A stretch of 64,000 bases of DNA from Halanaerobium congolense (GTDB taxonomy: Bacteria > Bacillota > Halanaerobiia > Halanaerobiales > Halanaerobiaceae). A model generated the notes under the pieces. The model made no database searches, had not been told where the DNA came from, and saw only the letters and a program-made list of their open reading frames with translations. Positions within the stretch are counted from its first letter, which is position 1, and every line of letters starts with the position of its first letter. Of the stretch, positions 1 to 64,000 are shown one piece after another. The position numbers and the translations under genes are program-made. Where the stretch lies: positions 1 through 64,000 of the forward strand of contig NZ_SOEF01000013.1 in the NCBI RefSeq assembly GCF_004366375.1, in the 5' to 3' direction.

Positions 1-234
1 AATTCATAAGAGGTTTAAGCAGGAAATTAGGTAAATTTCGAGAAAACATAACTTAGGATCCCTTCCTTTCTGGGTGTAGTAAGTTGTGGTTCTCTCAATT
101 ACTATTTACGAGCTCAGGGGGAGGGATTCCTGCATTTTATGCAAATTCCTAACCTGACAATTATGATAACTATTAATATTTTTAAAAAAACTATTAGATT
201 TGACGTAACGAATTAGGACAGAGGAGGAGATAAA
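1..234. other. Upstream region of gltD
   Basis: No complete gene is seen. A reading frame on the plus strand is open from the window edge to a TAG at 54-56 and could be the last 17 codons of a gene lying to the left; this is weak because it is so short. An imperfect inverted repeat lies at about 122-150 (GGATTCCTGCAT / ATGCAAATTCC). A weak promoter-like pair CTGACA-N17-TATTTT lies at 154-182. The 27-bp repeated leader element occupies 184-210. Confidence 0.35.
184..210 (+). repeat. 27-bp leader element, copy 1 (gltD)
   Basis: Seven A residues followed by a segment ending TTAGATTTGACGTAACG. All 27 bases are identical to positions 29983-30009 upstream of the HPr gene, and an 18-bp core recurs with two changes upstream of the UPF0173 gene (63062-63045, minus strand). 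The element ends 24 nt before the gltD ATG, just ahead of the Shine-Dalgarno GAGGAGG. Although it contains TTGACG, there is no -10 hexamer 17 bp downstream, so it is not an ordinary promoter. Function unknown. Confidence 0.8.
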
Positions 235-1737
235 ATGGGTAAAGCAACTGGATTTATGGAATATAAGCGGGAAACTCCGAAAGAGCGCCCGCCGAAAGAG
301 CGAATAAAAGACTGGAAAGAATTTAAAAATAAATTTAGCGAAGAAGCTGCTAAAATTCAGGGAGCCCGCTGTATGGAATGTGGAATTCCCTTCTGTCACA
401 GCGGCCTGGAAATTGGAGGTATGGTTTCTGGCTGTCCTGTAAATAATTTGATTCCGGAGTGGAATGATCTAATCTATAAAGATAAATGGGAAGAAGCAGT
501 TAAAAGACTTTTAAAAACCAATAATTTTCCCGAATTTACGGGTAGAGTCTGTCCGGCTCCTTGCGAAGGTTCATGTACAGTGGAGCTGAATGACCCGGCA
601 GTAACCATTAAGGCAAATGAGTATCAGATTATTGAAAAGGCTTTTGCCGAAGGCTGGATCAAGCCTGAGCCACCAGAAAAAAGAACAGGAAAATCAGCAG
701 CAGTAGTTGGTTCTGGACCTGCTGGTCTGGCTGCTGCTGATCAGCTAAACAAATTGGGACACAAGGTAACAGTTTATGAGCGTCAGGATAGAATAGGTGG
801 CCTTTTAGTTTACGGTATTCCTAATATGAAGCTTGATAAAGAACTGGTTCTCAAACGTCGGCTTGATATTATGGAGGCTGAAGGAGTAGAATTTATCACA
901 GAGATTGAAATTGGTAAAGATCTTAGTCTGGAAGCGCTTGAAAATAATTTTGATGCTGTAGTACTGACAGGTGGAGCAACTAAGCCTCGAGATCTTGAAG
1001 TCCCAGGAAGAGAGGCAGCTGGAGTATATTTTGCTGTAGACTATCTAAAAGCAAATACAAAGCATATTTTGGGTGACCAGAATGAAGATTATATTTCTGC
1101 TGAGGATAAAGATGTGATTGTAATTGGTGGTGGAGATACGGGAACTGACTGTGCCGCAACTGCTATTAGACAGGGTGCAAAAAGTGTAAATCAGTTTGAA
1201 ATAATGCCTAAATCACCATCTGAGCGTCAGGCAGATAACCCCTGGCCTGAATGGCCCAAAACTCTTAAGGTCGATTATGGCCAGGAAGAAGCGATTGAAG
1301 TTTTTGGTTCTGATCCGCGAGAGTTTCTAATTATGACAGAAAAAATTATGACAGAAAAAATTGACGGAGAAAAGGTTGTCAGTGGAGTTAAAACTGTTAA
1401 AATTAACTGGGAAAGAAATGATGAAAATCGTTTTGTGCCAATAGAAAAACCAGGAACAGAAAAAATCTGGTCTGCTGATCTAATTTTAATAGCAATGGGT
1501 TTTTTAGGGCCAGAAAAGACTCTGATTGAAAAAGCAGGTATAGAACAGGATCGGCGGTCTAATGTTAATGCTGATTATGGTGATTTTAGAACAAATGTTA
1601 AAGGAGTTTTTGCTGCTGGTGATATGCGTAAAGGCCAGAGTCTGGTAGTTAATGCAATTGATGAGGGTCGAAAAGCAGCTAGGGAAGTAGATAAATATTT
1701 GCACGTACCGTTTACCAAACCAATTTATGGAAATTAA
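235..1737 (+). CDS. gltD: Glutamate synthase small subunit (GltD)
   Basis: 500 residues. GltD passes electrons from NADPH through FAD and Fe-S clusters to the large subunit GltB, which makes glutamate from glutamine and 2-oxoglutarate; it acts in the cytoplasm. The N-terminal Fe-S domain shows C46, C49, C54, C67 and then C106, C110, C114. A dinucleotide motif GSGPAG follows at about residue 158, with the GltD-type segment [15 protein letters not shown] after it. A second nucleotide fold ([11 protein letters not shown]) lies near residue 300, and the C-terminal FAD motif [14 protein letters not shown] is intact. The start is set by GAGGAGG nine bases ahead of ATG. No gltB lies downstream, where only a transposase remnant is found, so the partner is upstream of the window or elsewhere. 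Family members can also be partners of other oxidoreductases, so the substrate is inferred. Confidence 0.93.
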
Positions 1738-1841
1738 TTTAGCTTGCTTTATCAAGCACTTCATAATCAATGTTTTCTGATAATTTGTACTCTTGATTTT
1801 ACCATTTATGGTGCCGCCAATTTGTTGGAATGCAAGTAAGT

Positions 1842-1879
1842 AAAAAGCATGGTTTAAATCACGACAGCCGTGCTTTTTG
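1842..1879 (+). terminator. Probable terminator of gltD
   Basis: Inverted repeat AAAAAGCATGG / CCGTGCTTTTT with a loop of about 16 nt, ending in five T. It lies about 100 bp after gltD and just before the transposase remnant, so it could serve either strand. Confidence 0.5.
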
Positions 1880-1889
1880 TAGCTTAAGT

Positions 1890-2632
1890 TTTTAGAGGTG
1901 CCAGAGCTATGTTCTACAGGTGCCCGGCATGGATGTCAGCTGATACTGGCTTTTTTCAACTGCTTTTTTAAGCTGACTATTGATTTTCTCAAGAGATTTT
2001 CAAGCAGTTTCAAATGTTCAATACAATAGTACTTTTGATAATAATATTTCTGGGGCTTTGGTATCAGCAGTTTTTTCCTGTTCTTATCTACCAGAAAAAG
2101 TATAGTTTCAACTTTATCATTGCCTATAGATTTAACTTGAGATCATTTAGAAAATCCTGGAGCCTGATTTCTCCATAATAGTCAAGCTCTGAGGGATGAG
2201 GAAATTTCTCATAAAAAGCTATAACAGTTTTACCGATGGGATCACTAAAAAAATTTTAGTATTCAAGATACTGCTGGTGAATTAGATTATGGAATCTGTT
2301 TTTAAGTTTTGTCTGTTCTTTAACTAGAGTCTTACGCTGGTTATTTAGCTGTCTGATTGCTTTAAAATTAGCATCATAGATATAGCATCAGGAAGCTCAT
2401 TGAAATCTGCCAACAATACATTGGCAATGGCTTCAGCATCAATTTCATCTTAATTAGAATTTAAATTATCATCAGGCGTGCCTTATTGGATTAGCGTTGA
2501 TTCGCAGCGTCCTATTTGACGTCTCTGATCTGATGATAGTAATAGGTAGGTGAATTGCAGTTTCATTTAAAGCGTTACTCTGATAGATAAAGCCGCAATG
2601 TACTTCCATCCCAGGTAAATTATATCAAAAGA
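1890..2632 (-). pseudogene. Decayed IS110-family transposase
   Basis: Reading the minus strand from about 2632 down to 1890 gives, across several frames, a protein resembling IS110-type (DEDD) transposases. It starts with an IYLG-like segment near 2625. After a frame change comes DEIDAEAIANVLLADFNELP, matching the conserved K-T-D-x-x-D-A block. Next is a helical stretch with RQLNNQRKTLVKEQTKLKNR, and near 1930 LTSMPGT, matching the helix-hairpin-helix block that is usually IPGIG. Stop codons and frameshifts interrupt it throughout, so it cannot encode a working enzyme. No terminal repeats are expected for this family and none were seen. It fills most of the 1.1-kb gap after gltD. Confidence 0.75.
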
Positions 2633-2856
2633 CAAAATGAAGTACAAATTATTAAGTTTGATTAGTTTCTATAATTTAGAATAACACAATAGGGAGGAAG
2701 TATATTAATTTTAAACTAACATTTTCTTTGATTATAATCACCTATTATGGTATAATTTAGTCATATAGAATTTAAATAAGTGCCAGTGACTGAAATTATT
2801 AAATATAGAGATAAATGCCGCTCATGGAAACCATTAAGAGATAGGTGGTGTTAATT

Positions 2857-3249
2857 GTGAATCAGGAACTTTTAGATAGTATTAGACAGATAATCAGAGA
2901 AGAAATATCTGGAGTCAAAGGTGATGTATCTTCACTAAAAGGTGATGTATCTTCACTAAAAAATGATGTATCTTCACTAAAAGGTGATGTATCTTCACTA
3001 AAAAATGATGTAGCAGAAATGAAGCCTCAACTAGAAGAAAATACTCAGATGCTTAGGACTTTACTTGCTCGAACTGATAATCATGGAGCAATGTTAGAAC
3101 AGCTTAATATAAGAGTGTCTAGACTCGAAGGAAATGAGAAGAGATATAAGAAATTAAATAATGATTTTTATTATCACAGCCATAAAGTAGTTGTTGAAAT
3201 AAAAGAACCAGTATTTGAAATTGACTCAAATGACCATTCTGATTCTTGA
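2857..3249 (+). CDS. Small coiled-coil protein with heptad repeats
   Basis: About 130 residues. The start is most likely GTG at 2857, because AGGTGG (2843-2848) sits eight bases ahead; an in-frame GTG at 2845 overlaps that ribosome site. After a helical N-terminus (NQELLDSIRQIIREEISG) there are four to five copies of a seven-residue unit of the type GDVSSLK/NDVSSLK, encoded by a near-perfect 21-bp tandem repeat at about 2920-3010. This is a classic heptad coiled coil. The C-terminal third is polar. There is no signal peptide or membrane segment. It looks like an oligomerising, perhaps scaffold-like, cytoplasmic protein. I do not recognise a family and no function can be assigned. Confidence 0.7.
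   Translation: MNQELLDSIRQIIREEISGVKGDVSSLKGDVSSLKNDVSSLKGDVSSLKNDVAEMKPQLEENTQMLRTLLARTDNHGAMLEQLNIRVSRLEGNEKRYKKLNNDFYYHSHKVVVEIKEPVFEIDSNDHSDS
2920..3010 (+). repeat. 21-bp tandem repeat inside the coiled-coil gene
   Basis: Units of the form GGTGATGTATCTTCACTAAA or AATGATGTATCTTCACTAAA are repeated head to tail four times, with a fifth diverged copy. Each unit encodes one heptad. Near-identity at the DNA level suggests recent expansion and possible copy-number variation. Confidence 0.9.
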
Positions 3250-3274
3250 CAATTTTCTAAAAACAATATATAAT
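3246..3274 (+). promoter_or_regulatory. Consensus promoter of ilvB leader
   Basis: Perfect TTGACA (3246-3251), 17-bp spacer, perfect TATAAT (3269-3274). The -35 overlaps the stop codon of the coiled-coil gene. It drives the T-box leader that begins a few dozen bases downstream. Confidence 0.85.
3251..3265 (+). promoter_or_regulatory. Possible CodY box in the ilvB promoter
   Basis: AATTTTCTAAAAACA matches the known CodY consensus AATTTTCWGAAAATT at 12 of 15 positions and lies between the -35 and -10 of ilvB, a typical CodY target. Whether this genome encodes CodY cannot be seen here. Confidence 0.4.
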
Positions 3275-3330
3275 AAAACAAATTACAATTATATAATTAA
3301 AAGTTATGAGAGGGAGGAAAATAATATTTA

Positions 3331-3585
3331 ATGATTACAGAGAGTCGGAATGCTGAGACCCGATATTAAAAAAATTATTTTTGTAGCCCTTGAACTGCAG
3401 TACCGAATAAAGTAAGTACTGTCGGAATCTTTGTTTAAATGCATCCGTTATCACATGCAGAAGTATAAATGATTAATATCAGGAGTACTGAAGAGGCTGT
3501 CTAACAGCAAATTCGGGTGGTACCACGTGAGATAACTCTCGTCCCTATTAATAGTTCAACTATTAGTAGGGATGAGAGTTTTTTG
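3331..3585 (+). ncRNA. T-box leader of ilvB
   Basis: A tRNA-sensing leader. Stem I begins around 3338 with AGAGAGTCGG and has a distal hairpin CAGTAC / GTACTG near 3400. The diagnostic antiterminator T-box TTCGGGTGGTACCACG is at 3512-3527. A strong intrinsic terminator follows. In the family, uncharged cognate tRNA pairs with the specifier codon and the T-box, favouring antitermination. The gene context predicts a branched-chain tRNA (Ile, Leu or Val); I could not place the specifier codon with confidence. Confidence 0.92.
3533..3585 (+). terminator. T-box regulatory terminator
   Basis: Long hairpin AACTCTCGTCCCTATTAATAG / CTATTAGTAGGGATGAGAGTT with a short loop, followed by six T. It is mutually exclusive with pairing of the T-box bases just upstream. 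Confidence 0.92.
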
Positions 3586-3635
3586 ATTTTGAGAATGTTA
3601 ATTAAAATTCATTATTTTAAGAAGGAGTGAGCAGC

Positions 3636-5393
3636 ATGAGTAGTAATGATAAAAAGATGATGAGTGGAGCAGAAATTTTTGTGAGGTCATTAGAGTCAGA
3701 AGGTGTAGATACTATATTTGGCTATATTGGGGCAAAGGTAATAGATATTTATGACAAATTATATGATTCAAAAATTAGACATATTATGCCACATCACGAG
3801 CAGGGAGGAGTTCATGCGGCTGATGGATATGCTCGTTCGAGTGGAAAGACAGGAGTCTGTATTGCGACCTCAGGACCCGGTGCAGCAAATATGGTTACTG
3901 CCTTAGCAACCGCAAATATGGATTCAGTTCCCCTTGTTGCTTTTACAGGTCAGGTGCCAAATAATATGATCGGTACTGATGGTTTTCAAGAAGCTGATAT
4001 CAAAGGGGTAACTATGCCAATCACCAAAAATAACTATATTGTTAATGATGTTAAAGATTTAGCCAGAATAATTAAAGAGGCCTTCTATATCGCTTCTACT
4101 GGACGTCCTGGACCTGTACTGGTTGATATACCTTCGAATATTTTAAAAGAGGAAGCAGAATTTAATTATCCAAAAGAAGTTGATCTTCCCGGCTATAAAC
4201 CAACTTATAAAGCAAATAAACTGCAGTTGAAAAGAGCTGCAGAACTAATAAACGATTCCAATCAGCCGATTATCTATGCTGGAGGGGGCTCTATTATCTC
4301 GGAAGCAGAAAAAGAAATAGCAGAATTGGCAGCAAGTGCTGAAATACCTGTAACAACCACCTTAAATGGAATTGGGGTTTTTGATGAAAATAATTATTTA
4401 TCCTTAGGAATGTTAGGAATGCATGGGACAACTGAAGCTAATTTAGCAATTACAAATTCTGATTTAATTATTGCTTTAGGAGCTCGTTTTGATGATCGAG
4501 TTACCGGGGAAATAGAAGACTTTGCTGTCAATGCAGATGTGATTCATATTGATATTGATCCTGCAGAAATAGCAAAAATTATAGAAACAAAAATCCCAAT
4601 TACAGCTGATGTTAAGACCGCTTTAAAAGAATTAATACCGCAAATTAAAAAGGTTAAAAGGCCTGCCTGGATCAAAAAAATCAATAACTGGAAGCAAATT
4701 GATCAAAAATCAGATCCTGGAAAAAGTCAAAAATTATTACCATCAGAGATTATAGAAACTCTTTATGAGTTAACAGCTGGAGAGGCAATAATTACTGCTG
4801 GTGTAGGTCAGCATCAGATGTGGGCTGCTCAGTATTATAAATATAAAAAACCTAGAACCTTCATCAGTTCAGGTGGTTTGGGAACCATGGGCTATGGTTT
4901 TCCAGCTGCAATAGGAGCTAAAATTGCTAATCCAGAAAAAGAGGTTTTTGCACTTGTTGGTGATGGTAGTTTTCAAATGAATATTCAGGAATTAGCAACT
5001 GCAGCTAAAAACCATGTAGCAGTAAAAATTATTATATTTAACAATCAGTATCTTGGAATGGTAAGGCAGTGGCAGGAGCTATTTTATGACAAGCGCTATT
5101 CCGCTACCTGTTTAAGAAGACAAAGTGACTGCCCGCCTAAATGTTCCGGCCCTAATTCAGAATGTCCAGAAATGATTCCTGATTTTATTCAGGTAGCAAA
5201 AGGTTATGGAATTAAAGGAGAAACTATTACTGAACGAAAAGATATTAAATCAGCAATTGAAAGAACTATTAAGGCTAAAGAAAGCTATATTTTAAACTTT
5301 ATAATCGAAGAAGAAGAGAATGTGTTTCCTATGGTTTCTGCTGGTGGGAGTTTGGAAGATATGATTTTAAGAAAGGATAATCAGAAAAAATAA
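3636..5393 (+). CDS. ilvB: Acetolactate synthase large subunit (IlvB)
   Basis: 585 residues from ATG 3636, chosen because AAGGAG (3622-3627) is eight bases ahead; an in-frame GTG at 3627 overlaps that site. This ThDP/FAD enzyme condenses two pyruvates, or pyruvate and 2-oxobutyrate, in branched-chain amino-acid synthesis. Seen: the catalytic Glu region MPHHEQGGVHAADGYAR, the middle domain segment GARFDDRVTGEI, and the ThDP motif GDGSFQMNIQELATA followed by NNQYLGMVRQWQ. Just after FYDKRYS is an unusual Cys-rich insert of about 20 residues with four cysteines (about residues 491-510). No regulatory subunit gene (ilvN) follows, which is unusual for an ilv locus. A catabolic AlsS is less likely because the gene sits behind a T-box. 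Confidence 0.93.
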   Translation: MSSNDKKMMSGAEIFVRSLESEGVDTIFGYIGAKVIDIYDKLYDSKIRHIMPHHEQGGVHAADGYARSSGKTGVCIATSGPGAANMVTALATANMDSVPLVAFTGQVPNNMIGTDGFQEADIKGVTMPITKNNYIVNDVKDLARIIKEAFYIASTGRPGPVLVDIPSNILKEEAEFNYPKEVDLPGYKPTYKANKLQLKRAAELINDSNQPIIYAGGGSIISEAEKEIAELAASAEIPVTTTLNGIGVFDENNYLSLGMLGMHGTTEANLAITNSDLIIALGARFDDRVTGEIEDFAVNADVIHIDIDPAEIAKIIETKIPITADVKTALKELIPQIKKVKRPAWIKKINNWKQIDQKSDPGKSQKLLPSEIIETLYELTAGEAIITAGVGQHQMWAAQYYKYKKPRTFISSGGLGTMGYGFPAAIGAKIANPEKEVFALVGDGSFQMNIQELATAAKNHVAVKIIIFNNQYLGMVRQWQELFYDKRYSATCLRRQSDCPPKCSGPNSECPEMIPDFIQVAKGYGIKGETITERKDIKSAIERTIKAKESYILNFIIEEEENVFPMVSAGGSLEDMILRKDNQKK

Positions 5394-5464
5394 ATTTAAT
5401 CTATCTCAATTTATATCAATTATCGTCTTATCACAAAAAATTTAAAAAATATTTTCTAATTTAA

Positions 5465-5493
5465 TTGCATATTTTCTAAAAACAACATACTAT
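5465..5493 (+). promoter_or_regulatory. Promoter-like site before the decayed LtaS-like gene
   Basis: TTGCAT-N17-TACTAT. The spacer ATTTTCTAAAAACAACA is nearly identical to the ilvB promoter spacer (3252-3268), including the CodY-like stretch. A second ATATTTTCTAA lies just upstream, near 5448-5458. Confidence 0.5.
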
Positions 5494-5528
5494 TAAAGTA
5501 AGAGAAAATATATGGGAAAGGTATAAAT

Positions 5529-6708
5529 TGAGATATTTTAATGATTTAAGCTTTAAGAAAAAAATTATATTTCTTTTATCTCTTAGTCACTTCATTTTTC
5601 TTTGCAAATTTATGGTATAATAGGTATTTTTCTAACTATTTAAGTGTTGCTGATATTACTATGGGGCAGGGAATAAGACCATTCAAAGTTTTATTCAGAC
5701 AGCTAATTAGCTATTTAGATTTGCTTTTCATTTTTGAAATAGCAATTTTATTGTTTTTCTTATTTTATAGTTCAAATTTCAGGACAGTAAAAATATCAAT
5801 GGCCAATAATAAAGGATATAGACGTTATATTTTAGCATGCAGAACCAGGAAAAAGAGGATATTGAACAAATAACCGATTCAGAAATTGTTGGAGAAGAAG
5901 ATTTAAACCAGTACCATCAACTAGAATATATTAAAAATATTATAGTTATTCAACTAGAGTCTTTTGATCAAAAAATAATTAATTACCGCCATAACAATAG
6001 AAAAGTAGCTCCTTTTTTAAATAAGCTTAAGGAAAATTCTCTTTATTTTAATAATATTTATGCCCAACATGTTAATGAAAGTTTTGATGCTGAATTTTCT
6101 TTTTTGACCTCCCTTTATCCTAGAAATAAGAATTATGCTTTTAAAACTAATGATATGTCAAAGTTTAATTCAATAGTTAAAGTTTTGAAAAAAGAGGCTA
6201 CCAATTCTTAGCTTTTCATGGTAATAGCGGTGATTTCTTTTATCGAAATAAAGCTTATCCGGAACTAGGTTTTGATAAATTTTACAGTAGAGAAGATTTT
6301 GAAATTGAAAATGCCAAAATTGCTGAAGAAAGTTATCTCGGAATTGACGACTACGATTTTTTCGACCAGTCTATTGATTATTTAGAGCAGGCAGCAGAGC
6401 CATTTTTTGCTTTTTATATAACGGTAACCAGTCATATGCCATTTGATTTTTATCCAGAAGAATATAGCCAGGAGGAATTTGAGGATTTAGAACCTCCGAT
6501 TGTAAAATATTACTTTAATTCAGTTTACTTTACTGATCAGTCAATAAAACATTTTTTTGAAAAACTTAACTTAAAGAAAAGATTTATACCAAGGTACTCT
6601 TTTTGTCTTTTACTCTAATCATAGTTCTGATATAAAAAAAGAAACATACAGTTCAGCTGGAGAATTTGTTATGGAAAAAAATATTTCAGAAGAAAATGCT
6701 CAAGAATA
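5529..6708 (+). pseudogene. Decayed LtaS-like phosphoglycerol transferase
   Basis: Fragments in all three frames join into one shortened member of the alkaline-phosphatase-fold LtaS/MdoB family, which polymerises glycerol phosphate on the outer membrane face. In order: hydrophobic N-terminal pieces from about 5529 (one frame holds SYLDLLFIFEIAILLFFLFY), then from 5837 IVIQLESFDQKIINY (metal-binding Glu region) and NESFDAEFSFLTSLYP (region of the catalytic Thr, where Ser or Phe now stands). A frameshift near 6205 leads to FLAFHGNSGDFFYRN and FFAFYITVTSHMPF. Another shift near 6590 gives TLFVFYSNHSSD in place of the usual GDH metal motif, ending at TAG 6706-6708. At least three frame breaks and stop codons near the N-terminus show decay. 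Sequencing errors could explain some breaks but not the early stops. Confidence 0.8.
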
Positions 6709-6722
6709 GGGAGGTCCAAGTA

Positions 6723-8009
6723 ATGAACAAATTTATTAAAAAAGCTTCAATTTATATTTTAGTAATGTTATTTGCAGCTGCAGTTATTTTTACAGCTAAT
6801 TATTATTATGGACAAAAAATAGCAGAAGATGTGGAAATTGAAATCAGAAAAACAGCAGCGGCTAATGACTATCAGCTCCGCAGTTTGGAGGTTGAAAGCA
6901 ATCCTTTGCTTCAAAAAATAGATATCAGAGATGCTAGTATAACAAAAAGAGATCAATTTAATTTAATTGTTAATCAGGCAGAAATTAGTTTTAACTGGCA
7001 GCAAATAATTAATTATATTCGTAATCAGAATTTTGAGTTTAATAAGAATTTAGAGACAAAGATTGCTCAAATTAATTATTCTAATTTAAATAAAAACTAT
7101 CAAATTAATATAAAAGGTGCAGAACTTCATTACCAGGGTAATCTAACAGAAGAAAATATTTTAGCTATCAAAAATGAAAATGATCTTCATCTTCTTTTAG
7201 AAGATAATCATAATTTAGATTTTACTGCAGCTGAATTAAAGTATAATTTTCCCTATTATAGAAGTTATGGTCTCAGTGAACAGGATTGGAATAGATTGTC
7301 GACATTTAGTGATTTTAAATTAAGGGTAGATTATGATCAGGCAAATCAAAACTTAAAACTGGAAGAATTTAATTTAAGCAGCGAATTACTGAAAATAATT
7401 TATAATTTTGATTCAATAATTGATTATAATGAGCAAGAGCAGCAAATTTATGTTGAAGAAGCAAAAGGTAATTATGATTTTCATTTAACAGCATCAGATT
7501 TGAATTTTTCAGCTAATGATTTTTATCAGGACCTTGAATTTAACCAATTTGATTTTAATGGAAGCTTTGATTTAACAAATCAGAATAATCGAATTAAGGT
7601 AAATCAGCTTGAATTTAATTTGAATTTAAATGAATTGAAACTTGTGCTGGCAGAAATCATGGCTCAACAATTAAATGAAAATAGTTTTGGTATTTTAGCT
7701 GAAAATAATCAATTTGAAATTTTAATCAACAAATTTTCTTATCAGCAGCAGTACAGTCATCCTAATGGCAGCAGTCATTCGGAATTAGATTCTTCAATAC
7801 TGTTGGCTGAATTAGATGCTGAATATAATTATAGTGAAGAAATCCCATATATCAGCAGTGGTGAATTAAGATATAAACCGCAAACTGCTAAAGTTGAACA
7901 GCTTAATTCTTTTCTGCAGCTTGTGTTAAGTGAAAGAATAACTAGAAATGAAGATGGTTTTTATCAGCTTAAATTTTGGGGTCCAATAGATTCTTTAAAT
8001 TTAGAGTAA
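6723..8009 (+). CDS. Membrane-anchored extracellular protein, DUF945-like
   Basis: 428 residues from ATG 6723, with GGGAGG nine bases ahead. Residues about 7-25 (ASIYILVMLFAAAVIFTANY) form one membrane segment or uncleaved signal, so the rest should lie outside the membrane. The body is rich in Asn, Gln, Glu and Leu/Ile/Phe with alternating polar and hydrophobic residues, suggesting long beta-strands. The overall look (N-terminal anchor, then a repeated beta-rich lipid-transfer-like fold) recalls DUF945/YdgA or AsmA-like proteins, but this is a weak resemblance. No catalytic motif is visible. It follows the decayed LtaS-like gene closely and may once have been co-transcribed with it. It is even more AT-rich than its neighbours. 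Confidence 0.6.
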   Translation: MNKFIKKASIYILVMLFAAAVIFTANYYYGQKIAEDVEIEIRKTAAANDYQLRSLEVESNPLLQKIDIRDASITKRDQFNLIVNQAEISFNWQQIINYIRNQNFEFNKNLETKIAQINYSNLNKNYQINIKGAELHYQGNLTEENILAIKNENDLHLLLEDNHNLDFTAAELKYNFPYYRSYGLSEQDWNRLSTFSDFKLRVDYDQANQNLKLEEFNLSSELLKIIYNFDSIIDYNEQEQQIYVEEAKGNYDFHLTASDLNFSANDFYQDLEFNQFDFNGSFDLTNQNNRIKVNQLEFNLNLNELKLVLAEIMAQQLNENSFGILAENNQFEILINKFSYQQQYSHPNGSSHSELDSSILLAELDAEYNYSEEIPYISSGELRYKPQTAKVEQLNSFLQLVLSERITRNEDGFYQLKFWGPIDSLNLE

Positions 8010-8079
8010 AGAGCAAAACATTCTAAATTATTAGAAAGAGCTGTTCAAATAGGAAAAACAAACAATTATGTGAAATTAC

Positions 8080-8108
8080 TTTACAAACTTTAATTTAGAT
8101 GCTAAAAT
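8080..8108 (+). promoter_or_regulatory. Promoter of the riboflavin operon
   Basis: TTTACA (8080-8085), 17-bp spacer, TAAAAT (8103-8108), placed just before the FMN riboswitch. Confidence 0.65.
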
Positions 8109-8125
8109 ATAACTAGTAAATTTAA

Positions 8126-8237
8126 TAACTAACGAGGATGGGTGAAATTCCCTACCGGTGGTAAAGTCCACAAATCCATTAGGATTGATCTGATGAAATG
8201 CAGAACCGACAGTAAAGTCTGGAAGGGAGTTAGGTTA
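8126..8237 (+). ncRNA. FMN riboswitch (RFN element)
   Basis: The aptamer closes with TAACTAAC / GTTAGGTTA. Conserved blocks are present in order: AGGATGGGTGAAATTCCCTA, CCGGTGGTAAAGTCCAC, GATCTGATGAAATGCAG and AACCGACAGTAAAGTCTGG. In this family FMN binding promotes termination upstream of rib genes. The expression platform is the terminator at 8357-8396. Confidence 0.96.
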
Positions 8238-8356
8238 TGGGTTAATTAATCTAATTTGTTTATTTGTCATTTAATTTATTATAGATTTTAAATATTTTAA
8301 ATCTATAGTGCTGAATAAATAGTTATAATTAACTTATATTATAATATTTGATTATT

Positions 8357-8396
8357 AAAGTCCTTCCAGTTTTGGTCAGTTCTGGAAGGACTTTTT
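8357..8396 (+). terminator. FMN riboswitch terminator
   Basis: AAAGTCCTTCCAG / CTGGAAGGACTTTTT hairpin, 120 nt after the aptamer and 90 nt before ribD. The unusually long linker between aptamer and terminator is AT-rich and must contain the antiterminator. Confidence 0.9.
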
Positions 8397-8486
8397 CTAA
8401 TTTCCGAGGAATTATAAAATTATTGAGTCGGAGCAGTTGAATTTTAGGCTAAAAATTAAACTATAAAAATGGGGGTATGGGGGTAG

Positions 8487-9611
8487 ATGATGCAGAAATT
8501 TTCTAGTATCGATTACAAGCACATGAAAAGAGCCTTGGAGTTAGCAAAATTAGGTGAAGGAAAAACTTCACCTAATCCAATGGTTGGAGCAGTAGTAGTT
8601 AAAAACGGTGAAATAGTTGGAGAAGGTTATCATCAGGAATGTGGTGGCCCACATGCAGAGGTATTTGCACTTGAAGAGGCCGGGAAAAAAGCTGTAGGAG
8701 CAGATATTTATGTTACTTTAGAACCCTGCAGTCATTATGGGAAAACACCTCCTTGTGCTCAAAAACTAATTGATACGGGGATAAAAAAAGCAGTAGTGGC
8801 AATGGTTGATCCGAATCCAGAGGTTTCCGGACGAGGAATTGAGATGCTCAGAGAAGCTGGTATTAAAGTTGAGCTTGGATTATTAAAAAATGAAGCTCAA
8901 AAATTAAATGAAATATTTTTGAAATATATTCAAAGCGATTATCCTTTTGTTTTTTTAAAAAAAGCCCAAACTTTAGATGGCTATATTGCCAGCAAAACTG
9001 GTGATTCAAAATGGATAACTAATTCAGCTGCTAGATTAGAAGGCCATAAATTAAGACATCGAATTGATGCAATTATGGTTGGTATTGGAACTGTTTTAGC
9101 TGATGATCCTTCTTTAACAGCAAGATTAGATACCAGAGAAGGAATAGATCCTCTGCGGATTATTTTAGATCCCGACTTAGAAATACCAATAAATGCCAGG
9201 ATTATAAATCAAAAGTCAACAGCCAAGACTTTAATTATTACAGCTCAAAATGATGAGCCTGATATTTTAGCAAAAAAAGAAAGATTATTGAAACTGAAAC
9301 AGGTCGATATTATATCATTTGCAGCTGAAAATAAATATTTTGATCTCAGAGAAATTTTGAAAACCTTAAAAAAAAGAAAAATAAGTAGTCTGTTAGTTGA
9401 AGGAGGCGCAAAACTCAGCCATACATTTCTAAAAGAAAATTTGGTTGACAAATTTTATTACTTTATTGCTCCCAAAATTTATGGTGGTAGTGATGGAATA
9501 GCATCTTTCTGCGGTAAAGGTCCAAAACTGATGTCAGATACTGTTGAATTAAAAATTCTAGAACAAAAATTATTGGAAGACAATATTTTACTAATTGCTG
9601 AAAGAAAATAA
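8487..9611 (+). CDS. ribD: Riboflavin biosynthesis deaminase/reductase (RibD)
   Basis: 374 residues. It deaminates 2,5-diamino-6-ribosylamino-pyrimidinone phosphate, then reduces the ribosyl side chain with NADPH. The deaminase domain (about 1-145) shows the zinc ligands and catalytic Glu: H56-A-E58 in GGPHAEVFALEEAG and C81/C90 in EPCSHYGKTPPC. The reductase domain (about 146-370) shows KKAQTLDGYIASKTGDSKWI, VGIGTVLADDPSLTAR and the C-terminal block LLVEGGAKL. Length is usual. ATG 8487 and 8490 are adjacent and the ribosome site is a run of G residues. First gene of the riboswitch-controlled ribD-ribE-ribBA-ribH operon. Confidence 0.96.
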   Translation: MMQKFSSIDYKHMKRALELAKLGEGKTSPNPMVGAVVVKNGEIVGEGYHQECGGPHAEVFALEEAGKKAVGADIYVTLEPCSHYGKTPPCAQKLIDTGIKKAVVAMVDPNPEVSGRGIEMLREAGIKVELGLLKNEAQKLNEIFLKYIQSDYPFVFLKKAQTLDGYIASKTGDSKWITNSAARLEGHKLRHRIDAIMVGIGTVLADDPSLTARLDTREGIDPLRIILDPDLEIPINARIINQKSTAKTLIITAQNDEPDILAKKERLLKLKQVDIISFAAENKYFDLREILKTLKKRKISSLLVEGGAKLSHTFLKENLVDKFYYFIAPKIYGGSDGIASFCGKGPKLMSDTVELKILEQKLLEDNILLIAERK

Positions 9612-9659
9612 TTTTTTAAAATAGATTTATGTGGCATCTATTTTTAGGAGGTGGATTTA

Positions 9660-10313
9660 TTGTTTAGCGGGATAATTCAAGAAAAAGGTAATTTTTTAAG
9701 AAAATTTAAAGGAAATAATAAATATCAATTGGAAATTAAATCAGAAAAAGTTTTAGAAAATATTAAAACCGGTGACAGTATAGCAGTCAATGGAGTTTGT
9801 TTAACTGTGGTGGATTATGGTAGCAATTATTTTAGAGCTGATGTAATGCCTGAAACGCTAAAAGATACCAACCTAGGTGATTTAGAAACTGATTCAGTCC
9901 TCAATCTAGAACAATCTTTAAAAGCAAATGATTTTATTGGCGGACATTTTGTAACGGGTCATGTAGATTCTACAGCTGTGGTTAAATCAATTCAAAGAGA
10001 AAACAATGCTCAAATAATTAAAATGGAAGTAGACCAAGAAACAGAAAAGTTTATCGTTCAAAAAGGTTCAGTTGCTTTAAACGGTGTCAGTCTGACAGTA
10101 ATGGGAATTGAAAATGGAATTTTAAAAATATCATTGATTCCTGAAAGCTGGTCTGAAACAAACTTATCACTTTTAAGTGCTGGTGATAGAGTTAATATAG
10201 AGACTGATATGTTAGGAAAATATGTTTATAAGATGTTGAATAATTTAAATGGACAGAGAACTAATGAAGTCAAGATTTCTAAAAGTTTTTTAGCCGAAAA
10301 TGGATTTATTTAA
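9660..10313 (+). CDS. ribE: Riboflavin synthase alpha chain (RibE)
   Basis: 217 residues starting at TTG 9660: AGGAGG (9646-9651) lies eight bases ahead and the product begins MFSGIIQEKG, the usual start of this family. An in-frame GTG at 9651 overlaps the ribosome site and is unlikely. The enzyme dismutates two 6,7-dimethyl-8-ribityllumazines to riboflavin. Two homologous lumazine-binding halves are visible, each with a V/NG-V-x-LT-V block: SIAVNGVCLTVVD near residue 45 and SVALNGVSLTVMG near 140. The segment GGHFVTGHVD joins them. It follows ribD by 48 bp. Confidence 0.95.
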   Translation: MFSGIIQEKGNFLRKFKGNNKYQLEIKSEKVLENIKTGDSIAVNGVCLTVVDYGSNYFRADVMPETLKDTNLGDLETDSVLNLEQSLKANDFIGGHFVTGHVDSTAVVKSIQRENNAQIIKMEVDQETEKFIVQKGSVALNGVSLTVMGIENGILKISLIPESWSETNLSLLSAGDRVNIETDMLGKYVYKMLNNLNGQRTNEVKISKSFLAENGFI

Positions 10314-10352
10314 TCTCAAATTCAAAAATAATTATCCGAAAGGAGATTTGGT

Positions 10353-11549
10353 ATGGATAAAATAGAAGCTGCAGTAGAAGACATAAGAGCTGGGAAAATG
10401 GTAGTAGTGGTTGACGATGAGGATAGAGAAAATGAGGGGGACCTTTTGATGGCTGCTGAAAAAGTAGATAAAGAGGCCATTAATTTTATGATTAAAGAAG
10501 CAAGAGGTCTTGTTTGTACTCCAATAGAAGAGGTTCTAAGTGAAAAATTAGATTTAAAAATGATGGTAAAAAATAATACAGAAACTCATGGCACAGCTTT
10601 TACTGTTTCAGTTGATCATACAGATGTTACAACAGGAATTTCTGCTCAGGAAAGAGCTTTAACAATTCAAAAACTTATTGCTCCTGCTGCAAAAGCAGAG
10701 GACTTTATGCGTCCTGGTCATATATTCCCTTTGGTTGCTAAAAAGGGTGGAGTTTTAAGAAGAGCTGGTCACACAGAAGCAGCTGTTGATCTGGCAAGGT
10801 TAGCGGGTCTGAAGCCAGCCGGTGTTATCTGTGAGATAATTAAAGAAGATGGAGAAATGGGGAGACTTCCGTTCTTAAAAGAATTTGCCCAAAAACACGA
10901 TTTGAAATTAATTTCTATTGAAGATTTAATTAATTACCGAAAAGAAAAAGACAAGCTGATTAATTTAGCAGCAGAAGCTGAGCTTCCGACTGATTTTGGT
11001 GATTTCAAAATCAAAGTCTTCACTACAAAAATTGATGATAAAGAGCATATCGCTATCATCAAAGGTGAGATAGAAAATAAAGAAGATGTTTTAGTTCGAG
11101 TCCACTCACAGTGTATTACTGGTGATATTTTTGGTTCAAAAAGATGTGACTGTGGTGAACAGCTGGCAGCAGCCCTGCAGCTGATAGAGGATGAAGGCAG
11201 TGGAGTTGTTTTATACATGCGTCAGGAAGGAAGAGGTATTGGCTTAGTTAATAAAATTAAGGCCTATAAGCTCCAGGATCAAGGAATGGATACTGTGGAA
11301 GCTAATGTTGCCTTAGGCTTTGATCCTGATTTAAGAGACTATGGAATTGGAGCTCAGATTTTGAGTGAACTTGGTTTATCTACAATTCGTCTCCTGACAA
11401 ATAATCCAACTAAAATCATAGGTTTAGAAGGTTATGGACTTAAAGTTACCGAAAGAGTTCCTTTAGAAATTGATCCCAATCATGAGAATGAGTCCTACTT
11501 AAAAGTAAAAAAAGATAAGATGGGTCATCTTTTAGATTTTGACCATTAA
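10353..11549 (+). CDS. ribBA: DHBP synthase / GTP cyclohydrolase II (RibBA)
   Basis: 398 residues, a fused enzyme making both riboflavin precursors. The N-terminal DHBP synthase (about 1-200) shows [20 protein letters not shown] and [20 protein letters not shown], with HTEAAVDL following. The C-terminal GTP cyclohydrolase II (about 205-398) shows the zinc Cys cluster in [20 protein letters not shown], then [11 protein letters not shown] and LLTNNPTKI. Both active sites look complete. The start ATG has AAAGGAG nine bases ahead. It lies 39 bp after ribE and 108 bp before ribH. Confidence 0.97.
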
Positions 11550-11657
11550 ATCAACAAATTTTCGAATAATTTATAAATATTAAAGAAATAAATTTACAAA
11601 AATAATAATTAAGAACTAAGATAATTATAAAAAAATTTAAAAAGGGAGAATGATAAA

Positions 11658-12122
11658 ATGAGAACTATTGAAGGAAAATTAAATGCACAAGGTATAAAAA
11701 CCGCAGTTGTAGTAGGCCGTTTTAATGAATTTATTTCAGGCAAACTATTAGAAGGGGCAGTAGATGCTTTAAAAAGACACGGAATGGACGAAGCAGATAT
11801 TGATGTAGTTTGGGTACCCGGTGCTTTTGAAATACCATTAACTGCAAAAAAAATGGCTGTAAAAGAAAAATATGATGGGGTTATTGCCTTAGGTGCAGTA
11901 ATTAGAGGTGAAACACCACACTTTGATTACGTTTCTGCAGAAGTTTCTAAAGGAGTTGCTAAAGCAGGTCTGGATACCGAAAAACCAGTTATTTTTGGAG
12001 TTTTAACAACTGATACAATTGAGCAGGCTATTTCCAGAGCAGGAACTAAATCCGGCAACAAAGGTTATGATGCAGCTGTTTCTATGATCGAAATGGTTAA
12101 TCTTTTTAAAGAAATAGGCTAA
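11658..12122 (+). CDS. ribH: Lumazine synthase (RibH)
   Basis: 154 residues. It condenses the pyrimidinedione with 3,4-dihydroxybutanone 4-phosphate to form lumazine and usually assembles as an icosahedral shell. Motifs: [17 protein letters not shown], the substrate site [28 protein letters not shown] with the catalytic His, and [17 protein letters not shown]. Last gene of the rib operon; a terminator follows at 12152. Confidence 0.97.
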
Positions 12123-12151
12123 ATTAGTTAAACTATTTAAATTAATAATAT

Positions 12152-12211
12152 AATCCCCTGACGGTAACAGATTAAGTCAAAATAATCTGTTTTCTCCGAA
12201 AGGGGATTTTT
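12152..12211 (+). terminator. Terminator of the rib operon
   Basis: Outer stem AATCCCCT / AGGGGATT, inner stem ACAGATT / AATCTGT, then a T-rich tail: a two-tier hairpin. Confidence 0.8.
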
Positions 12212-12289
12212 AATTTTTCTTTATTGAATTAAAGCTTAAAATTAGTTATACTAGTAAGTAAATAGTATAAAACGAGGGTAGGTTGGATA

Positions 12290-14017
12290 ATGAAGAAAAA
12301 AAGATTTTTTTCTTTCTTAAAAAATGAAGTTAGCAGCATCAGCTTTAATAGTTTAGAAAACAATATGTTTTTTGTTTTTCTAAGCAGTTTTTATATAATT
12401 GGTGCAGTATTATTAATTTTAATTAATTCGATAAATATAACAGGATTAAATATTTCGCTTGATACCACCAAAGGATTAATATCACAGCTTCAGATTTTAA
12501 CACTTTTGTATCTAAGTTTAAATTTTAAAGAAACCGGAATAGCTGCTGCTTTAGCACTAAATGTATTTTCTCAGTCCTCAATGATTGCAATCATGATTAT
12601 GGAAAATACATTTATTTATATGCCGGGGATAATTGCTTATACAACATTTTTAATTGTAATCTTTTTGATTCATAATTATCAGCAAGAAATTAATTCAAAA
12701 GTAGAAGAGTTAGAGACAGAAAAAGAAAAACTGCAGCATTTGGCATATTATGACAGCTTAACGAAAACAGCCAACAGAGAAATGTTAATTAAAGAACTTG
12801 ATTATTTGTCATCTTTATCTGATGAAAAATCAATCAATTATACCTTAATTTTTATTGATTTCAAAAATTTTAAAAGAATTAATGAATCTTGGGGTTTTGA
12901 TATTGGTGACTATATTTTGAAGGAAGCTGCCCAAAGGTTGAAGAAAATTGTCCATGATTCCGATTTGATCGGACGTTTGGGTGGAGATGAATTTGCAGTA
13001 GTTGTTCATCAGCAGTTAGAAGAGAAACAATTAAATAGATATATCAGGAGCATCAAGAGAGAACTGGAAAAACCATATAAATACAAAAGCAGAGAAGTAT
13101 TATTGAACAGCAATTTTGGAATTTCAACTTTTCCGCAGGATGGTAAAAACAGTAAGGAGATAATTAGAAGTGCTGATATTGCAATGTATAAAGCTAAAAC
13201 AAATGTAGATAAAGAAATAGAATTTTTTGCTGAACATATGGAAAAAGAGGTTGTCATGGATGTTCAGCTGGAAGATGTCTTGAAAAAGGCTATTAAAAAT
13301 GAAGAATTTTATCTTATGTTTCAGCCTCAGTATAAAACAAATGGGAAAGAGCTGCGGGGTTTTGAGGTTCTTTTGCGTCTGCATTCATCAGAATTCGGTA
13401 CAATCAGTCCTGTTAGATTCATTCCCGAAGCTGAAAAAAGTGGTTTAATAAAAGAAATTGGAGATTGGGTGATTAGAAGCTCAATTCAGAAATTCAATAG
13501 TCTTAAAAATCATTTTGAGCAGGAATTGGTTTTATCAATTAATATTTCAGTAGTTCAGCTCACAGATCCTCAATTTTTAGCTCAGGTAGAAGATATCATA
13601 GGAAAAGAAAAACCAGAGGGCTTTAAAATTGAATTTGAAATAACAGAATCTCACTTTATTTCTGATCAAGAATATGTAATAGATGTTTTATATAAACTCA
13701 AAGATTTAGGAATCAGTATTGCCTTAGATGATTTTGGGACGGGTTATGCTTCTTTAAGTTATCTGCAGCATATTCCAATAGATGTATTGAAGATAGATAA
13801 ATCTTTTATTGATTTAATATCTCACAACTCAGCCAGAGAAAAAATGATGGTTGCACCTTTAATTGAAATGTCACATCAGTGGGAGGTAAAGGTTATAGCA
13901 GAAGGTGTGGAAACAGTTGAACAGCTGCATTATTTGGAAGATCACAGCTGTGATTTTATACAGGGATTTTTATTCAACAAACCCTTAAGTGAACATCAAA
14001 TTACAAAATCTTTTTAG
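12290..14017 (+). CDS. Membrane GGDEF-EAL protein
   Basis: 575 residues. About four N-terminal membrane segments (residues about 25-125) form a sensor-like region. A short coiled coil (EELETEKEKLQHLAYYD) leads to a GGDEF domain with an intact RLGGDEFAVVV at about residue 225, then an EAL domain. The EAL signature reads EVLLRL, keeping the catalytic Glu. The other metal and base residues are present: NIS, EITES, ALDDFGTGYASL, KIDKSFID, AEGVET and the final QGF. It may make or break cyclic di-GMP; which activity dominates cannot be told from sequence. It stands alone in its transcript, followed by a GGDEF gene. Confidence 0.9.
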   Translation: MKKKRFFSFLKNEVSSISFNSLENNMFFVFLSSFYIIGAVLLILINSINITGLNISLDTTKGLISQLQILTLLYLSLNFKETGIAAALALNVFSQSSMIAIMIMENTFIYMPGIIAYTTFLIVIFLIHNYQQEINSKVEELETEKEKLQHLAYYDSLTKTANREMLIKELDYLSSLSDEKSINYTLIFIDFKNFKRINESWGFDIGDYILKEAAQRLKKIVHDSDLIGRLGGDEFAVVVHQQLEEKQLNRYIRSIKRELEKPYKYKSREVLLNSNFGISTFPQDGKNSKEIIRSADIAMYKAKTNVDKEIEFFAEHMEKEVVMDVQLEDVLKKAIKNEEFYLMFQPQYKTNGKELRGFEVLLRLHSSEFGTISPVRFIPEAEKSGLIKEIGDWVIRSSIQKFNSLKNHFEQELVLSINISVVQLTDPQFLAQVEDIIGKEKPEGFKIEFEITESHFISDQEYVIDVLYKLKDLGISIALDDFGTGYASLSYLQHIPIDVLKIDKSFIDLISHNSAREKMMVAPLIEMSHQWEVKVIAEGVETVEQLHYLEDHSCDFIQGFLFNKPLSEHQITKSF

Positions 14018-14122
14018 AAATAATCTATAATTAGCAAAATATTGCAGGTAATTCAAATTAAGCGTCGAATTATATTAATATAATTGGGATCCTTTAGCCC
14101 TCTTTTAAGAGAGGAGTTTAAG

Positions 14123-15607
14123 ATGAAATATCTGCGAAAATATTATTTAATATTTTTTATCCTGCTGTTTATTATGATGATCTGGCTTAATTATCAGAGC
14201 TATCGCAGAACAGAAAAAATTGTTAGAGAAAATTTTGAGACAGAAATTGAACTAATTAAAAACAATGTTTTTAATTCTTTAGAAAACGCCTTTGCTGCTT
14301 ATTCTATTTCCGAAATTGTTTTAAATCAGGAGATGGAAGAAAATTCTCAGATATTATTAGCAGAATATGCCGAAAATCAGGATCCTATAAGCTGGAACTT
14401 AACTGAATTAAAAGCACAAATGCCTGATTATGAGATCTACATAATTAATGATCAGCTAAAAATTATCAGTACTACTTTAAAGGCAGATTTGGGGATGGAT
14501 TTTTCACAATACAGAGAGTTTTCTAAATTGCTGTATTCCAGGCTGAAAAGTGGAAGATTTGCAGCTGATAAATTAGATCTTGCCCAGAATACAGGTTTAA
14601 TTAATAAATATAGTTATCAGGCAACTTCTGACGGCAGATATTTGTTTGAACTGAGCATTGATATCAGCAAACGATTTCCGATACTTGGAGATTTTAATAT
14701 TTTTGCAAAGGCTGAAGAATTAGTGCATAAATATGAGCAGCTGCGGAGTATTAATTTTTATAAATTTGGCCAGGATAGTAACCGAGTTGGAATCTTAAAA
14801 AGCAGCAACCCAGATGAATTGGAGCCTGTGTCTGCACAGGTAAAGGCAGTAATTAAAAAAACAGTCCTAGAAAATAAAATTCAAAATTCAAGTTTTAAAG
14901 AAAATGACTATCAAGTTACTGATTTTTATTTACCTTTTTTAGTTAAAGGAAAAGAAACCGATTCCGAGTGGTGGAATTCATTTGTAGTAAGGGTTCGTTA
15001 CGATAATCAAAATTTACTCAATGAATTAAGTCAGGAACGTAAAAATATTATCTTTAAAATAATCATAGTTCTTATTTCTTTTATTATTTTTTCAATGATA
15101 ATGCATTATTTTATAAAAAATACGGAAACTATTGCTTATCATGATTGTTTAACCGGTCTCCCAAATCGGCAGGCTTTTCAGGAATATTTTAATCAAAGTA
15201 ACATTCGAAAAGCAAAAGAAAAAACAGCAATTTTATATTTAGATTTGGATGGATTTAAGGAAATTAATGATAATTATGGTCATGAAATTGGAGATAAACT
15301 GCTTCAAATTGTAGCGGGTCGCTTAAAAAATTCAATCAGACCTAAAGATAAAGTATCACGAATTGGCGGAGATGAGTTTACAATTTTATTACCCAACATT
15401 AAAAACTCCGAAGATGTTGAGATAATAATAGATAAAATTGAGGATATTATATCAGAACCATATCAAATTGACGGTCATAAAATTAATATTAGCTGCAGTA
15501 TAGGTTATAGTATAGCAAATAATACTGCAGATTCCTTAAAAAAATTATTAAATAAAGCAGATAAAGCAATGTATGAAATAAAAAGTGAAAAAAATAAAAT
15601 GGAGTGA
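14123..15607 (+). CDS. Membrane diguanylate cyclase with external sensor
   Basis: 494 residues from ATG 14123 (GAGAGGAG eight bases ahead). A membrane segment at about residues 7-24, a roughly 290-residue external Cache-like sensor region, a second membrane segment at about 310-330 (IIIVLISFIIFSMIMHYFI), then a C-terminal GGDEF domain. The active-site loop RIGGDEFTILL and the metal Asp block YLDLDGFKEINDNYGHEIGD are intact, so cyclic di-GMP synthesis from GTP is expected. No RxxD inhibitory site is obvious. The stop codon overlaps the ribosome site of the next gene. Confidence 0.88.
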   Translation: MKYLRKYYLIFFILLFIMMIWLNYQSYRRTEKIVRENFETEIELIKNNVFNSLENAFAAYSISEIVLNQEMEENSQILLAEYAENQDPISWNLTELKAQMPDYEIYIINDQLKIISTTLKADLGMDFSQYREFSKLLYSRLKSGRFAADKLDLAQNTGLINKYSYQATSDGRYLFELSIDISKRFPILGDFNIFAKAEELVHKYEQLRSINFYKFGQDSNRVGILKSSNPDELEPVSAQVKAVIKKTVLENKIQNSSFKENDYQVTDFYLPFLVKGKETDSEWWNSFVVRVRYDNQNLLNELSQERKNIIFKIIIVLISFIIFSMIMHYFIKNTETIAYHDCLTGLPNRQAFQEYFNQSNIRKAKEKTAILYLDLDGFKEINDNYGHEIGDKLLQIVAGRLKNSIRPKDKVSRIGGDEFTILLPNIKNSEDVEIIIDKIEDIISEPYQIDGHKINISCSIGYSIANNTADSLKKLLNKADKAMYEIKSEKNKME

Positions 15608-15612
15608 TTTTA

Positions 15613-17139
15613 ATGTCAGAAATAAAATGGGAAAGATTGTTAAGTGGTACAGATGTGAGAGGTAAGGCAATCTCAAATGAGCAGAAAAAAGCAAATTTAA
15701 CAGAAGCAGCTGCTTTTGGAATCGGTTTTTCTTTTGTGCAGTGGTTGACTGATACCCTGAATAAGAAAAGTAATCAGCTTAAAATAGCGATCGGCCATGA
15801 TTCAAGATTAAGTGCTGAGAAATTACAGAATGCTCTTGGCGGAGGAATTAAAATGGCTGATGCTGAGTGTTTAACTGCAGGTCTGGCTTCCACTCCAGCG
15901 ATGTTTATGTCAACTGTTTTAGAAGAATATCAATATGATGGAGCAATTATGATTACAGCCAGTCATTTACCATTTGATAAAAACGGATTCAAATTTTTTA
16001 CAAATAAAGGTGGTTTAGAAAAGGAAAATGTAAAGGAAATTCTTAAAATAGCAGCAGCATCAGAAAAAGAATTTTTAGATGAAGCTAAAATAAAAGATAA
16101 GAAGTTTAAAATTGAAAATATTGATTTAATTTCAGACTATGCCGCGCATATAAAAACTATTATCCGGCAAAATCTGAAGCCGGAACTTGACCAAAAAAAA
16201 CCTCTGGCAGGTTCTAAAATAATTGTTGATGCTGGTAATGGAGCCGGAGGGTTTTTTGCTAAAAAAATTCTAGAAGCTTTGGGAGCCGATACAGCAGGTA
16301 GTCAATTTTTAGAGCCAGATGGAAACTTTCCCAATCATGCTCCAAATCCGGAAGATAAAGAAGCAATGCATTCAATTCAAAAAGCAGTTCTAAAAAATAA
16401 TGCGGATTTAGGTATCATTTTTGATACAGATGTTGATCGAGCTGCGGTTGTAGACAGCAGAGGTCAGGAAATTAATAGAAACAAATTAATTGCCCTTGCT
16501 TCAACAATAGTTTTAGAAAATAATCCTGGAGCTACTATTGTCACAGATTCCGTTACTTCTGTTGGCTTAAAAGAATTTATTGAGGATAAGTTAGGTGGAA
16601 TACATCACAGATTTAAAAGAGGATATAAAAATGTGATTAATGAGGCTAAAAGACTTGAAGCAGAAGGAGTTAATGCACCGCTGGCGATAGAAACTTCCGG
16701 TCATGCAGCTTTTAAGGAAAACTATTTTCTTGATGATGGTGCTTATTTAATAGCAAAAATTTTAATCAAAATGGCTAATTTAAAAGCAGAGTCAAATCAA
16801 AAAATTGGGGATTTAATTGCTGATTTAAAAGAAGCTGAAATTAAAAAAGAATACCGAATGACAATTGACCTGGATAATTTTAAAGATTATGGTCAGGGAA
16901 TCCTTAGTGATTTAGAAGATTTTGTTAAAGAAAGTGAGAATTGGGAAATTGCACCTAAAAATTATCAGGGGTTAAGAGTAAATTGTGGTGGTAATGATTG
17001 GTTTTTATTAAGAATGTCTTTACACGATCCTGTTTTAGTGCTTAATCTCGAGTGTGACAAGGAGCAGGATTTAGAAGAAATATTAGATAGTTTACGAGAA
17101 TTTTTAACTAATTATAATCAATTAAAATCTATTTTATAA
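15613..17139 (+). CDS. Phosphoglucomutase/phosphomannomutase family
   Basis: 508 residues from ATG 15613 (GGAGTG just ahead, overlapping the end of the GGDEF gene; an in-frame GTG at 15604 is inside that site). Interconverts hexose 1- and 6-phosphates. Four-domain alpha-D-phosphohexomutase features: the phosphoserine loop TASHLPFDKNGFKFF, the metal loop DTDVDRAAVVD, the sugar-binding loop ETSGHAAF and a C-terminal phosphate-binding region NCGGNDWFLLRMS. The exact sugar is not determined. The PGM could feed glycogen or cell-wall sugars; a glgD-like gene lies elsewhere in the window. Confidence 0.9.
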   Translation: MSEIKWERLLSGTDVRGKAISNEQKKANLTEAAAFGIGFSFVQWLTDTLNKKSNQLKIAIGHDSRLSAEKLQNALGGGIKMADAECLTAGLASTPAMFMSTVLEEYQYDGAIMITASHLPFDKNGFKFFTNKGGLEKENVKEILKIAAASEKEFLDEAKIKDKKFKIENIDLISDYAAHIKTIIRQNLKPELDQKKPLAGSKIIVDAGNGAGGFFAKKILEALGADTAGSQFLEPDGNFPNHAPNPEDKEAMHSIQKAVLKNNADLGIIFDTDVDRAAVVDSRGQEINRNKLIALASTIVLENNPGATIVTDSVTSVGLKEFIEDKLGGIHHRFKRGYKNVINEAKRLEAEGVNAPLAIETSGHAAFKENYFLDDGAYLIAKILIKMANLKAESNQKIGDLIADLKEAEIKKEYRMTIDLDNFKDYGQGILSDLEDFVKESENWEIAPKNYQGLRVNCGGNDWFLLRMSLHDPVLVLNLECDKEQDLEEILDSLREFLTNYNQLKSIL

Positions 17140-17153
17140 TCAGGAGGCTAATA

Positions 17154-18110
17154 ATGAAGTATAGACATTTAGGAAACTCAAATTTAAAAATTTCTGCAGT
17201 TGGTTTAGGTACCTGGGCTTATGGTAATGATACCTTTGGTGAGGTAGATGATCAGCAGTCAATTAAGGCAGTTAGAGCAGCTGTTGATTCCGGTATTAAT
17301 TTGATCGATACAGCTCCAGCCTATGGTGATGGACATGCAGAAAAAGTTGTAGGTAAGGCAATTCAAGGAATTAGAGATAAGGTTGTTATCGCCACAAAAT
17401 GTGGAACCCACCGGGATGGACCTAAATATGTTCGAGATTTAAGCCCGGAACGAATTAGAACAGAAATTGAAAACTCTTTAAAAAGGTTAGATATTGAGCA
17501 GATAGATCTTTATCAGATTCATTGGCCTGATCCAGATACTCCTTTAGAAGAAAGTGTAGAAGAATTATTAAAGCTAAAAAAAGAAGGTAAATTTAAATAT
17601 CTGGCAGTCTGTAATTTTGGAGTAGAGCTGATGCAGGAAATATCTGAGATGACTGATATAATTTCACTGCAGCCTCAATATTCACTGCTTAAAAGAGACA
17701 TAGAAAATAAGATTATTCCCTACCTTTTAGATAATAATTTAGGGACCTTAAGCTACGGAACTCTTGGGGGTGGGATTCTAAGCGGTAAGTATCAGGAAAG
17801 ACCTCAATTTGATGATGAAAAAGACAATCGAGCTGGCTTTTATCCATTTTTTAAAGAAGAAAATTGGGAACAGACTCAGAGCTTAATTACATTATTAAAA
17901 GAAATTGCTGCAGAAAATGGACAATCACCGGCTCAAACAGCAATTAACTGGTCGATTAATCGTCCAGGAATTACAACCGCTTTAGTGGGTGCCAAAAATG
18001 AAAAACAAGCTAGAGAAAATGCTGAGGCAGCAGATTTCAGCCTAACAAAGACCGAAATGACAGAGTTAACCAAAAAATCTGATGAAGTAATTAAAAACTT
18101 GAAAATTTAG
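17154..18110 (+). CDS. Aldo/keto reductase
   Basis: 318 residues, a cytoplasmic NAD(P)H-dependent oxidoreductase of the AKR family. The catalytic tetrad can be placed: Asp and Tyr in NLIDTAPAYGDGHAE, Lys in VIATKCGTH and His in LYQIHWPD. The C-terminal cofactor segment reads TALVGAKNEKQARENAEA. It starts 14 bp after the mutase with AGGAGG ahead, so the two are co-transcribed. Substrate unknown. Confidence 0.92.
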   Translation: MKYRHLGNSNLKISAVGLGTWAYGNDTFGEVDDQQSIKAVRAAVDSGINLIDTAPAYGDGHAEKVVGKAIQGIRDKVVIATKCGTHRDGPKYVRDLSPERIRTEIENSLKRLDIEQIDLYQIHWPDPDTPLEESVEELLKLKKEGKFKYLAVCNFGVELMQEISEMTDIISLQPQYSLLKRDIENKIIPYLLDNNLGTLSYGTLGGGILSGKYQERPQFDDEKDNRAGFYPFFKEENWEQTQSLITLLKEIAAENGQSPAQTAINWSINRPGITTALVGAKNEKQARENAEAADFSLTKTEMTELTKKSDEVIKNLKI

Positions 18111-18206
18111 ATTAAACTGAACTCGATTTAAAAAACAAGATGATGTTCTATACAGAGTAAAAAGATGGCAGAATAGAGTTGAAATAGACAGCTAAAATAT
18201 ATTATT

Positions 18207-18246
18207 AAAAAGTCCTGCAGCAATATCAAAAGCTTCAGGACTTTTT
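18207..18246 (+). terminator. Terminator after the aldo/keto reductase gene
   Basis: AAAAAGTCCTG / CAGGACTTTTT hairpin with U-tract, about 100 bp after the gene. Confidence 0.88.
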
Positions 18247-18281
18247 GTTTTCTATAAATTTTAAAGATATAGCCTATTTAA

Positions 18282-18310
18282 TAGACATAGTTATATTCTT
18301 TCGATATAAT
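18282..18310 (+). promoter_or_regulatory. Promoter of thrC
   Basis: TAGACA-N17-TATAAT, ending about 55 bp before the thrC start. Confidence 0.65.
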
Positions 18311-18364
18311 GAGTTATAGTTATTAAAAACATGACAAATATAATATTTAGTGGAGGTAGAGAGT

Positions 18365-19858
18365 ATGGAGTATATGAGTACTAGAGGTAATTATAAGCAG
18401 GTTAATTCAGCTGAAGCAATTAGTTTAGGGATGGTTCCTGAAGGAGGGCTTTTTGTCCCAGCAGAAATACCTAAACTTAATTTAGAAGAAATTACAGTCC
18501 GAAAAAATGAGAGCTATCAAAAATTGGCAGCCTGGATATTTAAGAAATATCTAACTGATTTTAGTGAGGATGAAATAGAGTCAGCTGTAAAGGCAGCTTA
18601 TAATGATCAAAGTTTTCCGGAAGCAGAAAAAACACCACTTGTAAAGCTTGATCAAAATACATATATATTAGAGCTCTGGCATGGTCCAACAGCAGCCTTT
18701 AAAGATATGGCTCTGCAGATTTTACCACATCTGCTTGCTGAATCGGCAAAAAAACTTCAAATTGGAAATGAAATAGTAATTCTTGTAGCAACTTCAGGTG
18801 ACACAGGTAAGGCTGCTCTCGAGGGTTTTAAAGATGTAGAGGGAGTAAAAATCATTGTTTTTTATCCAGAAGCCGGAGTAAGTAGAGTTCAGGAAGACCA
18901 GATGAAGACAACTGGTGGAAAAAACACCGAGGTAGTTTCGCTTAAGGGAAACTTTGATGATTGTCAAAATGCAGTTAAGGAAATTTTTGCTGATAAAGAA
19001 CTAAAGCAGAGGCTGCAGGAAAATAATTATCAATTTTCTTCTGCTAATTCAATTAATTGGGGAAGGCTGCTGCCTCAGATTGTTTATTATTTTAAAGCAT
19101 ATTTAAAACTACTGCAGGATAAAGAAATTGAAGCAGGTGAAAAGATCAATTTTACTGTTCCGACTGGTAACTTTGGTAATATACTTGCCGGCTATTATGC
19201 TTATCGAATGGGACTTCCGGTAAATAAGTTCATCTGTGCCTCAAATGATAATAAGGTGTTAACCGACTTTTTAGAAACAGGAATTTATGATATTAACCGT
19301 GATTTCAAAAAAACAATCAGCCCCTCAATGGATATTTTAATTTCATCAAATTTAGAGCGCTTTCTTTTTGAAATGAACGGACATGACAGCGGTAAAATTA
19401 ACGAGTGGTATCAAAAGCTGCAAACAAATAAGAAGTTTAAAATAGATGGGCAGACTTTCACAAAAATCAGAGAAATGTTCAGCGGTAAATTCAGCAGTGA
19501 AGATGAAGCAAGAAAAGCCATTAAAAAAACATATCAAAATTATAATTATTTAATTGATCCACATACAGCAGTTGGAGTTGACTCTCTTTTTAAATATCGC
19601 AGTGAAAGTGGAGATGAAAGCAAAGCCGTTGTCGATTCTACAGCTAACCCTTATAAGTTTAGTCGGGCTGTTTTAGAATCATTAAAAGATAAAGAAATTA
19701 AAAAAGACGAGTACAGAATTATAGAAGAATTAGAAGAAATGACTGCAGCTAAAATCCACCGAGGTCTGGCAGGTCTAGAAAATATGGAGTCCAAACATCA
19801 GGAGAGCTGTGGTCAGGACGGTGTAAAAGAAAAATTAGAAGAGCTGCTTAATCTTTAA
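18365..19858 (+). CDS. thrC: Threonine synthase (ThrC)
   Basis: 497 residues from ATG 18365 (GGAGGT seven bases ahead; ATG 18374 is also possible). PLP enzyme converting O-phosphohomoserine to threonine. Seen: the N-terminal block YMSTRGNYKQVNSAEAISLG, GMVPEGGLFVP, the PLP-lysine motif GPTAAFKDMALQ, the phosphate-binding VATSGDTGKAALEGF, and TVPTGNFGNILAGYYAYRMG. It is the longer threonine synthase type. It stands alone, without hom or thrB next to it. Confidence 0.95.
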   Translation: MEYMSTRGNYKQVNSAEAISLGMVPEGGLFVPAEIPKLNLEEITVRKNESYQKLAAWIFKKYLTDFSEDEIESAVKAAYNDQSFPEAEKTPLVKLDQNTYILELWHGPTAAFKDMALQILPHLLAESAKKLQIGNEIVILVATSGDTGKAALEGFKDVEGVKIIVFYPEAGVSRVQEDQMKTTGGKNTEVVSLKGNFDDCQNAVKEIFADKELKQRLQENNYQFSSANSINWGRLLPQIVYYFKAYLKLLQDKEIEAGEKINFTVPTGNFGNILAGYYAYRMGLPVNKFICASNDNKVLTDFLETGIYDINRDFKKTISPSMDILISSNLERFLFEMNGHDSGKINEWYQKLQTNKKFKIDGQTFTKIREMFSGKFSSEDEARKAIKKTYQNYNYLIDPHTAVGVDSLFKYRSESGDESKAVVDSTANPYKFSRAVLESLKDKEIKKDEYRIIEELEEMTAAKIHRGLAGLENMESKHQESCGQDGVKEKLEELLNL

Positions 19859-20078
19859 TTTTTTTGCTTCACACTATTTAGTAGAGCGCTCTGGATAGGT
19901 CGAAAATATTTAAGTAATGACTGGATAGCTAAAGCTTATATTTTAATTAATCGAAGAAGAAATTATGGTAATTGATGCAGGTTTTAATTAATTTAGAAAG
20001 AAATATATGATAGAGAAAGATTTTAACTATAATATTTAAAAATTATAAATAAACAGATTTTGTCTGAGGAGAATCATA
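19859..20078. other. Intergenic region thrC-EAL gene
   Basis: AT-rich. A 10-bp palindrome AGAGCGCTCT lies at about 19882. No clear terminator or riboswitch was seen. Confidence 0.4.
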
Positions 20079-21749
20079 ATGATTAAAAGACAGGAAATAT
20101 ATTTAAAACTTAAATATTTAAAAAATAGAACTGTACTTTTGATTTCAGCTATTTTTCTATTAATAACTTTTATTACATTCTTTGTTTATCAAAGTGGGGG
20201 GACTAGGTTTAGCTATACCTATTTAGTTTATATTCCAATAATTTTAGCTGCCTATTTTTATAATATCAAAGGCGGTCTTTTGGCTGCTTTGATAGGGGGT
20301 CTTTTTTTGGGACCTTTGATGCCGCTTAACACGGAAACTATGGTAATGCAGAGCTTTGAAAACTGGTTTTTTAGAATGCTTTTATTTATGATAATTGGTT
20401 CTTTTTCAGGCGCTTTATTTTCTTTTTTAGAAAGCCAAATAGAGGAAATAAATAAAATAGCCTATTATTATCAGGAAACGGGATTGGCAAATTTAATCAA
20501 AATGAAATCAGATTTAGAAGCTAAAATAGAAAATGATGGGGATTTCTATCTTATAATCATCAACATCAATAATTTTTTAGATATTTATAAACTGATTGGT
20601 TTTACAAATTTTTCTAATTATATAAATAAGTTTGTAGAACACATTAGAGACTTTAAAAATATCAAAGATAGTATCTATCAACTTAATGAGAATAAATATG
20701 GTTTAACTATTGATAAAAATAAAGTTGATAATTTTGAATTTTTTTTGAAAGAATTTGTTATTTATCTAGAGCAGGCTATTGATTTTAAACATGTCTCAAT
20801 ATTTAATGAAATAACTCTTGGTATTTCAACTTCACCTGAGCAGAGTCAAATTGCTGATGAGCTAATCAATCAATCTTTTTTAGCATTAGAAAAAGCGGCA
20901 GAAAAAAGGATCAATTATTGGATTTATGAGGAACAAGAAAAAGATCTTGAGTATTCAGATAGCAATATAGAAATACTGGCCCAGGTCAAGAATTCAATTA
21001 CTGAAGATAACTTTGAGCTTTATTATCAGCCAAAAATAAATTTAAGAACTAATGAAATTGAGGCTTTTGAAGCTTTAATTAGATGGCACCATCCTGAAAA
21101 AGGATTTTTAACCCCTGATAGATTTATTTCTATAGTTGAGCAGAGCAGTTTAATTGAATCACTTACTAACTGGGTGATAAAGGAAGCAGCAGCTGACTTA
21201 AATATTTATAAAGAAAAAATTAAAGCCAGTCAAATTAATTTAGCAATCAATATTTCAGCTAGAAATTTACAGCAGCCTGAGTTCACAGATAATTTAATAA
21301 AAGTGCTGAGGCAAGAGGGGGTTGACCCCTGTCAGCTTAGGTTAGAAATTACTGAGACGGAATTAATGTTGGATATTAAAGAAAATATTAAAAAGCTGAA
21401 GCGTTTAAAAGATCATGGAATTCAAATTTATTTAGATGACTTCGGCAAAGGTTATTCTTCTTTGAAATATTTAAAGGAGCTGCCGGTTGATTTCATAAAA
21501 ATTGATGGTTATTTTATCCGCTCAATTTCTATTGAAGAGTCTGCTGAAAACATAATTTATTCAATTATAAATATGGCTCATGCTTTAGATTTAAAAGTAG
21601 TTGCTGAAGGTGTAGAAAATCAAATTCAGTTAGATTTTTTAAATGATTTAGGTTGTGATTTTGCCCAAGGCTATTATTTTGCCAGGCCAGGCAGTAAAGA
21701 AAAGATTATTCACTGGATAAAAAATAATAATTATTATATACTAAAATAA
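20079..21749 (+). CDS. EAL phosphodiesterase with degenerate GGDEF
   Basis: 556 residues. Three to four N-terminal membrane segments (about 15-120, including GGTRFSYTYLVYIPIILAAY, then a Gly-rich hydrophobic run) form an integral sensor. A GGDEF-like domain follows but its active-site loop reads NENKYGLTIDKN, so it cannot be a cyclase. The EAL domain (about 310-550) is complete: FEALIRWHHPEKGF, NIS, EITETELM, YLDDFGKGYSSLKYL, KIDGYF, AEGVENQ and the final QGYYFARP. The predicted role is hydrolysis of cyclic di-GMP, opposing the two GGDEF proteins upstream. The GNAT gene starts 15 bp later. Confidence 0.9.
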   Translation: MIKRQEIYLKLKYLKNRTVLLISAIFLLITFITFFVYQSGGTRFSYTYLVYIPIILAAYFYNIKGGLLAALIGGLFLGPLMPLNTETMVMQSFENWFFRMLLFMIIGSFSGALFSFLESQIEEINKIAYYYQETGLANLIKMKSDLEAKIENDGDFYLIIININNFLDIYKLIGFTNFSNYINKFVEHIRDFKNIKDSIYQLNENKYGLTIDKNKVDNFEFFLKEFVIYLEQAIDFKHVSIFNEITLGISTSPEQSQIADELINQSFLALEKAAEKRINYWIYEEQEKDLEYSDSNIEILAQVKNSITEDNFELYYQPKINLRTNEIEAFEALIRWHHPEKGFLTPDRFISIVEQSSLIESLTNWVIKEAAADLNIYKEKIKASQINLAINISARNLQQPEFTDNLIKVLRQEGVDPCQLRLEITETELMLDIKENIKKLKRLKDHGIQIYLDDFGKGYSSLKYLKELPVDFIKIDGYFIRSISIEESAENIIYSIINMAHALDLKVVAEGVENQIQLDFLNDLGCDFAQGYYFARPGSKEKIIHWIKNNNYYILK

Positions 21750-21764
21750 TTTAGAGGTGAAAAA

Positions 21765-22268
21765 ATGGAGTTTAGACAGGCAGAAATGAAAGATATTCCT
21801 CAGATTATGGAAATTATTCAAGCTGCTCAGCAGTATTTAAAACAGGAAGGAATTGACCAATGGCAGAATAATTATCCTAATCCTGATTCATTAAAAGAGG
21901 ATATAACAAATAATAATTCTTATTTAATTAAAGATAGAGATAAAATAGTGGCCACAGCTGCAATTATTTTTGGCGATGATCCTACTTATAGCTACATTGA
22001 AGGTGGAAAATGGATTAGTAAGGGTAATTATGGAGTTGTTCATCGTGCTGCAGTTGCCGAAACTTATAAGGGCCAGGGTATTATTTCAAAAATATTTGTT
22101 CAAACTTATCAACTGGCAGCAGCAGATGGTATCACAAGTATCAGAATTGATACTCACCCAAACAACAAAGCAATGCAGAGGGCAATAGAAAAAGAAGGGT
22201 TTAAATATTGTGGTATTATTTATACTGAAGATGACAGCAAAAGGTTTGCTTATGAAAAATTAATTTAA
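21765..22268 (+). CDS. GNAT-family N-acetyltransferase
   Basis: 167 residues with the GNAT fold. The acetyl-CoA binding stretch is HRAAVAETYKGQGIISKIF (R/Q-x-x-G-x-G/A type) and the C-terminal strand motif is IRIDTHPNNKAMQRAIEKEG. The N-terminus EFRQAEMKDIPQIMEIIQAA is typical. Acceptor unknown. It probably shares a transcript with the EAL gene. Confidence 0.88.
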   Translation: MEFRQAEMKDIPQIMEIIQAAQQYLKQEGIDQWQNNYPNPDSLKEDITNNNSYLIKDRDKIVATAAIIFGDDPTYSYIEGGKWISKGNYGVVHRAAVAETYKGQGIISKIFVQTYQLAAADGITSIRIDTHPNNKAMQRAIEKEGFKYCGIIYTEDDSKRFAYEKLI

Positions 22269-22340
22269 TTTTTTTAAAAACTTAAAACTTATTTAGGATT
22301 TAGCAGTACTTGAAAATAACTGCTGCAAAAGGAGGGACAA

Positions 22341-24293
22341 ATGAAAGACTTAAAATATTTAAAACTATTGTCAGAACAGTTTCCAAATATACCAGAAGTC
22401 AGCACAGAAATTATTAACTTAAAGGCTATTTTAAACCTGCCTAAAAGTACAGAGCATTTTTTGACAGATTTACACGGAGAGGCTGAAGCTTTTAAATACA
22501 TGTTGAAAACTGCTTCAGGGGTTATTGAATATAAAATAGATCAGATCTTTGGGAATCGGCTAAAAGATACAGAAAAGAGAGAACTTGCTACTTTGATTTT
22601 TTATCCCAAAACAAAAATGAAAGAGTTAAATGAAAGAGGTGGAATTCCACCAGAATGGTACAAAGAGGCTTTAGACTATATGGTTCGCATTACTCAGGAG
22701 GTCTCTTCGATTTATACCAGATCAAAGGTTAGAAAAGCTCTGCCAGAAAAATTTTCATATATTATTGAAGAGCTGCTGCATATTAAAGAATGTGATCCTA
22801 ACAAAGAAGCTTATAAAAATAAGATATTAACAACCATAATTGAAATTGGTAGAGCAAAGGATTTTATTGTCGCCCTATCAGAATTAATTCAGAGTTTTGC
22901 AGTTGATAAACTTCATATTATTGGCGACATTTATGATCGGGGCCCATCGCCAGATGTAATTATGAATGTTTTAAAATCACACCACAATGTTGATATTCAG
23001 TGGGGAAATCATGATATTTTATGGATGGGAGCAGCTCTAGGTCAAAAGTCTCTGGTTGCCACTGCTTTAAGAATTGCACTCCGCTATGGTAATTTAGAAT
23101 TTTTAGAAGAAAGATATGGAGTTAATATGAGACCACTTTCTAGATTTGCAATGAATTACTATCCGGAGCCTGATCCAGAACTATTTGAACCGCAGCTGAT
23201 TAATAAAGAATTAGACAAAAATGAAATTAAAATTATGGCTCAGATGCAGAAAGCTATAGCAGTAATCCAATTTAAATTGGAAGGACAGTTAATAAAAAAA
23301 CACCCAGAATTTAAGATGAATGAAGCTTTATATCTAGAAAAAATTGATTATGATAACTCAATATTAGAACTTGATGGGAAAAAATATCAATTGACTGATA
23401 CAAACTTTCCAACTATAAAATCAGAAGATCCTTACAGTTTAAGTACCTGGGAAGAGGAAGTTATAGATCAATTGAGTTATTCTTTTAAAAATAATGATAA
23501 ACTGCAGGAAGACATTAAATTTCTATTTAATAACGGCAGCATGTACAAAAAATATAATGGTAATCTTTTATTTCACGGCTGTGTACCCCTAACAGAAGAT
23601 GGTGATTTTTCAACTATTGAGGTAAATGGAGGGAAATATCAAGGCAAAAAATTAATGGACTTTTTTGATGATATTGTACGCCGTAGTTATTCAAATAAGG
23701 AAGAAGAAGCCGATTTTAAAGACTGGCTCTGGTATCTCTGGCGGGGAGAGCTCTCTCCTTTATTTGGTAAGGATCGGATGACAACATTTTTAAGATACTT
23801 TACTGACGAAGATGAGCCTGAGCTATATAAGGAGAATAAAAACCCATATTATCAGGCTCGAGAAAATGAATTTATCTGTAAAAAAATTCTATCTGAGTTC
23901 GGTCTGGATACCGAAAAAGGACATATTATTAATGGACATACTCCTGTAGCAGAAAAGATGGGTGAAAGTCCAATTAAAGGTAATGGAAGACTGCTGGTGA
24001 TTGATGGTGGAATTGCAGCTGCTTATCATGAAAAAACCGGAATTGCCGGCTATACCCTAACTTACAGCAACACTAAAATGCGTTTGATGTCACATGAGCC
24101 CTTTATCAGTAAACAGGATGCTCTGCATAAAGACAGCAGGGATACAATTTCAGCAGTAGAAGTATTAAAGTTTGATCGGCCTCAAAAAATTGCTGATACA
24201 GATATTGGTGAAAAATTAAGTGAAGATGTAAAGTATTTAATGCAGCTGCTTGAGGCTTATAAAGATGGTATTATTAAAGAAAAATATAACTAA
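22341..24293 (+). CDS. fbp: Fructose-1,6-bisphosphatase class III
   Basis: 650 residues, matching the long Firmicutes-type Fbp of the metallophosphatase superfamily, a gluconeogenic step. Metal and phosphatase motifs: FLTDLHGEAEAFKYML near residue 35, IIGDIYDRGPSPD near 195, WGNHDILWMGAALGQ near 228, and LFHGCVP plus IINGHTPV in the C-terminal part. The start follows AAAGGAGGGAC. It is a single-gene unit with its own terminator, and complements pfkB further along the window. Confidence 0.95.
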   Translation: MKDLKYLKLLSEQFPNIPEVSTEIINLKAILNLPKSTEHFLTDLHGEAEAFKYMLKTASGVIEYKIDQIFGNRLKDTEKRELATLIFYPKTKMKELNERGGIPPEWYKEALDYMVRITQEVSSIYTRSKVRKALPEKFSYIIEELLHIKECDPNKEAYKNKILTTIIEIGRAKDFIVALSELIQSFAVDKLHIIGDIYDRGPSPDVIMNVLKSHHNVDIQWGNHDILWMGAALGQKSLVATALRIALRYGNLEFLEERYGVNMRPLSRFAMNYYPEPDPELFEPQLINKELDKNEIKIMAQMQKAIAVIQFKLEGQLIKKHPEFKMNEALYLEKIDYDNSILELDGKKYQLTDTNFPTIKSEDPYSLSTWEEEVIDQLSYSFKNNDKLQEDIKFLFNNGSMYKKYNGNLLFHGCVPLTEDGDFSTIEVNGGKYQGKKLMDFFDDIVRRSYSNKEEEADFKDWLWYLWRGELSPLFGKDRMTTFLRYFTDEDEPELYKENKNPYYQARENEFICKKILSEFGLDTEKGHIINGHTPVAEKMGESPIKGNGRLLVIDGGIAAAYHEKTGIAGYTLTYSNTKMRLMSHEPFISKQDALHKDSRDTISAVEVLKFDRPQKIADTDIGEKLSEDVKYLMQLLEAYKDGIIKEKYN

Positions 24294-24301
24294 ATTTCAG
24301 A

Positions 24302-24331
24302 ACCAGAGGGATAAAATCCTCTGGTATTTTT
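24302..24331 (+). terminator. Terminator of fbp
   Basis: ACCAGAGG / CCTCTGGT hairpin followed by a T-rich stretch. Confidence 0.85.
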
Positions 24332-24359
24332 ATGTTCATCTACTGGGTACGTGAACATA
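24331..24359. repeat. Inverted repeat with CTGGGTA loop, copy A
   Basis: TATGTTCA / TGAACATA perfect 8-bp arms enclosing TC-TAC-TGG-GTA-CG, in which TAC/GTA can form an inner stem. Similar elements lie at 30446 and 38176, each directly after a gene end or terminator. Function unknown. Confidence 0.5.
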
Positions 24360-24466
24360 AATAGATAATCTAATCACCAGCAATGAAAGGCTTTAATATA
24401 AAAGACAAAACTGAAGATTATAAATTCTGTCATTTATTACAGCTGCCATAACTATTTTTCTTTTCC

Positions 24467-24495
24467 TTGTCATTTAAGAGTTAAAAGAGTAAAAT
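24467..24495 (+). promoter_or_regulatory. Promoter of the hexitol PTS operon
   Basis: TTGTCA-N17-TAAAAT, about 155 bp before the regulator gene. The remaining leader is AT-rich; no antiterminator RNA of the LicT type was recognised. Confidence 0.5.
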
Positions 24496-24626
24496 TAATT
24501 TAGAAATTGAGAAGAGCAAAGAAATAATTATGCATTTAACTGACATAATTTAATAAGAGCAGCATAACTTTATAACTTATGACTTCTGAATTTTAAAAAT
24601 TTGCAATTATCAGTTTAAAATTAACA

Positions 24627-24640
24627 CTTTTGGCCAAAAG
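24627..24640. promoter_or_regulatory. Palindrome over the regulator's ribosome site
   Basis: Perfect 14-bp palindrome CTTTTGGCCAAAAG whose right arm overlaps AAAGGAG of the regulator gene. It could be a protein operator or a translation-blocking hairpin. Confidence 0.45.
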
Positions 24641-24651
24641 GAGTAATAATT

Positions 24652-26766
24652 ATGAAAATTAGTTCTAGAACAAAAAAAATAATTAAAATTTTAATTAATA
24701 ATGTTGATTATATTGTAACTGAACAAATTGCAGAAAAGTTGGATGTAAGCTCCAGAACTATTTTAAGAGAACTCAAAAAAGTAGAAAAGTGGCTTCAAAA
24801 AAATAATATTTTACTAGAAAAGAAAAAAGGAACCGGAATTCGTTTGGACTGCAGTCCAGCTGAAAAAAGAAGAATAAAAGAAATTTTAGAATTTGAAAAT
24901 GTTGATCAACACTATTCACCAGCTGAAAGAAAAATGATTATTTTAGCAGAACTGTTAAAAGATCAGAGGCCAAATAAATTATATGCCTTTACCAGAGTCT
25001 GTAATGTTTCTGAGGCAACAATCAGCAATGATCTGGATGAGATTGAAAATTGGCTCAAAGAATATCAGTTAAGACTAATCAGGAAGCCGGGGCTCGGAGT
25101 TTATATTAATGGAAGAGAAAGAGATATTAGAAAGGCAAGTATTAACCTTCTTTATCAAAATTTTGATTTAGAAGAAATATTGCTGCTGCTGCAGGATAAG
25201 TATTCTGAGAAAGAACAGTCATTAAGAAAAACACTTTCTAAAAATAGGCTTTTAAATTTAATTGGACTGGATACAATTAACCTCTTAGACAACTATATCA
25301 AAGAATTAGAAGAAAAAATGAACTACAGACTGGCTGATGACTCCTATGCAGCGTTAATGGTTCACCTGGCAATTGCCTTAAAAAGGATTAAAGATGGAGA
25401 TCAAATTATAATAGACCAGAAGCTTTTAGAAAAAATTAAGACAAATGATGAATTTTTGATTGCCAGAAATTTGGTTACTTCAATAGCCGATGCTTTTAAC
25501 GTGGAAATTCCAGAAGCTGAAGTTGCCTATGTCACGATGCATTTAATGGGCAGTAAAGGGCGTGGAGGAATCTATAATGATGAGATATCAATGACCGAAG
25601 ATTATCATTTAGTTCATATCACAAGAAAAATGATAGAAACTGCTGAAATAGAATTGGGAATTTATTTAGAAGATGATGAGGAATTATTAATTGGTCTTGT
25701 TCGACATCTAGAACCAACGATAAATAGAATTAAACTTAATTTAGACATTCGAAATCCACTTTTAGAAGAGATTAAGAAAAAGTACGCAAAGCTTTTTCAA
25801 GTATCAAAAAAGTGTGCTGAAATTCTGGCTGAGAAAGAAAAAATTAAAGTGCCTGAATCTGAAGCTGCGTATATAGCAATGCATTTAGGTTCAGCTGTTG
25901 AAAGAAAGAGAAAACCTCAGCAAAAGTATAGAGCAGCTGTTGCCTGTACCAGTGGAATTGGCGCTTCAAGGCTTTTAGCTTCAAGATTGAGCAAAGAATT
26001 TGAAAATATAGAGATAACTTCCTTAATTTCAACTTTAGACTTTGATAATCAAGAAATTGAAAATATGAACTTAGATTTAATAATTTCAACTGTTGCAATT
26101 CCAGAAAGTAAAGTTCCGGTAATTGTCGTTAATCCTCTTTTAAACGAGAAACAGCAGCAGGCAATTAATGACTTTCTTTTAAGCCATCAAGCAAAAAAAC
26201 AAAATAATAATAAGCAAATTACTTTAAAAGAAAAGTTAGAAATGATCAATAACTATAATCAGGGAATTTTAGAAGTTTTAAATAATTTTCAGCTGCAAAA
26301 CAATTATGACTATCAAAATATTGAGAAGTTAATTAAAGATGCTGCCCAAATGCTGACACCTTTAGAAGAAAAAAGAAAAGGTATTGAAGCTGATTTAAGT
26401 TTAAGGGAAGAAAAGGGGAGCACAGTTTTAAAACATAATCAAATTATGTTATTACACTGTCAGAGCAGTGCGGTTAAAGAATTATATTTTGCGGTAATTA
26501 GACCAGAATCAACTTTTAAAATTCAAACTGAAGCTGATAAAAAAACTGAAATTAAGATTGTTATTTTGATGGCAGCTCCACTAAAAGGGAGTATTCAGGG
26601 CAGAGAAGTATTGAGTGAAATAAGTCATTTGTTAATTGAAAATCAGGATTTTATAGAGGCTGTAAAAAGTGGAAGTAAAGAAGATATTTATTACGGTTTA
26701 GCAGAGCATTTCGATTATTTTTTACAGCAGAAAAGTATGGTGAATTATCACAAGGAGGAAAATTAA
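24652..26766 (+). CDS. MtlR-like PRD activator with PTS IIB/IIA domains
   Basis: 704 residues. Two N-terminal HTH modules (about 1-60 and 85-140: VSSRTILRELKKVEKWL and VSEATISNDLDEIENWL), two PRD regulation domains (about 190-290 and 300-410, the second containing VPESEAAYIAMHLGSAVERK), a IIB-like domain with Cys near 432 (ACTSGIGASRLLASRL), and a C-terminal EIIA-like domain with His near 602 (MLLHCQSSAVKELYFAV). This is the MtlR/LicR domain order. Such regulators activate a PTS operon when phosphorylation by HPr and by the cognate EII signals sugar uptake. Its stop codon abuts the EIICBA start, supporting regulation of the genes just downstream. Confidence 0.92.
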   Translation: MKISSRTKKIIKILINNVDYIVTEQIAEKLDVSSRTILRELKKVEKWLQKNNILLEKKKGTGIRLDCSPAEKRRIKEILEFENVDQHYSPAERKMIILAELLKDQRPNKLYAFTRVCNVSEATISNDLDEIENWLKEYQLRLIRKPGLGVYINGRERDIRKASINLLYQNFDLEEILLLLQDKYSEKEQSLRKTLSKNRLLNLIGLDTINLLDNYIKELEEKMNYRLADDSYAALMVHLAIALKRIKDGDQIIIDQKLLEKIKTNDEFLIARNLVTSIADAFNVEIPEAEVAYVTMHLMGSKGRGGIYNDEISMTEDYHLVHITRKMIETAEIELGIYLEDDEELLIGLVRHLEPTINRIKLNLDIRNPLLEEIKKKYAKLFQVSKKCAEILAEKEKIKVPESEAAYIAMHLGSAVERKRKPQQKYRAAVACTSGIGASRLLASRLSKEFENIEITSLISTLDFDNQEIENMNLDLIISTVAIPESKVPVIVVNPLLNEKQQQAINDFLLSHQAKKQNNNKQITLKEKLEMINNYNQGILEVLNNFQLQNNYDYQNIEKLIKDAAQMLTPLEEKRKGIEADLSLREEKGSTVLKHNQIMLLHCQSSAVKELYFAVIRPESTFKIQTEADKKTEIKIVILMAAPLKGSIQGREVLSEISHLLIENQDFIEAVKSGSKEDIYYGLAEHFDYFLQQKSMVNYHKEEN

Positions 26767-28665
26767 ATGCAAAAAAGCAGTTTTCAAAATAATGTGCAGA
26801 GTTTTGGTAGATTTTTAAGTGGAATGGTAATGCCTAATATCGGTGCCTTTATCGCCTGGGGTTTAATAACTGCCTTTTTCATTCCAACAGGTTGGATTCC
26901 AAATGAAGGTCTGGCAAGTCTGGTAGGTCCGATGATTACTTATCTTCTGCCGCTATTAATAGCTTTTTCTGGTGGACGCTTGGTCGCGGGAATAAGAGGT
27001 GGAGTAATTGGTGCAGTAGCTACCATGGGAGTAATTGTTGGTTCAGATATTCCAATGTTTATTGGAGCAATGGTCATGGGACCCTTTGGTGGTTGGACAA
27101 TCAAAAAGGTTGATCAGTTATTTGAAGGTAAAATAAAATCCGGTTTTGAAATGCTGGTTAATAACTTTTCAGCCGGTATAGTTGGTGGATTACTCGCTAT
27201 CTTAGCCTATCAGATTATTGGACCTATTGTTGGTGGACTAAATGAAGTTTTACGATTGGGAGTAAATGCCTTTGTGAGTCGCGGTTTATTACCTTTAGCT
27301 TCAATTTTTATTGAGCCTGCCAAAATATTATTTTTAAATAATGCAATTAATCATGGAGTTTTAGGTCCTTTAGGAATTCAAGAAGCAGCTGAAACTGGGA
27401 AGTCAATTTTCTTTATGCTGGAAACAAACCCTGGTCCTGGTTTAGGTATTCTTTTAGCTTACTGGATTTTTGCTAAGGGTATGGTTAAACAATCAGCACC
27501 TGGTGCAATAATTATTCACTTTTTTGGAGGAATTCACGAAATATATTTCCCCTATGTTTTAATGAAGCCTTCCCTTTTATTAGCAGTCATTGGTGGAGGT
27601 GCAGGTGGAATTTTTACATTTAGATTATTTAGCACAGGTTTAGTAGCAACACCTTCTCCTGGTAGTATCTTTGCTTATCTGGCAATGACACCACGAGGGA
27701 ATTATCTGGGAGTGTTTGCCGGTATTTTAGTTGCAACAGCAGTATCTTTTCTAATAGCTTCGGCTTTAATTAAAAGATCAGTTGCCAGAGGAGATACAAT
27801 GGAATTTGAATCAGCTCAGTCTAAGGTGAGAGAACAAAAAGGTAAAGAACTTCATCTGGACAAAAAAACTAAAGAAATGACTGCTGCTGAAGTAGATAAA
27901 ATTGTTTTTGCCTGTGATGCAGGTATGGGATCTAGTGCAATGGGAGCAGGAAGATTGCGTAAAAAAATTGAAGCTGCTGGTTTAGATATTACAGTTGTTA
28001 ATAAAGCAGTTAATGAGATTCCCGAAGATGCTCAGATTGTAATTACCCATCAGAATTTAACTGAAAGAGCTAAAAACAAGGCACCACACGCAGAGCATAT
28101 TTCAATTCAAGATTTTCTGCAGACACCGGTTTACGATCAATTAGTAAATAGACTTAGTGCAGAAGCAGATAATTCAGCAAAAGCAAATAATAGAAAAGAA
28201 GAAGCAGCAGAAGCAAAAACTGAGAGCAGTTCTGCTGCAAATAAAGAAATTCTAAAAAAGGAAAATATAAAACTGGGTTTAGAGAGTATTAAAAGAAATG
28301 AAGCTATTAAGATGGCAGGTCAACTGCTTGTAGATAGTGGATATGTTGATCAAGATTATGTAGATGCAATGCTGGATCGGGAAAAAGAAATGACAACTTA
28401 TATCGGCCAGGGAGTTGCAATACCTCATGGAGTAGGAGCTGCCAAGAAAAAGATTAATAAAACAGGGATTTCAATACTTCAGTTTCCAGATGGAGTTGAC
28501 TTTGAAGGAGAAACAGCTTATCTAGTAATTGCAATTGCAGGAGTTGGTAATGAACACCTTAAAATACTGGCCAACCTCTCAGAATTGATTGAAGAAGATG
28601 AGGCAGCGGAGAAACTGAGAACCACAGATGATGTCGATTATATTTACGAAAAATTTACTCTTTAA
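26767..28665 (+). CDS. mtlA: Mannitol-type PTS transporter EIICBA (MtlA)
   Basis: 632 residues with all three PTS domains fused. EIIC (about 1-345) is a multi-pass membrane domain with GGIHEIYFPYVLMKPSLLLA, close to mannitol transporters. EIIB has its phospho-Cys at about residue 382 in FACDAGMGSSAMGAGRLRKK. After an Ala/Glu/Lys-rich linker (about 470-495), EIIA carries the phospho-His at about 554 in GQGVAIPHGVGAAKKK. It imports and phosphorylates a hexitol, most likely mannitol. The start lies directly after the regulator stop, with AAGGAGG ahead. Confidence 0.92.
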   Translation: MQKSSFQNNVQSFGRFLSGMVMPNIGAFIAWGLITAFFIPTGWIPNEGLASLVGPMITYLLPLLIAFSGGRLVAGIRGGVIGAVATMGVIVGSDIPMFIGAMVMGPFGGWTIKKVDQLFEGKIKSGFEMLVNNFSAGIVGGLLAILAYQIIGPIVGGLNEVLRLGVNAFVSRGLLPLASIFIEPAKILFLNNAINHGVLGPLGIQEAAETGKSIFFMLETNPGPGLGILLAYWIFAKGMVKQSAPGAIIIHFFGGIHEIYFPYVLMKPSLLLAVIGGGAGGIFTFRLFSTGLVATPSPGSIFAYLAMTPRGNYLGVFAGILVATAVSFLIASALIKRSVARGDTMEFESAQSKVREQKGKELHLDKKTKEMTAAEVDKIVFACDAGMGSSAMGAGRLRKKIEAAGLDITVVNKAVNEIPEDAQIVITHQNLTERAKNKAPHAEHISIQDFLQTPVYDQLVNRLSAEADNSAKANNRKEEAAEAKTESSSAANKEILKKENIKLGLESIKRNEAIKMAGQLLVDSGYVDQDYVDAMLDREKEMTTYIGQGVAIPHGVGAAKKKINKTGISILQFPDGVDFEGETAYLVIAIAGVGNEHLKILANLSELIEEDEAAEKLRTTDDVDYIYEKFTL

Positions 28666-28711
28666 AATATTTAAAAAAGTAAATAAAATTTTAACAAAGG
28701 GTGGTCAACTA

Positions 28712-29971
28712 ATGAAAACAAGAGCAGTACGTATATATGGTGAAAATGATCTTAGATTAGAGGAATTTGAGCTTCCAGAAATTAAAGAGGATGAAATTTT
28801 AGCAAGAATTGTTTCTAACAGTATCTGTATGTCGACATATAAAGCGGTAATTCAGGGTGGACGCCACAAAAGAGTTCCCGATGATGTTGCAGAAAACCCT
28901 ACAATTACTGGGCACGAATTTGCTGGAGAGATAGTTAAGGTAGGTAAAAAATGGCAGAATCAGTTTGAACCAGGAGAAAAATTTGCAGTACAGCCTGCAT
29001 TAAACTATAAGGGTAGTCCTTATGCTCCAGGTTATTCCTATAAATACTTTGGCGGTAATACAGAATATACAATTATTCCTCAGGAAGTTATGGAATTAGG
29101 TTATCTCTTAAAATATGAGGGAGATGGATTTTACGAAGCTTCACTTTCGGAGCCAATGTCCTGTATTGTAGGGGGCTACCATGCAGTTTACCATACAGAA
29201 AGCAATAATTACATTCATAAAATGGGAATTGTAGAAGATGGAAAAGTTGCCCTTTTAGGTGCTGCTGGACCAATGGGTTTAGGAGCAATTGATTATGCCC
29301 TTCATGCAGATCGCAAACCTTCGGTAGTTGTAGTAACCGATATTAACCAGGATCGACTTGATAGAGCAGCTTCTTTATTTACTCAGACAGAGGCAGAAAA
29401 ACAGGGTGTTGAACTGCATTTTGTCAACACTGCCGAGATGGATGATGTGCCGGCTGAACTTAAAGAACTGGTTGGAGGAGAAGGTTATGATGATGTTTTT
29501 GTCTATGCTCCAGTGAGAGAACTGGCAGAACAGGGAGATCAGATCTTAGGTAAGGACGGCTGTATGAACTTTTTTGCCGGTCCTACAGATAAAGAACTTT
29601 CTGCTGAATTTAACCTTTACAACATTCATTATTCTCCAACTCACATTATGGGTTCAACTGGTGGTAATGATGATGATATGCGAGAATCGCTCAAGCTATC
29701 AGCTGAAGGAAGGTTAAATCCGGCAACAATGATAACTCATGTTGGAGGACTGGACAGTGCAGCAGATACTATTCAGAATCTACCAAAAATTCCAGGCGGC
29801 AAAAAGTTAATCTATACTTCAATTGATATGGAGCTAACAGCTTTAGCAGACTTTGCTAAAAAAGGAGAAGACAATCCTAAATTTGCTGAACTGGCAGAAA
29901 TCATAGCAGATAATAATGGCCTCTGGTCAGCAGCAGCAGAAAATTATTTACTTGAAAATTTTAGGAAATAG
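28712..29971 (+). CDS. Zinc-dependent sugar-phosphate dehydrogenase, SorE-like
   Basis: 419 residues from ATG 28712; its ribosome site is weak (GGGTGG). Medium-chain dehydrogenase: GroES-like domain with Cys 36 (NSICMSTYKAVIQGG) and GHEFAGEIVKVG, then a Rossmann domain with LLGAAGPMGLGAIDYAL. The length and N-terminal blocks resemble L-sorbose-1-phosphate reductase (SorE) rather than MtlD, the usual mannitol-1-phosphate dehydrogenase. In this operon it probably oxidises the hexitol phosphate made by MtlA (inference). The usual structural-zinc four-Cys lobe of alcohol dehydrogenases is missing, as in SorE-like proteins. Confidence 0.75.
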   Translation: MKTRAVRIYGENDLRLEEFELPEIKEDEILARIVSNSICMSTYKAVIQGGRHKRVPDDVAENPTITGHEFAGEIVKVGKKWQNQFEPGEKFAVQPALNYKGSPYAPGYSYKYFGGNTEYTIIPQEVMELGYLLKYEGDGFYEASLSEPMSCIVGGYHAVYHTESNNYIHKMGIVEDGKVALLGAAGPMGLGAIDYALHADRKPSVVVVTDINQDRLDRAASLFTQTEAEKQGVELHFVNTAEMDDVPAELKELVGGEGYDDVFVYAPVRELAEQGDQILGKDGCMNFFAGPTDKELSAEFNLYNIHYSPTHIMGSTGGNDDDMRESLKLSAEGRLNPATMITHVGGLDSAADTIQNLPKIPGGKKLIYTSIDMELTALADFAKKGEDNPKFAELAEIIADNNGLWSAAAENYLLENFRK

Positions 29972-29982
29972 GCAGATAAACT

Positions 29983-30009
29983 AAAAAAACTATTAGATTT
30001 GACGTAACG
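29983..30009 (+). repeat. 27-bp leader element, copy 2 (HPr gene)
   Basis: Identical over 27 bases to 184-210. It ends 25 nt before the HPr ATG, immediately ahead of its AGGAGTG ribosome site. Confidence 0.85.
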
Positions 30010-30034
30010 TTAAAATAAACAGGAGTGAATTAGT

Positions 30035-30316
30035 ATGAAAAAAGCAGATTTTATTTTAGAACATGAGGAAGGATTTCACGCCAGACCTGCCGGTGTTTTT
30101 TCAAAGCAGGCAAGTAAATTTAAAGCAGATATTGTACTCTTTAAAAATGGAAATGAAGATAAAGAATATAATCCTAAAAGTATAATTTCGATCATGACAA
30201 TGGGGGCAACTCAAAACGATAAGATTACAATTCAGGCAGATGGTAATGATGAGGAAGAAGCAGTTAACTCATTACTTGAGCTGGTAAAAAATGATTTTAA
30301 ATTAGCTAATAAATAA
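30035..30316 (+). CDS. HPr-type phosphocarrier protein
   Basis: 93 residues. Phospho-His is H15 in GFHARPAGVF; the regulatory Ser of Firmicutes HPr is S49 in NPKSIISIMTMGA. HPr carries phosphate from enzyme I to sugar-specific EIIA domains. Enzyme I is not in the window. Being last in the hexitol operon, it may be a paralogue devoted to MtlA and its regulator rather than the housekeeping HPr. The C-terminal tail (KNDFKLANK) is slightly longer than usual. The 27-bp leader element lies just upstream. Confidence 0.9.
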   Translation: MKKADFILEHEEGFHARPAGVFSKQASKFKADIVLFKNGNEDKEYNPKSIISIMTMGATQNDKITIQADGNDEEEAVNSLLELVKNDFKLANK

Positions 30317-30402
30317 TTCTGGTAGCAGTTTTCGTATATTATTTCGGCTTACCGGTTTTAATTTGGTTAATTTAATTATAAAGCTACAGCAGCAATAGAT
30401 TG

Positions 30403-30438
30403 AAAGGCCCATCATTTTGGACAGGTGATGGGTCTTTG
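30403..30438 (+). terminator. Terminator of the hexitol PTS operon
   Basis: GGCCCATCA / TGATGGGTC hairpin followed by TTTGTCTGTTT. Confidence 0.8.
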
Positions 30439-30443
30439 TCTGT

Positions 30444-30477
30444 TTATGTGCACCTTCTGGGTATGCCGAACATGAAG
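30444..30477. repeat. Inverted repeat with CTGGGTA loop, copy B
   Basis: TTTATGT / ACATGAA arms around CACCTTCTGGGTATGCC. Resembles copies at 24331 and 38176. Confidence 0.4.
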
Positions 30478-30547
30478 ACTGAAATTTGTTTAAGCAATTT
30501 GACAGTGATATAATAATTTAAAAGCATCTTACAGAGGAGCTGAAATT

Positions 30548-33208
30548 ATGACAGAACTGGCAGAACATTTTAAGCTTGATTTTAAAGCAGCTGCGGCAGA
30601 GGAAGCTCAGGCTGCAGCCGACAATTTACGAGTTACAGTTTTAACAGACGGGCTGCTGCGTTTGGAGTACGATCCCGAGCAGGAGTTTGATGACAGACCA
30701 ACTCAGCTGGTCTGGACCCGGAAGCTGGATGTACCTAATTTTAATCTGGTAAAAGATGAAAATAAGTTAGTTATAGAAACTGAAAAAATAAAACTTAAAT
30801 ATTTACGTGATGGCAGAGAATTATCTAAAGATAATTTAAAGATTAAAATTAAAGCAAATGAAGAAGAATGGTTTTATGGAAAAAAAGATGATCAAAATTT
30901 AAAAGGGACTTATCGGACTTTAGATGATGTTGATGGAGAAGTAGAATTAGACAGGGGTCTGCTTTCTAAATCCGGTTGGACTTTAGTTAATGACACTGAG
31001 AGCCTTGTTTTTAATAATACCGGCTGGCTTGAAGCTCGCAATATGTCTGCAGGATATCAGGACTTATATTTTATAGCTTATGGTGATCAATATCAGCAGG
31101 CATTAAAAGATTTTACTAAAATAACAGGTGAAATTCCCCTACTTCCCCGCTGGGCTTTAGGCAATTGGTGGAGCAGATACTGGGAGTATACAGATCAAGA
31201 CTTAAAAGAACTGATGCAGAAGTTTGAGAATAAAGATATTCCACTTTCAGTCTGTATTGTGGATATGGACTGGCATCGCGTAGAAAATGAATATACAAGC
31301 GGCTGGACCGGTTATTCCTGGAATAAAAAATTTTTTCCAGAGCCCAAAGAGTTTACAGATTGGCTGCATAATAAGGGTTTAAAAACTGCTCTAAATTTAC
31401 ACCCGGCAGATGGAGTTCAGCCTCACGAAGATCAATATCAAAAGTTTGCAGAATATATGGGAATTGATCCGGAAAGCAAAAAAGGAATAGAATTTGATTT
31501 AAGCAAGCTTAATTTTATAAATGGCTATTTTAAACTGCTGCATAATCCATTAGAAGATCGAGATGGTGTTGATTTTTGGTGGATTGACTGGCAGCAGGGC
31601 CATGATAGCGGTTTAGAAGGACTTGATCCACTCTGGGGACTTAACCACCTTCATTTTTATGACCTAGCCCGTAATAATGACAAGCGAAAATTTATCTTTT
31701 CCCGCTGGGGAGGACTCGGCAGCCACCGCTATCCGATTGGATTTTCTGGTGACACAGTAGTCAGCTGGGATTCTCTCAAGTTTCAGCCCTACTTTACTGC
31801 GACTGCATCAAATGTTCTTTACGGCTGGTGGAGTCACGATATAGGTGGTCATTTCTTTGGTACTGAAGATAGAGAACTATATACCAGGTGGCTGCAGTTT
31901 GGAGTTTTTTCTCCTATAATGAGGCTTCATTCCACCAAAGATCCATATTTAGACAGAAGTCCCTGGGGTCATGGGGCAGATGTTTTAGAGATTGCAAGAG
32001 ATTATATGCAGCTCAGACATCAATTAATCCCCTATCTTTATACACACAGCTACCGGGCCAGAGAAAAATCCATTTCCTTAATTCGCCCAATGTATTATGA
32101 ATCGCAAAAAGAGACGGCCTACAGGGTTCCCAATCAATATTATTTTGGCAGTGAACTGATTGCGGCTCCATTTTTAGATCCAGCAGATGAAATGACAGAG
32201 CTGTCTCAACAGACTGTCTGGCTGCCTGAGGGAGAATGGTTTAACTATTTTAATGGGGAATATTATCAGGGCAATAAATTCTATAATATTTATGGAGATT
32301 TATCAGAATTCCCCTTATTTGCAAAAGCAGGAGCAGTCATTCCTTTAGCTGGAGAGAGCAAATTCGGAGAAACTGGCAATCCAGAAATTTTAGAAATAGA
32401 GATCTTTCCAGGTGCAGATAATGAGTTTAAACTTTATGAAGATAATGGAGCAGCAGTGGATGCAGAATTAAAAAAAGCAGAAACGATTTTTAAAAACAGC
32501 TGGCAGGAAGATCAGCAGCATTTTGAAATAGAATCTCTAGTTGGCTCAACCGAGGTTTTACCTGCAGAGCGAAGATTGAAACTTAAATTTAGAGCTGTCA
32601 ACGAGGTAGATTTAGAAATTTTAATAGATCAGAAGCAGGTTAATCAATCTAAGCAAAATCAATTTACTTTAAATTATGACCAGGAGCAGAATACTCTTTT
32701 AGTTGAGTTTGATTATGATCCTCAAAAAAAATATAATTTTAAGCTAAAAAACAAAATTGGACTGCTGAAGCAGAGAGATTTACGTCTGGATAAAATAAAA
32801 AAAATAATTAAAAACTTTAAACTGCAGACAGTTGTCAAAACTAAGTTAGCTCAAGCTGCAGCAGAGGCAGTAAAAAAAGAAAAGGGAGCAGAATTTTTAG
32901 AAAGGTTTGATGCAGTTCTATCTCAATCACAGCTGGAAGCATTAGTTGAAATAATTTATAACTGTGGTTCGGCTCAGATTAAAACTGCAGATTTTGATCA
33001 GATAGTTCTTTTTAAAGGTGATTTAAAAGAAATGAGCTATAATCTCTCCTATGCAGTATTAACTGAGAATCCCCATAATCCAATTATGGAAATGAAAAAA
33101 TCTGCTGTAAAAAATTATGAATTTCTTGATTTAGAAAAATTACAGAACGAAAAATGGAAGTTAAGCCTAAATTATACTGAATTTATCAAAAAGAAATATT
33201 CAAATTAA
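30548..33208 (+). CDS. Glycoside hydrolase family 31 alpha-glucosidase
   Basis: 886 residues, no signal peptide, so cytoplasmic. GH31 blocks in order: LPRWALGNWWSRYWEYTD, VCIVDMDWHRVENEYTSGWT, the nucleophile Asp in DFWWIDWQQGHDSG at about residue 345, FSRWGGLGSHRYPIGFSGD with the acid/base Asp at about 400, and GWWSHDIGGHFFGTEDREL. The C-terminal about 150 residues (after 730) are an extra helical, Lys-rich domain not typical of the family. It probably releases glucose, or a related sugar, from alpha-linked oligosaccharides. Single-gene unit between the PTS operon and a nuclease-like gene. Confidence 0.9.
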   Translation: MTELAEHFKLDFKAAAAEEAQAAADNLRVTVLTDGLLRLEYDPEQEFDDRPTQLVWTRKLDVPNFNLVKDENKLVIETEKIKLKYLRDGRELSKDNLKIKIKANEEEWFYGKKDDQNLKGTYRTLDDVDGEVELDRGLLSKSGWTLVNDTESLVFNNTGWLEARNMSAGYQDLYFIAYGDQYQQALKDFTKITGEIPLLPRWALGNWWSRYWEYTDQDLKELMQKFENKDIPLSVCIVDMDWHRVENEYTSGWTGYSWNKKFFPEPKEFTDWLHNKGLKTALNLHPADGVQPHEDQYQKFAEYMGIDPESKKGIEFDLSKLNFINGYFKLLHNPLEDRDGVDFWWIDWQQGHDSGLEGLDPLWGLNHLHFYDLARNNDKRKFIFSRWGGLGSHRYPIGFSGDTVVSWDSLKFQPYFTATASNVLYGWWSHDIGGHFFGTEDRELYTRWLQFGVFSPIMRLHSTKDPYLDRSPWGHGADVLEIARDYMQLRHQLIPYLYTHSYRAREKSISLIRPMYYESQKETAYRVPNQYYFGSELIAAPFLDPADEMTELSQQTVWLPEGEWFNYFNGEYYQGNKFYNIYGDLSEFPLFAKAGAVIPLAGESKFGETGNPEILEIEIFPGADNEFKLYEDNGAAVDAELKKAETIFKNSWQEDQQHFEIESLVGSTEVLPAERRLKLKFRAVNEVDLEILIDQKQVNQSKQNQFTLNYDQEQNTLLVEFDYDPQKKYNFKLKNKIGLLKQRDLRLDKIKKIIKNFKLQTVVKTKLAQAAAEAVKKEKGAEFLERFDAVLSQSQLEALVEIIYNCGSAQIKTADFDQIVLFKGDLKEMSYNLSYAVLTENPHNPIMEMKKSAVKNYEFLDLEKLQNEKWKLSLNYTEFIKKKYSN

Positions 33209-33345
33209 AAGCCCCTACTTTGTCCATTCCAGGATTTCATCTTTTTTTGTCCCATTTTTTTGGCTCCTTTTTTAAGATAGTATGGTTTAAAACTAGTATA
33301 TATAATTTTTAAAATTTTAGCAAAAATTTAACGGGAGGAGTTATT

Positions 33346-34092
33346 ATCAAAACTATTAAATTAAGATTTTATGGTTATTTAAATAAATTTATTGACCCTG
33401 AGCAGAAAAATTTACAGCTGGTAGATCAGCGCTATTATCTGCATCATTATCGAGGGCGGCAAACTATTAAAGATCGCATAGAAAGTTTGGGAATTCCCCA
33501 CCCGGAGGTTGCTCTGATTTTAAGAAACTCTCAAGCTATAGATTTTTCTTATCTGGTGCAGCCCGGTGATTTCTTTTCAGTTTATCCCCATTTATATAAT
33601 TTAAAGCTGCCTACAGCTAAATCTCTGCTGTCTAAATACCCAGCTAAACCAAAGTTTATTCTTGATGTTCACTTGGGAAAGCTGGCCCGCTATTTAAGAC
33701 GTTTTGGTTTTGATACAGCTTATAGAAATGATTATCAGGACCAAGAAATTGTAGAACAGGCAGTCAGAGATAAAAGAATAATTTTAAGCAGAGATTTAGG
33801 TCTTTTAATGCGAAAAAAAGTTAAATGGGCCAAATTTATCTGGCATGATGACCCTCAGGTACAGCTTAAAGAAGTTTTTCTAAGATTTAATTTAGATCAA
33901 TATTATCCGGGTCAAGAAAGCCGCTGTGTTAACTGTAACAGTAAATTAATAGAAATCAAAAAAGAAGAAATTATAGAAAGACTGGAGCCGAAAACTAAAA
34001 AATATTTTGAGAAGTTTAAATACTGTCAGCAGTGTGACAAAATCTACTGGAAAGGTTCTCATTTTGAGGAAACGGAAGAATTGCTTGATTAG
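33346..34092 (+). CDS. Mut7-C nuclease-type protein with ubiquitin-like N-terminus
   Basis: 248 residues if translation begins at ATC 33346 (ATT 33343 is the alternative). GGAGG (33334-33338) lies seven bases ahead. The frame is closed by TAA at 33310 and holds no ATG, GTG or TTG until TTG 33487, which would cut off a clearly conserved N-terminus (KTIKLRFYGYLNKFIDPEQ, a ubiquitin-like beta-grasp segment). The C-terminal part is a PIN-like Mut7-C domain: FILDVHLGKLARYLRRFGFD, IILSRDLGLLMR and a zinc ribbon made of CVNC and CQQC. The family is predicted to act on RNA; the biological substrate is unknown. Confidence 0.82.
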   Translation: MKTIKLRFYGYLNKFIDPEQKNLQLVDQRYYLHHYRGRQTIKDRIESLGIPHPEVALILRNSQAIDFSYLVQPGDFFSVYPHLYNLKLPTAKSLLSKYPAKPKFILDVHLGKLARYLRRFGFDTAYRNDYQDQEIVEQAVRDKRIILSRDLGLLMRKKVKWAKFIWHDDPQVQLKEVFLRFNLDQYYPGQESRCVNCNSKLIEIKKEEIIERLEPKTKKYFEKFKYCQQCDKIYWKGSHFEETEELLD

Positions 34093-34197
34093 CTCACTAA
34101 TGATTAATTAAAAAAGATTAATTTGCTCTGCTCAAACTAAAGATTCCAGCAGATTTATGTTATAATCTATTTAAAGAAAGGAGTGGAGGTGGCTTAA

Positions 34198-34848
34198 ATG
34201 GCTGAATATGTTATCGGTGATATTCACGGAGAAATAGATGAGTTAAAAACAATTATTGATAAAATTAATTATGACCAAACTCAGGACAAATTAATCTTTG
34301 TGGGAGATTATATTGACCGTGGTGCTAATTCCTATCAGATTTATAAATATATCAAAGAACTAGACAATGGCAAAAATATTTTTTTAAGAGGAAATCACGA
34401 GGAAATGATGATCGATGCTGTTTTAAACAATCATAATATTAATCTCTGGTATCAGAATGGAGGCCGAAAAACAGAAGCCAGTTTTCCAAATCAAACAGAG
34501 CTAAAAGAAGCTGCTCACTTTTTTGACTCACTTCCTTATTATCATGCAGATCAGGAATATATATTTGTGCACGCAGGGATTAATCCCGCACTGACTTTAG
34601 AAGAACAGACAAAACATGATTTGATTTGGATTCGCTATAAATTTTTAGGAGCAAAAAGTGATGATTTCAAAGAAAAAAGAACGATAGTTGCCGGACATAC
34701 ACCGGTTGCAGAAGTTAAATTTGACGGAAATAAGATTTTAGTGGATACCGGATCAGGTAAGGGTGGAATTTTAAGTGCTGTTGATTTAAATACTAAAAAA
34801 GTTTACAACACAAGTGATAAAAATCCAATTGCCTCACTTTTATTTTAA
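34198..34848 (+). CDS. Metallophosphoesterase, Ser/Thr phosphatase-like
   Basis: 216 residues. Calcineurin-like motifs: GDIHGEIDEL near 7, GDYIDRG near 40, RGNHEEMM near 64, and IVAGHTPV near 160, with VDTGSGKGG near 180. It belongs to the bacterial PrpE/PrpA/ApaH-like group. It may dephosphorylate proteins or hydrolyse diadenosine tetraphosphate; sequence alone does not decide. Monocistronic, convergent with nhaC. Confidence 0.88.
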   Translation: MAEYVIGDIHGEIDELKTIIDKINYDQTQDKLIFVGDYIDRGANSYQIYKYIKELDNGKNIFLRGNHEEMMIDAVLNNHNINLWYQNGGRKTEASFPNQTELKEAAHFFDSLPYYHADQEYIFVHAGINPALTLEEQTKHDLIWIRYKFLGAKSDDFKEKRTIVAGHTPVAEVKFDGNKILVDTGSGKGGILSAVDLNTKKVYNTSDKNPIASLLF

Positions 34849-34902
34849 GCATAAATTATTGAGCTAAAAATTAATAAAATTTATTTAGAATAATAAATAA
34901 AT

Positions 34903-34949
34903 TAAAAAGCGCTGGCCCGAATTTTAAAGGCTCAGCGCTTCAACTTTTT
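34903..34949. terminator. Bidirectional terminator
   Basis: AAAAAGCGCTG / CAGCGCTT hairpin between convergent genes, with A-rich and T-rich flanks serving both strands. Confidence 0.75.
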
Positions 34950-34983
34950 ATAATTTCATTTGATCAAGCAAATTCTTTCCAGC

Positions 34984-36360
34984 CTAGTTACTTCTAAAAG
35001 TAAATTTACCTGTATAAGCATAAATAACAGCAATCACTGGGGCCAGAAAAGACAAAAATGTATACGGAATATAGCTAAAGCCAATATCCATCACATTTTG
35101 AATATAGACTGAAACAACTCCCCAGGGTAAAATAGAGCACCCCAGAGTTGATGCGGTTTCCAGAGAACGAGAAAGAACATTAGTATTGATATCCATTTCC
35201 TGATAGGCAGGAGCCAGTGTGCGTCCAGGAATAACTATTGAAACAAACATTTCTCCGGTAGCTAAAAGCATAACATAGGCTGAGGTTAAGGAAATTAAAA
35301 TTAAATCTCTTGGTTTTTTAACTACTTTTAACATTGATTCCAGTAATACTTCCAAAATTCTCGCCTTCTCTAAAATCCCACCCATCGCAGTACCAGCCAT
35401 AATGATGGCAACTGTACTCATCATATTATTGATTCCACCCTGAGTTAAGAGGTTATCTAAAAGCTCCATTCCTGTATCTGCTTGGTAGCCGTTGGCAGCT
35501 GCATTTAAAATTTCTGCAAAGCCCGCCCCCTGTGTTAAAAAGGCAAAAATAGAAGCCGTAATAAAGCTGATCGAAAGTGAGGCAATAGCAGGCATTTTAA
35601 ATAATGAAAGCAGCAGCATTAAAGCTGGTGGAATTAAAGTCCACAAAGAAATATTAAAATTGCTGCTTAGATTTTCCATAATTATTGAAATTTGATTTAG
35701 ATCGGCTCCACCATCAAGATAAGAGGCCCCCAGAATAGAATAAAGAATCAAACTGATCAAAGCTGCTGGAGCTGATATGTAAAGCATTGATTTAATATGT
35801 TCAAATAAGTCTGTACTGCTCATGGCAGCAGTTAAATTAGTTGAATCCGACATTGGTGAAATTTTATCACCCAACATGGCTCCGGAGACTATTGCCCCAA
35901 CCGTTATAGCCTTTGGCACTCCAAGTCCCTCAGCAACTCCCAGCAGAACAATTCCCATTGTAGCAATGGTCCCAAAAGAACTTCCAATTAAAATAGAAGT
36001 AATAGCTGCCAAAATAAATGCTGCCGGCAAAAAAATACTTGGACTTAAAAAATTTAAGCCGTAGTAGATCATTGTCTGGATAGTCCCAGATAAAATCCAG
36101 CTTCCAATTACCATTCCAATTATGATCAAAATCAAAGAGGCTCCAATGGCATTTTTAATCCCTGAAATCATACCTCTTTCAATCTGATGCCAGCTTAAGC
36201 CCATAAGAATAGCAAAAACTGCAGCAGTCATTGCACCTAAAACAAGAGCGCTTTCTAAAACTAAAATTGTTCTAATCGAAATTAAAATAACTGCAATAAC
36301 TGTAGTCAATGCAGTTACAGCACTTTTTAAAGCGGGTTTCTTTATTTCACTTTTTTTCAT
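34984..36360 (-). CDS. nhaC: Na+/H+ antiporter, NhaC family
   Basis: 458 residues, about 11-12 membrane segments. NhaC-type signatures: GMVIGSWILSGTIQTMIYYG near residue 85, SSFGTIATMGIVLLGVAEG near 128 and AMLGDKISPMSDSTNLTAA near 160. It exports Na+ in exchange for H+, fitting a salt-loving or alkaline lifestyle. Some relatives exchange malate/lactate or arginine/ornithine, so the substrate is not certain. Transcribed opposite to its neighbours. Confidence 0.9.
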   Translation of the reverse strand: MKKSEIKKPALKSAVTALTTVIAVILISIRTILVLESALVLGAMTAAVFAILMGLSWHQIERGMISGIKNAIGASLILIIIGMVIGSWILSGTIQTMIYYGLNFLSPSIFLPAAFILAAITSILIGSSFGTIATMGIVLLGVAEGLGVPKAITVGAIVSGAMLGDKISPMSDSTNLTAAMSSTDLFEHIKSMLYISAPAALISLILYSILGASYLDGGADLNQISIIMENLSSNFNISLWTLIPPALMLLLSLFKMPAIASLSISFITASIFAFLTQGAGFAEILNAAANGYQADTGMELLDNLLTQGGINNMMSTVAIIMAGTAMGGILEKARILEVLLESMLKVVKKPRDLILISLTSAYVMLLATGEMFVSIVIPGRTLAPAYQEMDINTNVLSRSLETASTLGCSILPWGVVSVYIQNVMDIGFSYIPYTFLSFLAPVIAVIYAYTGKFTFRSN

Positions 36361-36531
36361 TTTTTAACCACCTTCATTATATATTTATCATATTAGTTAA
36401 ATTTTACACTATATTTATGATATCTTTTAAACAGCTTAAAATCAAGGGAGAATTAAATATTATATACGAGTCAAAATTAATTTTGAAACTGTTTTAGATT
36501 AAGGAAAAACATACAACAACAATTAATTTTT

Positions 36532-36560
36532 TTGACAAATATTCGGAAAAATTTCTTAAT
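36532..36560 (+). promoter_or_regulatory. Promoter-like site
   Basis: TTGACA-N17-CTTAAT, pointing to the small frameshifted gene at 36620. Confidence 0.45.
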
Positions 36561-36619
36561 TCATTTAGGTAGATGAATAAAATTAAGGTAGACAGTTAAA
36601 ATTAAAAGGAGTGGTAATA

Positions 36620-36864
36620 ATGGCAGATGCAATCGGCAGTGATGGTTAAAAGAGTTAAAACCATATAATTTAAAGATTACATATGCAGTGAGGCAGCTTC
36701 CTATTTTACACGATATTACTGCAGGAAAAGCTGAAGAACTTGGAATTGGCGAATATGCGGAAATAATTAAGAGCGGCACAACTGCTCCGGGAATGCTGAT
36801 GGAAGAGTCCTCAGCAGAAGTTTTAGATGTCGGACTTAATGATTTTGTCTTTCTTTACCACTAA
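36620..36864 (+). pseudogene. Small unrecognised gene with a frameshift
   Basis: ATG 36620 has AAAGGAGTGG ahead and reads MADAIGSDG then TAA at 36647. Moving to the -1 frame at the stop continues LKELKPYNLKITYAVRQLP, then a well-formed sequence ending in GLNDFVFLYH and TAA 36862-36864. Together this makes a protein of about 81 residues. The sharp coding quality on both sides suggests a recent frameshift or a sequencing error. No classical slippery heptamer is present. I do not recognise the family; the window shows no neighbour that explains it. Confidence 0.55.
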
Positions 36865-36971
36865 AATATAATCCTGAGTAATCTACTTACTATTTAAAAT
36901 ATCTAAAAAATATTATCATATATTGCAGGGCAGGATATTATATCTTTGATATAAATAGGGAGGTAGATTTA

Positions 36972-38174
36972 ATGGATTATTTGTTTGTAACTTCGATTTT
37001 ATTACTGGCGGTATTTGGTCTAAGTGCCAATGTTCTGGCTCAGGAAGCAATTTTCTATGATCAGCAGATGAATGAGTTAGAAACTGAGACTGCTACTTTT
37101 GGTCTCGGCTGTTTCTGGGGCCCTGACGGATCATTTGGTGCTTTAGAAGGAGTAGTTAGAACCCGAGTTGGCTATGCAGGTGGAGAAATGAAAGATCCAA
37201 GATATACAAAAATAGGTGACCACACAGAAACTGTTCAGATTGATTATGATCCAGATCAGATTTCTTATCGGGAGCTGGTGAAGATTTTTTTCAACAGCCA
37301 CAATGCATTTGCTGAAGCCTATTCAAGACAGTATGCTTCATTAATTCTCTATCACAACGAAGATCAGCGGCAAACCGCTGTAGAGGTGAAAGAAAATTTA
37401 GAAGCTGAAAGAAATCGTAAAGTCAAAACAATGATTAAAGAATTAGATAGATTTTATTTAGCTGAAAATTATCATCAGAAATTTAGATTACAGCAGAAAA
37501 CTGAATTTAGAGATCATTACTTTGAAATGATGAAGATTGAGGAATTTATAAATTCTCCAACTATCAGTAAAATAAATGGGTATGTTAGCGGTAAGGGTGA
37601 GCGAGATAATATTATTCAAAATATTGGTGACTTTGCACTGACATCTGAACTGCAGGAGGAACTTTTAAGAGTGAATGGAATTAATCCGGAAGAATGTATA
37701 ACTTTCTGTAAAACTGAAGATGCTGATTCGGTTGTGATCAATGAAGAAGAGACCGATGCTGAATTAAGAGAACGTTTAACAGATCTGCAGTATAAGGTAA
37801 CTCAGCTTGATGCAACTGAGCCTGCATTCAATAATAAATATTGGGATAATAAAGAGCCGGGTATTTATGTTGATGTAGTTTCAGGAGAGCCGCTTTTTTC
37901 TTCAACAGATAAATTTGAGTCTGGTTCAGGTTGGCCGAGCTTCACCAAACCCCTGGTTGAAGAAAATATAGTTAAAGTAGAAGATACCTCTTTTTGGATG
38001 AGAAGGATCGAGGTTCGAAGCAGAAATGCAGATTCTCACTTAGGACATGTTTTTGAAGATGGTCCTCAACCAACCGGACTCCGCTACTGTATAAATTCAG
38101 CCGCTTTAAAATTTATTCCAGCTGAAGACTTAGCTGCAGAGGGTTATGAGGAGTTCGAATATCTTTTTGAGTAA
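36972..38174 (+). CDS. msrAB: Exported methionine sulfoxide reductase MsrA-MsrB fusion
   Basis: 400 residues. A hydrophobic N-terminus (residues about 3-23, ending in VLAQEA) looks like a signal peptide or anchor, so the enzyme probably works outside the membrane. MsrA domain: catalytic Cys in [20 protein letters not shown] and [10 protein letters not shown]. MsrB domain (about 255-390): [23 protein letters not shown] and the catalytic Cys in [12 protein letters not shown]. The zinc CxxC pairs of many MsrB proteins are not seen. It reduces both S- and R-methionine sulfoxide, repairing oxidised surface proteins. Confidence 0.92.
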
Positions 38175-38175
38175 A

Positions 38176-38208
38176 AACATGCCCCTTCCGGGTACGGGAA
38201 TATTATCT
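38176..38208. repeat. GGGTA hairpin-like element, copy C
   Basis: ACATGCCCCTTCCGGGTACGGGAATATT region directly after msrAB. CCC/GGG can pair around CTTCCGGGTAC. It shares the CTTC[C/T]GGGTA core with copies A and B but has poorer arms. Confidence 0.3.
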
Positions 38209-38240
38209 GGAAAATATTTAAAAACAACTTAAAAAGCAAA

Positions 38241-38269
38241 AAAGGGTGGATTTAATCCACCCTCATTTT
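38241..38269 (+). terminator. Terminator of msrAB
   Basis: AAGGGTGGATT / AATCCACCCT perfect hairpin followed by CATTTT. Confidence 0.8.
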
Positions 38270-38461
38270 AAGTAGTTGAAACTTAAGACTGTAGTTTAAT
38301 TGAATAATATTTTGAAAATTGACCTATACAAAAATTTGCTTTTCTCAGCTTAAAAAAGGATAAATCATCTGCTTCTAGAATTATAATTATAATAATGTTA
38401 ACAGTATCAGGACTAAGTTTCATTTTATATCACTAAGTATATTATACGAGGAGGAGCTTTT

Positions 38462-38998
38462 ATGAAATATAATGTAGCTGGAATTGAACTGCAGTTGATT
38501 CAGGGAGATATAGCAGCTCAAGAGGATATTGAAGCTGTGGTCAATGCTGCTAATGCTAAGTTGAAAATTGGAGGTGGAGTTGCAGGGGCAATCCATCGAG
38601 CAGCTGGCCCGGAATTAGAAGAGGCCTGTCGTGAGCTGGCCCCGATTCAGGTAGGAGAGGCTGTAATTACATCAGCTTTTGAGCTGCCAAATCAATATGT
38701 TATTCACACTTTAGGTCCTATCTATGGTCAGGATAAACCAGAAGCAGAACTGCTGGCCAGATGCTATCAGAACTCTTTACATCTGGGTGAGGAGTGTCAG
38801 TTAAAAAGCGTTGCTTTTCCAGCTATTTCAACCGGTGCTTTTGGCTATCCAATTAAAGAGGCTGCAGAGATTTCCTTGAACACTATTAAAGAAATTGCCG
38901 GAGAACTAAAAAAAATCAGACTAATTCGTTTTGTACTATACAGCAGCAGAGATTTTAACGAATACAAAAAAGCTGCAGAAAAAATATTAAAAAAATGA
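38462..38998 (+). CDS. Macrodomain ADP-ribose-binding protein
   Basis: 178 residues, a single macro domain. Ligand-binding blocks: VVNAANAKLKIGGGVAGAIH, VITSAFELPNQYVIHTLGP and FPAISTGAFGYPIKEAA. Relatives (YmdB-like) hydrolyse O-acetyl-ADP-ribose or remove ADP-ribose from proteins. No ADP-ribosyltransferase gene is adjacent. Monocistronic, with AGGAGGAGC ahead of the start. Confidence 0.92.
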   Translation: MKYNVAGIELQLIQGDIAAQEDIEAVVNAANAKLKIGGGVAGAIHRAAGPELEEACRELAPIQVGEAVITSAFELPNQYVIHTLGPIYGQDKPEAELLARCYQNSLHLGEECQLKSVAFPAISTGAFGYPIKEAAEISLNTIKEIAGELKKIRLIRFVLYSSRDFNEYKKAAEKILKK

Positions 38999-39165
38999 AA
39001 ATCATTTTTTAGCTATAATAACCAAAATTAGCTCTTAAAAACTATATTCAGAAAATTTAATCAATTTAGATAAATTACTAGAAACAAAAACTTTTAAATT
39101 AATTATTTTTCCACTTAAAGTCAGAGCAGAAGCAGCTCCCTGTCGTGCAGCAGCAGAAATTTAAT

Positions 39166-39194
39166 TTGACAGCCTCAAATCTATCTGCTAATAT
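39166..39194 (+). promoter_or_regulatory. Promoter of the ZTP riboswitch transcript
   Basis: Perfect TTGACA (39166-39171), 17-bp spacer, TAATAT (39189-39194). Confidence 0.75.
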
Positions 39195-39217
39195 ATAAAT
39201 TGTAATTAAAATTTGAA

Positions 39218-39296
39218 TATATGGATTATATGACTGGCGGATAAATATGGGTTTAACCATAGGGGAATATAATCTTTATTAAGTCGCCCGCCTGGA
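39218..39296 (+). ncRNA. ZTP (pfl-motif) riboswitch
   Basis: The pfl-motif blocks are recognisable: GACTGGCGG, then ATGGGTTTAACCATAGGGGA, then CGCCCGCCTGG. This RNA senses the purine intermediates ZMP/ZTP, which accumulate when 10-formyl-tetrahydrofolate is short, and turns expression on. The last block is shared with the terminator stem at 39284-39333, the usual architecture. It lies upstream of pflB-pflA, which generate formate for one-carbon metabolism. Confidence 0.88.
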
Positions 39297-39333
39297 TATT
39301 GAATTAATTCTTTATCCGGGGGGCGATTTTTTT
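39284..39333 (+). terminator. ZTP riboswitch terminator
   Basis: TCGCCCGCCTGGATA / TATCCGGGGGGCGA stem followed by seven T. The left arm is part of the aptamer's last conserved block. Confidence 0.9.
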
Positions 39334-39424
39334 GTTTAGCTGCAGATTTTAGTCTTAAATCAAGTAAATGTAATCTAATTTACAATGAGCTGGAAATTTA
39401 AAAACATAGTAAAGTACTCAGGAT

Positions 39425-39453
39425 TTGACGTTGGAAAAATATTCTGCTAAGAT
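39425..39453 (+). promoter_or_regulatory. Second pflB promoter, below the riboswitch
   Basis: TTGACG (39425-39430), 17-bp spacer, TAAGAT (39448-39453), downstream of the riboswitch terminator and 108 bp before pflB. It would allow riboswitch-independent expression. Confidence 0.6.
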
Positions 39454-39561
39454 GAGAGTAGAATTCAGCTTAAGGGATATTTAAAAATTAAGTTCTTAAC
39501 TCATAAAACAATATCTTTTGAGCAGCCAATAAGCTTATAAGACTAAAAGGGAGGATTTTAA

Positions 39562-41790
39562 ATGAAATTTGATACTTTAGAACTAAAGGGTCAAAGGTGG
39601 GAAGAAGAAATTGACGTTCGGGATTTTGTTCAGCAGAATTATACTCCTTATACAGGTGGAGCTGATTTTTTAGCTGATCCAACTGAAAGAACAAAAGATA
39701 TCTGGCGCCAGAGTTCAGAACTTCTCAAACAGGAAAGAGAAAATGATGGTGTACTCGCTATAGATACAGAAACAGTTGCAGATATCAATGCCTATGATGC
39801 TGGTTATATTGACCAGGATCAAGAAATAATAGTTGGTCTGCAGACTGATCAACCTTTAAAAAGAACTTTAAACACCTATGGTGGGATCAGAATGGCTCGT
39901 CAGGCAGCAGAAGCCTACGGCGAAAAAGTTGATCCGGATATAGATGAGATATTTACTAAATATAGAAAAACTCATAATGATGGTGTTTACGATGCTTATA
40001 CTCCAGAAATTAGAGAAATTAGACGATCTGGAGTAATCACAGGTCTGCCTGATGCTTACGGACGCGGTAGAATCATTGGTGATTACAGAAGAGTAGCACT
40101 TTATGGTATAGATAGATTAATTGAAGCAAAAAAAGAGGATAAGGCAAATCTTAAAAGTCCAATGACCGAAGAAACAATTCGCTTAAGAGAAGAAGTTAGT
40201 GACCAAATTAAGGCTCTCAAAAAGTTAAAGGGACTTGGAGAAACATATGGCTGTGATTTAAGTCGTCCAGCTAATAATGCTAAAGAGGCTGTGCAGTGGA
40301 CCTATCTTGCTTATTTAGGAGCCATTCAGGAAAACAATGGAGCAGCTATGTCTTTTGGCCGGGTAGCAGAATTCTTTGATATTTATTTTGAAAGAGATAT
40401 TGAAGCTGGACTGCTGACTGAAAAAGAAGCTCAGGAAATTATAGATGATTTTGTAATTAAACTGAGGCTGGCCAGACAGCTGAGAACTCCCTCCTATAAC
40501 GAACTTTTCAGCGGAGATCCACTCTGGGTTACTATTGTTTTAGGTGGAATCGGAATCGACACCAGACCACTTGTTACTAAAACAAGCTATAGAATCTTAA
40601 ATACCCTATATAATTTAGGTCCGGCACCGGAACCAAATCTGACTGTGCTTTGGTCAGAACAGCTGCCGGAAAGCTTTAAACATTACTGCACCAAAATTTC
40701 AAAAGATACAAGTTCTCTGCAGTATGAAAATGATGATCTGATGCGCCTTAACTTCTCCGATGATTATGGAATTGCCTGCTGTGTTTCAGCAATGACACCG
40801 GGTAAAGATATTCAGTATTTTGGTGCCAGATGTAACCTGCCTAAAACTCTACTTTATTCTTTAAATGGTGGTAAGGATGAGGTCAGCGGAACTCAGGTTG
40901 GTCCTAAATTTAAGCCCTATGAGGGAGACGTTTTAGAATATGATAAGGTAATGGAAAACTTTGATCGTTTCCTTGACTGGTTGAGCGAAAAATATGTTGA
41001 TGCTTTAAATATTATCCACTATATGCACGATAAATATGCCTATGAAGCTGTACAGATGGCTCTACATGATACTGAAGTTCAGCGGATAATGGGCTTTGGA
41101 GTAGCAGGACTTTCAATTATTGCTGATTCCCTCAGTGCAATTAAATATGCAGAAGTTAAACCGATTAGAAATGAAGATGGCTTAATTATAGATTTTGAAA
41201 TTAATGGTGATTTCCCTAAATACGGCAATGATGATGACCGAGTTGATCAGCTGGCAGTAGAAGTAGTTAAACTCTTTATTAATAAACTAAAACAGCATCA
41301 GCTCTATAGAGATGCAGTTCATTCTATGTCAGTGCTGACTATCACCTCAAATGTGGTTTATGGAAAGAAGACAGGTGCCACACCAGATGGTAGAGAAGCA
41401 GAAGAGGCCTTTGCTCCCGGAGCTAACCCAATGCACGGTAGAGATAACTCAGGTGCCTTAGCCTCACTTAACTCAGTTGCTAAAATACCTTATAAGTACT
41501 GCCAGGATGGAATTTCTAATACTTTTTCAATTGTGCCGGAGGCTCTCGGTAAAGCAGAAGAGGCTCAGATTAATAATTTAACTTCAATCCTGGACGGTTA
41601 TTTTGATCAGGGAGCACATCACTTGAATGTTAACGTCTTAAAAAGAGAAACTCTGCTCGATGCAGTTGAACATCCGGAAGAATATCCACAGCTGACAATT
41701 CGAGTTTCAGGTTATGCTGTTAACTTTATTAAATTGACACCGGAACAGCAGCAGGAAGTTATCGCAAGAACCTTCCACAAAAGTATTTAA
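39562..41790 (+). CDS. pflB: Pyruvate formate-lyase (PflB)
   Basis: 742 residues, usual length. Converts pyruvate and CoA to acetyl-CoA and formate using a glycyl radical. Active-site cysteines C406 and C407 stand in GIACCVSAM and the radical Gly is G717 in RVSGYAVNF. The [14 protein letters not shown] and GATPDGR blocks also match PflB rather than glycerol dehydratase-like relatives. ATG start with GGGAGGA ahead. The activating enzyme gene follows 83 bp later, with a hairpin in the gap. Confidence 0.97.
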
Positions 41791-41805
41791 TCAGGATTTA
41801 ACTGT

Positions 41806-41856
41806 ATGAATGATACCGGGAATTTGAAAATTATTTTTAACGGTCCGGTATTCTCT
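41806..41856 (+). other. Hairpin between pflB and pflA
   Basis: GAATGATACCGG / CCGGTATTC arms separated by about 24 nt, without a long U-tract. Possibly a processing or mRNA-stability element that lowers pflA relative to pflB. Confidence 0.4.
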
Positions 41857-41873
41857 TAGTAAAGGAGGTAAAT

Positions 41874-42602
41874 ATGGCTGAAGGATATATTCACTCAACA
41901 GAAAGTATGGGAACAGTTGATGGCCCGGGGATTCGTTTTGTTGTTTTTACTCAAGGCTGCCCACTGCGCTGTCAGTACTGCCATAATCCGGATACCTGGA
42001 AGCTAAAAGATGGTAAAAAAACAACAACTGCAGAACTGATGCATAAAATAGTGAAAATTAAACCATATATAGAGCGCTCAGGTGGTGGAATTACAATTTC
42101 AGGTGGAGAACCCACCATGCAGCTTGAATTCACACTTGATCTCTTAAAAAAAGCTAAGGCAGAGGGACTGCATACTGCTGTTGATACTTCAGGTTATGTA
42201 GATCCCGAAAAATTCAAGCAGCTGCTGCCTTATTTAGATCTGGTACTTTTAGATATTAAAACAATGGATGATTTAAAACATCAGGATCTGACCGGAGTTA
42301 GCAATAAAAAAACTTTAAATATTGTGGAACTGCTGGAAGCAGAAAAACAGCCTTACTGGGTCAGACATGTTGTTGTACCCGGCATTACTGATGATTTTGA
42401 AAAAATGCAGGAATTTGCTAAATATTTGCGGGATAAAAAATATTTAGCGAAAATTGAACTGCTGCCCTATCACGAATTAGGAAAGCATAAGTGGGAAAAT
42501 CTTGGCCTTGAATACAAATTGGCCGCTGTTGAACCACCAGCTGCAAAGAAGATGACAGAGTTGAATTCCTGTTTTAAAAATTATAAAATAAATATAGCTT
42601 GA
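41874..42602 (+). CDS. pflA: Pyruvate formate-lyase activating enzyme (PflA)
   Basis: 242 residues, radical SAM protein. The cluster motif C29-x3-C33-x2-C36 is in GCPLRCQYCHNPDTW, followed by SGGGITISGGEPTMQ for SAM binding. It installs the glycyl radical on PflB. The start follows AAAGGAGG. Same transcript as pflB; a terminator follows at 42622. Confidence 0.97.
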   Translation: MAEGYIHSTESMGTVDGPGIRFVVFTQGCPLRCQYCHNPDTWKLKDGKKTTTAELMHKIVKIKPYIERSGGGITISGGEPTMQLEFTLDLLKKAKAEGLHTAVDTSGYVDPEKFKQLLPYLDLVLLDIKTMDDLKHQDLTGVSNKKTLNIVELLEAEKQPYWVRHVVVPGITDDFEKMQEFAKYLRDKKYLAKIELLPYHELGKHKWENLGLEYKLAAVEPPAAKKMTELNSCFKNYKINIA

Positions 42603-42621
42603 GTAAAATAATATTCAGAGA

Positions 42622-42656
42622 AGATCTCAATCAAATTGGCTTTGGTTGGGATTTTC
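42622..42656 (+). terminator. Terminator of pflBA
   Basis: ATCTCAATCAAA / TTTGGTTGGGAT hairpin including G-U pairs, followed by TTTTCTGTTTTT. Confidence 0.7.
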
Positions 42657-42751
42657 TGTTTTTATGTCGAAAACTATGATATAATATATATTAATGATAT
42701 TCATATTAAAATAATTATAAAAATAAAATATTTTTACTAGGAGATAAAATC

Positions 42752-43849
42752 ATGCTGATACTTCAGGCTTTTTATTGGAATTGTTTAGATGACTGGTGGC
42801 AAGAAATTAGTTCAATCGCTGAAGAAATTTCAATTAAAGGGTTTGATACTGTTTGGCTGCCACCTCCATCTAAGGGGATGAATGGCAAAAACTCAATGGG
42901 TTATGATATTAAAGAACACTACAACTTAAATTCAAAATTTGGAAATAAAAGAACATTGAAGAGATTAATTAAAAAACTGCATAAAAATAAGGTAGAGGTA
43001 ATGGCAGACTTAGTTTTGGGGCACATGCTTGGTGGTAAAAAAGAATGGAATCCTCATTTTGAAACAAAGACTTATACTAAATTTGACGAAGATGATTTTC
43101 CTAAAAACCATATGCATTTCTGTCACGAATGCGGAGGCTGCAGCAGCCGTAATAGTTTTGGCGAAACAATTTGTTATTATTCTGATCAAGAATATATGAA
43201 AAATGAGTTAATAAACTGGGCAAAATGGCTTAAAAATGATATTGGCTTTGACAGTTTTCGCCTTGATAATTTAAAGGATATGCGCTGGGATTTTGCCAAA
43301 CAATTTGCAGACGAATTTAGAGATAATACCTTTATGGTTGGTGAATACTGGAATGGTGATGATCGAAGGCTGCAGGAATTTATTGATCACAGTCAGATTA
43401 ATTTATTTAACTTTCCCCTTTATTACAGTATTAAAGAAATGTGTATGGATCCATTTTTTTCAATACGCAGTTTGGAAGATATTTCGAAAAAGAATAAAGT
43501 TAATTTTCTTTCAAATCATGACATTGAAAGAGAAGAAAGAGATTTTAACAAAGATGCAATCATCACAAATAAGGAATTGGGTTATGCTTATATCTTATTT
43601 CAAGATAACCCGGCCGTTATTTACTGGAATGATTATTTTAAATATAATCTACGAGAAAAACTTGATCAATTAATAAATTTAAGAAAAAATTCAATTCATA
43701 AACCGCTTGAAATAGTGAATTTAAATGATAATATTTATCATGCAAAAAGAGGTAGATATAACCTAATTATCAACAATGGTTATGATGAATATTATTATTC
43801 AGCTTTAAAAGTGGCTGGTAGAGATTATGAAATTTTTATAGAAGATTAA
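42752..43849 (+). CDS. Small intracellular GH13 alpha-amylase-like enzyme
   Basis: 365 residues, no signal peptide. GH13 barrel blocks: GFDTVWLPPPSKGMNG and SMGYDIKEHYNL, ADLVLGHMLGG (where DxVxNH is usual), the nucleophile Asp in DSFRLDNLKDMR, the acid/base Glu in MVGEYWNG and the transition-state Asp in FLSNHDIERE. The C-terminal beta domain is very short. An unusual Cys/His cluster (HFCHECGGCSS, then TICYYS) interrupts the region before the nucleophile and might bind a metal. Expected to hydrolyse alpha-glucans such as glycogen; substrate inferred. Confidence 0.85.
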   Translation: MLILQAFYWNCLDDWWQEISSIAEEISIKGFDTVWLPPPSKGMNGKNSMGYDIKEHYNLNSKFGNKRTLKRLIKKLHKNKVEVMADLVLGHMLGGKKEWNPHFETKTYTKFDEDDFPKNHMHFCHECGGCSSRNSFGETICYYSDQEYMKNELINWAKWLKNDIGFDSFRLDNLKDMRWDFAKQFADEFRDNTFMVGEYWNGDDRRLQEFIDHSQINLFNFPLYYSIKEMCMDPFFSIRSLEDISKKNKVNFLSNHDIEREERDFNKDAIITNKELGYAYILFQDNPAVIYWNDYFKYNLREKLDQLINLRKNSIHKPLEIVNLNDNIYHAKRGRYNLIINNGYDEYYYSALKVAGRDYEIFIED

Positions 43850-43918
43850 CTTAGAAAGAAAATTAAATTAGCAGATTCAATTTAAAAATTACTAAATATA
43901 GCAGAGAAAGGATTTTTT

Positions 43919-45694
43919 ATGTCTGCAGAAATTAACAATATAGACACAATTTTAAAAAAATATTATGGTTATGATAGTTTCAGAAAAGGACAGGAAAAGG
44001 TTATAAATAGTATTTTAGCCGGCAGGGATACAGCCGCAGTGATGCCAACAGGTTCAGGTAAATCTATCTGCTACCAAATTCCAGCTTTAATTTTTGAGGG
44101 GCTGACTATTGTAATTTCTCCCCTTATTTCACTGATGAAGGATCAGGTAGATGCTTTAAAGGAAATGGGTATCTCAGCCAGCTATATCAATAGTTCGATT
44201 AGCAATCAAAAACTGGAAGAACGTTTAAAATCAGCTGAAGCTGGAGAATATAAACTACTCTACATCGCTCCAGAAAGACTGAATTCTTATCGCTTTCTTG
44301 ATTTGCTGCAGAGGCTAGATATTTCAATGGTGGCAGTGGACGAAGCACACTGTGTTTCTCACTGGGGTCACGACTTTAGGCCGAGCTATTTAAATATTTC
44401 AAAGGTTGTTGAGCGTTTAAACACCAAAGTTGTTTTAACTGCTTTTACTGCTACAGCAACCCCAAAAGTTAAGAGTGATATCAGTACTCAGCTTAAAATG
44501 GATAACCCATTAATTTATACAAGTGGTTTTGATCGTGCAAATTTAAGCTTTAAAATCCGTAAGGGAATTGATAAAGATCAGTTCTTAAAGGATTATCTAA
44601 AGGTTAACTCTGATCAGCCGGGTATAATTTATGCAGCAACCAGAAAAGAAGTTAACAGAATTTATGAGCTTTTAGAGAAGTTAAACTATCAGGCTGCCCG
44701 CTATCATGCCGGGCTTTCAGATCAGGAAAGAACAGAGGCTCAGGAAGCCTTTATTTATGATAAAATCCAGCTGGTTGTAGCAACAAATGCTTTTGGGATG
44801 GGTATTGATAAGTCAAATGTACGTTTTGTAATCCACTACAATATGCCCAAAAACATGGAATCATATTATCAGGAAGCCGGTAGAGCAGGTCGTGATGGGG
44901 AGCCAGCAGATTGTATTTTGCTTTATGCTCCCGGTGATAAGCATATCCAGAAATTTTTAATTGACCAGGTTGATGCAGCCGCTCCAAGAAAAGAAGAGCA
45001 GTTAAAAAAGCTGCAGCAGATGGTTGATTACTGTCATACCAGCAGATGTCTTCGAGCTTATATCCTAAAATATTTTGGTGAAGAAAATGTACCCTTAAAA
45101 TGTGATAACTGCAGCAGCTGTAATGATCAGCGTCAACTTCAGGATATTACAGTTGAAGCCCAGAAAATTTTATCTTGTGTTTACCGTTTAAATCAGGGCT
45201 GGGGAATTACTGTAACAGCAAAGGTTTTGGCAGGATCAAAAAGCAAAAAAATATTAGAATCTAATTTTGATCAGCTTTCAACCTATGCTATTATGTCAGA
45301 TTATAAGATCAAGGAAATTAAAAACTTAATAAATCTTTTAATAGCAGATGATTATCTCGGTCAATCAGGAGCTAAATATCCACTTTTAAAACTAAATCAG
45401 AAATCATATCAGATAATGAACGGTGAGCTAGAAGTTGAGAGAAGAATCGAAGCTAAACAGCAGCGGGTAAGTGAAGATAGTGAACTCTTTTTGATTTTAA
45501 AGGATTTAAGAAAAGAAATTGCTCGAAAAGAAGGAGTTCCACCTTATATTATTTTACACGACAGCAGTTTGAAAGATATGTGCAGACTTTTACCCCAGAA
45601 CAAAAGCGAAATGCTTGAGGTAAGTGGAGTTGGTGAAGTTAAATATTCTCGTTATGGTGAGGAGTTTTTAACCGCTGTTAAAGATTATTCTTAG
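43919..45694 (+). CDS. recQ: ATP-dependent DNA helicase RecQ
   Basis: 591 residues. Helicase motifs: Walker A MPTGSGKSICYQ near residue 42, DEAHCVSHWGHDFRPSY near 140, FTATATPKV near 180 and the C-terminal helicase block FGMGIDKSNVRFVIHYNMPK with QEAGRAGRDG. The zinc-binding Cys set (CHTSRCLRAYILKYFGE, then CDNCSSC), a winged-helix region and a C-terminal HRDC-like domain follow. 3'-5' helicase for recombination and fork repair. Complete and of usual length. Confidence 0.96.
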   Translation: MSAEINNIDTILKKYYGYDSFRKGQEKVINSILAGRDTAAVMPTGSGKSICYQIPALIFEGLTIVISPLISLMKDQVDALKEMGISASYINSSISNQKLEERLKSAEAGEYKLLYIAPERLNSYRFLDLLQRLDISMVAVDEAHCVSHWGHDFRPSYLNISKVVERLNTKVVLTAFTATATPKVKSDISTQLKMDNPLIYTSGFDRANLSFKIRKGIDKDQFLKDYLKVNSDQPGIIYAATRKEVNRIYELLEKLNYQAARYHAGLSDQERTEAQEAFIYDKIQLVVATNAFGMGIDKSNVRFVIHYNMPKNMESYYQEAGRAGRDGEPADCILLYAPGDKHIQKFLIDQVDAAAPRKEEQLKKLQQMVDYCHTSRCLRAYILKYFGEENVPLKCDNCSSCNDQRQLQDITVEAQKILSCVYRLNQGWGITVTAKVLAGSKSKKILESNFDQLSTYAIMSDYKIKEIKNLINLLIADDYLGQSGAKYPLLKLNQKSYQIMNGELEVERRIEAKQQRVSEDSELFLILKDLRKEIARKEGVPPYIILHDSSLKDMCRLLPQNKSEMLEVSGVGEVKYSRYGEEFLTAVKDYS

Positions 45695-45728
45695 CTTTAT
45701 TTACCTTATTTTAATATATAAATTTAAA

Positions 45729-46745
45729 TTATTGGTTTTCAGGAAATTCAACTCTTGTTTTCGGTAAGCTTTCTGGATAATTATCCTGGATAAATTTAAT
45801 TAATTTTTCTCTCAAAAATACTCTTAGCTCCCAGGCAGTTGGAGAATCATCTGCACTAACTAAAATTCTTAGCTCCATTGTTTTTTCACTAGCATTAGTT
45901 ACCTGGACTACCTTGACTTTTCCATCCCATAGTTCATTATCTTCTAAAAGACGATCTAATTCCTCTCTGATGGCATCAACTGATATAGTGTAGTCTGTAT
46001 ATAGAAAAACAGTTCCTAAAATAAAAGAAGATTTTCTAGTCCAGTTTTGAAAAATATTGTCAATAAAATAAGTTGTAGGAACAACAAGTCGTCTGCGGTC
46101 CCAAACTTTTACCACAACATAAGTTAAATTAATTTCTTCAATCCAGCCCCATTCGCCATTAACTATGACAACATCCTGAACTCTAATTGGCTGGGCAATA
46201 GCCAGTTGAATTCCGGCTATAATAGAAGCAATAATTTTTTGGGCAGAAAAACCTATAATAATACTTGCAACACCAGCTGAAGCAAAAAGACTAATCCCAA
46301 CTCTTTTAATTGAATCAAAAGTCATTAAAGCTGCTGCAATAGCTATAAAAATAATTAAGACTTTAATAACCCTTTCTAAAATTCTGTATTGAGTATGTAT
46401 TTTTCTAGCTTTAAGGTTATTGTGGCTGTCAATTCTGTGAGTATCATCAAGATAAAGCCTAATTAAACGCATCAATCTAATAATAAACCAGCTAATTAAA
46501 AAGATTAAAATTATTTTTAAGAAATGATTGAATAAACTCAAAAATTTACTGCTATCAGATAAATAGTAGAAAGGAATTAATAACGCGATGTTTAACATCG
46601 TCAGCAGTAGTGGAATTTTAAGATTTTCTCTAATTTGTTTATACCGTTTTTTACTCAAATCTTTTAAAATGAATCTAGTTGAATATAAAAGTATAAAATA
46701 TATAATGGTAAATGCTGTTATAGAAATAATAAAATCAATGTACAC
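45729..46745 (-). CDS. Mechanosensitive channel, MscS family
   Basis: 338 residues with a GTG start at 46745, preceded by AAGAGGTGAT. Four to five membrane segments, the last being the pore helix region (VGISLFASAGVASIIIGFSAQ, here seen in shorter pieces), followed by the beta domain (VQDVVIVNGEWGWIEEINLT) and a cytoplasmic C-terminus. It releases osmolytes on hypo-osmotic shock, which fits a salt-adapted organism. Transcribed convergently with recQ. Confidence 0.92.
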   Translation of the reverse strand: MYIDFIISITAFTIIYFILLYSTRFILKDLSKKRYKQIRENLKIPLLLTMLNIALLIPFYYLSDSSKFLSLFNHFLKIILIFLISWFIIRLMRLIRLYLDDTHRIDSHNNLKARKIHTQYRILERVIKVLIIFIAIAAALMTFDSIKRVGISLFASAGVASIIIGFSAQKIIASIIAGIQLAIAQPIRVQDVVIVNGEWGWIEEINLTYVVVKVWDRRRLVVPTTYFIDNIFQNWTRKSSFILGTVFLYTDYTISVDAIREELDRLLEDNELWDGKVKVVQVTNASEKTMELRILVSADDSPTAWELRVFLREKLIKFIQDNYPESLPKTRVEFPENQ

Positions 46746-46932
46746 TGATTATCACCTCTTAAATATAATGATTATAAATTTAAATCTTATACAATTAATC
46801 TTAACATATATCTTAAAATTTTCAACTTTAACTTAATTTTGATATAATAAATTTAACCAAAGAATAAATATTAAATTGAGGCAGGGTTTTATTCAAAAAT
46901 AGAGAATTATTATAGACAAGGGGGCTGAAAAT

Positions 46933-47538
46933 ATGGATATTACATGTGATCAAAGCTGTGGTATGGGATATATATATTTACAGCAGTTTAAACAGCATCA
47001 AAAAGAAGATTTTGATAAAAGCAGATTAATTGCATCTGCTCAGCCAATTGAAGTTATCGATAATATTTATCTTAAATTAAATAAACTCAACTGGCCAGAT
47101 AAAAAATATATAGATGCTTTAATGGATGGCAATTTTATAGAAGAATTTCAAAATGATTTTGATGAAAATGCCTATCTAAAGGGGATTGAACTGCAGTTAA
47201 ATCAGCAGAGACTGGAAAGTATAATTGAACATTATAAGTTAGCAACTTTTGAATTTAATAAAAATCAATTTTATTATATTGCCTTTGCTGAAGATGAAAA
47301 AGTTTTTGATTCAAAAAATTATGTTTATCCACTTTCAGACAAAGAAGATGCATTTGTTATTATTACCCGCAGCCAGGAGAGACGTTATCAGATAACATTA
47401 GGAGAAAATAAAGAGTCTGAAAAGTCTTTAAGTCCTAAAATAGCTTATATTAGAGCCTTAATATTTAAGGAAGAATCACCTTATGATATTGATTATCTTA
47501 AAAGGTTAAAATTATATATAAGTAATGAAGATTATTAA
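46933..47538 (+). CDS. Unrecognised 201-residue protein
   Basis: The start ATG follows AAGGGGGCTG. The N-terminus MDITCDQSCGMGYIYLQ has two cysteines (C5, C9) next to a Gly/Tyr-rich strand, which looks like a conserved motif. The middle (about 40-100) is helical and charged; residues about 110-160 suggest beta-strands (FYYIAFAEDEKV, DAFVIITRSQERRYQITLGE). No signal peptide or membrane segment. A strong terminator follows. No family recognised and no functional neighbour (MscS divergent, glgD-like convergent). Confidence 0.75.
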   Translation: MDITCDQSCGMGYIYLQQFKQHQKEDFDKSRLIASAQPIEVIDNIYLKLNKLNWPDKKYIDALMDGNFIEEFQNDFDENAYLKGIELQLNQQRLESIIEHYKLATFEFNKNQFYYIAFAEDEKVFDSKNYVYPLSDKEDAFVIITRSQERRYQITLGENKESEKSLSPKIAYIRALIFKEESPYDIDYLKRLKLYISNEDY

Positions 47539-47573
47539 AAAGCAGTAAAAATTATTAAATAACTTGAAATAAT

Positions 47574-47609
47574 AAGCAAAGCCGGACAACTAAGTGTCCG
47601 GCTTTGCTT
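47574..47609. terminator. Bidirectional terminator
   Basis: Perfect 15-bp inverted repeat AAGCAAAGCCGGACA / TGTCCGGCTTTGCTT with a 6-nt loop, between convergent genes. Confidence 0.9.
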
Positions 47610-47639
47610 ATCTAAACTTAATTATTTTTTTAATAAAGT

Positions 47640-48881
47640 TTAATCTACCGTGGTTCCACTCTTAACTTCATTGTTTTCAAATTCATCTATATTGATATTT
47701 CTATTGATCCGGCAGTTTCTATTGATTTTAATATTTTTAGCAATAGTTATATCTTTTGCAATTAAATTTAAACCATTTTCTAGAGTAGTTTTAGCATCAG
47801 AGTTAACAGTAAAGTCACTACCTGAACCAATTTGAACATTTTCTTTGATTTCAACATTTTTATCAATGATAGTTTTATTGATCATTGCATTTTTTCTGAT
47901 TGTACAGTTATTTAAGATAATTGAATTTTTAACTAAGACTCCTTCTTCAATATAAACTCCTGGTGAGATGACTGAATCCTCAACTCGGCCATTAACAATT
48001 GCGCCGTTAGCGACTAAAGACTTTGTGCAGCATTCTTTTTTGCCAAACTTAACTGGCGGCATTTCCTCACTGCGGGTATATACTGGCCAACTTTCATCAT
48101 AGAGGTTGATTTCCGGGAGGTTTTCTGTTGTTTCTAGATTTGTTTTCCAATATGATTTTACACTTCTAATATCTCTCCAGTAACCTTCAAACTTTCTAAT
48201 ATAAATATTTTTCTTTTCAGCAAGTAATTTAGGAATGATTTCTGAATGAAAATCTACTGCCCCCTGACTGCAGTATTTTTCCAGAGCTTTAACCAAAATA
48301 TTTTTTTTAAAAACGAAAACTCCCATTGAGACCAGATTTTTAGCTGGTTCTTTTTCCTGTTTAATCTCAGTTAGCTTATTATTCTGATCATAATCCAAAA
48401 CTGAGAAATGTTTGGCATCAGCATATGGTACATTATTGGCTGCAATAGTCAAATCAGCCTTGTTTTTTCTATGTTCTTTTAGTATTTTTTGATAATCCAT
48501 CTTATAAACTAAATGGCCCGGTAAAAGCAATATTTCTTCAGGGGCCTTTTTTTCAATATAACTAATATTTCTGTAAACAGATTGAGCATCCCCAACATAC
48601 CAGTCTTCTCCCGCTTTCCCTTTAAAAGGCTGCAGAATTGTAATTCCACCATTGGCTCGATCTAAATCCCATGGTTTACCTATTCCAAGATGTTTTCTTA
48701 AAGAATAAGGCATATATTGGGTTATAACTCCAATGTTCTCTAAACCAGAATTAATGCAGTTGCTTAAAGTAAAATCAATTAACCTAAACTTACCAGCAAA
48801 AGGTAAGGCAGCTTTAGAACGCGTCTTAGATAAAAGGTCAAGTTTCCCACCGGCAGAAATAAGTGCAATTGTTTTATCCAT
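47640..48881 (-). CDS. glgD: GlgD-like ADP-glucose pyrophosphorylase subunit
   Basis: 413 residues from ATG 48881, which has GGGGGG seven bases ahead; an in-frame ATG 39 bases earlier lacks a ribosome site. Nucleotidyltransferase domain with SAGGKLDLLSKTRSKAALPF and AGKFRLIDFTLSN; C-terminal left-handed beta-helix made of hexapeptide repeats (NSIILNNCTIRKNAMINKTI). The catalytic block usually read as GDHIY is here PGHLVY, lacking the conserved Asp, as expected of the regulatory GlgD subunit rather than GlgC. No glgC, glgA or glgB is adjacent. Confidence 0.85.
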   Translation of the reverse strand: MDKTIALISAGGKLDLLSKTRSKAALPFAGKFRLIDFTLSNCINSGLENIGVITQYMPYSLRKHLGIGKPWDLDRANGGITILQPFKGKAGEDWYVGDAQSVYRNISYIEKKAPEEILLLPGHLVYKMDYQKILKEHRKNKADLTIAANNVPYADAKHFSVLDYDQNNKLTEIKQEKEPAKNLVSMGVFVFKKNILVKALEKYCSQGAVDFHSEIIPKLLAEKKNIYIRKFEGYWRDIRSVKSYWKTNLETTENLPEINLYDESWPVYTRSEEMPPVKFGKKECCTKSLVANGAIVNGRVEDSVISPGVYIEEGVLVKNSIILNNCTIRKNAMINKTIIDKNVEIKENVQIGSGSDFTVNSDAKTTLENGLNLIAKDITIAKNIKINRNCRINRNINIDEFENNEVKSGTTVD

Positions 48882-49232
48882 CTGAATCCCCCCAATTAAA
48901 TAATTACTAATTTTATACATATTATTATAACAGATGTATTAGAAAAAGTCATATCTGAAATTGCCTATATTCTTTAACTAATTATTAGCAATTTGTCTAA
49001 ACATATGGATTTAAATTAAAAAAACAAAAATATAGATAAGGAAAAGCAAAAATATTCCCGATAAAATACAATTAAAATTAAACAGAAACATAATTATTCA
49101 ATTAATTACAAAAAATTTTTAATGATTACAAAAATTTTTGAGATTAAACTTGACTTTTAAAAGGCTTTAATCTACAATATTATTGTAAGACTTAAACAAA
49201 AATTTTAAATATCATAACTAGGTGGTGGTTAA
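48882..49232. other. Divergent region glgD-like / sdaAB
   Basis: Very AT-rich, 351 bp. Contains the sdaAB promoter (49150-49178). A short direct repeat of the type ATTACAAAAAtTTT occurs near 49105-49140. No RNA element recognised. Confidence 0.4.
49150..49178 (+). promoter_or_regulatory. Promoter of sdaAB-sdaAA
   Basis: TTGACT-N17-TACAAT, about 55 bp before the sdaAB start. Confidence 0.75.
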
Positions 49233-49904
49233 ATGGATAATTTAAGTGCTTTTGATATTATTGGTCCAGTAATGATTGGACCTTCTAGTTCTCATACTGC
49301 AGGTGCCTGTAGAATCGGGAATCTGGCTAAAGAAATTGTTGATAACAAGCTAAAAGACATTAAAATATATTTTCACGGTTCATTTAAAGAAACATATAGA
49401 GGTCATGGTACAGATAAAGCCATTATTGGTGGGCTTTTGGGACTTAAGACAGATGATAGTAAAATCAAAAATTCATTTGAGCTGGCAGAAGAAGAGGGTT
49501 TCAGCTTTGAATTTTTCCCGGTAGATCTTGATGATGTTCATCCAAATACTATGAAATTAAAAATTATAGATCAAGACAATATAAAAACAACCATTGTTGC
49601 TTCCTCAATTGGTGGTGGGAATATAATTGTAACTGAGCTAAATGGAACTGAGGTTAAATTAAAGGGAGAATATTACACTTTAATTACCTTCCATAATGAT
49701 CAACCTGGATTAATTGCAAAAATATCAGAAATTTTGCAGATTTATAATTTAAATATAGCTGAAATGGAAGTTCTAAGAAAACAAAAAGGAAAACAAGCAA
49801 CTGCGATTATTAATTTAGATCAAAAGGTGGAAAAAAATATATTACAGCTTTTAAAAGATATTCCCGGGATTCAGAGTTTAAAATTGGTTAAACCATTAGT
49901 CTAA
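49233..49904 (+). CDS. sdaAB: L-serine dehydratase, beta subunit
   Basis: 223 residues. N-terminal SDH_beta domain with SAFDIIGPVMIGPSSSHTAG and FKETYRGHGTDKAIIGGLLG; C-terminal ACT domain from about residue 150 (TLITFHNDQPGLIAKISEIL). With the alpha subunit it converts serine to pyruvate and ammonia through a [4Fe-4S] cluster, an anaerobe-type enzyme. The start follows GGTGGTGG. The alpha gene begins 12 bp later. Confidence 0.96.
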   Translation: MDNLSAFDIIGPVMIGPSSSHTAGACRIGNLAKEIVDNKLKDIKIYFHGSFKETYRGHGTDKAIIGGLLGLKTDDSKIKNSFELAEEEGFSFEFFPVDLDDVHPNTMKLKIIDQDNIKTTIVASSIGGGNIIVTELNGTEVKLKGEYYTLITFHNDQPGLIAKISEILQIYNLNIAEMEVLRKQKGKQATAIINLDQKVEKNILQLLKDIPGIQSLKLVKPLV

Positions 49905-49916
49905 GGAGGTTTTGAA

Positions 49917-50825
49917 ATGGAAGATTTTCATAAAATAGAAGAATTAATTGAAATAGCTGAAAAAAATGATATTTCACTGGCTCAGGTTGTTATTAATAGA
50001 GAAATAGATTTAACTGAAAAAAGTGAAAAAGAAGTAAGAGATAAAATGCGCTATTCGCTGCAGGTAATGCGGGAATCGATAGATAAGGGTTTAAAAGAAG
50101 ATGTTAAATCGATGAGTGGTTTAACCGGTGGCGACGCTAAAAAGATTGAAAAGGCAAGAAAAGAAGGTAAAAATATTACCGGAGATCTTTTTTCGAGAAT
50201 TCTTGCTAATACATTAGCGGTTTCAGAATTAAATGCAGCTATGGGTAAAATAGTTGCCTGTCCAACAGCGGGTTCCTGCGGTATTCTACCTGGCTCATTG
50301 ATCACAGTGGCTGATGAAAACGATTTTACAGAGGAAGAAATTATAGACGCCCTATTTGTAGCTTCAGGTATTGGAGTTGTAATTGCTAAGCAGGCTTCAG
50401 TTTCAGGTGCTGCTGGGGGCTGTCAGGCTGAATGTGGATCGGCTTCGAGTATGACTGCTGCAGCTATTACATATTTGATGGGGGGCAGTCATGAAGAAGT
50501 TGCAGCTGCAGCCGCAATTGCACTCAAAAACTTACTCGGTTTAGTCTGTGATCCTGTAGCTGGTCTGGTTGAGGTTCCCTGTATTAAAAGAAATGCCGCA
50601 GGAAGCAGTAATGCAGTAACTGCTGCTGAGATGGCTTTAGCTGGTGTTAAAAGTGTAATCCCTGCTGATGAAGTCATAGTGGCAATGAAAAAAGTTGGAG
50701 ATGCTCTGCCAGATTCACTTAAAGAAACTTCTCTGGCTGGTTTAGCTGCTACACCTACAGCCTGCAAAATTAAGGAAGAACTGCTGCAGAATTTCCTGAC
50801 TCCAGTAGAAATGCAGAAGCTTTAA
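49917..50825 (+). CDS. sdaAA: L-serine dehydratase, alpha subunit
   Basis: 302 residues. Conserved Cys-containing blocks that hold the [4Fe-4S] cluster: KIVACPTAGSCGILPG, GGCQAECGSASSM and LGLVCDPVAGLVEVPC. The SGLTGGDAKK block near residue 65 is also typical. Complete, with AAGGAGG ahead; co-transcribed with the beta subunit. Supplies pyruvate that can be used by PflB in this genome. Confidence 0.97.
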   Translation: MEDFHKIEELIEIAEKNDISLAQVVINREIDLTEKSEKEVRDKMRYSLQVMRESIDKGLKEDVKSMSGLTGGDAKKIEKARKEGKNITGDLFSRILANTLAVSELNAAMGKIVACPTAGSCGILPGSLITVADENDFTEEEIIDALFVASGIGVVIAKQASVSGAAGGCQAECGSASSMTAAAITYLMGGSHEEVAAAAAIALKNLLGLVCDPVAGLVEVPCIKRNAAGSSNAVTAAEMALAGVKSVIPADEVIVAMKKVGDALPDSLKETSLAGLAATPTACKIKEELLQNFLTPVEMQKL

Positions 50826-50844
50826 TTTCATCTGCCCAACTGGC

Positions 50845-51066
50845 GGCTTGGTTTCTCCACAGAGGTTTATCAAAATTGCAGAAGAAAGTTCTCTTATTAG
50901 AGAAATAGGAGATTAGGTTATTGAAGAAGACTTCAAACAGCTTTCAAACTGTCAGAATAAATATGATGGTGATCTAAGAATTTCTGTTAATTTATCTCCG
51001 CTTGAATTATATGATAAAAACAAGTTGAAGAAAATTATGATTATTAGAATTTCTAATCAACTCTAA
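50845..51066 (+). pseudogene. Remnant of an EAL-domain gene
   Basis: One frame reads GLVSPQRFIKIAEESSLIRE, then IGD and an in-frame TAG where EAL proteins usually have Trp, then VIEEDFKQL and LRISVNLSPLEL, ending at TAA 51064. This is the middle of an EAL domain; the catalytic E-A-L block, the DDFGTG block and the C-terminus are missing. There is no start codon or ribosome site. It lies directly after sdaAA and right before the promoter of the truncated gldA. Confidence 0.8.
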
Positions 51067-51067
51067 T

Positions 51068-51096
51068 TTGACATACCCAAATAACTATAATATAAT
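51068..51096 (+). promoter_or_regulatory. Consensus promoter of the truncated gldA
   Basis: Perfect TTGACA and perfect TATAAT with a 17-bp spacer. Confidence 0.85.
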
Positions 51097-51132
51097 TAAA
51101 GTGTGAAAAAAATATCATAAGGAGTGATTTTA

Positions 51133-51324
51133 ATGATAAAAGTTTTAACATCACCAGGAAAATATGTTCAGGGCAAAAAAGTAATTAAGGAAATGGGAGA
51201 CTATATTAAAGAGCTCGGAGAAAAAGCTCTAATAATAGCTGACCCGATAGTTGAAGAATTATTTTTAGATGATCTGGAGTCAGGTTTAAAAGAACTTGAT
51301 TATGAAATTGAATTTTTCAAATGA
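51133..51324 (+). pseudogene. Truncated glycerol dehydrogenase (N-terminal fragment)
   Basis: 63 residues from ATG 51133 with GGAGTG ahead. The sequence MIKVLTSPGKYVQGKKVIKE, then YIKELGEKALIIADPIVEEL, is the N-terminus of GldA-type iron-containing dehydrogenases, which are normally about 365 residues. The frame stops at TGA after EIEFFK, before any metal or NAD site, and a complete terminator follows 24 bp later. The lost part must have been deleted cleanly. The consensus promoter, ribosome site and terminator all remain, so a short peptide may still be made. Confidence 0.75.
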
Positions 51325-51347
51325 TTATAAAAATATAATATAAATAG

Positions 51348-51388
51348 AACCCCTTCCTGAATTTTTAAATTGATGGAGGGGGTTTTTT
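51348..51388 (+). terminator. Terminator after the gldA fragment
   Basis: AACCCCTTCC / GGAGGGGGTT hairpin with a 17-nt loop and six T. Confidence 0.8.
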
Positions 51389-51448
51389 ATTTAAAAATTT
51401 ATTTGCCCTTTGGACCATGAAAAGAGTTAAATTTAAAATTATTATAAT

Positions 51449-51477
51449 TTGTAATTAGACAGCTCAGACTGTATAAT
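51449..51477 (+). promoter_or_regulatory. Promoter of the UPF0261 gene
   Basis: TTGTAA-N17-TATAAT. Confidence 0.45.
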
Positions 51478-51553
51478 AAAGTTGGAATAGTTAGAAAATT
51501 AGCTAATTAATTTCATTAGTTTTTATAACCTTAGCCTAAGGGGGGGAATTATC

Positions 51554-52771
51554 TTGAGTAAAGTAGTTATCGTTGGGACTTTGGATACCAAGGGAGAAGA
51601 ATTCAAGTATGTCAAAGACATTATTGAAAACGAAGGTTTAGAAACAATTGTCATTGATGCAGGGGTGCTGGGAGAGCCATATTTTGAACCTGATATTGAC
51701 CGGTCAGAAGTTGCAGAAGCTGGTGGGGACAATATAAAAGATTTGGTTGAGGCTGCTGATCGGGGTAGATCAATGGAAATCATGTCGAATGGTGCTGCAG
51801 AAATTGTTGAAGAACTTAATCAAAAAGGAAAAGTTGCTGGAATAATTAGCCTGGGTGGTTCTGCTGGTACAACAATTGGAACAACAGCAATGAAAAGACT
51901 CCCGGTTGGAATTCCTAAAGTTATGGTTTCAACTCTTGCTTCTGGTGATACAAGACCCTATGTTGGAACTAAAGACATTACAATGATGTATTCTGTTGTT
52001 GATATCCTGGGGGTTAATTCCTTATCATCTGAAATCTTATCAAATGCAGCCTTTGCTGTTGCCGGGATGGTTAAAGGCAAAAAACCGGAACCTAAGGAGA
52101 AACGGCCGTTAATTGCTGCAACTATGTTTGGAGTTACAACTCCCTGTGTGGAAAAGGCAAGAGATTATTTAGAAAATCATGGTTATGAAGTTTTAGTATT
52201 TCATGCGACCGGAACCGGTGGCCAGGCAATGGAAAACTTAGTTGAAGAAGGATTTATTAGTGGAGTTCTCGATATTACCACAACCGAACTCTGTGATGAA
52301 CTTGTTGGAGGAGTGCTTTCAGCCGGACCAGATCGTTTAGAAGCTGCTGGGAAAGAAGGAGTACCTCAGGTTGTTTCCACAGGAGCTTTGGATATGGTTA
52401 ATTTTGGTCCTATTGATTCAGTACCGAAAGAGTTCAAAGATCGGAATTTATATAAGCATAATCCGACAGTAACCTTAATGAGAACAACAGCTGCAGAAAA
52501 CAAGAAATTGGCTGAGATCATTGCAGAAAAATTAAATAAAGCTGAATCAAAAACTGCATTGTTCCTGCCGCTCAAAGGTGTTTCTATGATTGATGCAGAA
52601 GGTCAGCCCTTTTACGGTCCTGATGAAGATAAGATGTTATTTGAAACATTGAGAAAAAATATTGATCTGGAAAAGGTGGAAATTATTGAAAAAGACCTCC
52701 ACATTAATGATGAAGAATATGCTTTGGCGCTGGCTAAAAAAATGATAGAACTGATTGAAGAAGATAATTAA
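51554..52771 (+). CDS. UPF0261 / Tm-1-like ATP-binding protein
   Basis: 405 residues from TTG 51554 with GGGGGG seven bases ahead. The N-terminal half has VVIVGTLDTKGEEFKYVKDI and GIISLGGSAGTTIGTTAM; the second half has AATMFGVTTPCVEKARDYL and HATGTGGQAMENLVEEG. These are the signatures of the UPF0261 family related to the tomato Tm-1 resistance protein, which binds ATP. The bacterial role is not established. The next gene, 67 bp downstream, encodes the usual partner family. Confidence 0.9.
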   Translation: MSKVVIVGTLDTKGEEFKYVKDIIENEGLETIVIDAGVLGEPYFEPDIDRSEVAEAGGDNIKDLVEAADRGRSMEIMSNGAAEIVEELNQKGKVAGIISLGGSAGTTIGTTAMKRLPVGIPKVMVSTLASGDTRPYVGTKDITMMYSVVDILGVNSLSSEILSNAAFAVAGMVKGKKPEPKEKRPLIAATMFGVTTPCVEKARDYLENHGYEVLVFHATGTGGQAMENLVEEGFISGVLDITTTELCDELVGGVLSAGPDRLEAAGKEGVPQVVSTGALDMVNFGPIDSVPKEFKDRNLYKHNPTVTLMRTTAAENKKLAEIIAEKLNKAESKTALFLPLKGVSMIDAEGQPFYGPDEDKMLFETLRKNIDLEKVEIIEKDLHINDEEYALALAKKMIELIEEDN

Positions 52772-52838
52772 AACTATAATTTCACATATTCATGTAAATG
52801 TTAATATTATCTTTAAAATTTTAAAGGGGGACTAAATA

Positions 52839-53672
52839 ATGGCTTTTACACGGAAAGAAGTTCGGGAAAGATTGGAAAAAGAAATTGCAAAGGGTAAAAG
52901 TGTAGTTGGTGCTGGTGCTGGAACCGGTATTTCAGCTAAATTTGCTCAAAAAGGCGGAGTAGATTTGATCATTATCTATAATTCAGGCCGCTACAGAATG
53001 GCAGGCAGAGGTTCATTAGCTGGGCTGCTTCCATATGGTGATGCTAATGGAATAGTTGTAGAAATGGCAGATGAAGTACTGCCGGTTGCCAAAGAAACTC
53101 CTGTACTGGCAGGTGTCTGTGGTACAGATCCCTTTAGATTAATGGACAATTTCTTAAAAGATCTAAAGGATATGGGCTTTTCAGGAGTTCAGAACTTCCC
53201 AACAGTTGGTTTAATTGACGGTGTATTCAGACAGAATCTTGAAGAAACAGGAATGGGCTATGATTTAGAAATAGAAATGGTTAGAAAAGCTCATCAGCTC
53301 GACATGTTCACCGCTCCCTATGTTTTCAGTGAAGAAGATGCCAAAGCAATGGCAGAAGCCGGAGCTGATGTATTAGTTGCTCATATGGGTTTAACAACCA
53401 GCGGCAGCATTGGTGCAGAAACTGCTCTGACCCTAGAAGAAAGTGCTAAAAAAGTTCAAAGAATTGCAGATGCCGGAAAAAGTGTAAACGAAGATGTAAT
53501 GGTTATCTGTCATGGTGGCCCAATTGCAATGCCAGATGATGCTAAATACGTTTTAGAAAATACAGAAAATGTAGTTGGATTCTTTGGAGCTTCCAGTATT
53601 GAAAGACTGCCTACCGAAGCTGCAATCAAAAAGCAGACTGAAGATTTCAAGAAATTAGTTATCAACAATTGA
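52839..53672 (+). CDS. PEP hydrolase-like TIM-barrel protein
   Basis: 277 residues. Conserved blocks: [73 protein letters not shown] and [17 protein letters not shown]. These match the phosphoenolpyruvate hydrolase-like family (PEP_hydrolase domain), commonly next to or fused with UPF0261. The family relates to the PEP mutase/isocitrate lyase barrel. Actual substrate unproven. Start with AAGGGGGAC; followed by its own terminator. Confidence 0.88.
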
Positions 53673-53684
53673 CTTTTTACCTCT

Positions 53685-53713
53685 CAAGCCGTCCAATATA
53701 GGGCGGTTTTTTT
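53685..53713 (+). terminator. Terminator of the UPF0261/PEP-hydrolase operon
   Basis: AGCCGTCC / GGGCGGTT hairpin followed by seven T, running straight into dispersed repeat copy 1. Confidence 0.85.
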
Positions 53714-53714
53714 A

Positions 53715-53852
53715 TTATCTATCAACATTATATAATACCAGGAAATTATATCTGATGGTTTGTTGTGGATAATATTTATAGTTTTCATAATTTCCGCTAT
53801 CAACAAAATTTAACCTTACTATATTACAGATTGTCCGAAGGACATTTTGTTC
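53715..53852 (+). repeat. Dispersed structured element, copy 1
   Basis: 138 bp, matching copies at 57355-57484 and 59599-59710. Starts CTATCAACATTATATAATAC, contains GGAAATTAT / ATAATTTCC inverted arms, TTTGTTG / CAACAAA arms that cross the first pair, a perfect DnaA-box 9-mer TGTGGATAA (53764-53772), and ends with TGTCCGAAGGACATTTTGTTC-type hairpin. Located directly after a terminator. No coding frame. Confidence 0.85.
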
Positions 53853-54045
53853 AAATAAAAGATATAACAATATATGGCGGTTAAAGATAAGATGGAAATG
53901 AAATTACTGTTAATCAATTTAATCCTCTAAATAAGAGAGAATTTGAGATTGATGAAAAGGTAACAATTAGTCACAGGTGCTTTTATTTATTTTTAAATTA
54001 TTCAAATATTAAATTAATTAAAAACATTTAGCTTCAGGCAGGAAA
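53853..54045. other. Intergenic remnant before carB
   Basis: One plus-strand frame holds DGNEITVNQFNPLNKREF, then EIDEKVTISH (about 53898-53985), preceded by two stop codons. It recalls the C-terminal TOBE segment of ABC-transporter ATPases, but the stretch is too short to be sure. Otherwise AT-rich with nothing recognised. Confidence 0.25.
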
Positions 54046-54102
54046 ATGGGATTTAATCTAAAATGTATATACAAGGCAAAAGAATTTGAGGAGGATGAAT
54101 TA

Positions 54103-57100
54103 ATGCCCAAAAGAAAAGATTTAAATAAGATTTTGATCATTGGTTCTGGCCCGATAGTAATCGGACAGGCCTGTGAGTTTGATTATTCCGGAACTCAGGC
54201 CTGTAAGGCTTTGATGGAAGAAGATTATGAAATTGTACTTGTTAATTCGAATCCGGCTACTATTATGACAGACCCTGAAATGGCAGACCGAACCTATATT
54301 GAACCGCTGACAGCAGAGAGTATTGAGCGGATAATAAAAAAAGAAAAGCCAGATGCACTTTTATCTAATTTAGGTGGACAGACAGCACTTAATTTGTCTT
54401 CAGAACTTTATGAGACAGGTGTTTTAGAAAAATATGGAGTAGAAATTATTGGAATTCAGCCCGAAGGGATTGAGCGGGGAGAAGACCGAATTTTATTCAA
54501 AGAAGAAATGGAAAAGCTGGATGTTCCGATGCCCAGGAGTTTACCAGCCTATAATGTAGAAGAGGCAGTAAAAATAGCCAAAGACATGGGTTTTCCTGTA
54601 GTTGTTAGACCGGCTTACACCATGGGTGGAAGTGGTGGAGGTTTAGTCTACAACCTGGAGGAACTCAAAAATGTTGCAGAAAATGGAATTGCAGCCAGCA
54701 TGATCGATCAGATTTTAATCGAAGAAGCAGTTTTAGGCTGGCAGGAATTGGAGCTTGAACTGGTCAGAGATGAAAATGAAAAGAAGATTTCAATCTGCTT
54801 TATCGAAAATGTTGACCCAATGGGAGTACATACAGGCGATAGTTTCTGTGTTGCACCAATGCTGACCATAGATGAAGAGGTACAAAAAAGAATTGAAGAG
54901 CACAGCTATAAAATTGCAGATGCAATTGGAGTTATTGGAGGTGCCAACTTTCAATTTGCCTACAATCGGGAAGAAGATAGACTTGTAATTATTGAGATGA
55001 ACCCCAGAACCTCACGTTCATCTGCTCTTGCTTCAAAAGCAACAGGCTTTCCAATTGCCAGAATTTCAACAAAATTATCAGTCGGAATCACCTTAGATGA
55101 GCTCCCATATTACAATGGAGCCAATCTTTCCGAATATGAACCTGGTGGAGATTATGTAGTAGTTAAATATGCCCGCTGGTCCTTTGAGAAATTTCCGGGA
55201 GCTGAAGATAAGCTGGGGACTCAAATGAAAGCGGTAGGTGAAGCAATGAGTATCGGTAAAACTTATGCTGAGGCCGCTCAAAAAGCAATCCGCTCTCTGG
55301 AAATCGGCAGATCGGGTTTTGGAAATATAGCAGAATTCCAGGCACTGGAAAAAGAAGAAATTTTAGATCGCTTAAGAACCCCCTCAAGTGAAAGACACTT
55401 TTTAATTTATGAGGCTCTGAAAAAAGGAGCTGCAGTTTCAGAAATAGAAGAGATCACCTTTATTTCAACCTGGTTCTTGGATGAGATGAAAAAATTAGTA
55501 GACTTAGAAAATAAGCTGCTTAAATATAAGGGTAAGCGCCTGCCTGCAGATGTTTTAGTGGAAGCCAAAGAAAATGGCTTTTCAGATAAATATCTGGCAG
55601 AAATTTTAAGTCACAATGAAGAACAGCTGCGTAAAGCACGCAAATATGCAGTTAAAAATGATAACTTCGATTTAGTCAAAGTTAGTGGAGCTGAGGGAGA
55701 ATACTATTATTCTTCCTACAATCTGGCTGAAGAAAAGATCCCGACATCAGATTCCAAAAAAGTAATGATCTTAGGTGGAGGTCCCAACAGAATTGGCCAG
55801 GGAATCGAGTTTGACTATGCCTGTGTCCATGCTTCTTTTACTTTGGATAAATTAGGTTATGATTCAGTGATGGTCAACTGCAACCCGGAGACTGTGTCCA
55901 CAGATTACGATATTTCTACTAAACTATATTTTGAACCTTTGACAACTGAAGATGTTTTAAGAATCTACGAGAAGGAAAAGCCTGAAGGAGTAATTGTCCA
56001 GTTTGGTGGTCAGACTCCCCTTAATATTGCAGAAGAATTAGAAAAGGCAGGTGTCAATATTTTAGGAACCTCACCTGCCAGTATCGACTTTGCTGAAAAT
56101 AGAGAAGAATTTAGAAGGCTGATGAACGAATTAGAAATTCCACAGCCTGAAAGTGATATAGCAAGATCCGCTGCCGAAGCACATCGAATTGCAGCAGATA
56201 TTGGTTATCCACTGATGCTAAGACCTTCCTATGTTCTTGGAGGTCGGGGGATGGAAATCGTCTATGACCAAAAGAGTTTAGAAAATTATCTGGAATCACA
56301 GGTAGCAGAAGTTTCAGCCGAGCATCCCGTTTTAATCGATAAGTTTTTAGAAGATGCTTTAGAAGCTGAAGTTGATGCTCTAACTGATGGTGAAGACACC
56401 TTTGTCGCTGCAGTGATGGAGCACATTGAAGAAGCTGGGATTCACTCAGGTGACAGTGCCTGTGCCATCCCTTCACTGGAGATAACAGATGAGCAGCTTG
56501 CAACAATCAAAGACTATACTGCTAAAATTGCATCAGCTTTAGATGTTGTCGGCCTAATGAATATCCAATTTGCCATCTACCAGGGCAAAGTCTATATTAT
56601 TGAGGCCAACCCAAGAGCCTCCAGAACAGTGCCCCTGGTCAGCAAAGTAACAGGAATTAATATGGCACAGCTGGCAACTAGATTGATGTTAGGCGAATCT
56701 CTGGCTTCACTTGATTTAAAGGAAAAAGAAATTCCCTATACCGGAGTTAAAGAAGCGGTATTTCCCTTTGATAAATTTGAGAATATCGACGCTGTTTTAG
56801 GACCAGAAATGAAGGCGACCGGAGAGGTAATGGGAATTGCCAGCACTTATGCTCAGGCATTCTACAAAGCTCAGACAGCAGCCGGACTTGAGCTGCCAAC
56901 TTCAGGTAAGGTCTTAATTACGGTTAATGATAAGGATAAAAAGAAAATAGTGGACACAGCCCAGAAATTAAAAGAGCTTGGTTTCGAAATTCTGGCAACT
57001 GAGGGTACAGGTGATTTTCTGGCTCAGCAGGGAATAGAAAGTGAACTGATTAATAAACTGGGTCACGGCCGTCCCAATATAGTTGATGCCATTAAAAATG

Positions 57101-57306
57101 GCGAAGTTCAGCTGATAATCAATACCCCAATTGGTAAAGAAGGAATAGAAAACGACAGCTACATCCGTTCAGCAGCTGTTAAGTATAAGATACCATATAT
57201 TACAACTACAAATGCTGCTCGAGCCAGTGCAGCAGGTATTGAAGCTGAAATTAACAGTGACTATGAGCTGAAAGCAATCCAGGATTACCACAAATTACTA
57301 AAATAA
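54103..57306 (+). CDS. carB: Carbamoyl-phosphate synthase large subunit (CarB)
   Basis: 1067 residues from ATG 54103 (GAGGAGGA eight bases ahead; an earlier in-frame ATG at 54046 has no ribosome site). Makes carbamoyl phosphate for arginine and pyrimidine synthesis. Two homologous ATP-grasp halves: KILIIGSGPIVIGQACEFDY with RPAYTMGGSGGGLVYN, and VMILGGGPNRIGQGIEFDYA with MLRPSYVLGGRGMEIVYD. The C-terminal MGS-like allosteric domain starts near residue 940. Complete and of normal length. The small subunit gene carA is not adjacent, which is unusual; it must be elsewhere. No PyrR-binding leader was recognised. Confidence 0.96.
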   Translation: MPKRKDLNKILIIGSGPIVIGQACEFDYSGTQACKALMEEDYEIVLVNSNPATIMTDPEMADRTYIEPLTAESIERIIKKEKPDALLSNLGGQTALNLSSELYETGVLEKYGVEIIGIQPEGIERGEDRILFKEEMEKLDVPMPRSLPAYNVEEAVKIAKDMGFPVVVRPAYTMGGSGGGLVYNLEELKNVAENGIAASMIDQILIEEAVLGWQELELELVRDENEKKISICFIENVDPMGVHTGDSFCVAPMLTIDEEVQKRIEEHSYKIADAIGVIGGANFQFAYNREEDRLVIIEMNPRTSRSSALASKATGFPIARISTKLSVGITLDELPYYNGANLSEYEPGGDYVVVKYARWSFEKFPGAEDKLGTQMKAVGEAMSIGKTYAEAAQKAIRSLEIGRSGFGNIAEFQALEKEEILDRLRTPSSERHFLIYEALKKGAAVSEIEEITFISTWFLDEMKKLVDLENKLLKYKGKRLPADVLVEAKENGFSDKYLAEILSHNEEQLRKARKYAVKNDNFDLVKVSGAEGEYYYSSYNLAEEKIPTSDSKKVMILGGGPNRIGQGIEFDYACVHASFTLDKLGYDSVMVNCNPETVSTDYDISTKLYFEPLTTEDVLRIYEKEKPEGVIVQFGGQTPLNIAEELEKAGVNILGTSPASIDFAENREEFRRLMNELEIPQPESDIARSAAEAHRIAADIGYPLMLRPSYVLGGRGMEIVYDQKSLENYLESQVAEVSAEHPVLIDKFLEDALEAEVDALTDGEDTFVAAVMEHIEEAGIHSGDSACAIPSLEITDEQLATIKDYTAKIASALDVVGLMNIQFAIYQGKVYIIEANPRASRTVPLVSKVTGINMAQLATRLMLGESLASLDLKEKEIPYTGVKEAVFPFDKFENIDAVLGPEMKATGEVMGIASTYAQAFYKAQTAAGLELPTSGKVLITVNDKDKKKIVDTAQKLKELGFEILATEGTGDFLAQQGIESELINKLGHGRPNIVDAIKNGEVQLIINTPIGKEGIENDSYIRSAAVKYKIPYITTTNAARASAAGIEAEINSDYELKAIQDYHKLLK

Positions 57307-57313
57307 AAGTCAG

Positions 57314-57353
57314 GATCCCCGCTGGGTATTTAAGCTCAGTCGGGGATTTTTTT
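57314..57353 (+). terminator. Terminator of carB
   Basis: ATCCCCG / CGGGGAT hairpin followed by seven T, running directly into dispersed element copy 2. Confidence 0.88.
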
Positions 57354-57354
57354 C

Positions 57355-57484
57355 TTATCTATCAACATTATATAATACCAGGAAATTATACCTGATGGTT
57401 TGTTGGGGATAATATTTATAGTTTCATAATTTCCGCTATCAACAAAATTTAACCTTACTGTATTACACGAAGGACATTTTGTTC
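57355..57484 (+). repeat. Dispersed structured element, copy 2
   Basis: 130 bp. Same as copy 1 apart from a few substitutions and an 8-bp loss near 57466 that removes the left arm of the terminal TGTCC/GGACA hairpin. The DnaA-box 9-mer here has one change (TGGGGATAA). Confidence 0.85.
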
Positions 57485-57536
57485 TTATTAAAAATGTCTA
57501 ATTTTTAATATCTAGAATTATATAATAAATTAAATA

Positions 57537-57613
57537 TTTAAATCAAAATTTAAATAAGTTCAAAACAATTCTAAAACTATTTCAAAGTATATTCAAAAGG
57601 TATTCAAAGTTGA
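57537..57613 (+). promoter_or_regulatory. Phased 11-bp direct-repeat operator array
   Basis: Five consecutive 11-bp units at 57559, 57570, 57581, 57592 and 57603 each begin TTCAAA (second unit TCTAAA). Two weaker units extend upstream (TTTAAA at 57537 and, one base out of phase, 57549). The last unit runs into the -35 hexamer of the HTH gene. Head-to-tail spacing of one helical turn is typical of cooperative protein binding on one face of DNA. Confidence 0.75.
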
Positions 57614-57638
57614 AAAAGACAGAAGAGTGTGATATAAT
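57610..57638 (+). promoter_or_regulatory. Promoter of the small HTH gene
   Basis: TTGAAA (57610-57615), 17-bp spacer, perfect TATAAT (57633-57638). The -35 overlaps the end of the direct-repeat array. Confidence 0.8.
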
Positions 57639-57665
57639 TTAATTACAGAGAAAGGAGAGATTTAG

Positions 57666-57836
57666 ATGAAGGTTTATACAACAGACGAAGTAGCTGATAT
57701 GCTAAAAATCTCCAGAGATTCTGTTTTGAAACTAATCAATCAAAGAGAGTTAAAGGCCAAAAAGGTTGCTAGAAAATGGAGAATTACAGAGCATTATTTG
57801 AAGGATTTTTTTAGAGATGTAGACAACATAAAATAA
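57666..57836 (+). CDS. 56-residue excisionase/BldC-type HTH protein
   Basis: ATG 57666 with AAAGGAGAG ahead. The product MKVYTTDEVADMLKISRDSV, then LKLINQRELKAKKVARKWRI, is a compact winged HTH of the MerR-like excisionase (HTH_17) family and little else. BldC of Streptomyces, a protein of this type, is known to bind direct repeats as head-to-tail multimers. The phased array immediately upstream therefore suggests autoregulation (inference). The next gene, 44 bp downstream, encodes another MerR-like protein. No phage or integrase gene is nearby, so a true excisionase role is unlikely. Confidence 0.85.
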   Translation: MKVYTTDEVADMLKISRDSVLKLINQRELKAKKVARKWRITEHYLKDFFRDVDNIK

Positions 57837-57880
57837 TCTTCTCAACCCGTGTTAAGAGCACAGGAAAGGATTGGGTAAAA

Positions 57881-58381
57881 ATGATTTCCTTAAGCAGTGC
57901 TAGAAATTTAGTTGAAGAAGTTATTGGAGAGGAACTACCGGTTATTTATATGGATTTGACTCTGCAGGACTGGATTAGAAAGGGTGTAATTTCTCGCATT
58001 AAAGTTGATTCTGGAACTGCATTATATCCGGATATTGTAAGTGCTGAGATTTTAACAGCTATCATTTTGCGAGAAAAGTATAGCTTGGAAGAGATTGCTT
58101 CAGCCAGGAGATGTCTAGAACTTGAAGGCAGTCATCCTAATCAAATTACTGAGGAAGACATAATTAGATTTATTAACTGCAGCAAACTGCTAGTTGATAA
58201 AAAGTTGGTAGCTAAGCTTTCGTTAAATAATATAGATTCACTTGAAAAAATAAAAGAATTGATTGATGATCTAGTAAAAGAAAAGCAGCATCTAGAAGTA
58301 GTTGGAGATTATTTAAGTGAATTTTTAAAAGCAGGTAAAAAGTTGAGAAAGGTGCAGAAAAATAAAGATTATGTTTCCTAA
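57881..58381 (+). CDS. MerR-like putative DNA-binding protein
   Basis: 166 residues; the start follows AGGAAAGGATTGGG. The N-terminal part, with LTLQDWIRKGVISRIKVDSG, then YPDIVSAEILTAIILREKYS and LEEIASARR, resembles a MerR-type winged HTH (wing then long helices). The C-terminal half (about 115-160) is Lys/Leu-rich and likely coiled coil for dimerisation. Probably co-transcribed with the 56-residue HTH gene, forming a two-gene regulatory module. Target unknown; ilvE downstream has its own start region after a terminator. Confidence 0.65.
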   Translation: MISLSSARNLVEEVIGEELPVIYMDLTLQDWIRKGVISRIKVDSGTALYPDIVSAEILTAIILREKYSLEEIASARRCLELEGSHPNQITEEDIIRFINCSKLLVDKKLVAKLSLNNIDSLEKIKELIDDLVKEKQHLEVVGDYLSEFLKAGKKLRKVQKNKDYVS

Positions 58382-58388
58382 AATATAA

Positions 58389-58414
58389 AAGGCCAAAAAT
58401 TGGTCTCTTTTTTT
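58389..58414 (+). terminator. Terminator of the HTH module
   Basis: GGCCAA / TTGGTC hairpin followed by a T-rich run. Confidence 0.75.
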
Positions 58415-58492
58415 GCAATAATAGTTAATAAAATGGTATGATAATAATAACATTTTAGTTTATAAAAATAAAAAGTAGGGAGTAGATAGCAG

Positions 58493-59518
58493 ATGACTAA
58501 AAAAAATCTAGATTGGGAAAACATAGGATTTCAGTATCATGAAACAGACAAGAGGTACATAGCAAATTATGAGGACGGCAGCTGGGGTGAGGGCCAGTTG
58601 ATTTCTGACCCTAATATAGTAATCAACGAAAGTGCAGGGGTTTTACAGTACTGTCAGCAGGTATTTGAAGGTTTAAAAGCTTATACAGCTAAGGACGGCA
58701 GTATAGTTACATTCAGGCCGGATTTAAATGCAAAAAGGATGGTTCAATCAGCTGAAGGCTTAAGAATCCCCCCCTTTCCAAAAGAGAGATTTTTAGAAGC
58801 AGTAGATCAGGTGGTAGAAGCCAATCAGGACTGGGTACCACCATATGGAACAGGAGCTTCCCTTTATTTAAGACCTTATATCTTTGCTTTAACCCCAGTA
58901 ATTGGTATTAACCCTGCTGAAGAATACCAGTTTAGACTTTATTCAACTCCGGTTGGACCTTATTTTAAGGGGGGAGCAAAACCAATAACTCTAACCGTTA
59001 GTGAATATGATCGAGCAGCACCTCGGGGAACCGGCCATCTAAAAGCTGGTTTAAACTATGCAATGAGTTTAAATACAACAGTTAAAGCACATGAAGATGG
59101 TTTTGATGAAAATCTATTTTTAGATGCTGCCACCAGAAGCTATATTGAAGAAAGTGGAGGCGCTAATATTATTTTAATTACAGATGATAAGAAGCTGGTA
59201 ACTCCAAAATCTAATTCGATTTTACCTTCAATTACCAAAAGATCAATTATTTATCTGGCTGAAAATTACTTAGATTTAGAAGTTATTGAAAGAAGAATTG
59301 AATTTGATGAGCTAGAAAATTTCACAGAAGCTGGACTCTGTGGGACTGCAGCAGTTATTTCACCGATTGGAAAAATTGTTAATGGTGAGCAGGAGATAGA
59401 ATTTTCTAATGGAATGAATAAGGTTGGTCCGGTTATTAAAGAACTCTATGAAACTTTAACTCAGATGCAGCTTGGAGTAATTGAGGCTCCAGAGGGCTGG
59501 ATTAGAAAAATTAAATAA
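58493..59518 (+). CDS. ilvE: Branched-chain amino-acid aminotransferase (IlvE)
   Basis: 341 residues, class IV PLP aminotransferase. Seen: VLQYCQQVFEGLKAYTAKDG, the PLP Lys in GTGHLKAGLNYAMSL, ATRSYIEESGGANIILI and the phosphate-binding GLCGTAAVISPIG. The length fits the longer IlvE type. Transfers amino groups between glutamate and Val/Leu/Ile keto acids; pathway partner of IlvB, but 53 kb away and without a T-box. Confidence 0.95.
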   Translation: MTKKNLDWENIGFQYHETDKRYIANYEDGSWGEGQLISDPNIVINESAGVLQYCQQVFEGLKAYTAKDGSIVTFRPDLNAKRMVQSAEGLRIPPFPKERFLEAVDQVVEANQDWVPPYGTGASLYLRPYIFALTPVIGINPAEEYQFRLYSTPVGPYFKGGAKPITLTVSEYDRAAPRGTGHLKAGLNYAMSLNTTVKAHEDGFDENLFLDAATRSYIEESGGANIILITDDKKLVTPKSNSILPSITKRSIIYLAENYLDLEVIERRIEFDELENFTEAGLCGTAAVISPIGKIVNGEQEIEFSNGMNKVGPVIKELYETLTQMQLGVIEAPEGWIRKIK

Positions 59519-59558
59519 TTAAAAAGCAGAGATCTATGTTAGTATTTTACTGCCAACT

Positions 59559-59591
59559 AAAAGTTCTTCTCGCAGCGGGAAGAACTTTTTT
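59559..59591 (+). terminator. Terminator of ilvE
   Basis: AAAGTTCTTC / GGGAAGAACTTTTTT hairpin, followed within 10 bp by dispersed element copy 3. Confidence 0.9.
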
Positions 59592-59598
59592 ATTAGCT

Positions 59599-59710
59599 AG
59601 GAAATTATACCTGATGGTTTGTTGTGGATAATATTTATAGTTTCATAATTTCCGCTATCAACAAAATTTAACCTTACTATATTACAGATTGTCCGAAGGA
59701 CATTTTGTTC
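59599..59710 (+). repeat. Dispersed structured element, copy 3
   Basis: 112 bp; lacks the first about 25 bp of copies 1 and 2 but keeps both crossing inverted-repeat pairs, a perfect DnaA-box 9-mer TGTGGATAA (59623-59631) and the terminal TGTCC/GGACA hairpin with TTTTGTT. Confidence 0.85.
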
Positions 59711-59815
59711 ATTTCATCTTTGTTGTCAGCAGTAATTTAAAACTGTATAATAGTTTTAAAGAGTTAATTAGAAAAAATTTGTTTAATAGATAAAATTAAA
59801 TTAATGAGGGGTGTT

Positions 59816-60322
59816 ATGATGAATGAGTCGATGCAGGAATTATATGATAAATCAGTGGAAGTTTTAAATATGAGAGGAGTTACAATTGAGAATATTGCAG
59901 AACTCGTTAAAAAACTGCAGGAGCCATATAATCCGGAGATTAAGCTGGATGAATGTATTAAAAATGTAAATCATGTTTTAAAAAAAAGAGAGGTGGCCCA
60001 TGCAATTTTAACCGGGGTTGCAATTGATGAGCTGGCTGAAAAGAAAATGCTGCCGGAGCCCATTCAGAGCATTATAGATCGAGATGAGGGACTTTATGGT
60101 ATTGACGAGATTTTGCCGCTTTCAATTGTAAATTTATATGGAACAATCGGTCTAACTAGTTACGGTTATTTAGACAAAGAAAAAACTGGGATCATTAAGA
60201 AATTAGATACAAAACAGGATGGAAAGGTTAATACCTTTTTAGATGATTTAGTTGCCGGAGTTGCTTCAGCAGCAGCCAGCCGTTATGCCCATGGAGAAGG
60301 TAGTGAAGAGAATAGTAATTAA
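59816..60322 (+). CDS. PgpA/YutG-family phosphatidylglycerophosphatase-like
   Basis: 168 residues from ATG 59816 or 59819 (GAGGGG ahead). The N-terminus (about 1-50) is the helical region typical of YutG. The PgpA-like core shows EVAHAILTGVAIDELAEKK, DEGLYGIDEILPLSIVNLYG and TFLDDLVAGVASAAASRYAH, with acidic residues for metal binding. Cytoplasmic or membrane-peripheral. It may dephosphorylate phosphatidylglycerophosphate or a related phosphate ester; the function of YutG-type relatives is not settled. Confidence 0.82.
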   Translation: MMNESMQELYDKSVEVLNMRGVTIENIAELVKKLQEPYNPEIKLDECIKNVNHVLKKREVAHAILTGVAIDELAEKKMLPEPIQSIIDRDEGLYGIDEILPLSIVNLYGTIGLTSYGYLDKEKTGIIKKLDTKQDGKVNTFLDDLVAGVASAAASRYAHGEGSEENSN

Positions 60323-60368
60323 ATATTCATCTGTTGTTTAAAAACATAGAATAAGAAAGGAGCTTAAG

Positions 60369-61295
60369 ATGAATACAATAGCAACCTTTACTTTAAATCC
60401 GACCATTGATAAGAGTTCCAGTGTTGACCATGTCAAAGCAGAAGATAAGCTTTACTGTGATCCACCAATATTCGAACCCGGTGGTGGTGGAATTAATGTC
60501 TCCAGAGCCATCAAAAAACTGGGAGGAAGTTCCTTACTTCTTTATACATCAGGAGGCTTTACCGGTAAAAAACTGGATAAACTTCTGGCAGAAGAAAATT
60601 TAAATAAAAAAGCGATAAAAATTGAGGCAGAAAGCAGAGAAAATTTAATTATCAGTGAAAAAGCCTCAAATCTGCAGTACAGATTTGGAATGCCCGGACC
60701 TAAAATTACTGAGCAGGAATATGATAAAATTTTTAAGATAATGACTGAGCTTGATCCTTTTCCTGATTATTTTGTAATCAGCGGCAGTATTCCTCAGGGA
60801 GTAAGCACTGATATTTATACAGAAATGGCTGCTTTTGCAAAAAAAAGAAAGGCAAAAGTAATAGTTGATGTTTCCGGCTCCCCCTTAAAAGCAGTAATTA
60901 AAGAAAGTGTATATTTAATTAAACCAAATCTGGGCGAATTTCAGGATCTTGTCGGCAGAGAATTAAAAGATGAAGATCAGATCAAAGAGGCAGCTTTAAA
61001 TTTTATCAAAGATAAATGTTGTCAGGCGATTGTGATTTCTATTGGAGCTGGAGGAGCCCTTTTAGTTCATGGTGAGCAGGCAGAGTTCAAACGGCCGCCT
61101 ACTGTTCCCATTAAAAGCAAGGTAGGAGCAGGAGACAGCATGGTTGCAGGTATAGTTTTGAGCTTAGCCCGTGGAGAAAGTTTAGAAAATTCATTTCATT
61201 ACGGACTAGCAGCTGGATCAGCAGCAGTAATGACTTCGGGAACTGAGCTCTGTACTAAAGAAGATACTGACAGATTATATCAAAAAATGAAGTAA
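60369..61295 (+). CDS. pfkB: 6-phosphofructokinase, PfkB type
   Basis: 308 residues, ribokinase family. N-terminal TFTLNPTIDKSSSVDHV, sugar-phosphate block FEPGGGGINVSRAIKKLGG, LQYRFGMPGP, and the catalytic Asp/anion-hole GAGDSMVAGIVLSLARGE. The C-terminal GTELCTKEDTDRLYQKMK matches E. coli PfkB closely, so fructose-6-phosphate is the likely substrate, with fructose-1-phosphate (FruK) or tagatose-6-phosphate as alternatives. The start follows AAAGGAGC; it lies 46 bp after the PgpA-like gene. Confidence 0.88.
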   Translation: MNTIATFTLNPTIDKSSSVDHVKAEDKLYCDPPIFEPGGGGINVSRAIKKLGGSSLLLYTSGGFTGKKLDKLLAEENLNKKAIKIEAESRENLIISEKASNLQYRFGMPGPKITEQEYDKIFKIMTELDPFPDYFVISGSIPQGVSTDIYTEMAAFAKKRKAKVIVDVSGSPLKAVIKESVYLIKPNLGEFQDLVGRELKDEDQIKEAALNFIKDKCCQAIVISIGAGGALLVHGEQAEFKRPPTVPIKSKVGAGDSMVAGIVLSLARGESLENSFHYGLAAGSAAVMTSGTELCTKEDTDRLYQKMK

Positions 61296-61441
61296 AATGA
61301 TAAGGAAGATTATGATCAGGAGGGAAGAAGTGGATTTAATAAATTTATGCAGACTTTAAAGATTGAAAATTAAAGGAGTTTTCTTTTAAATGAATAATAT
61401 TAATAATAGAAGATGATAAAATATTATAGGGAGGTTTTATA

Positions 61442-62287
61442 ATGCATAATAGTCAATTCATTGAGACCTTTGATTCGAAGAAGCTTTTTCTGCGCCGGGA
61501 TCTAGTTGATGATCCTCAGGCTGTAGTAATCATTGTTCACGGTTTAAATGGGCATCAGGGACGCTATGATTATTTTGCCGGCAGGTTGAATGGAGAAGGT
61601 TTTTCGGTTTATCGCTTTGATAATCGCGGCCACGGTAGATCTGATGGAGCTCAGTCCTATATTGAAGACTTTAATACCTATTTGGATGATGCGGACACTG
61701 TTTATGAATTGGTCAAAAATGAAAATCCTGAGCTGCCGATCTTTATGTTAGGTCACAGCATGGGTGGTTTTATTACTGCCGGTTATGGGATTAAGTATCC
61801 GGATAAACTAGATGGGCAGATCTTAAGTGCTGCTGCTACCAATAAGCTGGATTCCTTTAGCGAATTAGAAGAACTAAGCCTCGAAGATAATCCGGAGATG
61901 AAACTTCCCAATGAACTCGGTAAATTTGTTTCGAGGTCAGAGTATGTTGTTGATGATTATAAAAAAGATCCTTATGTTTCAGAATTTACTACTTTAAAAC
62001 TGGTTAAAGTTGTTTTTATAGACGAAGGAATACCCTGGCTGGTTGACAACCTTGATCAGTATAATTATCCAGTCTTAATCCTGCATGGTGAGGGAGATAA
62101 GATAGTTGACCCAAGCTGTTCGGAAAAGTTCTATGATCTAATTGCTTCTGAGGATAAGAGTCTAAAAACCTACCCTGAACTCTACCATGAAATATTGAAT
62201 TCGGAAGAAAAAGAAACAGTGATCAATGATATTTTAAACTGGCTGGAGGAAAGAGTAGATATCAGGATTAATTTAAAACCAGAATAA
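61442..62287 (+). CDS. Alpha/beta hydrolase, monoacylglycerol lipase-like
   Basis: 281 residues. Oxyanion block VIIVHGLNGHQGRYDYFAGR, FDNRGHGRSDGA, nucleophile Ser in FMLGHSMGGFITAG at about residue 107, catalytic Asp in ILHGEGDKIVDPS and His in YPELYHEILNS. This is the monoglyceride lipase (hydrolase_4) arrangement. No signal peptide; probably hydrolyses lysolipids or monoglycerides in the cytoplasm. Start with GGGAGG ahead. Confidence 0.9.
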   Translation: MHNSQFIETFDSKKLFLRRDLVDDPQAVVIIVHGLNGHQGRYDYFAGRLNGEGFSVYRFDNRGHGRSDGAQSYIEDFNTYLDDADTVYELVKNENPELPIFMLGHSMGGFITAGYGIKYPDKLDGQILSAAATNKLDSFSELEELSLEDNPEMKLPNELGKFVSRSEYVVDDYKKDPYVSEFTTLKLVKVVFIDEGIPWLVDNLDQYNYPVLILHGEGDKIVDPSCSEKFYDLIASEDKSLKTYPELYHEILNSEEKETVINDILNWLEERVDIRINLKPE

Positions 62288-62296
62288 GGTAAAAAA

Positions 62297-62336
62297 TAAT
62301 AACGACCACCTCATTAAAGGTGGTCGTTATTAAAAA
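62297..62336. terminator. Bidirectional terminator
   Basis: AATAACGACCACCT / AGGTGGTCGTTATT near-perfect hairpin with a 5-nt loop between the lipase and UPF0173 genes. Confidence 0.9.
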
Positions 62337-62388
62337 TAGTTGGAGGTGATTAAATTGACATCATTCAATCATTTACCAATTTTGAAAT

Positions 62389-63021
62389 TTAATTATAATC
62401 AAGTACTATTACTTTTTTATTTTTTATCTTTTCAGTATTTATTTCAGATTTATTGGCAAATTCAACCTCATTTTTATCATATTTATCTGTGAATTTATTT
62501 ACTCCGGTGATAGGAAAGTCCAATATGTCAGTTTTAAAATGCATTGGAATAGTTAATTTAGCATTAATTTTTTCAGCTAATCTATATGCCATTTCAGCAT
62601 CTATAGTATAGTTTCCTCCGACAGGTATCAATAAAAGGTCAATGTTTTTAAGCTTATTTATGATTTTATTATCCAAATCATGTCCTAAATCACCTAAATG
62701 ACAGATTTTTTTATCTTCTAACTGAATTAAATATATTAAATTTTCACCTCTATCTTCTCCCTGATGACTATCATGATAGGATTTTATAGCTTCTATTTCT
62801 ATTTCATTATTTTTAAATCCTTTTGAACTATCTATAACTTTAAAATCCCCATCCAAACGCTCAACTGCATTATGATCAAAATGTCCATGACTAACTGTAA
62901 CATAATCTGCTTTATCTGTTATTTTTTGATAAGGCAGACTATCATCATAAGGATCTGTAATAATCTTTATTCCATTATGCTCAATTAAAAACGAAGAATG
63001 TCCCCACCATTTGACTTTCAT
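62389..63021 (-). CDS. UPF0173 metallo-beta-lactamase-fold hydrolase
   Basis: 210 residues. VKWWGHSSFLIEHNGIKIIT, DPYDDSLPY, zinc block VSHGHFDHNA, IYLIQLEDKKICHLGDLGHD and IPMHFKTDI near the C-terminus. Family UPF0173 (UlaG-like metal-dependent hydrolases). Substrate unknown. The start ATG has AAAGGAGTG ahead, and the 27-bp-type leader element lies 23 nt upstream. Confidence 0.9.
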   Translation of the reverse strand: MKVKWWGHSSFLIEHNGIKIITDPYDDSLPYQKITDKADYVTVSHGHFDHNAVERLDGDFKVIDSSKGFKNNEIEIEAIKSYHDSHQGEDRGENLIYLIQLEDKKICHLGDLGHDLDNKIINKLKNIDLLLIPVGGNYTIDAEMAYRLAEKINAKLTIPMHFKTDILDFPITGVNKFTDKYDKNEVEFANKSEINTEKIKNKKVIVLDYN

Positions 63022-63044
63022 TATATCACTCCTTTGTTAGATTA

Positions 63045-63062
63045 CGTTGCGTCAAATCTAAA
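63045..63062 (-). repeat. Leader element, copy 3 (UPF0173 gene)
   Basis: Read on the minus strand it is TTTAGATTTGACGCAACG, matching the last 18 bases of the 27-bp element with two substitutions. It ends 23 nt before the ATG, immediately ahead of the ribosome site, as in the other two copies. Confidence 0.75.
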
Positions 63063-63144
63063 TGTTCTTCTTAACTTTATTATACATCAATTTGAATTTA
63101 TATTTCAATACTTCTTTTTAAAAAATTACATTTAGGACAAAATA

Positions 63145-63948
63145 TTAGAAGAACATCGAAATTGCCATTAATAAAATAAGTCCAATAAAAAACGGACCAT
63201 AGAATTTTTCCAAAGTTTTTTTGTTTATTCGCTTACCCAATAAAGGTCCAAAAATTGCACCGGTTATAGTGCCAGATGCAAGCAAAATTACCAACAGCCA
63301 ATTCAGAGTTCCAAATGCACTATGGGTTATCACTCCTGTAATAGCTATAAAAAAGAGTACCATGACTGATGTGCCCACTACCTCCAGAGAGGAAAGACCT
63401 ATGCTGTTCAGTCCGGCAAGGATTGGAGGTGTGCCGCTTGTACCGAGCATACCTGACATTAGCCCGCCAAGTACCCCAAATATCAGGCCTTTTACTATAA
63501 AAAGCTTTGAAATAGGCTTACCTTTATTAGCATTAACTTCTTCAAATTGTCTGTTTTCTGATATTTCTTCTTTATCTTGCTTTTTCTTTCTTGAAATAAT
63601 CATCCCGATTCCCATGATTAGAAGAAAAATCCCAAATATTATTTTAAGAACTTTGACCGGAATAATTGTGACAAGATAGGAACCGGCAACTACTCCAACA
63701 ATCCCGCCTGCTGCAAGTAGAAATCCTGCTTTTGGCTTTACATTTTTTGCCCTGTAGTGACTTATTGAAGCAGCCAAGGTTGTCGGGATAATTGTTGCAA
63801 GAGATACAGACACAGCCTGATCCATTGAAATAGCAAACAATCCTGTCAGCATTCCAACATAAAATATTCCTCCACCCCCACCTATTAAAGAAATTAGAAC
63901 CCCTATGACAAGTCCTGCCACAGGTAATAAATAAATCGGTAAATGCAC
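63145..63948 (-). CDS. TauE/SafE-family membrane transporter
   Basis: 267 residues with GTG start 63948, eight bases after AAGGAGGT. About eight membrane segments in two repeats; the N-terminal LVIGVLISLIGGGGGIFYVG and the second-half GVLGGLMSGMLGTSGTPPIL are the paired Gly-rich motifs of TauE/SafE exporters. A charged loop (SRKKKQDKEEISENRQFEEV) separates the halves. Likely moves a sulfur-containing or organic anion (sulfite, sulfoacetate or similar); substrate unknown. Confidence 0.9.
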   Translation of the reverse strand: MHLPIYLLPVAGLVIGVLISLIGGGGGIFYVGMLTGLFAISMDQAVSVSLATIIPTTLAASISHYRAKNVKPKAGFLLAAGGIVGVVAGSYLVTIIPVKVLKIIFGIFLLIMGIGMIISRKKKQDKEEISENRQFEEVNANKGKPISKLFIVKGLIFGVLGGLMSGMLGTSGTPPILAGLNSIGLSSLEVVGTSVMVLFFIAITGVITHSAFGTLNWLLVILLASGTITGAIFGPLLGKRINKKTLEKFYGPFFIGLILLMAISMFF

Positions 63949-64000
63949 TACTTTATACCTCCTTTAAAATCCCCAGCTAATTTTTTAAAAGCTGGCAGCG

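Follow-up and report, generated by a model that had tools for sequence, protein, structure and literature searches.

Inspection of the window, i.e. the whole 64-kb stretch of DNA analysed, revealed an array of helically phased direct repeats in front of a two-gene module, which probably represents the dedicated operator of this module, with the small HTH protein encoded by the first gene lined up on it head-to-tail and most likely repressing transcription. The initial annotation had proposed cooperative autoregulation at this site. Autoregulation by the HTH protein (or by the protein pair) is well supported by sequence comparison, since the array is kept with the HTH gene in the orthologous loci, is absent in genome G007, and recurs at the promoter of the partner gene in genome G001, whereas direct binding by the HTH protein, its cooperative polymerisation and repression rather than activation of the promoter are what we infer.

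The core array consists of five units, TTCAAA (57559-57564), TCTAAA (57570-57575), TTCAAA (57581-57586), TTCAAA (57592-57597) and TTCAAA (57603-57608), all in the same direction and with a period of exactly 11 bp, and is preceded on its 5' side by two weaker units, as had been annotated; these read TTTAAA and stand at spacings of 12 and 10 bp. It indeed abuts the promoter, but ends at 57608 and not at 57613 as originally given, one base 5' of the -35 hexamer TTGAAA (57610-57615), which itself resembles an array unit. Together with TATAAT (57633-57638), placed after a 17-bp spacer, this hexamer forms a near-consensus promoter that is followed by GAAAGGAG and then by the ATG (57666) of the 56-aa HTH protein. 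In a five-unit score the array reached 28 out of 30, as compared with a mean of 17.6 and a maximum of 24 in 5000 dinucleotide shuffles of the region and with 21 at most anywhere outside the array on both strands of the 64 kb, and the lag-11 self-identity near 57545 was the highest in the window for any lag from 8 to 14. An Rfam search gave no match. The features of the locus are compiled in Table 1.

Table 1. Coordinates and strand of the array, the promoter and the two genes of the module, with the basis of each assignment.
Feature	Position	Strand	Basis
Two weaker upstream units TTTAAA (57537-57542, 57549-57554)	57537..57554	+	Sequence, chain score
Core direct-repeat array, putative operator	57559..57608	+	Sequence, lag-11 identity, ortholog conservation
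Sigma-A-type promoter TTGAAA-N17-TATAAT	57610..57638	+	Sequence; conserved in orthologs
56-aa stand-alone winged-HTH protein (HTH_17/excisionase-like), proposed array-binding autoregulator	57666..57836	+	Domain match, orthologs
166-aa partner protein; N-terminal half resembling MerR weakly, C-terminus predicted to be helical	57881..58381	+	Apparently co-transcribed here

One unit per helical turn in a single direction is the geometry of winged-HTH proteins that bind head-to-tail. In the proposed mechanism, winged-HTH protomers would bind the phased units in this manner, one unit per turn, and the resulting row of protein would extend to the -35, where it would most likely repress the operon made up of the HTH gene and its MerR-like partner. 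Such negative autoregulation would provide a steep, concentration-dependent switch, with the partner as its proposed output. As the promoter is near-consensus with a 17-bp spacer, no activator should be needed, and this, together with the position of the array, makes repression more probable than activation.

Twelve Halanaerobium genomes were compared, the named relatives being H. kushneri and H. saccharolyticum. The HTH gene has a close ortholog in seven of the twelve (the window's own genome included) and is lacking in five. A chain of TTCAAA-like units in steps of 10-12 bp, ending at a TTGAAA or TTGATT -35, was present in all six other HTH-bearing genomes, corresponding to five distinct upstream sequences as the near-identical L004 and L006 were counted once; the check for conserved repeat spacing suggested in the initial annotation thus showed the chain to be kept wherever the HTH gene is kept. 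The orthologous chains scored between 7.5 and 14.5, a value as high being reached by 0-2 of 1000 shuffles, and 154 control promoters gave a mean of 2.0 (sd 1.2), but as the motif had been derived from the window, the ortholog scores partly reflect common descent, and the numbers are inflated by shared ancestry. The strength of the array is uneven, the HTH promoter of G001 scoring 7.5, and an anchored alignment of six sequences showed an identity of 71% in the unit columns versus 51% in the spacers (p=0.01). Because of the shared ancestry, the recurrence of the array in G001 and its absence in G007 weigh more than these scores.

In G001, a terminator-like hairpin closes the HTH gene, and the partner gene has a TTGAAA-17-TATACT promoter of its own, preceded by a separate array with a ten-base pitch. 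This partner promoter was first found by pattern search and ranked first in score among the 154 control promoters. G007 has kept the partner together with a TTGATT-17-TATAAT promoter but lacks the HTH gene, and its upstream chain score is at the level of the null, an absence of the array that counts as one single event. A search with a three-unit pattern gave no intergenic match in the five genomes of the genus without the HTH gene.

The partner follows the HTH gene in all seven Halanaerobium genomes that carry the latter. Pairing with a MerR-like gene had been annotated, and the neighbour is present, but its MerR likeness is weak: the gene in the window had no significant family match, and a MerR_1 match was obtained for three of five orthologs with a best E of 0.016, below the curated cut-off. 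The AlphaFold model of the partner had a mean pLDDT of 56, and a Foldseek search with that model gave nothing significant. The upstream neighbours differ at most of the orthologous loci (carB in the window) and a pfkB-like gene recurs downstream in the window, L003 and L005, and therefore the HTH-partner pair appears to be a single ancestral module whose surroundings were rearranged, and not a mobile insert. The start codon of the partner is preceded by a short leader that is conserved, GTGTTARNAGCACAGGAAAGG (57846-57880 and equivalent positions; weaker in G005). Within this leader GUGUU and AGCAC could pair, G007 having a perfect CTGTGC-TAAA-GCACAG, and the leader may possibly form a translational hairpin. 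Just downstream, 59804-60322 codes for a protein with a PgpA domain, which matched the model of the alpha-ribazole phosphatase CobZ below the threshold.

The two deviating genomes also bear on the identity of the binder. The array might be occupied by the MerR-like partner, either on its own or jointly with the HTH protein, while the latter serves another role, and both the array in front of the partner in G001 and the weak MerR DNA-binding signature of the partner would agree with this. It is nevertheless quite improbable, as G007 keeps the partner without an array and as arrays are found at the more distant loci L008-L010 in genomes without a recognisable partner. Furthermore, MerR dimers bind palindromes, usually within a longer -35/-10 spacer, unlike the 17 bp present here. 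The least probable of the explanations considered is a protein-independent one, namely that phased A-tract curvature or an UP element boosts the promoter. The array is AT-rich and helically phased, with a predicted bend at the 87th percentile of the window and at the 55th to 100th percentile in the orthologs; this bend, however, is not exceptional and covers a wide range, with the C-containing TTCAAA motif and its spacing being kept throughout, the A-tracts measure just 3-4 nt, and the array is missing where the HTH gene is missing (G007).

A profile of the array was run over the 12 genomes and gave 31-47 bits for the module, the next value among the matches listed being 19.6 bits. The six best matches outside the module were read and were either coding or not located before a matching gene start; the partner array of G001, with its 10-bp pitch, was absent among the profile matches listed. 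Neither pattern nor profile searches found any other convincing intergenic array in the 12 genomes, and other two- and three-unit TTCAAA matches in the genus were mostly coding or without a promoter. As the module lies far above all other profile matches listed, the array is read as self-directed. Two weak sites were recorded besides. In G001, the genome with the second array, L071 (G001:C22:9895) has three phased TCAAA units before the TTGACA promoter of a periplasmic-sugar-binding-like gene and is possibly a further target, or chance, and in the window's own genome a pair of TTCAAA units with an 11-bp spacing precedes a peptidase-like gene (L094, G000:C3:82190, - strand).

The number of sites is also of relevance to a response regulator of the OmpR/PhoB type, which might bind the array with the module merely as its target. 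Regulators of this type contain receiver domains, control multi-gene regulons and bind direct repeats of 6 bp separated by 5 bp, equal to an 11-bp period, in arrays that typically adjoin the -35, so that the 6+5 geometry, the period and the place beside (5' of) the -35 all fit. Such a regulator is unlikely here, since further sites would be expected in each genome and none convincing was found in the 12 genomes, since genomes without the HTH gene are also without arrays, and since the presence of the array tracks the HTH subfamily across families; in contrast to OmpR/PhoB boxes, the array goes with a tiny HTH gene and has no other convincing sites. Both a response-regulator box and curvature are thus less likely than an operator bound by the HTH protein.

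Outside the genus, three distant homologs of the HTH protein from other families (∼48-65% identity) have a weaker chain, likewise phased, in front of a promoter of the TTGAAA type, scoring 4.0-6.0. Shuffles scored as high in 2 of 1000 cases for L008, 44 of 1000 for L009 and 8 of 1000 for L010, and L009 alone is therefore unconvincing. A tyrosine-recombinase-like ORF is found in the vicinity of L009 (G055:C66). When 14 HTH_17 proteins of the phylum that are more distant still were read in the same way, 13 had unremarkable upstream regions and L018 was marginal with TTCAAT. Searches of viral, phage and plasmid sequences returned distant HTH_17 proteins only (viral-contig matches L120-L125), and the seven phage or plasmid upstream regions examined contained no clear array; relatives on two Streptococcus thermophilus plasmids sit after an annotated tyrosine recombinase. 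A wider reading, which we put forward tentatively and hold to be conceivable rather than probable, is that the HTH_17 subfamily with a KKVARKWR wing forms filaments on phased TTCAAA units as a self-only switch, acting at its own promoter and at the one of a MerR-like partner, tolerates a pitch of 10 or 11 bp and operates outside Actinobacteria and mobile elements.

The 56-aa protein matched HTH_17 (PF12728) over residues 3-50 with 52 bits against a cut-off of 27, and further matches were obtained to TIGR01764 (39.8 bits) and to PHROG excisionases, which bears out its annotation as an excisionase-type HTH protein. No integrase or phage genes were seen adjoining the module, which is flanked by carB and ilvE-like genes, in keeping with the reported lack of phage genes nearby, nor were integrases present among the ORFs read within ∼1.5 kb of the orthologous loci.

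The description as BldC-size was likewise correct. The BldC-like identity that had been suggested holds in that the protein, like members of the BldC family, is a small stand-alone winged HTH protein related to MerR without a coiled-coil dimerisation domain, but not with regard to the contact residues and to the consensus and 9-bp length of the repeat. The hhalign comparison with BldC gave a probability of 51.5 and an E of 1.5e-4, over 29 columns only and with 24% identity, no natural relative of informative value was retrieved from the PDB by sequence, and AlphaFold from the single sequence yielded one long helix that was not usable. In a manual alignment, the hydrophobic residues of the head-tail interface of BldC (F21, V23 and W31 on L11') have the invariant equivalents L13, I15, L23 and V3, and the pair E8/K14 matches BldC E16/R22 in charge. 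By the same alignment, the DNA-contacting residues of BldC are replaced, Arg30 by K22 (N in one ortholog) and His46 by K37, so that base contacts would differ from those of BldC. As these two contact residues differ, and as TTCAAA at 10-12 bp replaces the 9-bp repeat AATTXXXX(C), membership of the BldC family is unproven; that the protein works like BldC, with presumed head-to-tail binding, is by analogy the best reading.

BldC protects tracts one helical turn apart at smeA-sffA, covering the promoter, and its crystals (PDB 6AMA, 6AMK) contain 9 bp per protomer (PMC5859096). Its own targets include bldC, and its sites are said to be unpredictable from sequence (PMC6428758), whereas the present locus offers a sequence-defined, evolutionarily conserved candidate operator. 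Its natural absence in G007 and second natural copy in G001 open spacing, cooperativity and filament length to direct study in vitro. A radiation of BldC-like stand-alone winged HTH proteins through the bacteria has been reported (PMC5859096); full-text searches of the open literature retrieved no work on an operator of this kind from a Firmicute-type bacterium.

The module thus shares with Streptomyces BldC a small stand-alone MerR-like winged HTH protein without a dimerisation domain, and direct repeats of variable number that reach to the promoter. In BldC, however, the repeats are 9 bp long and degenerate, AATT(N3-4)(C/G), in contrast to the TTCAAA unit of the module, which is defined and recurs every 10-11 bp, and BldC is a global developmental regulator, whereas the Halanaerobium module has no other convincing site found. 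The HTH_17 domain is common to the module and to the excisionases/RDFs of the HTH_17 group (lambda Xis, Pukovnik Xis and RdfS), which oligomerise or make filaments on DNA (PMC11963761); unlike theirs, the array here lies at a promoter and not at an attachment site.
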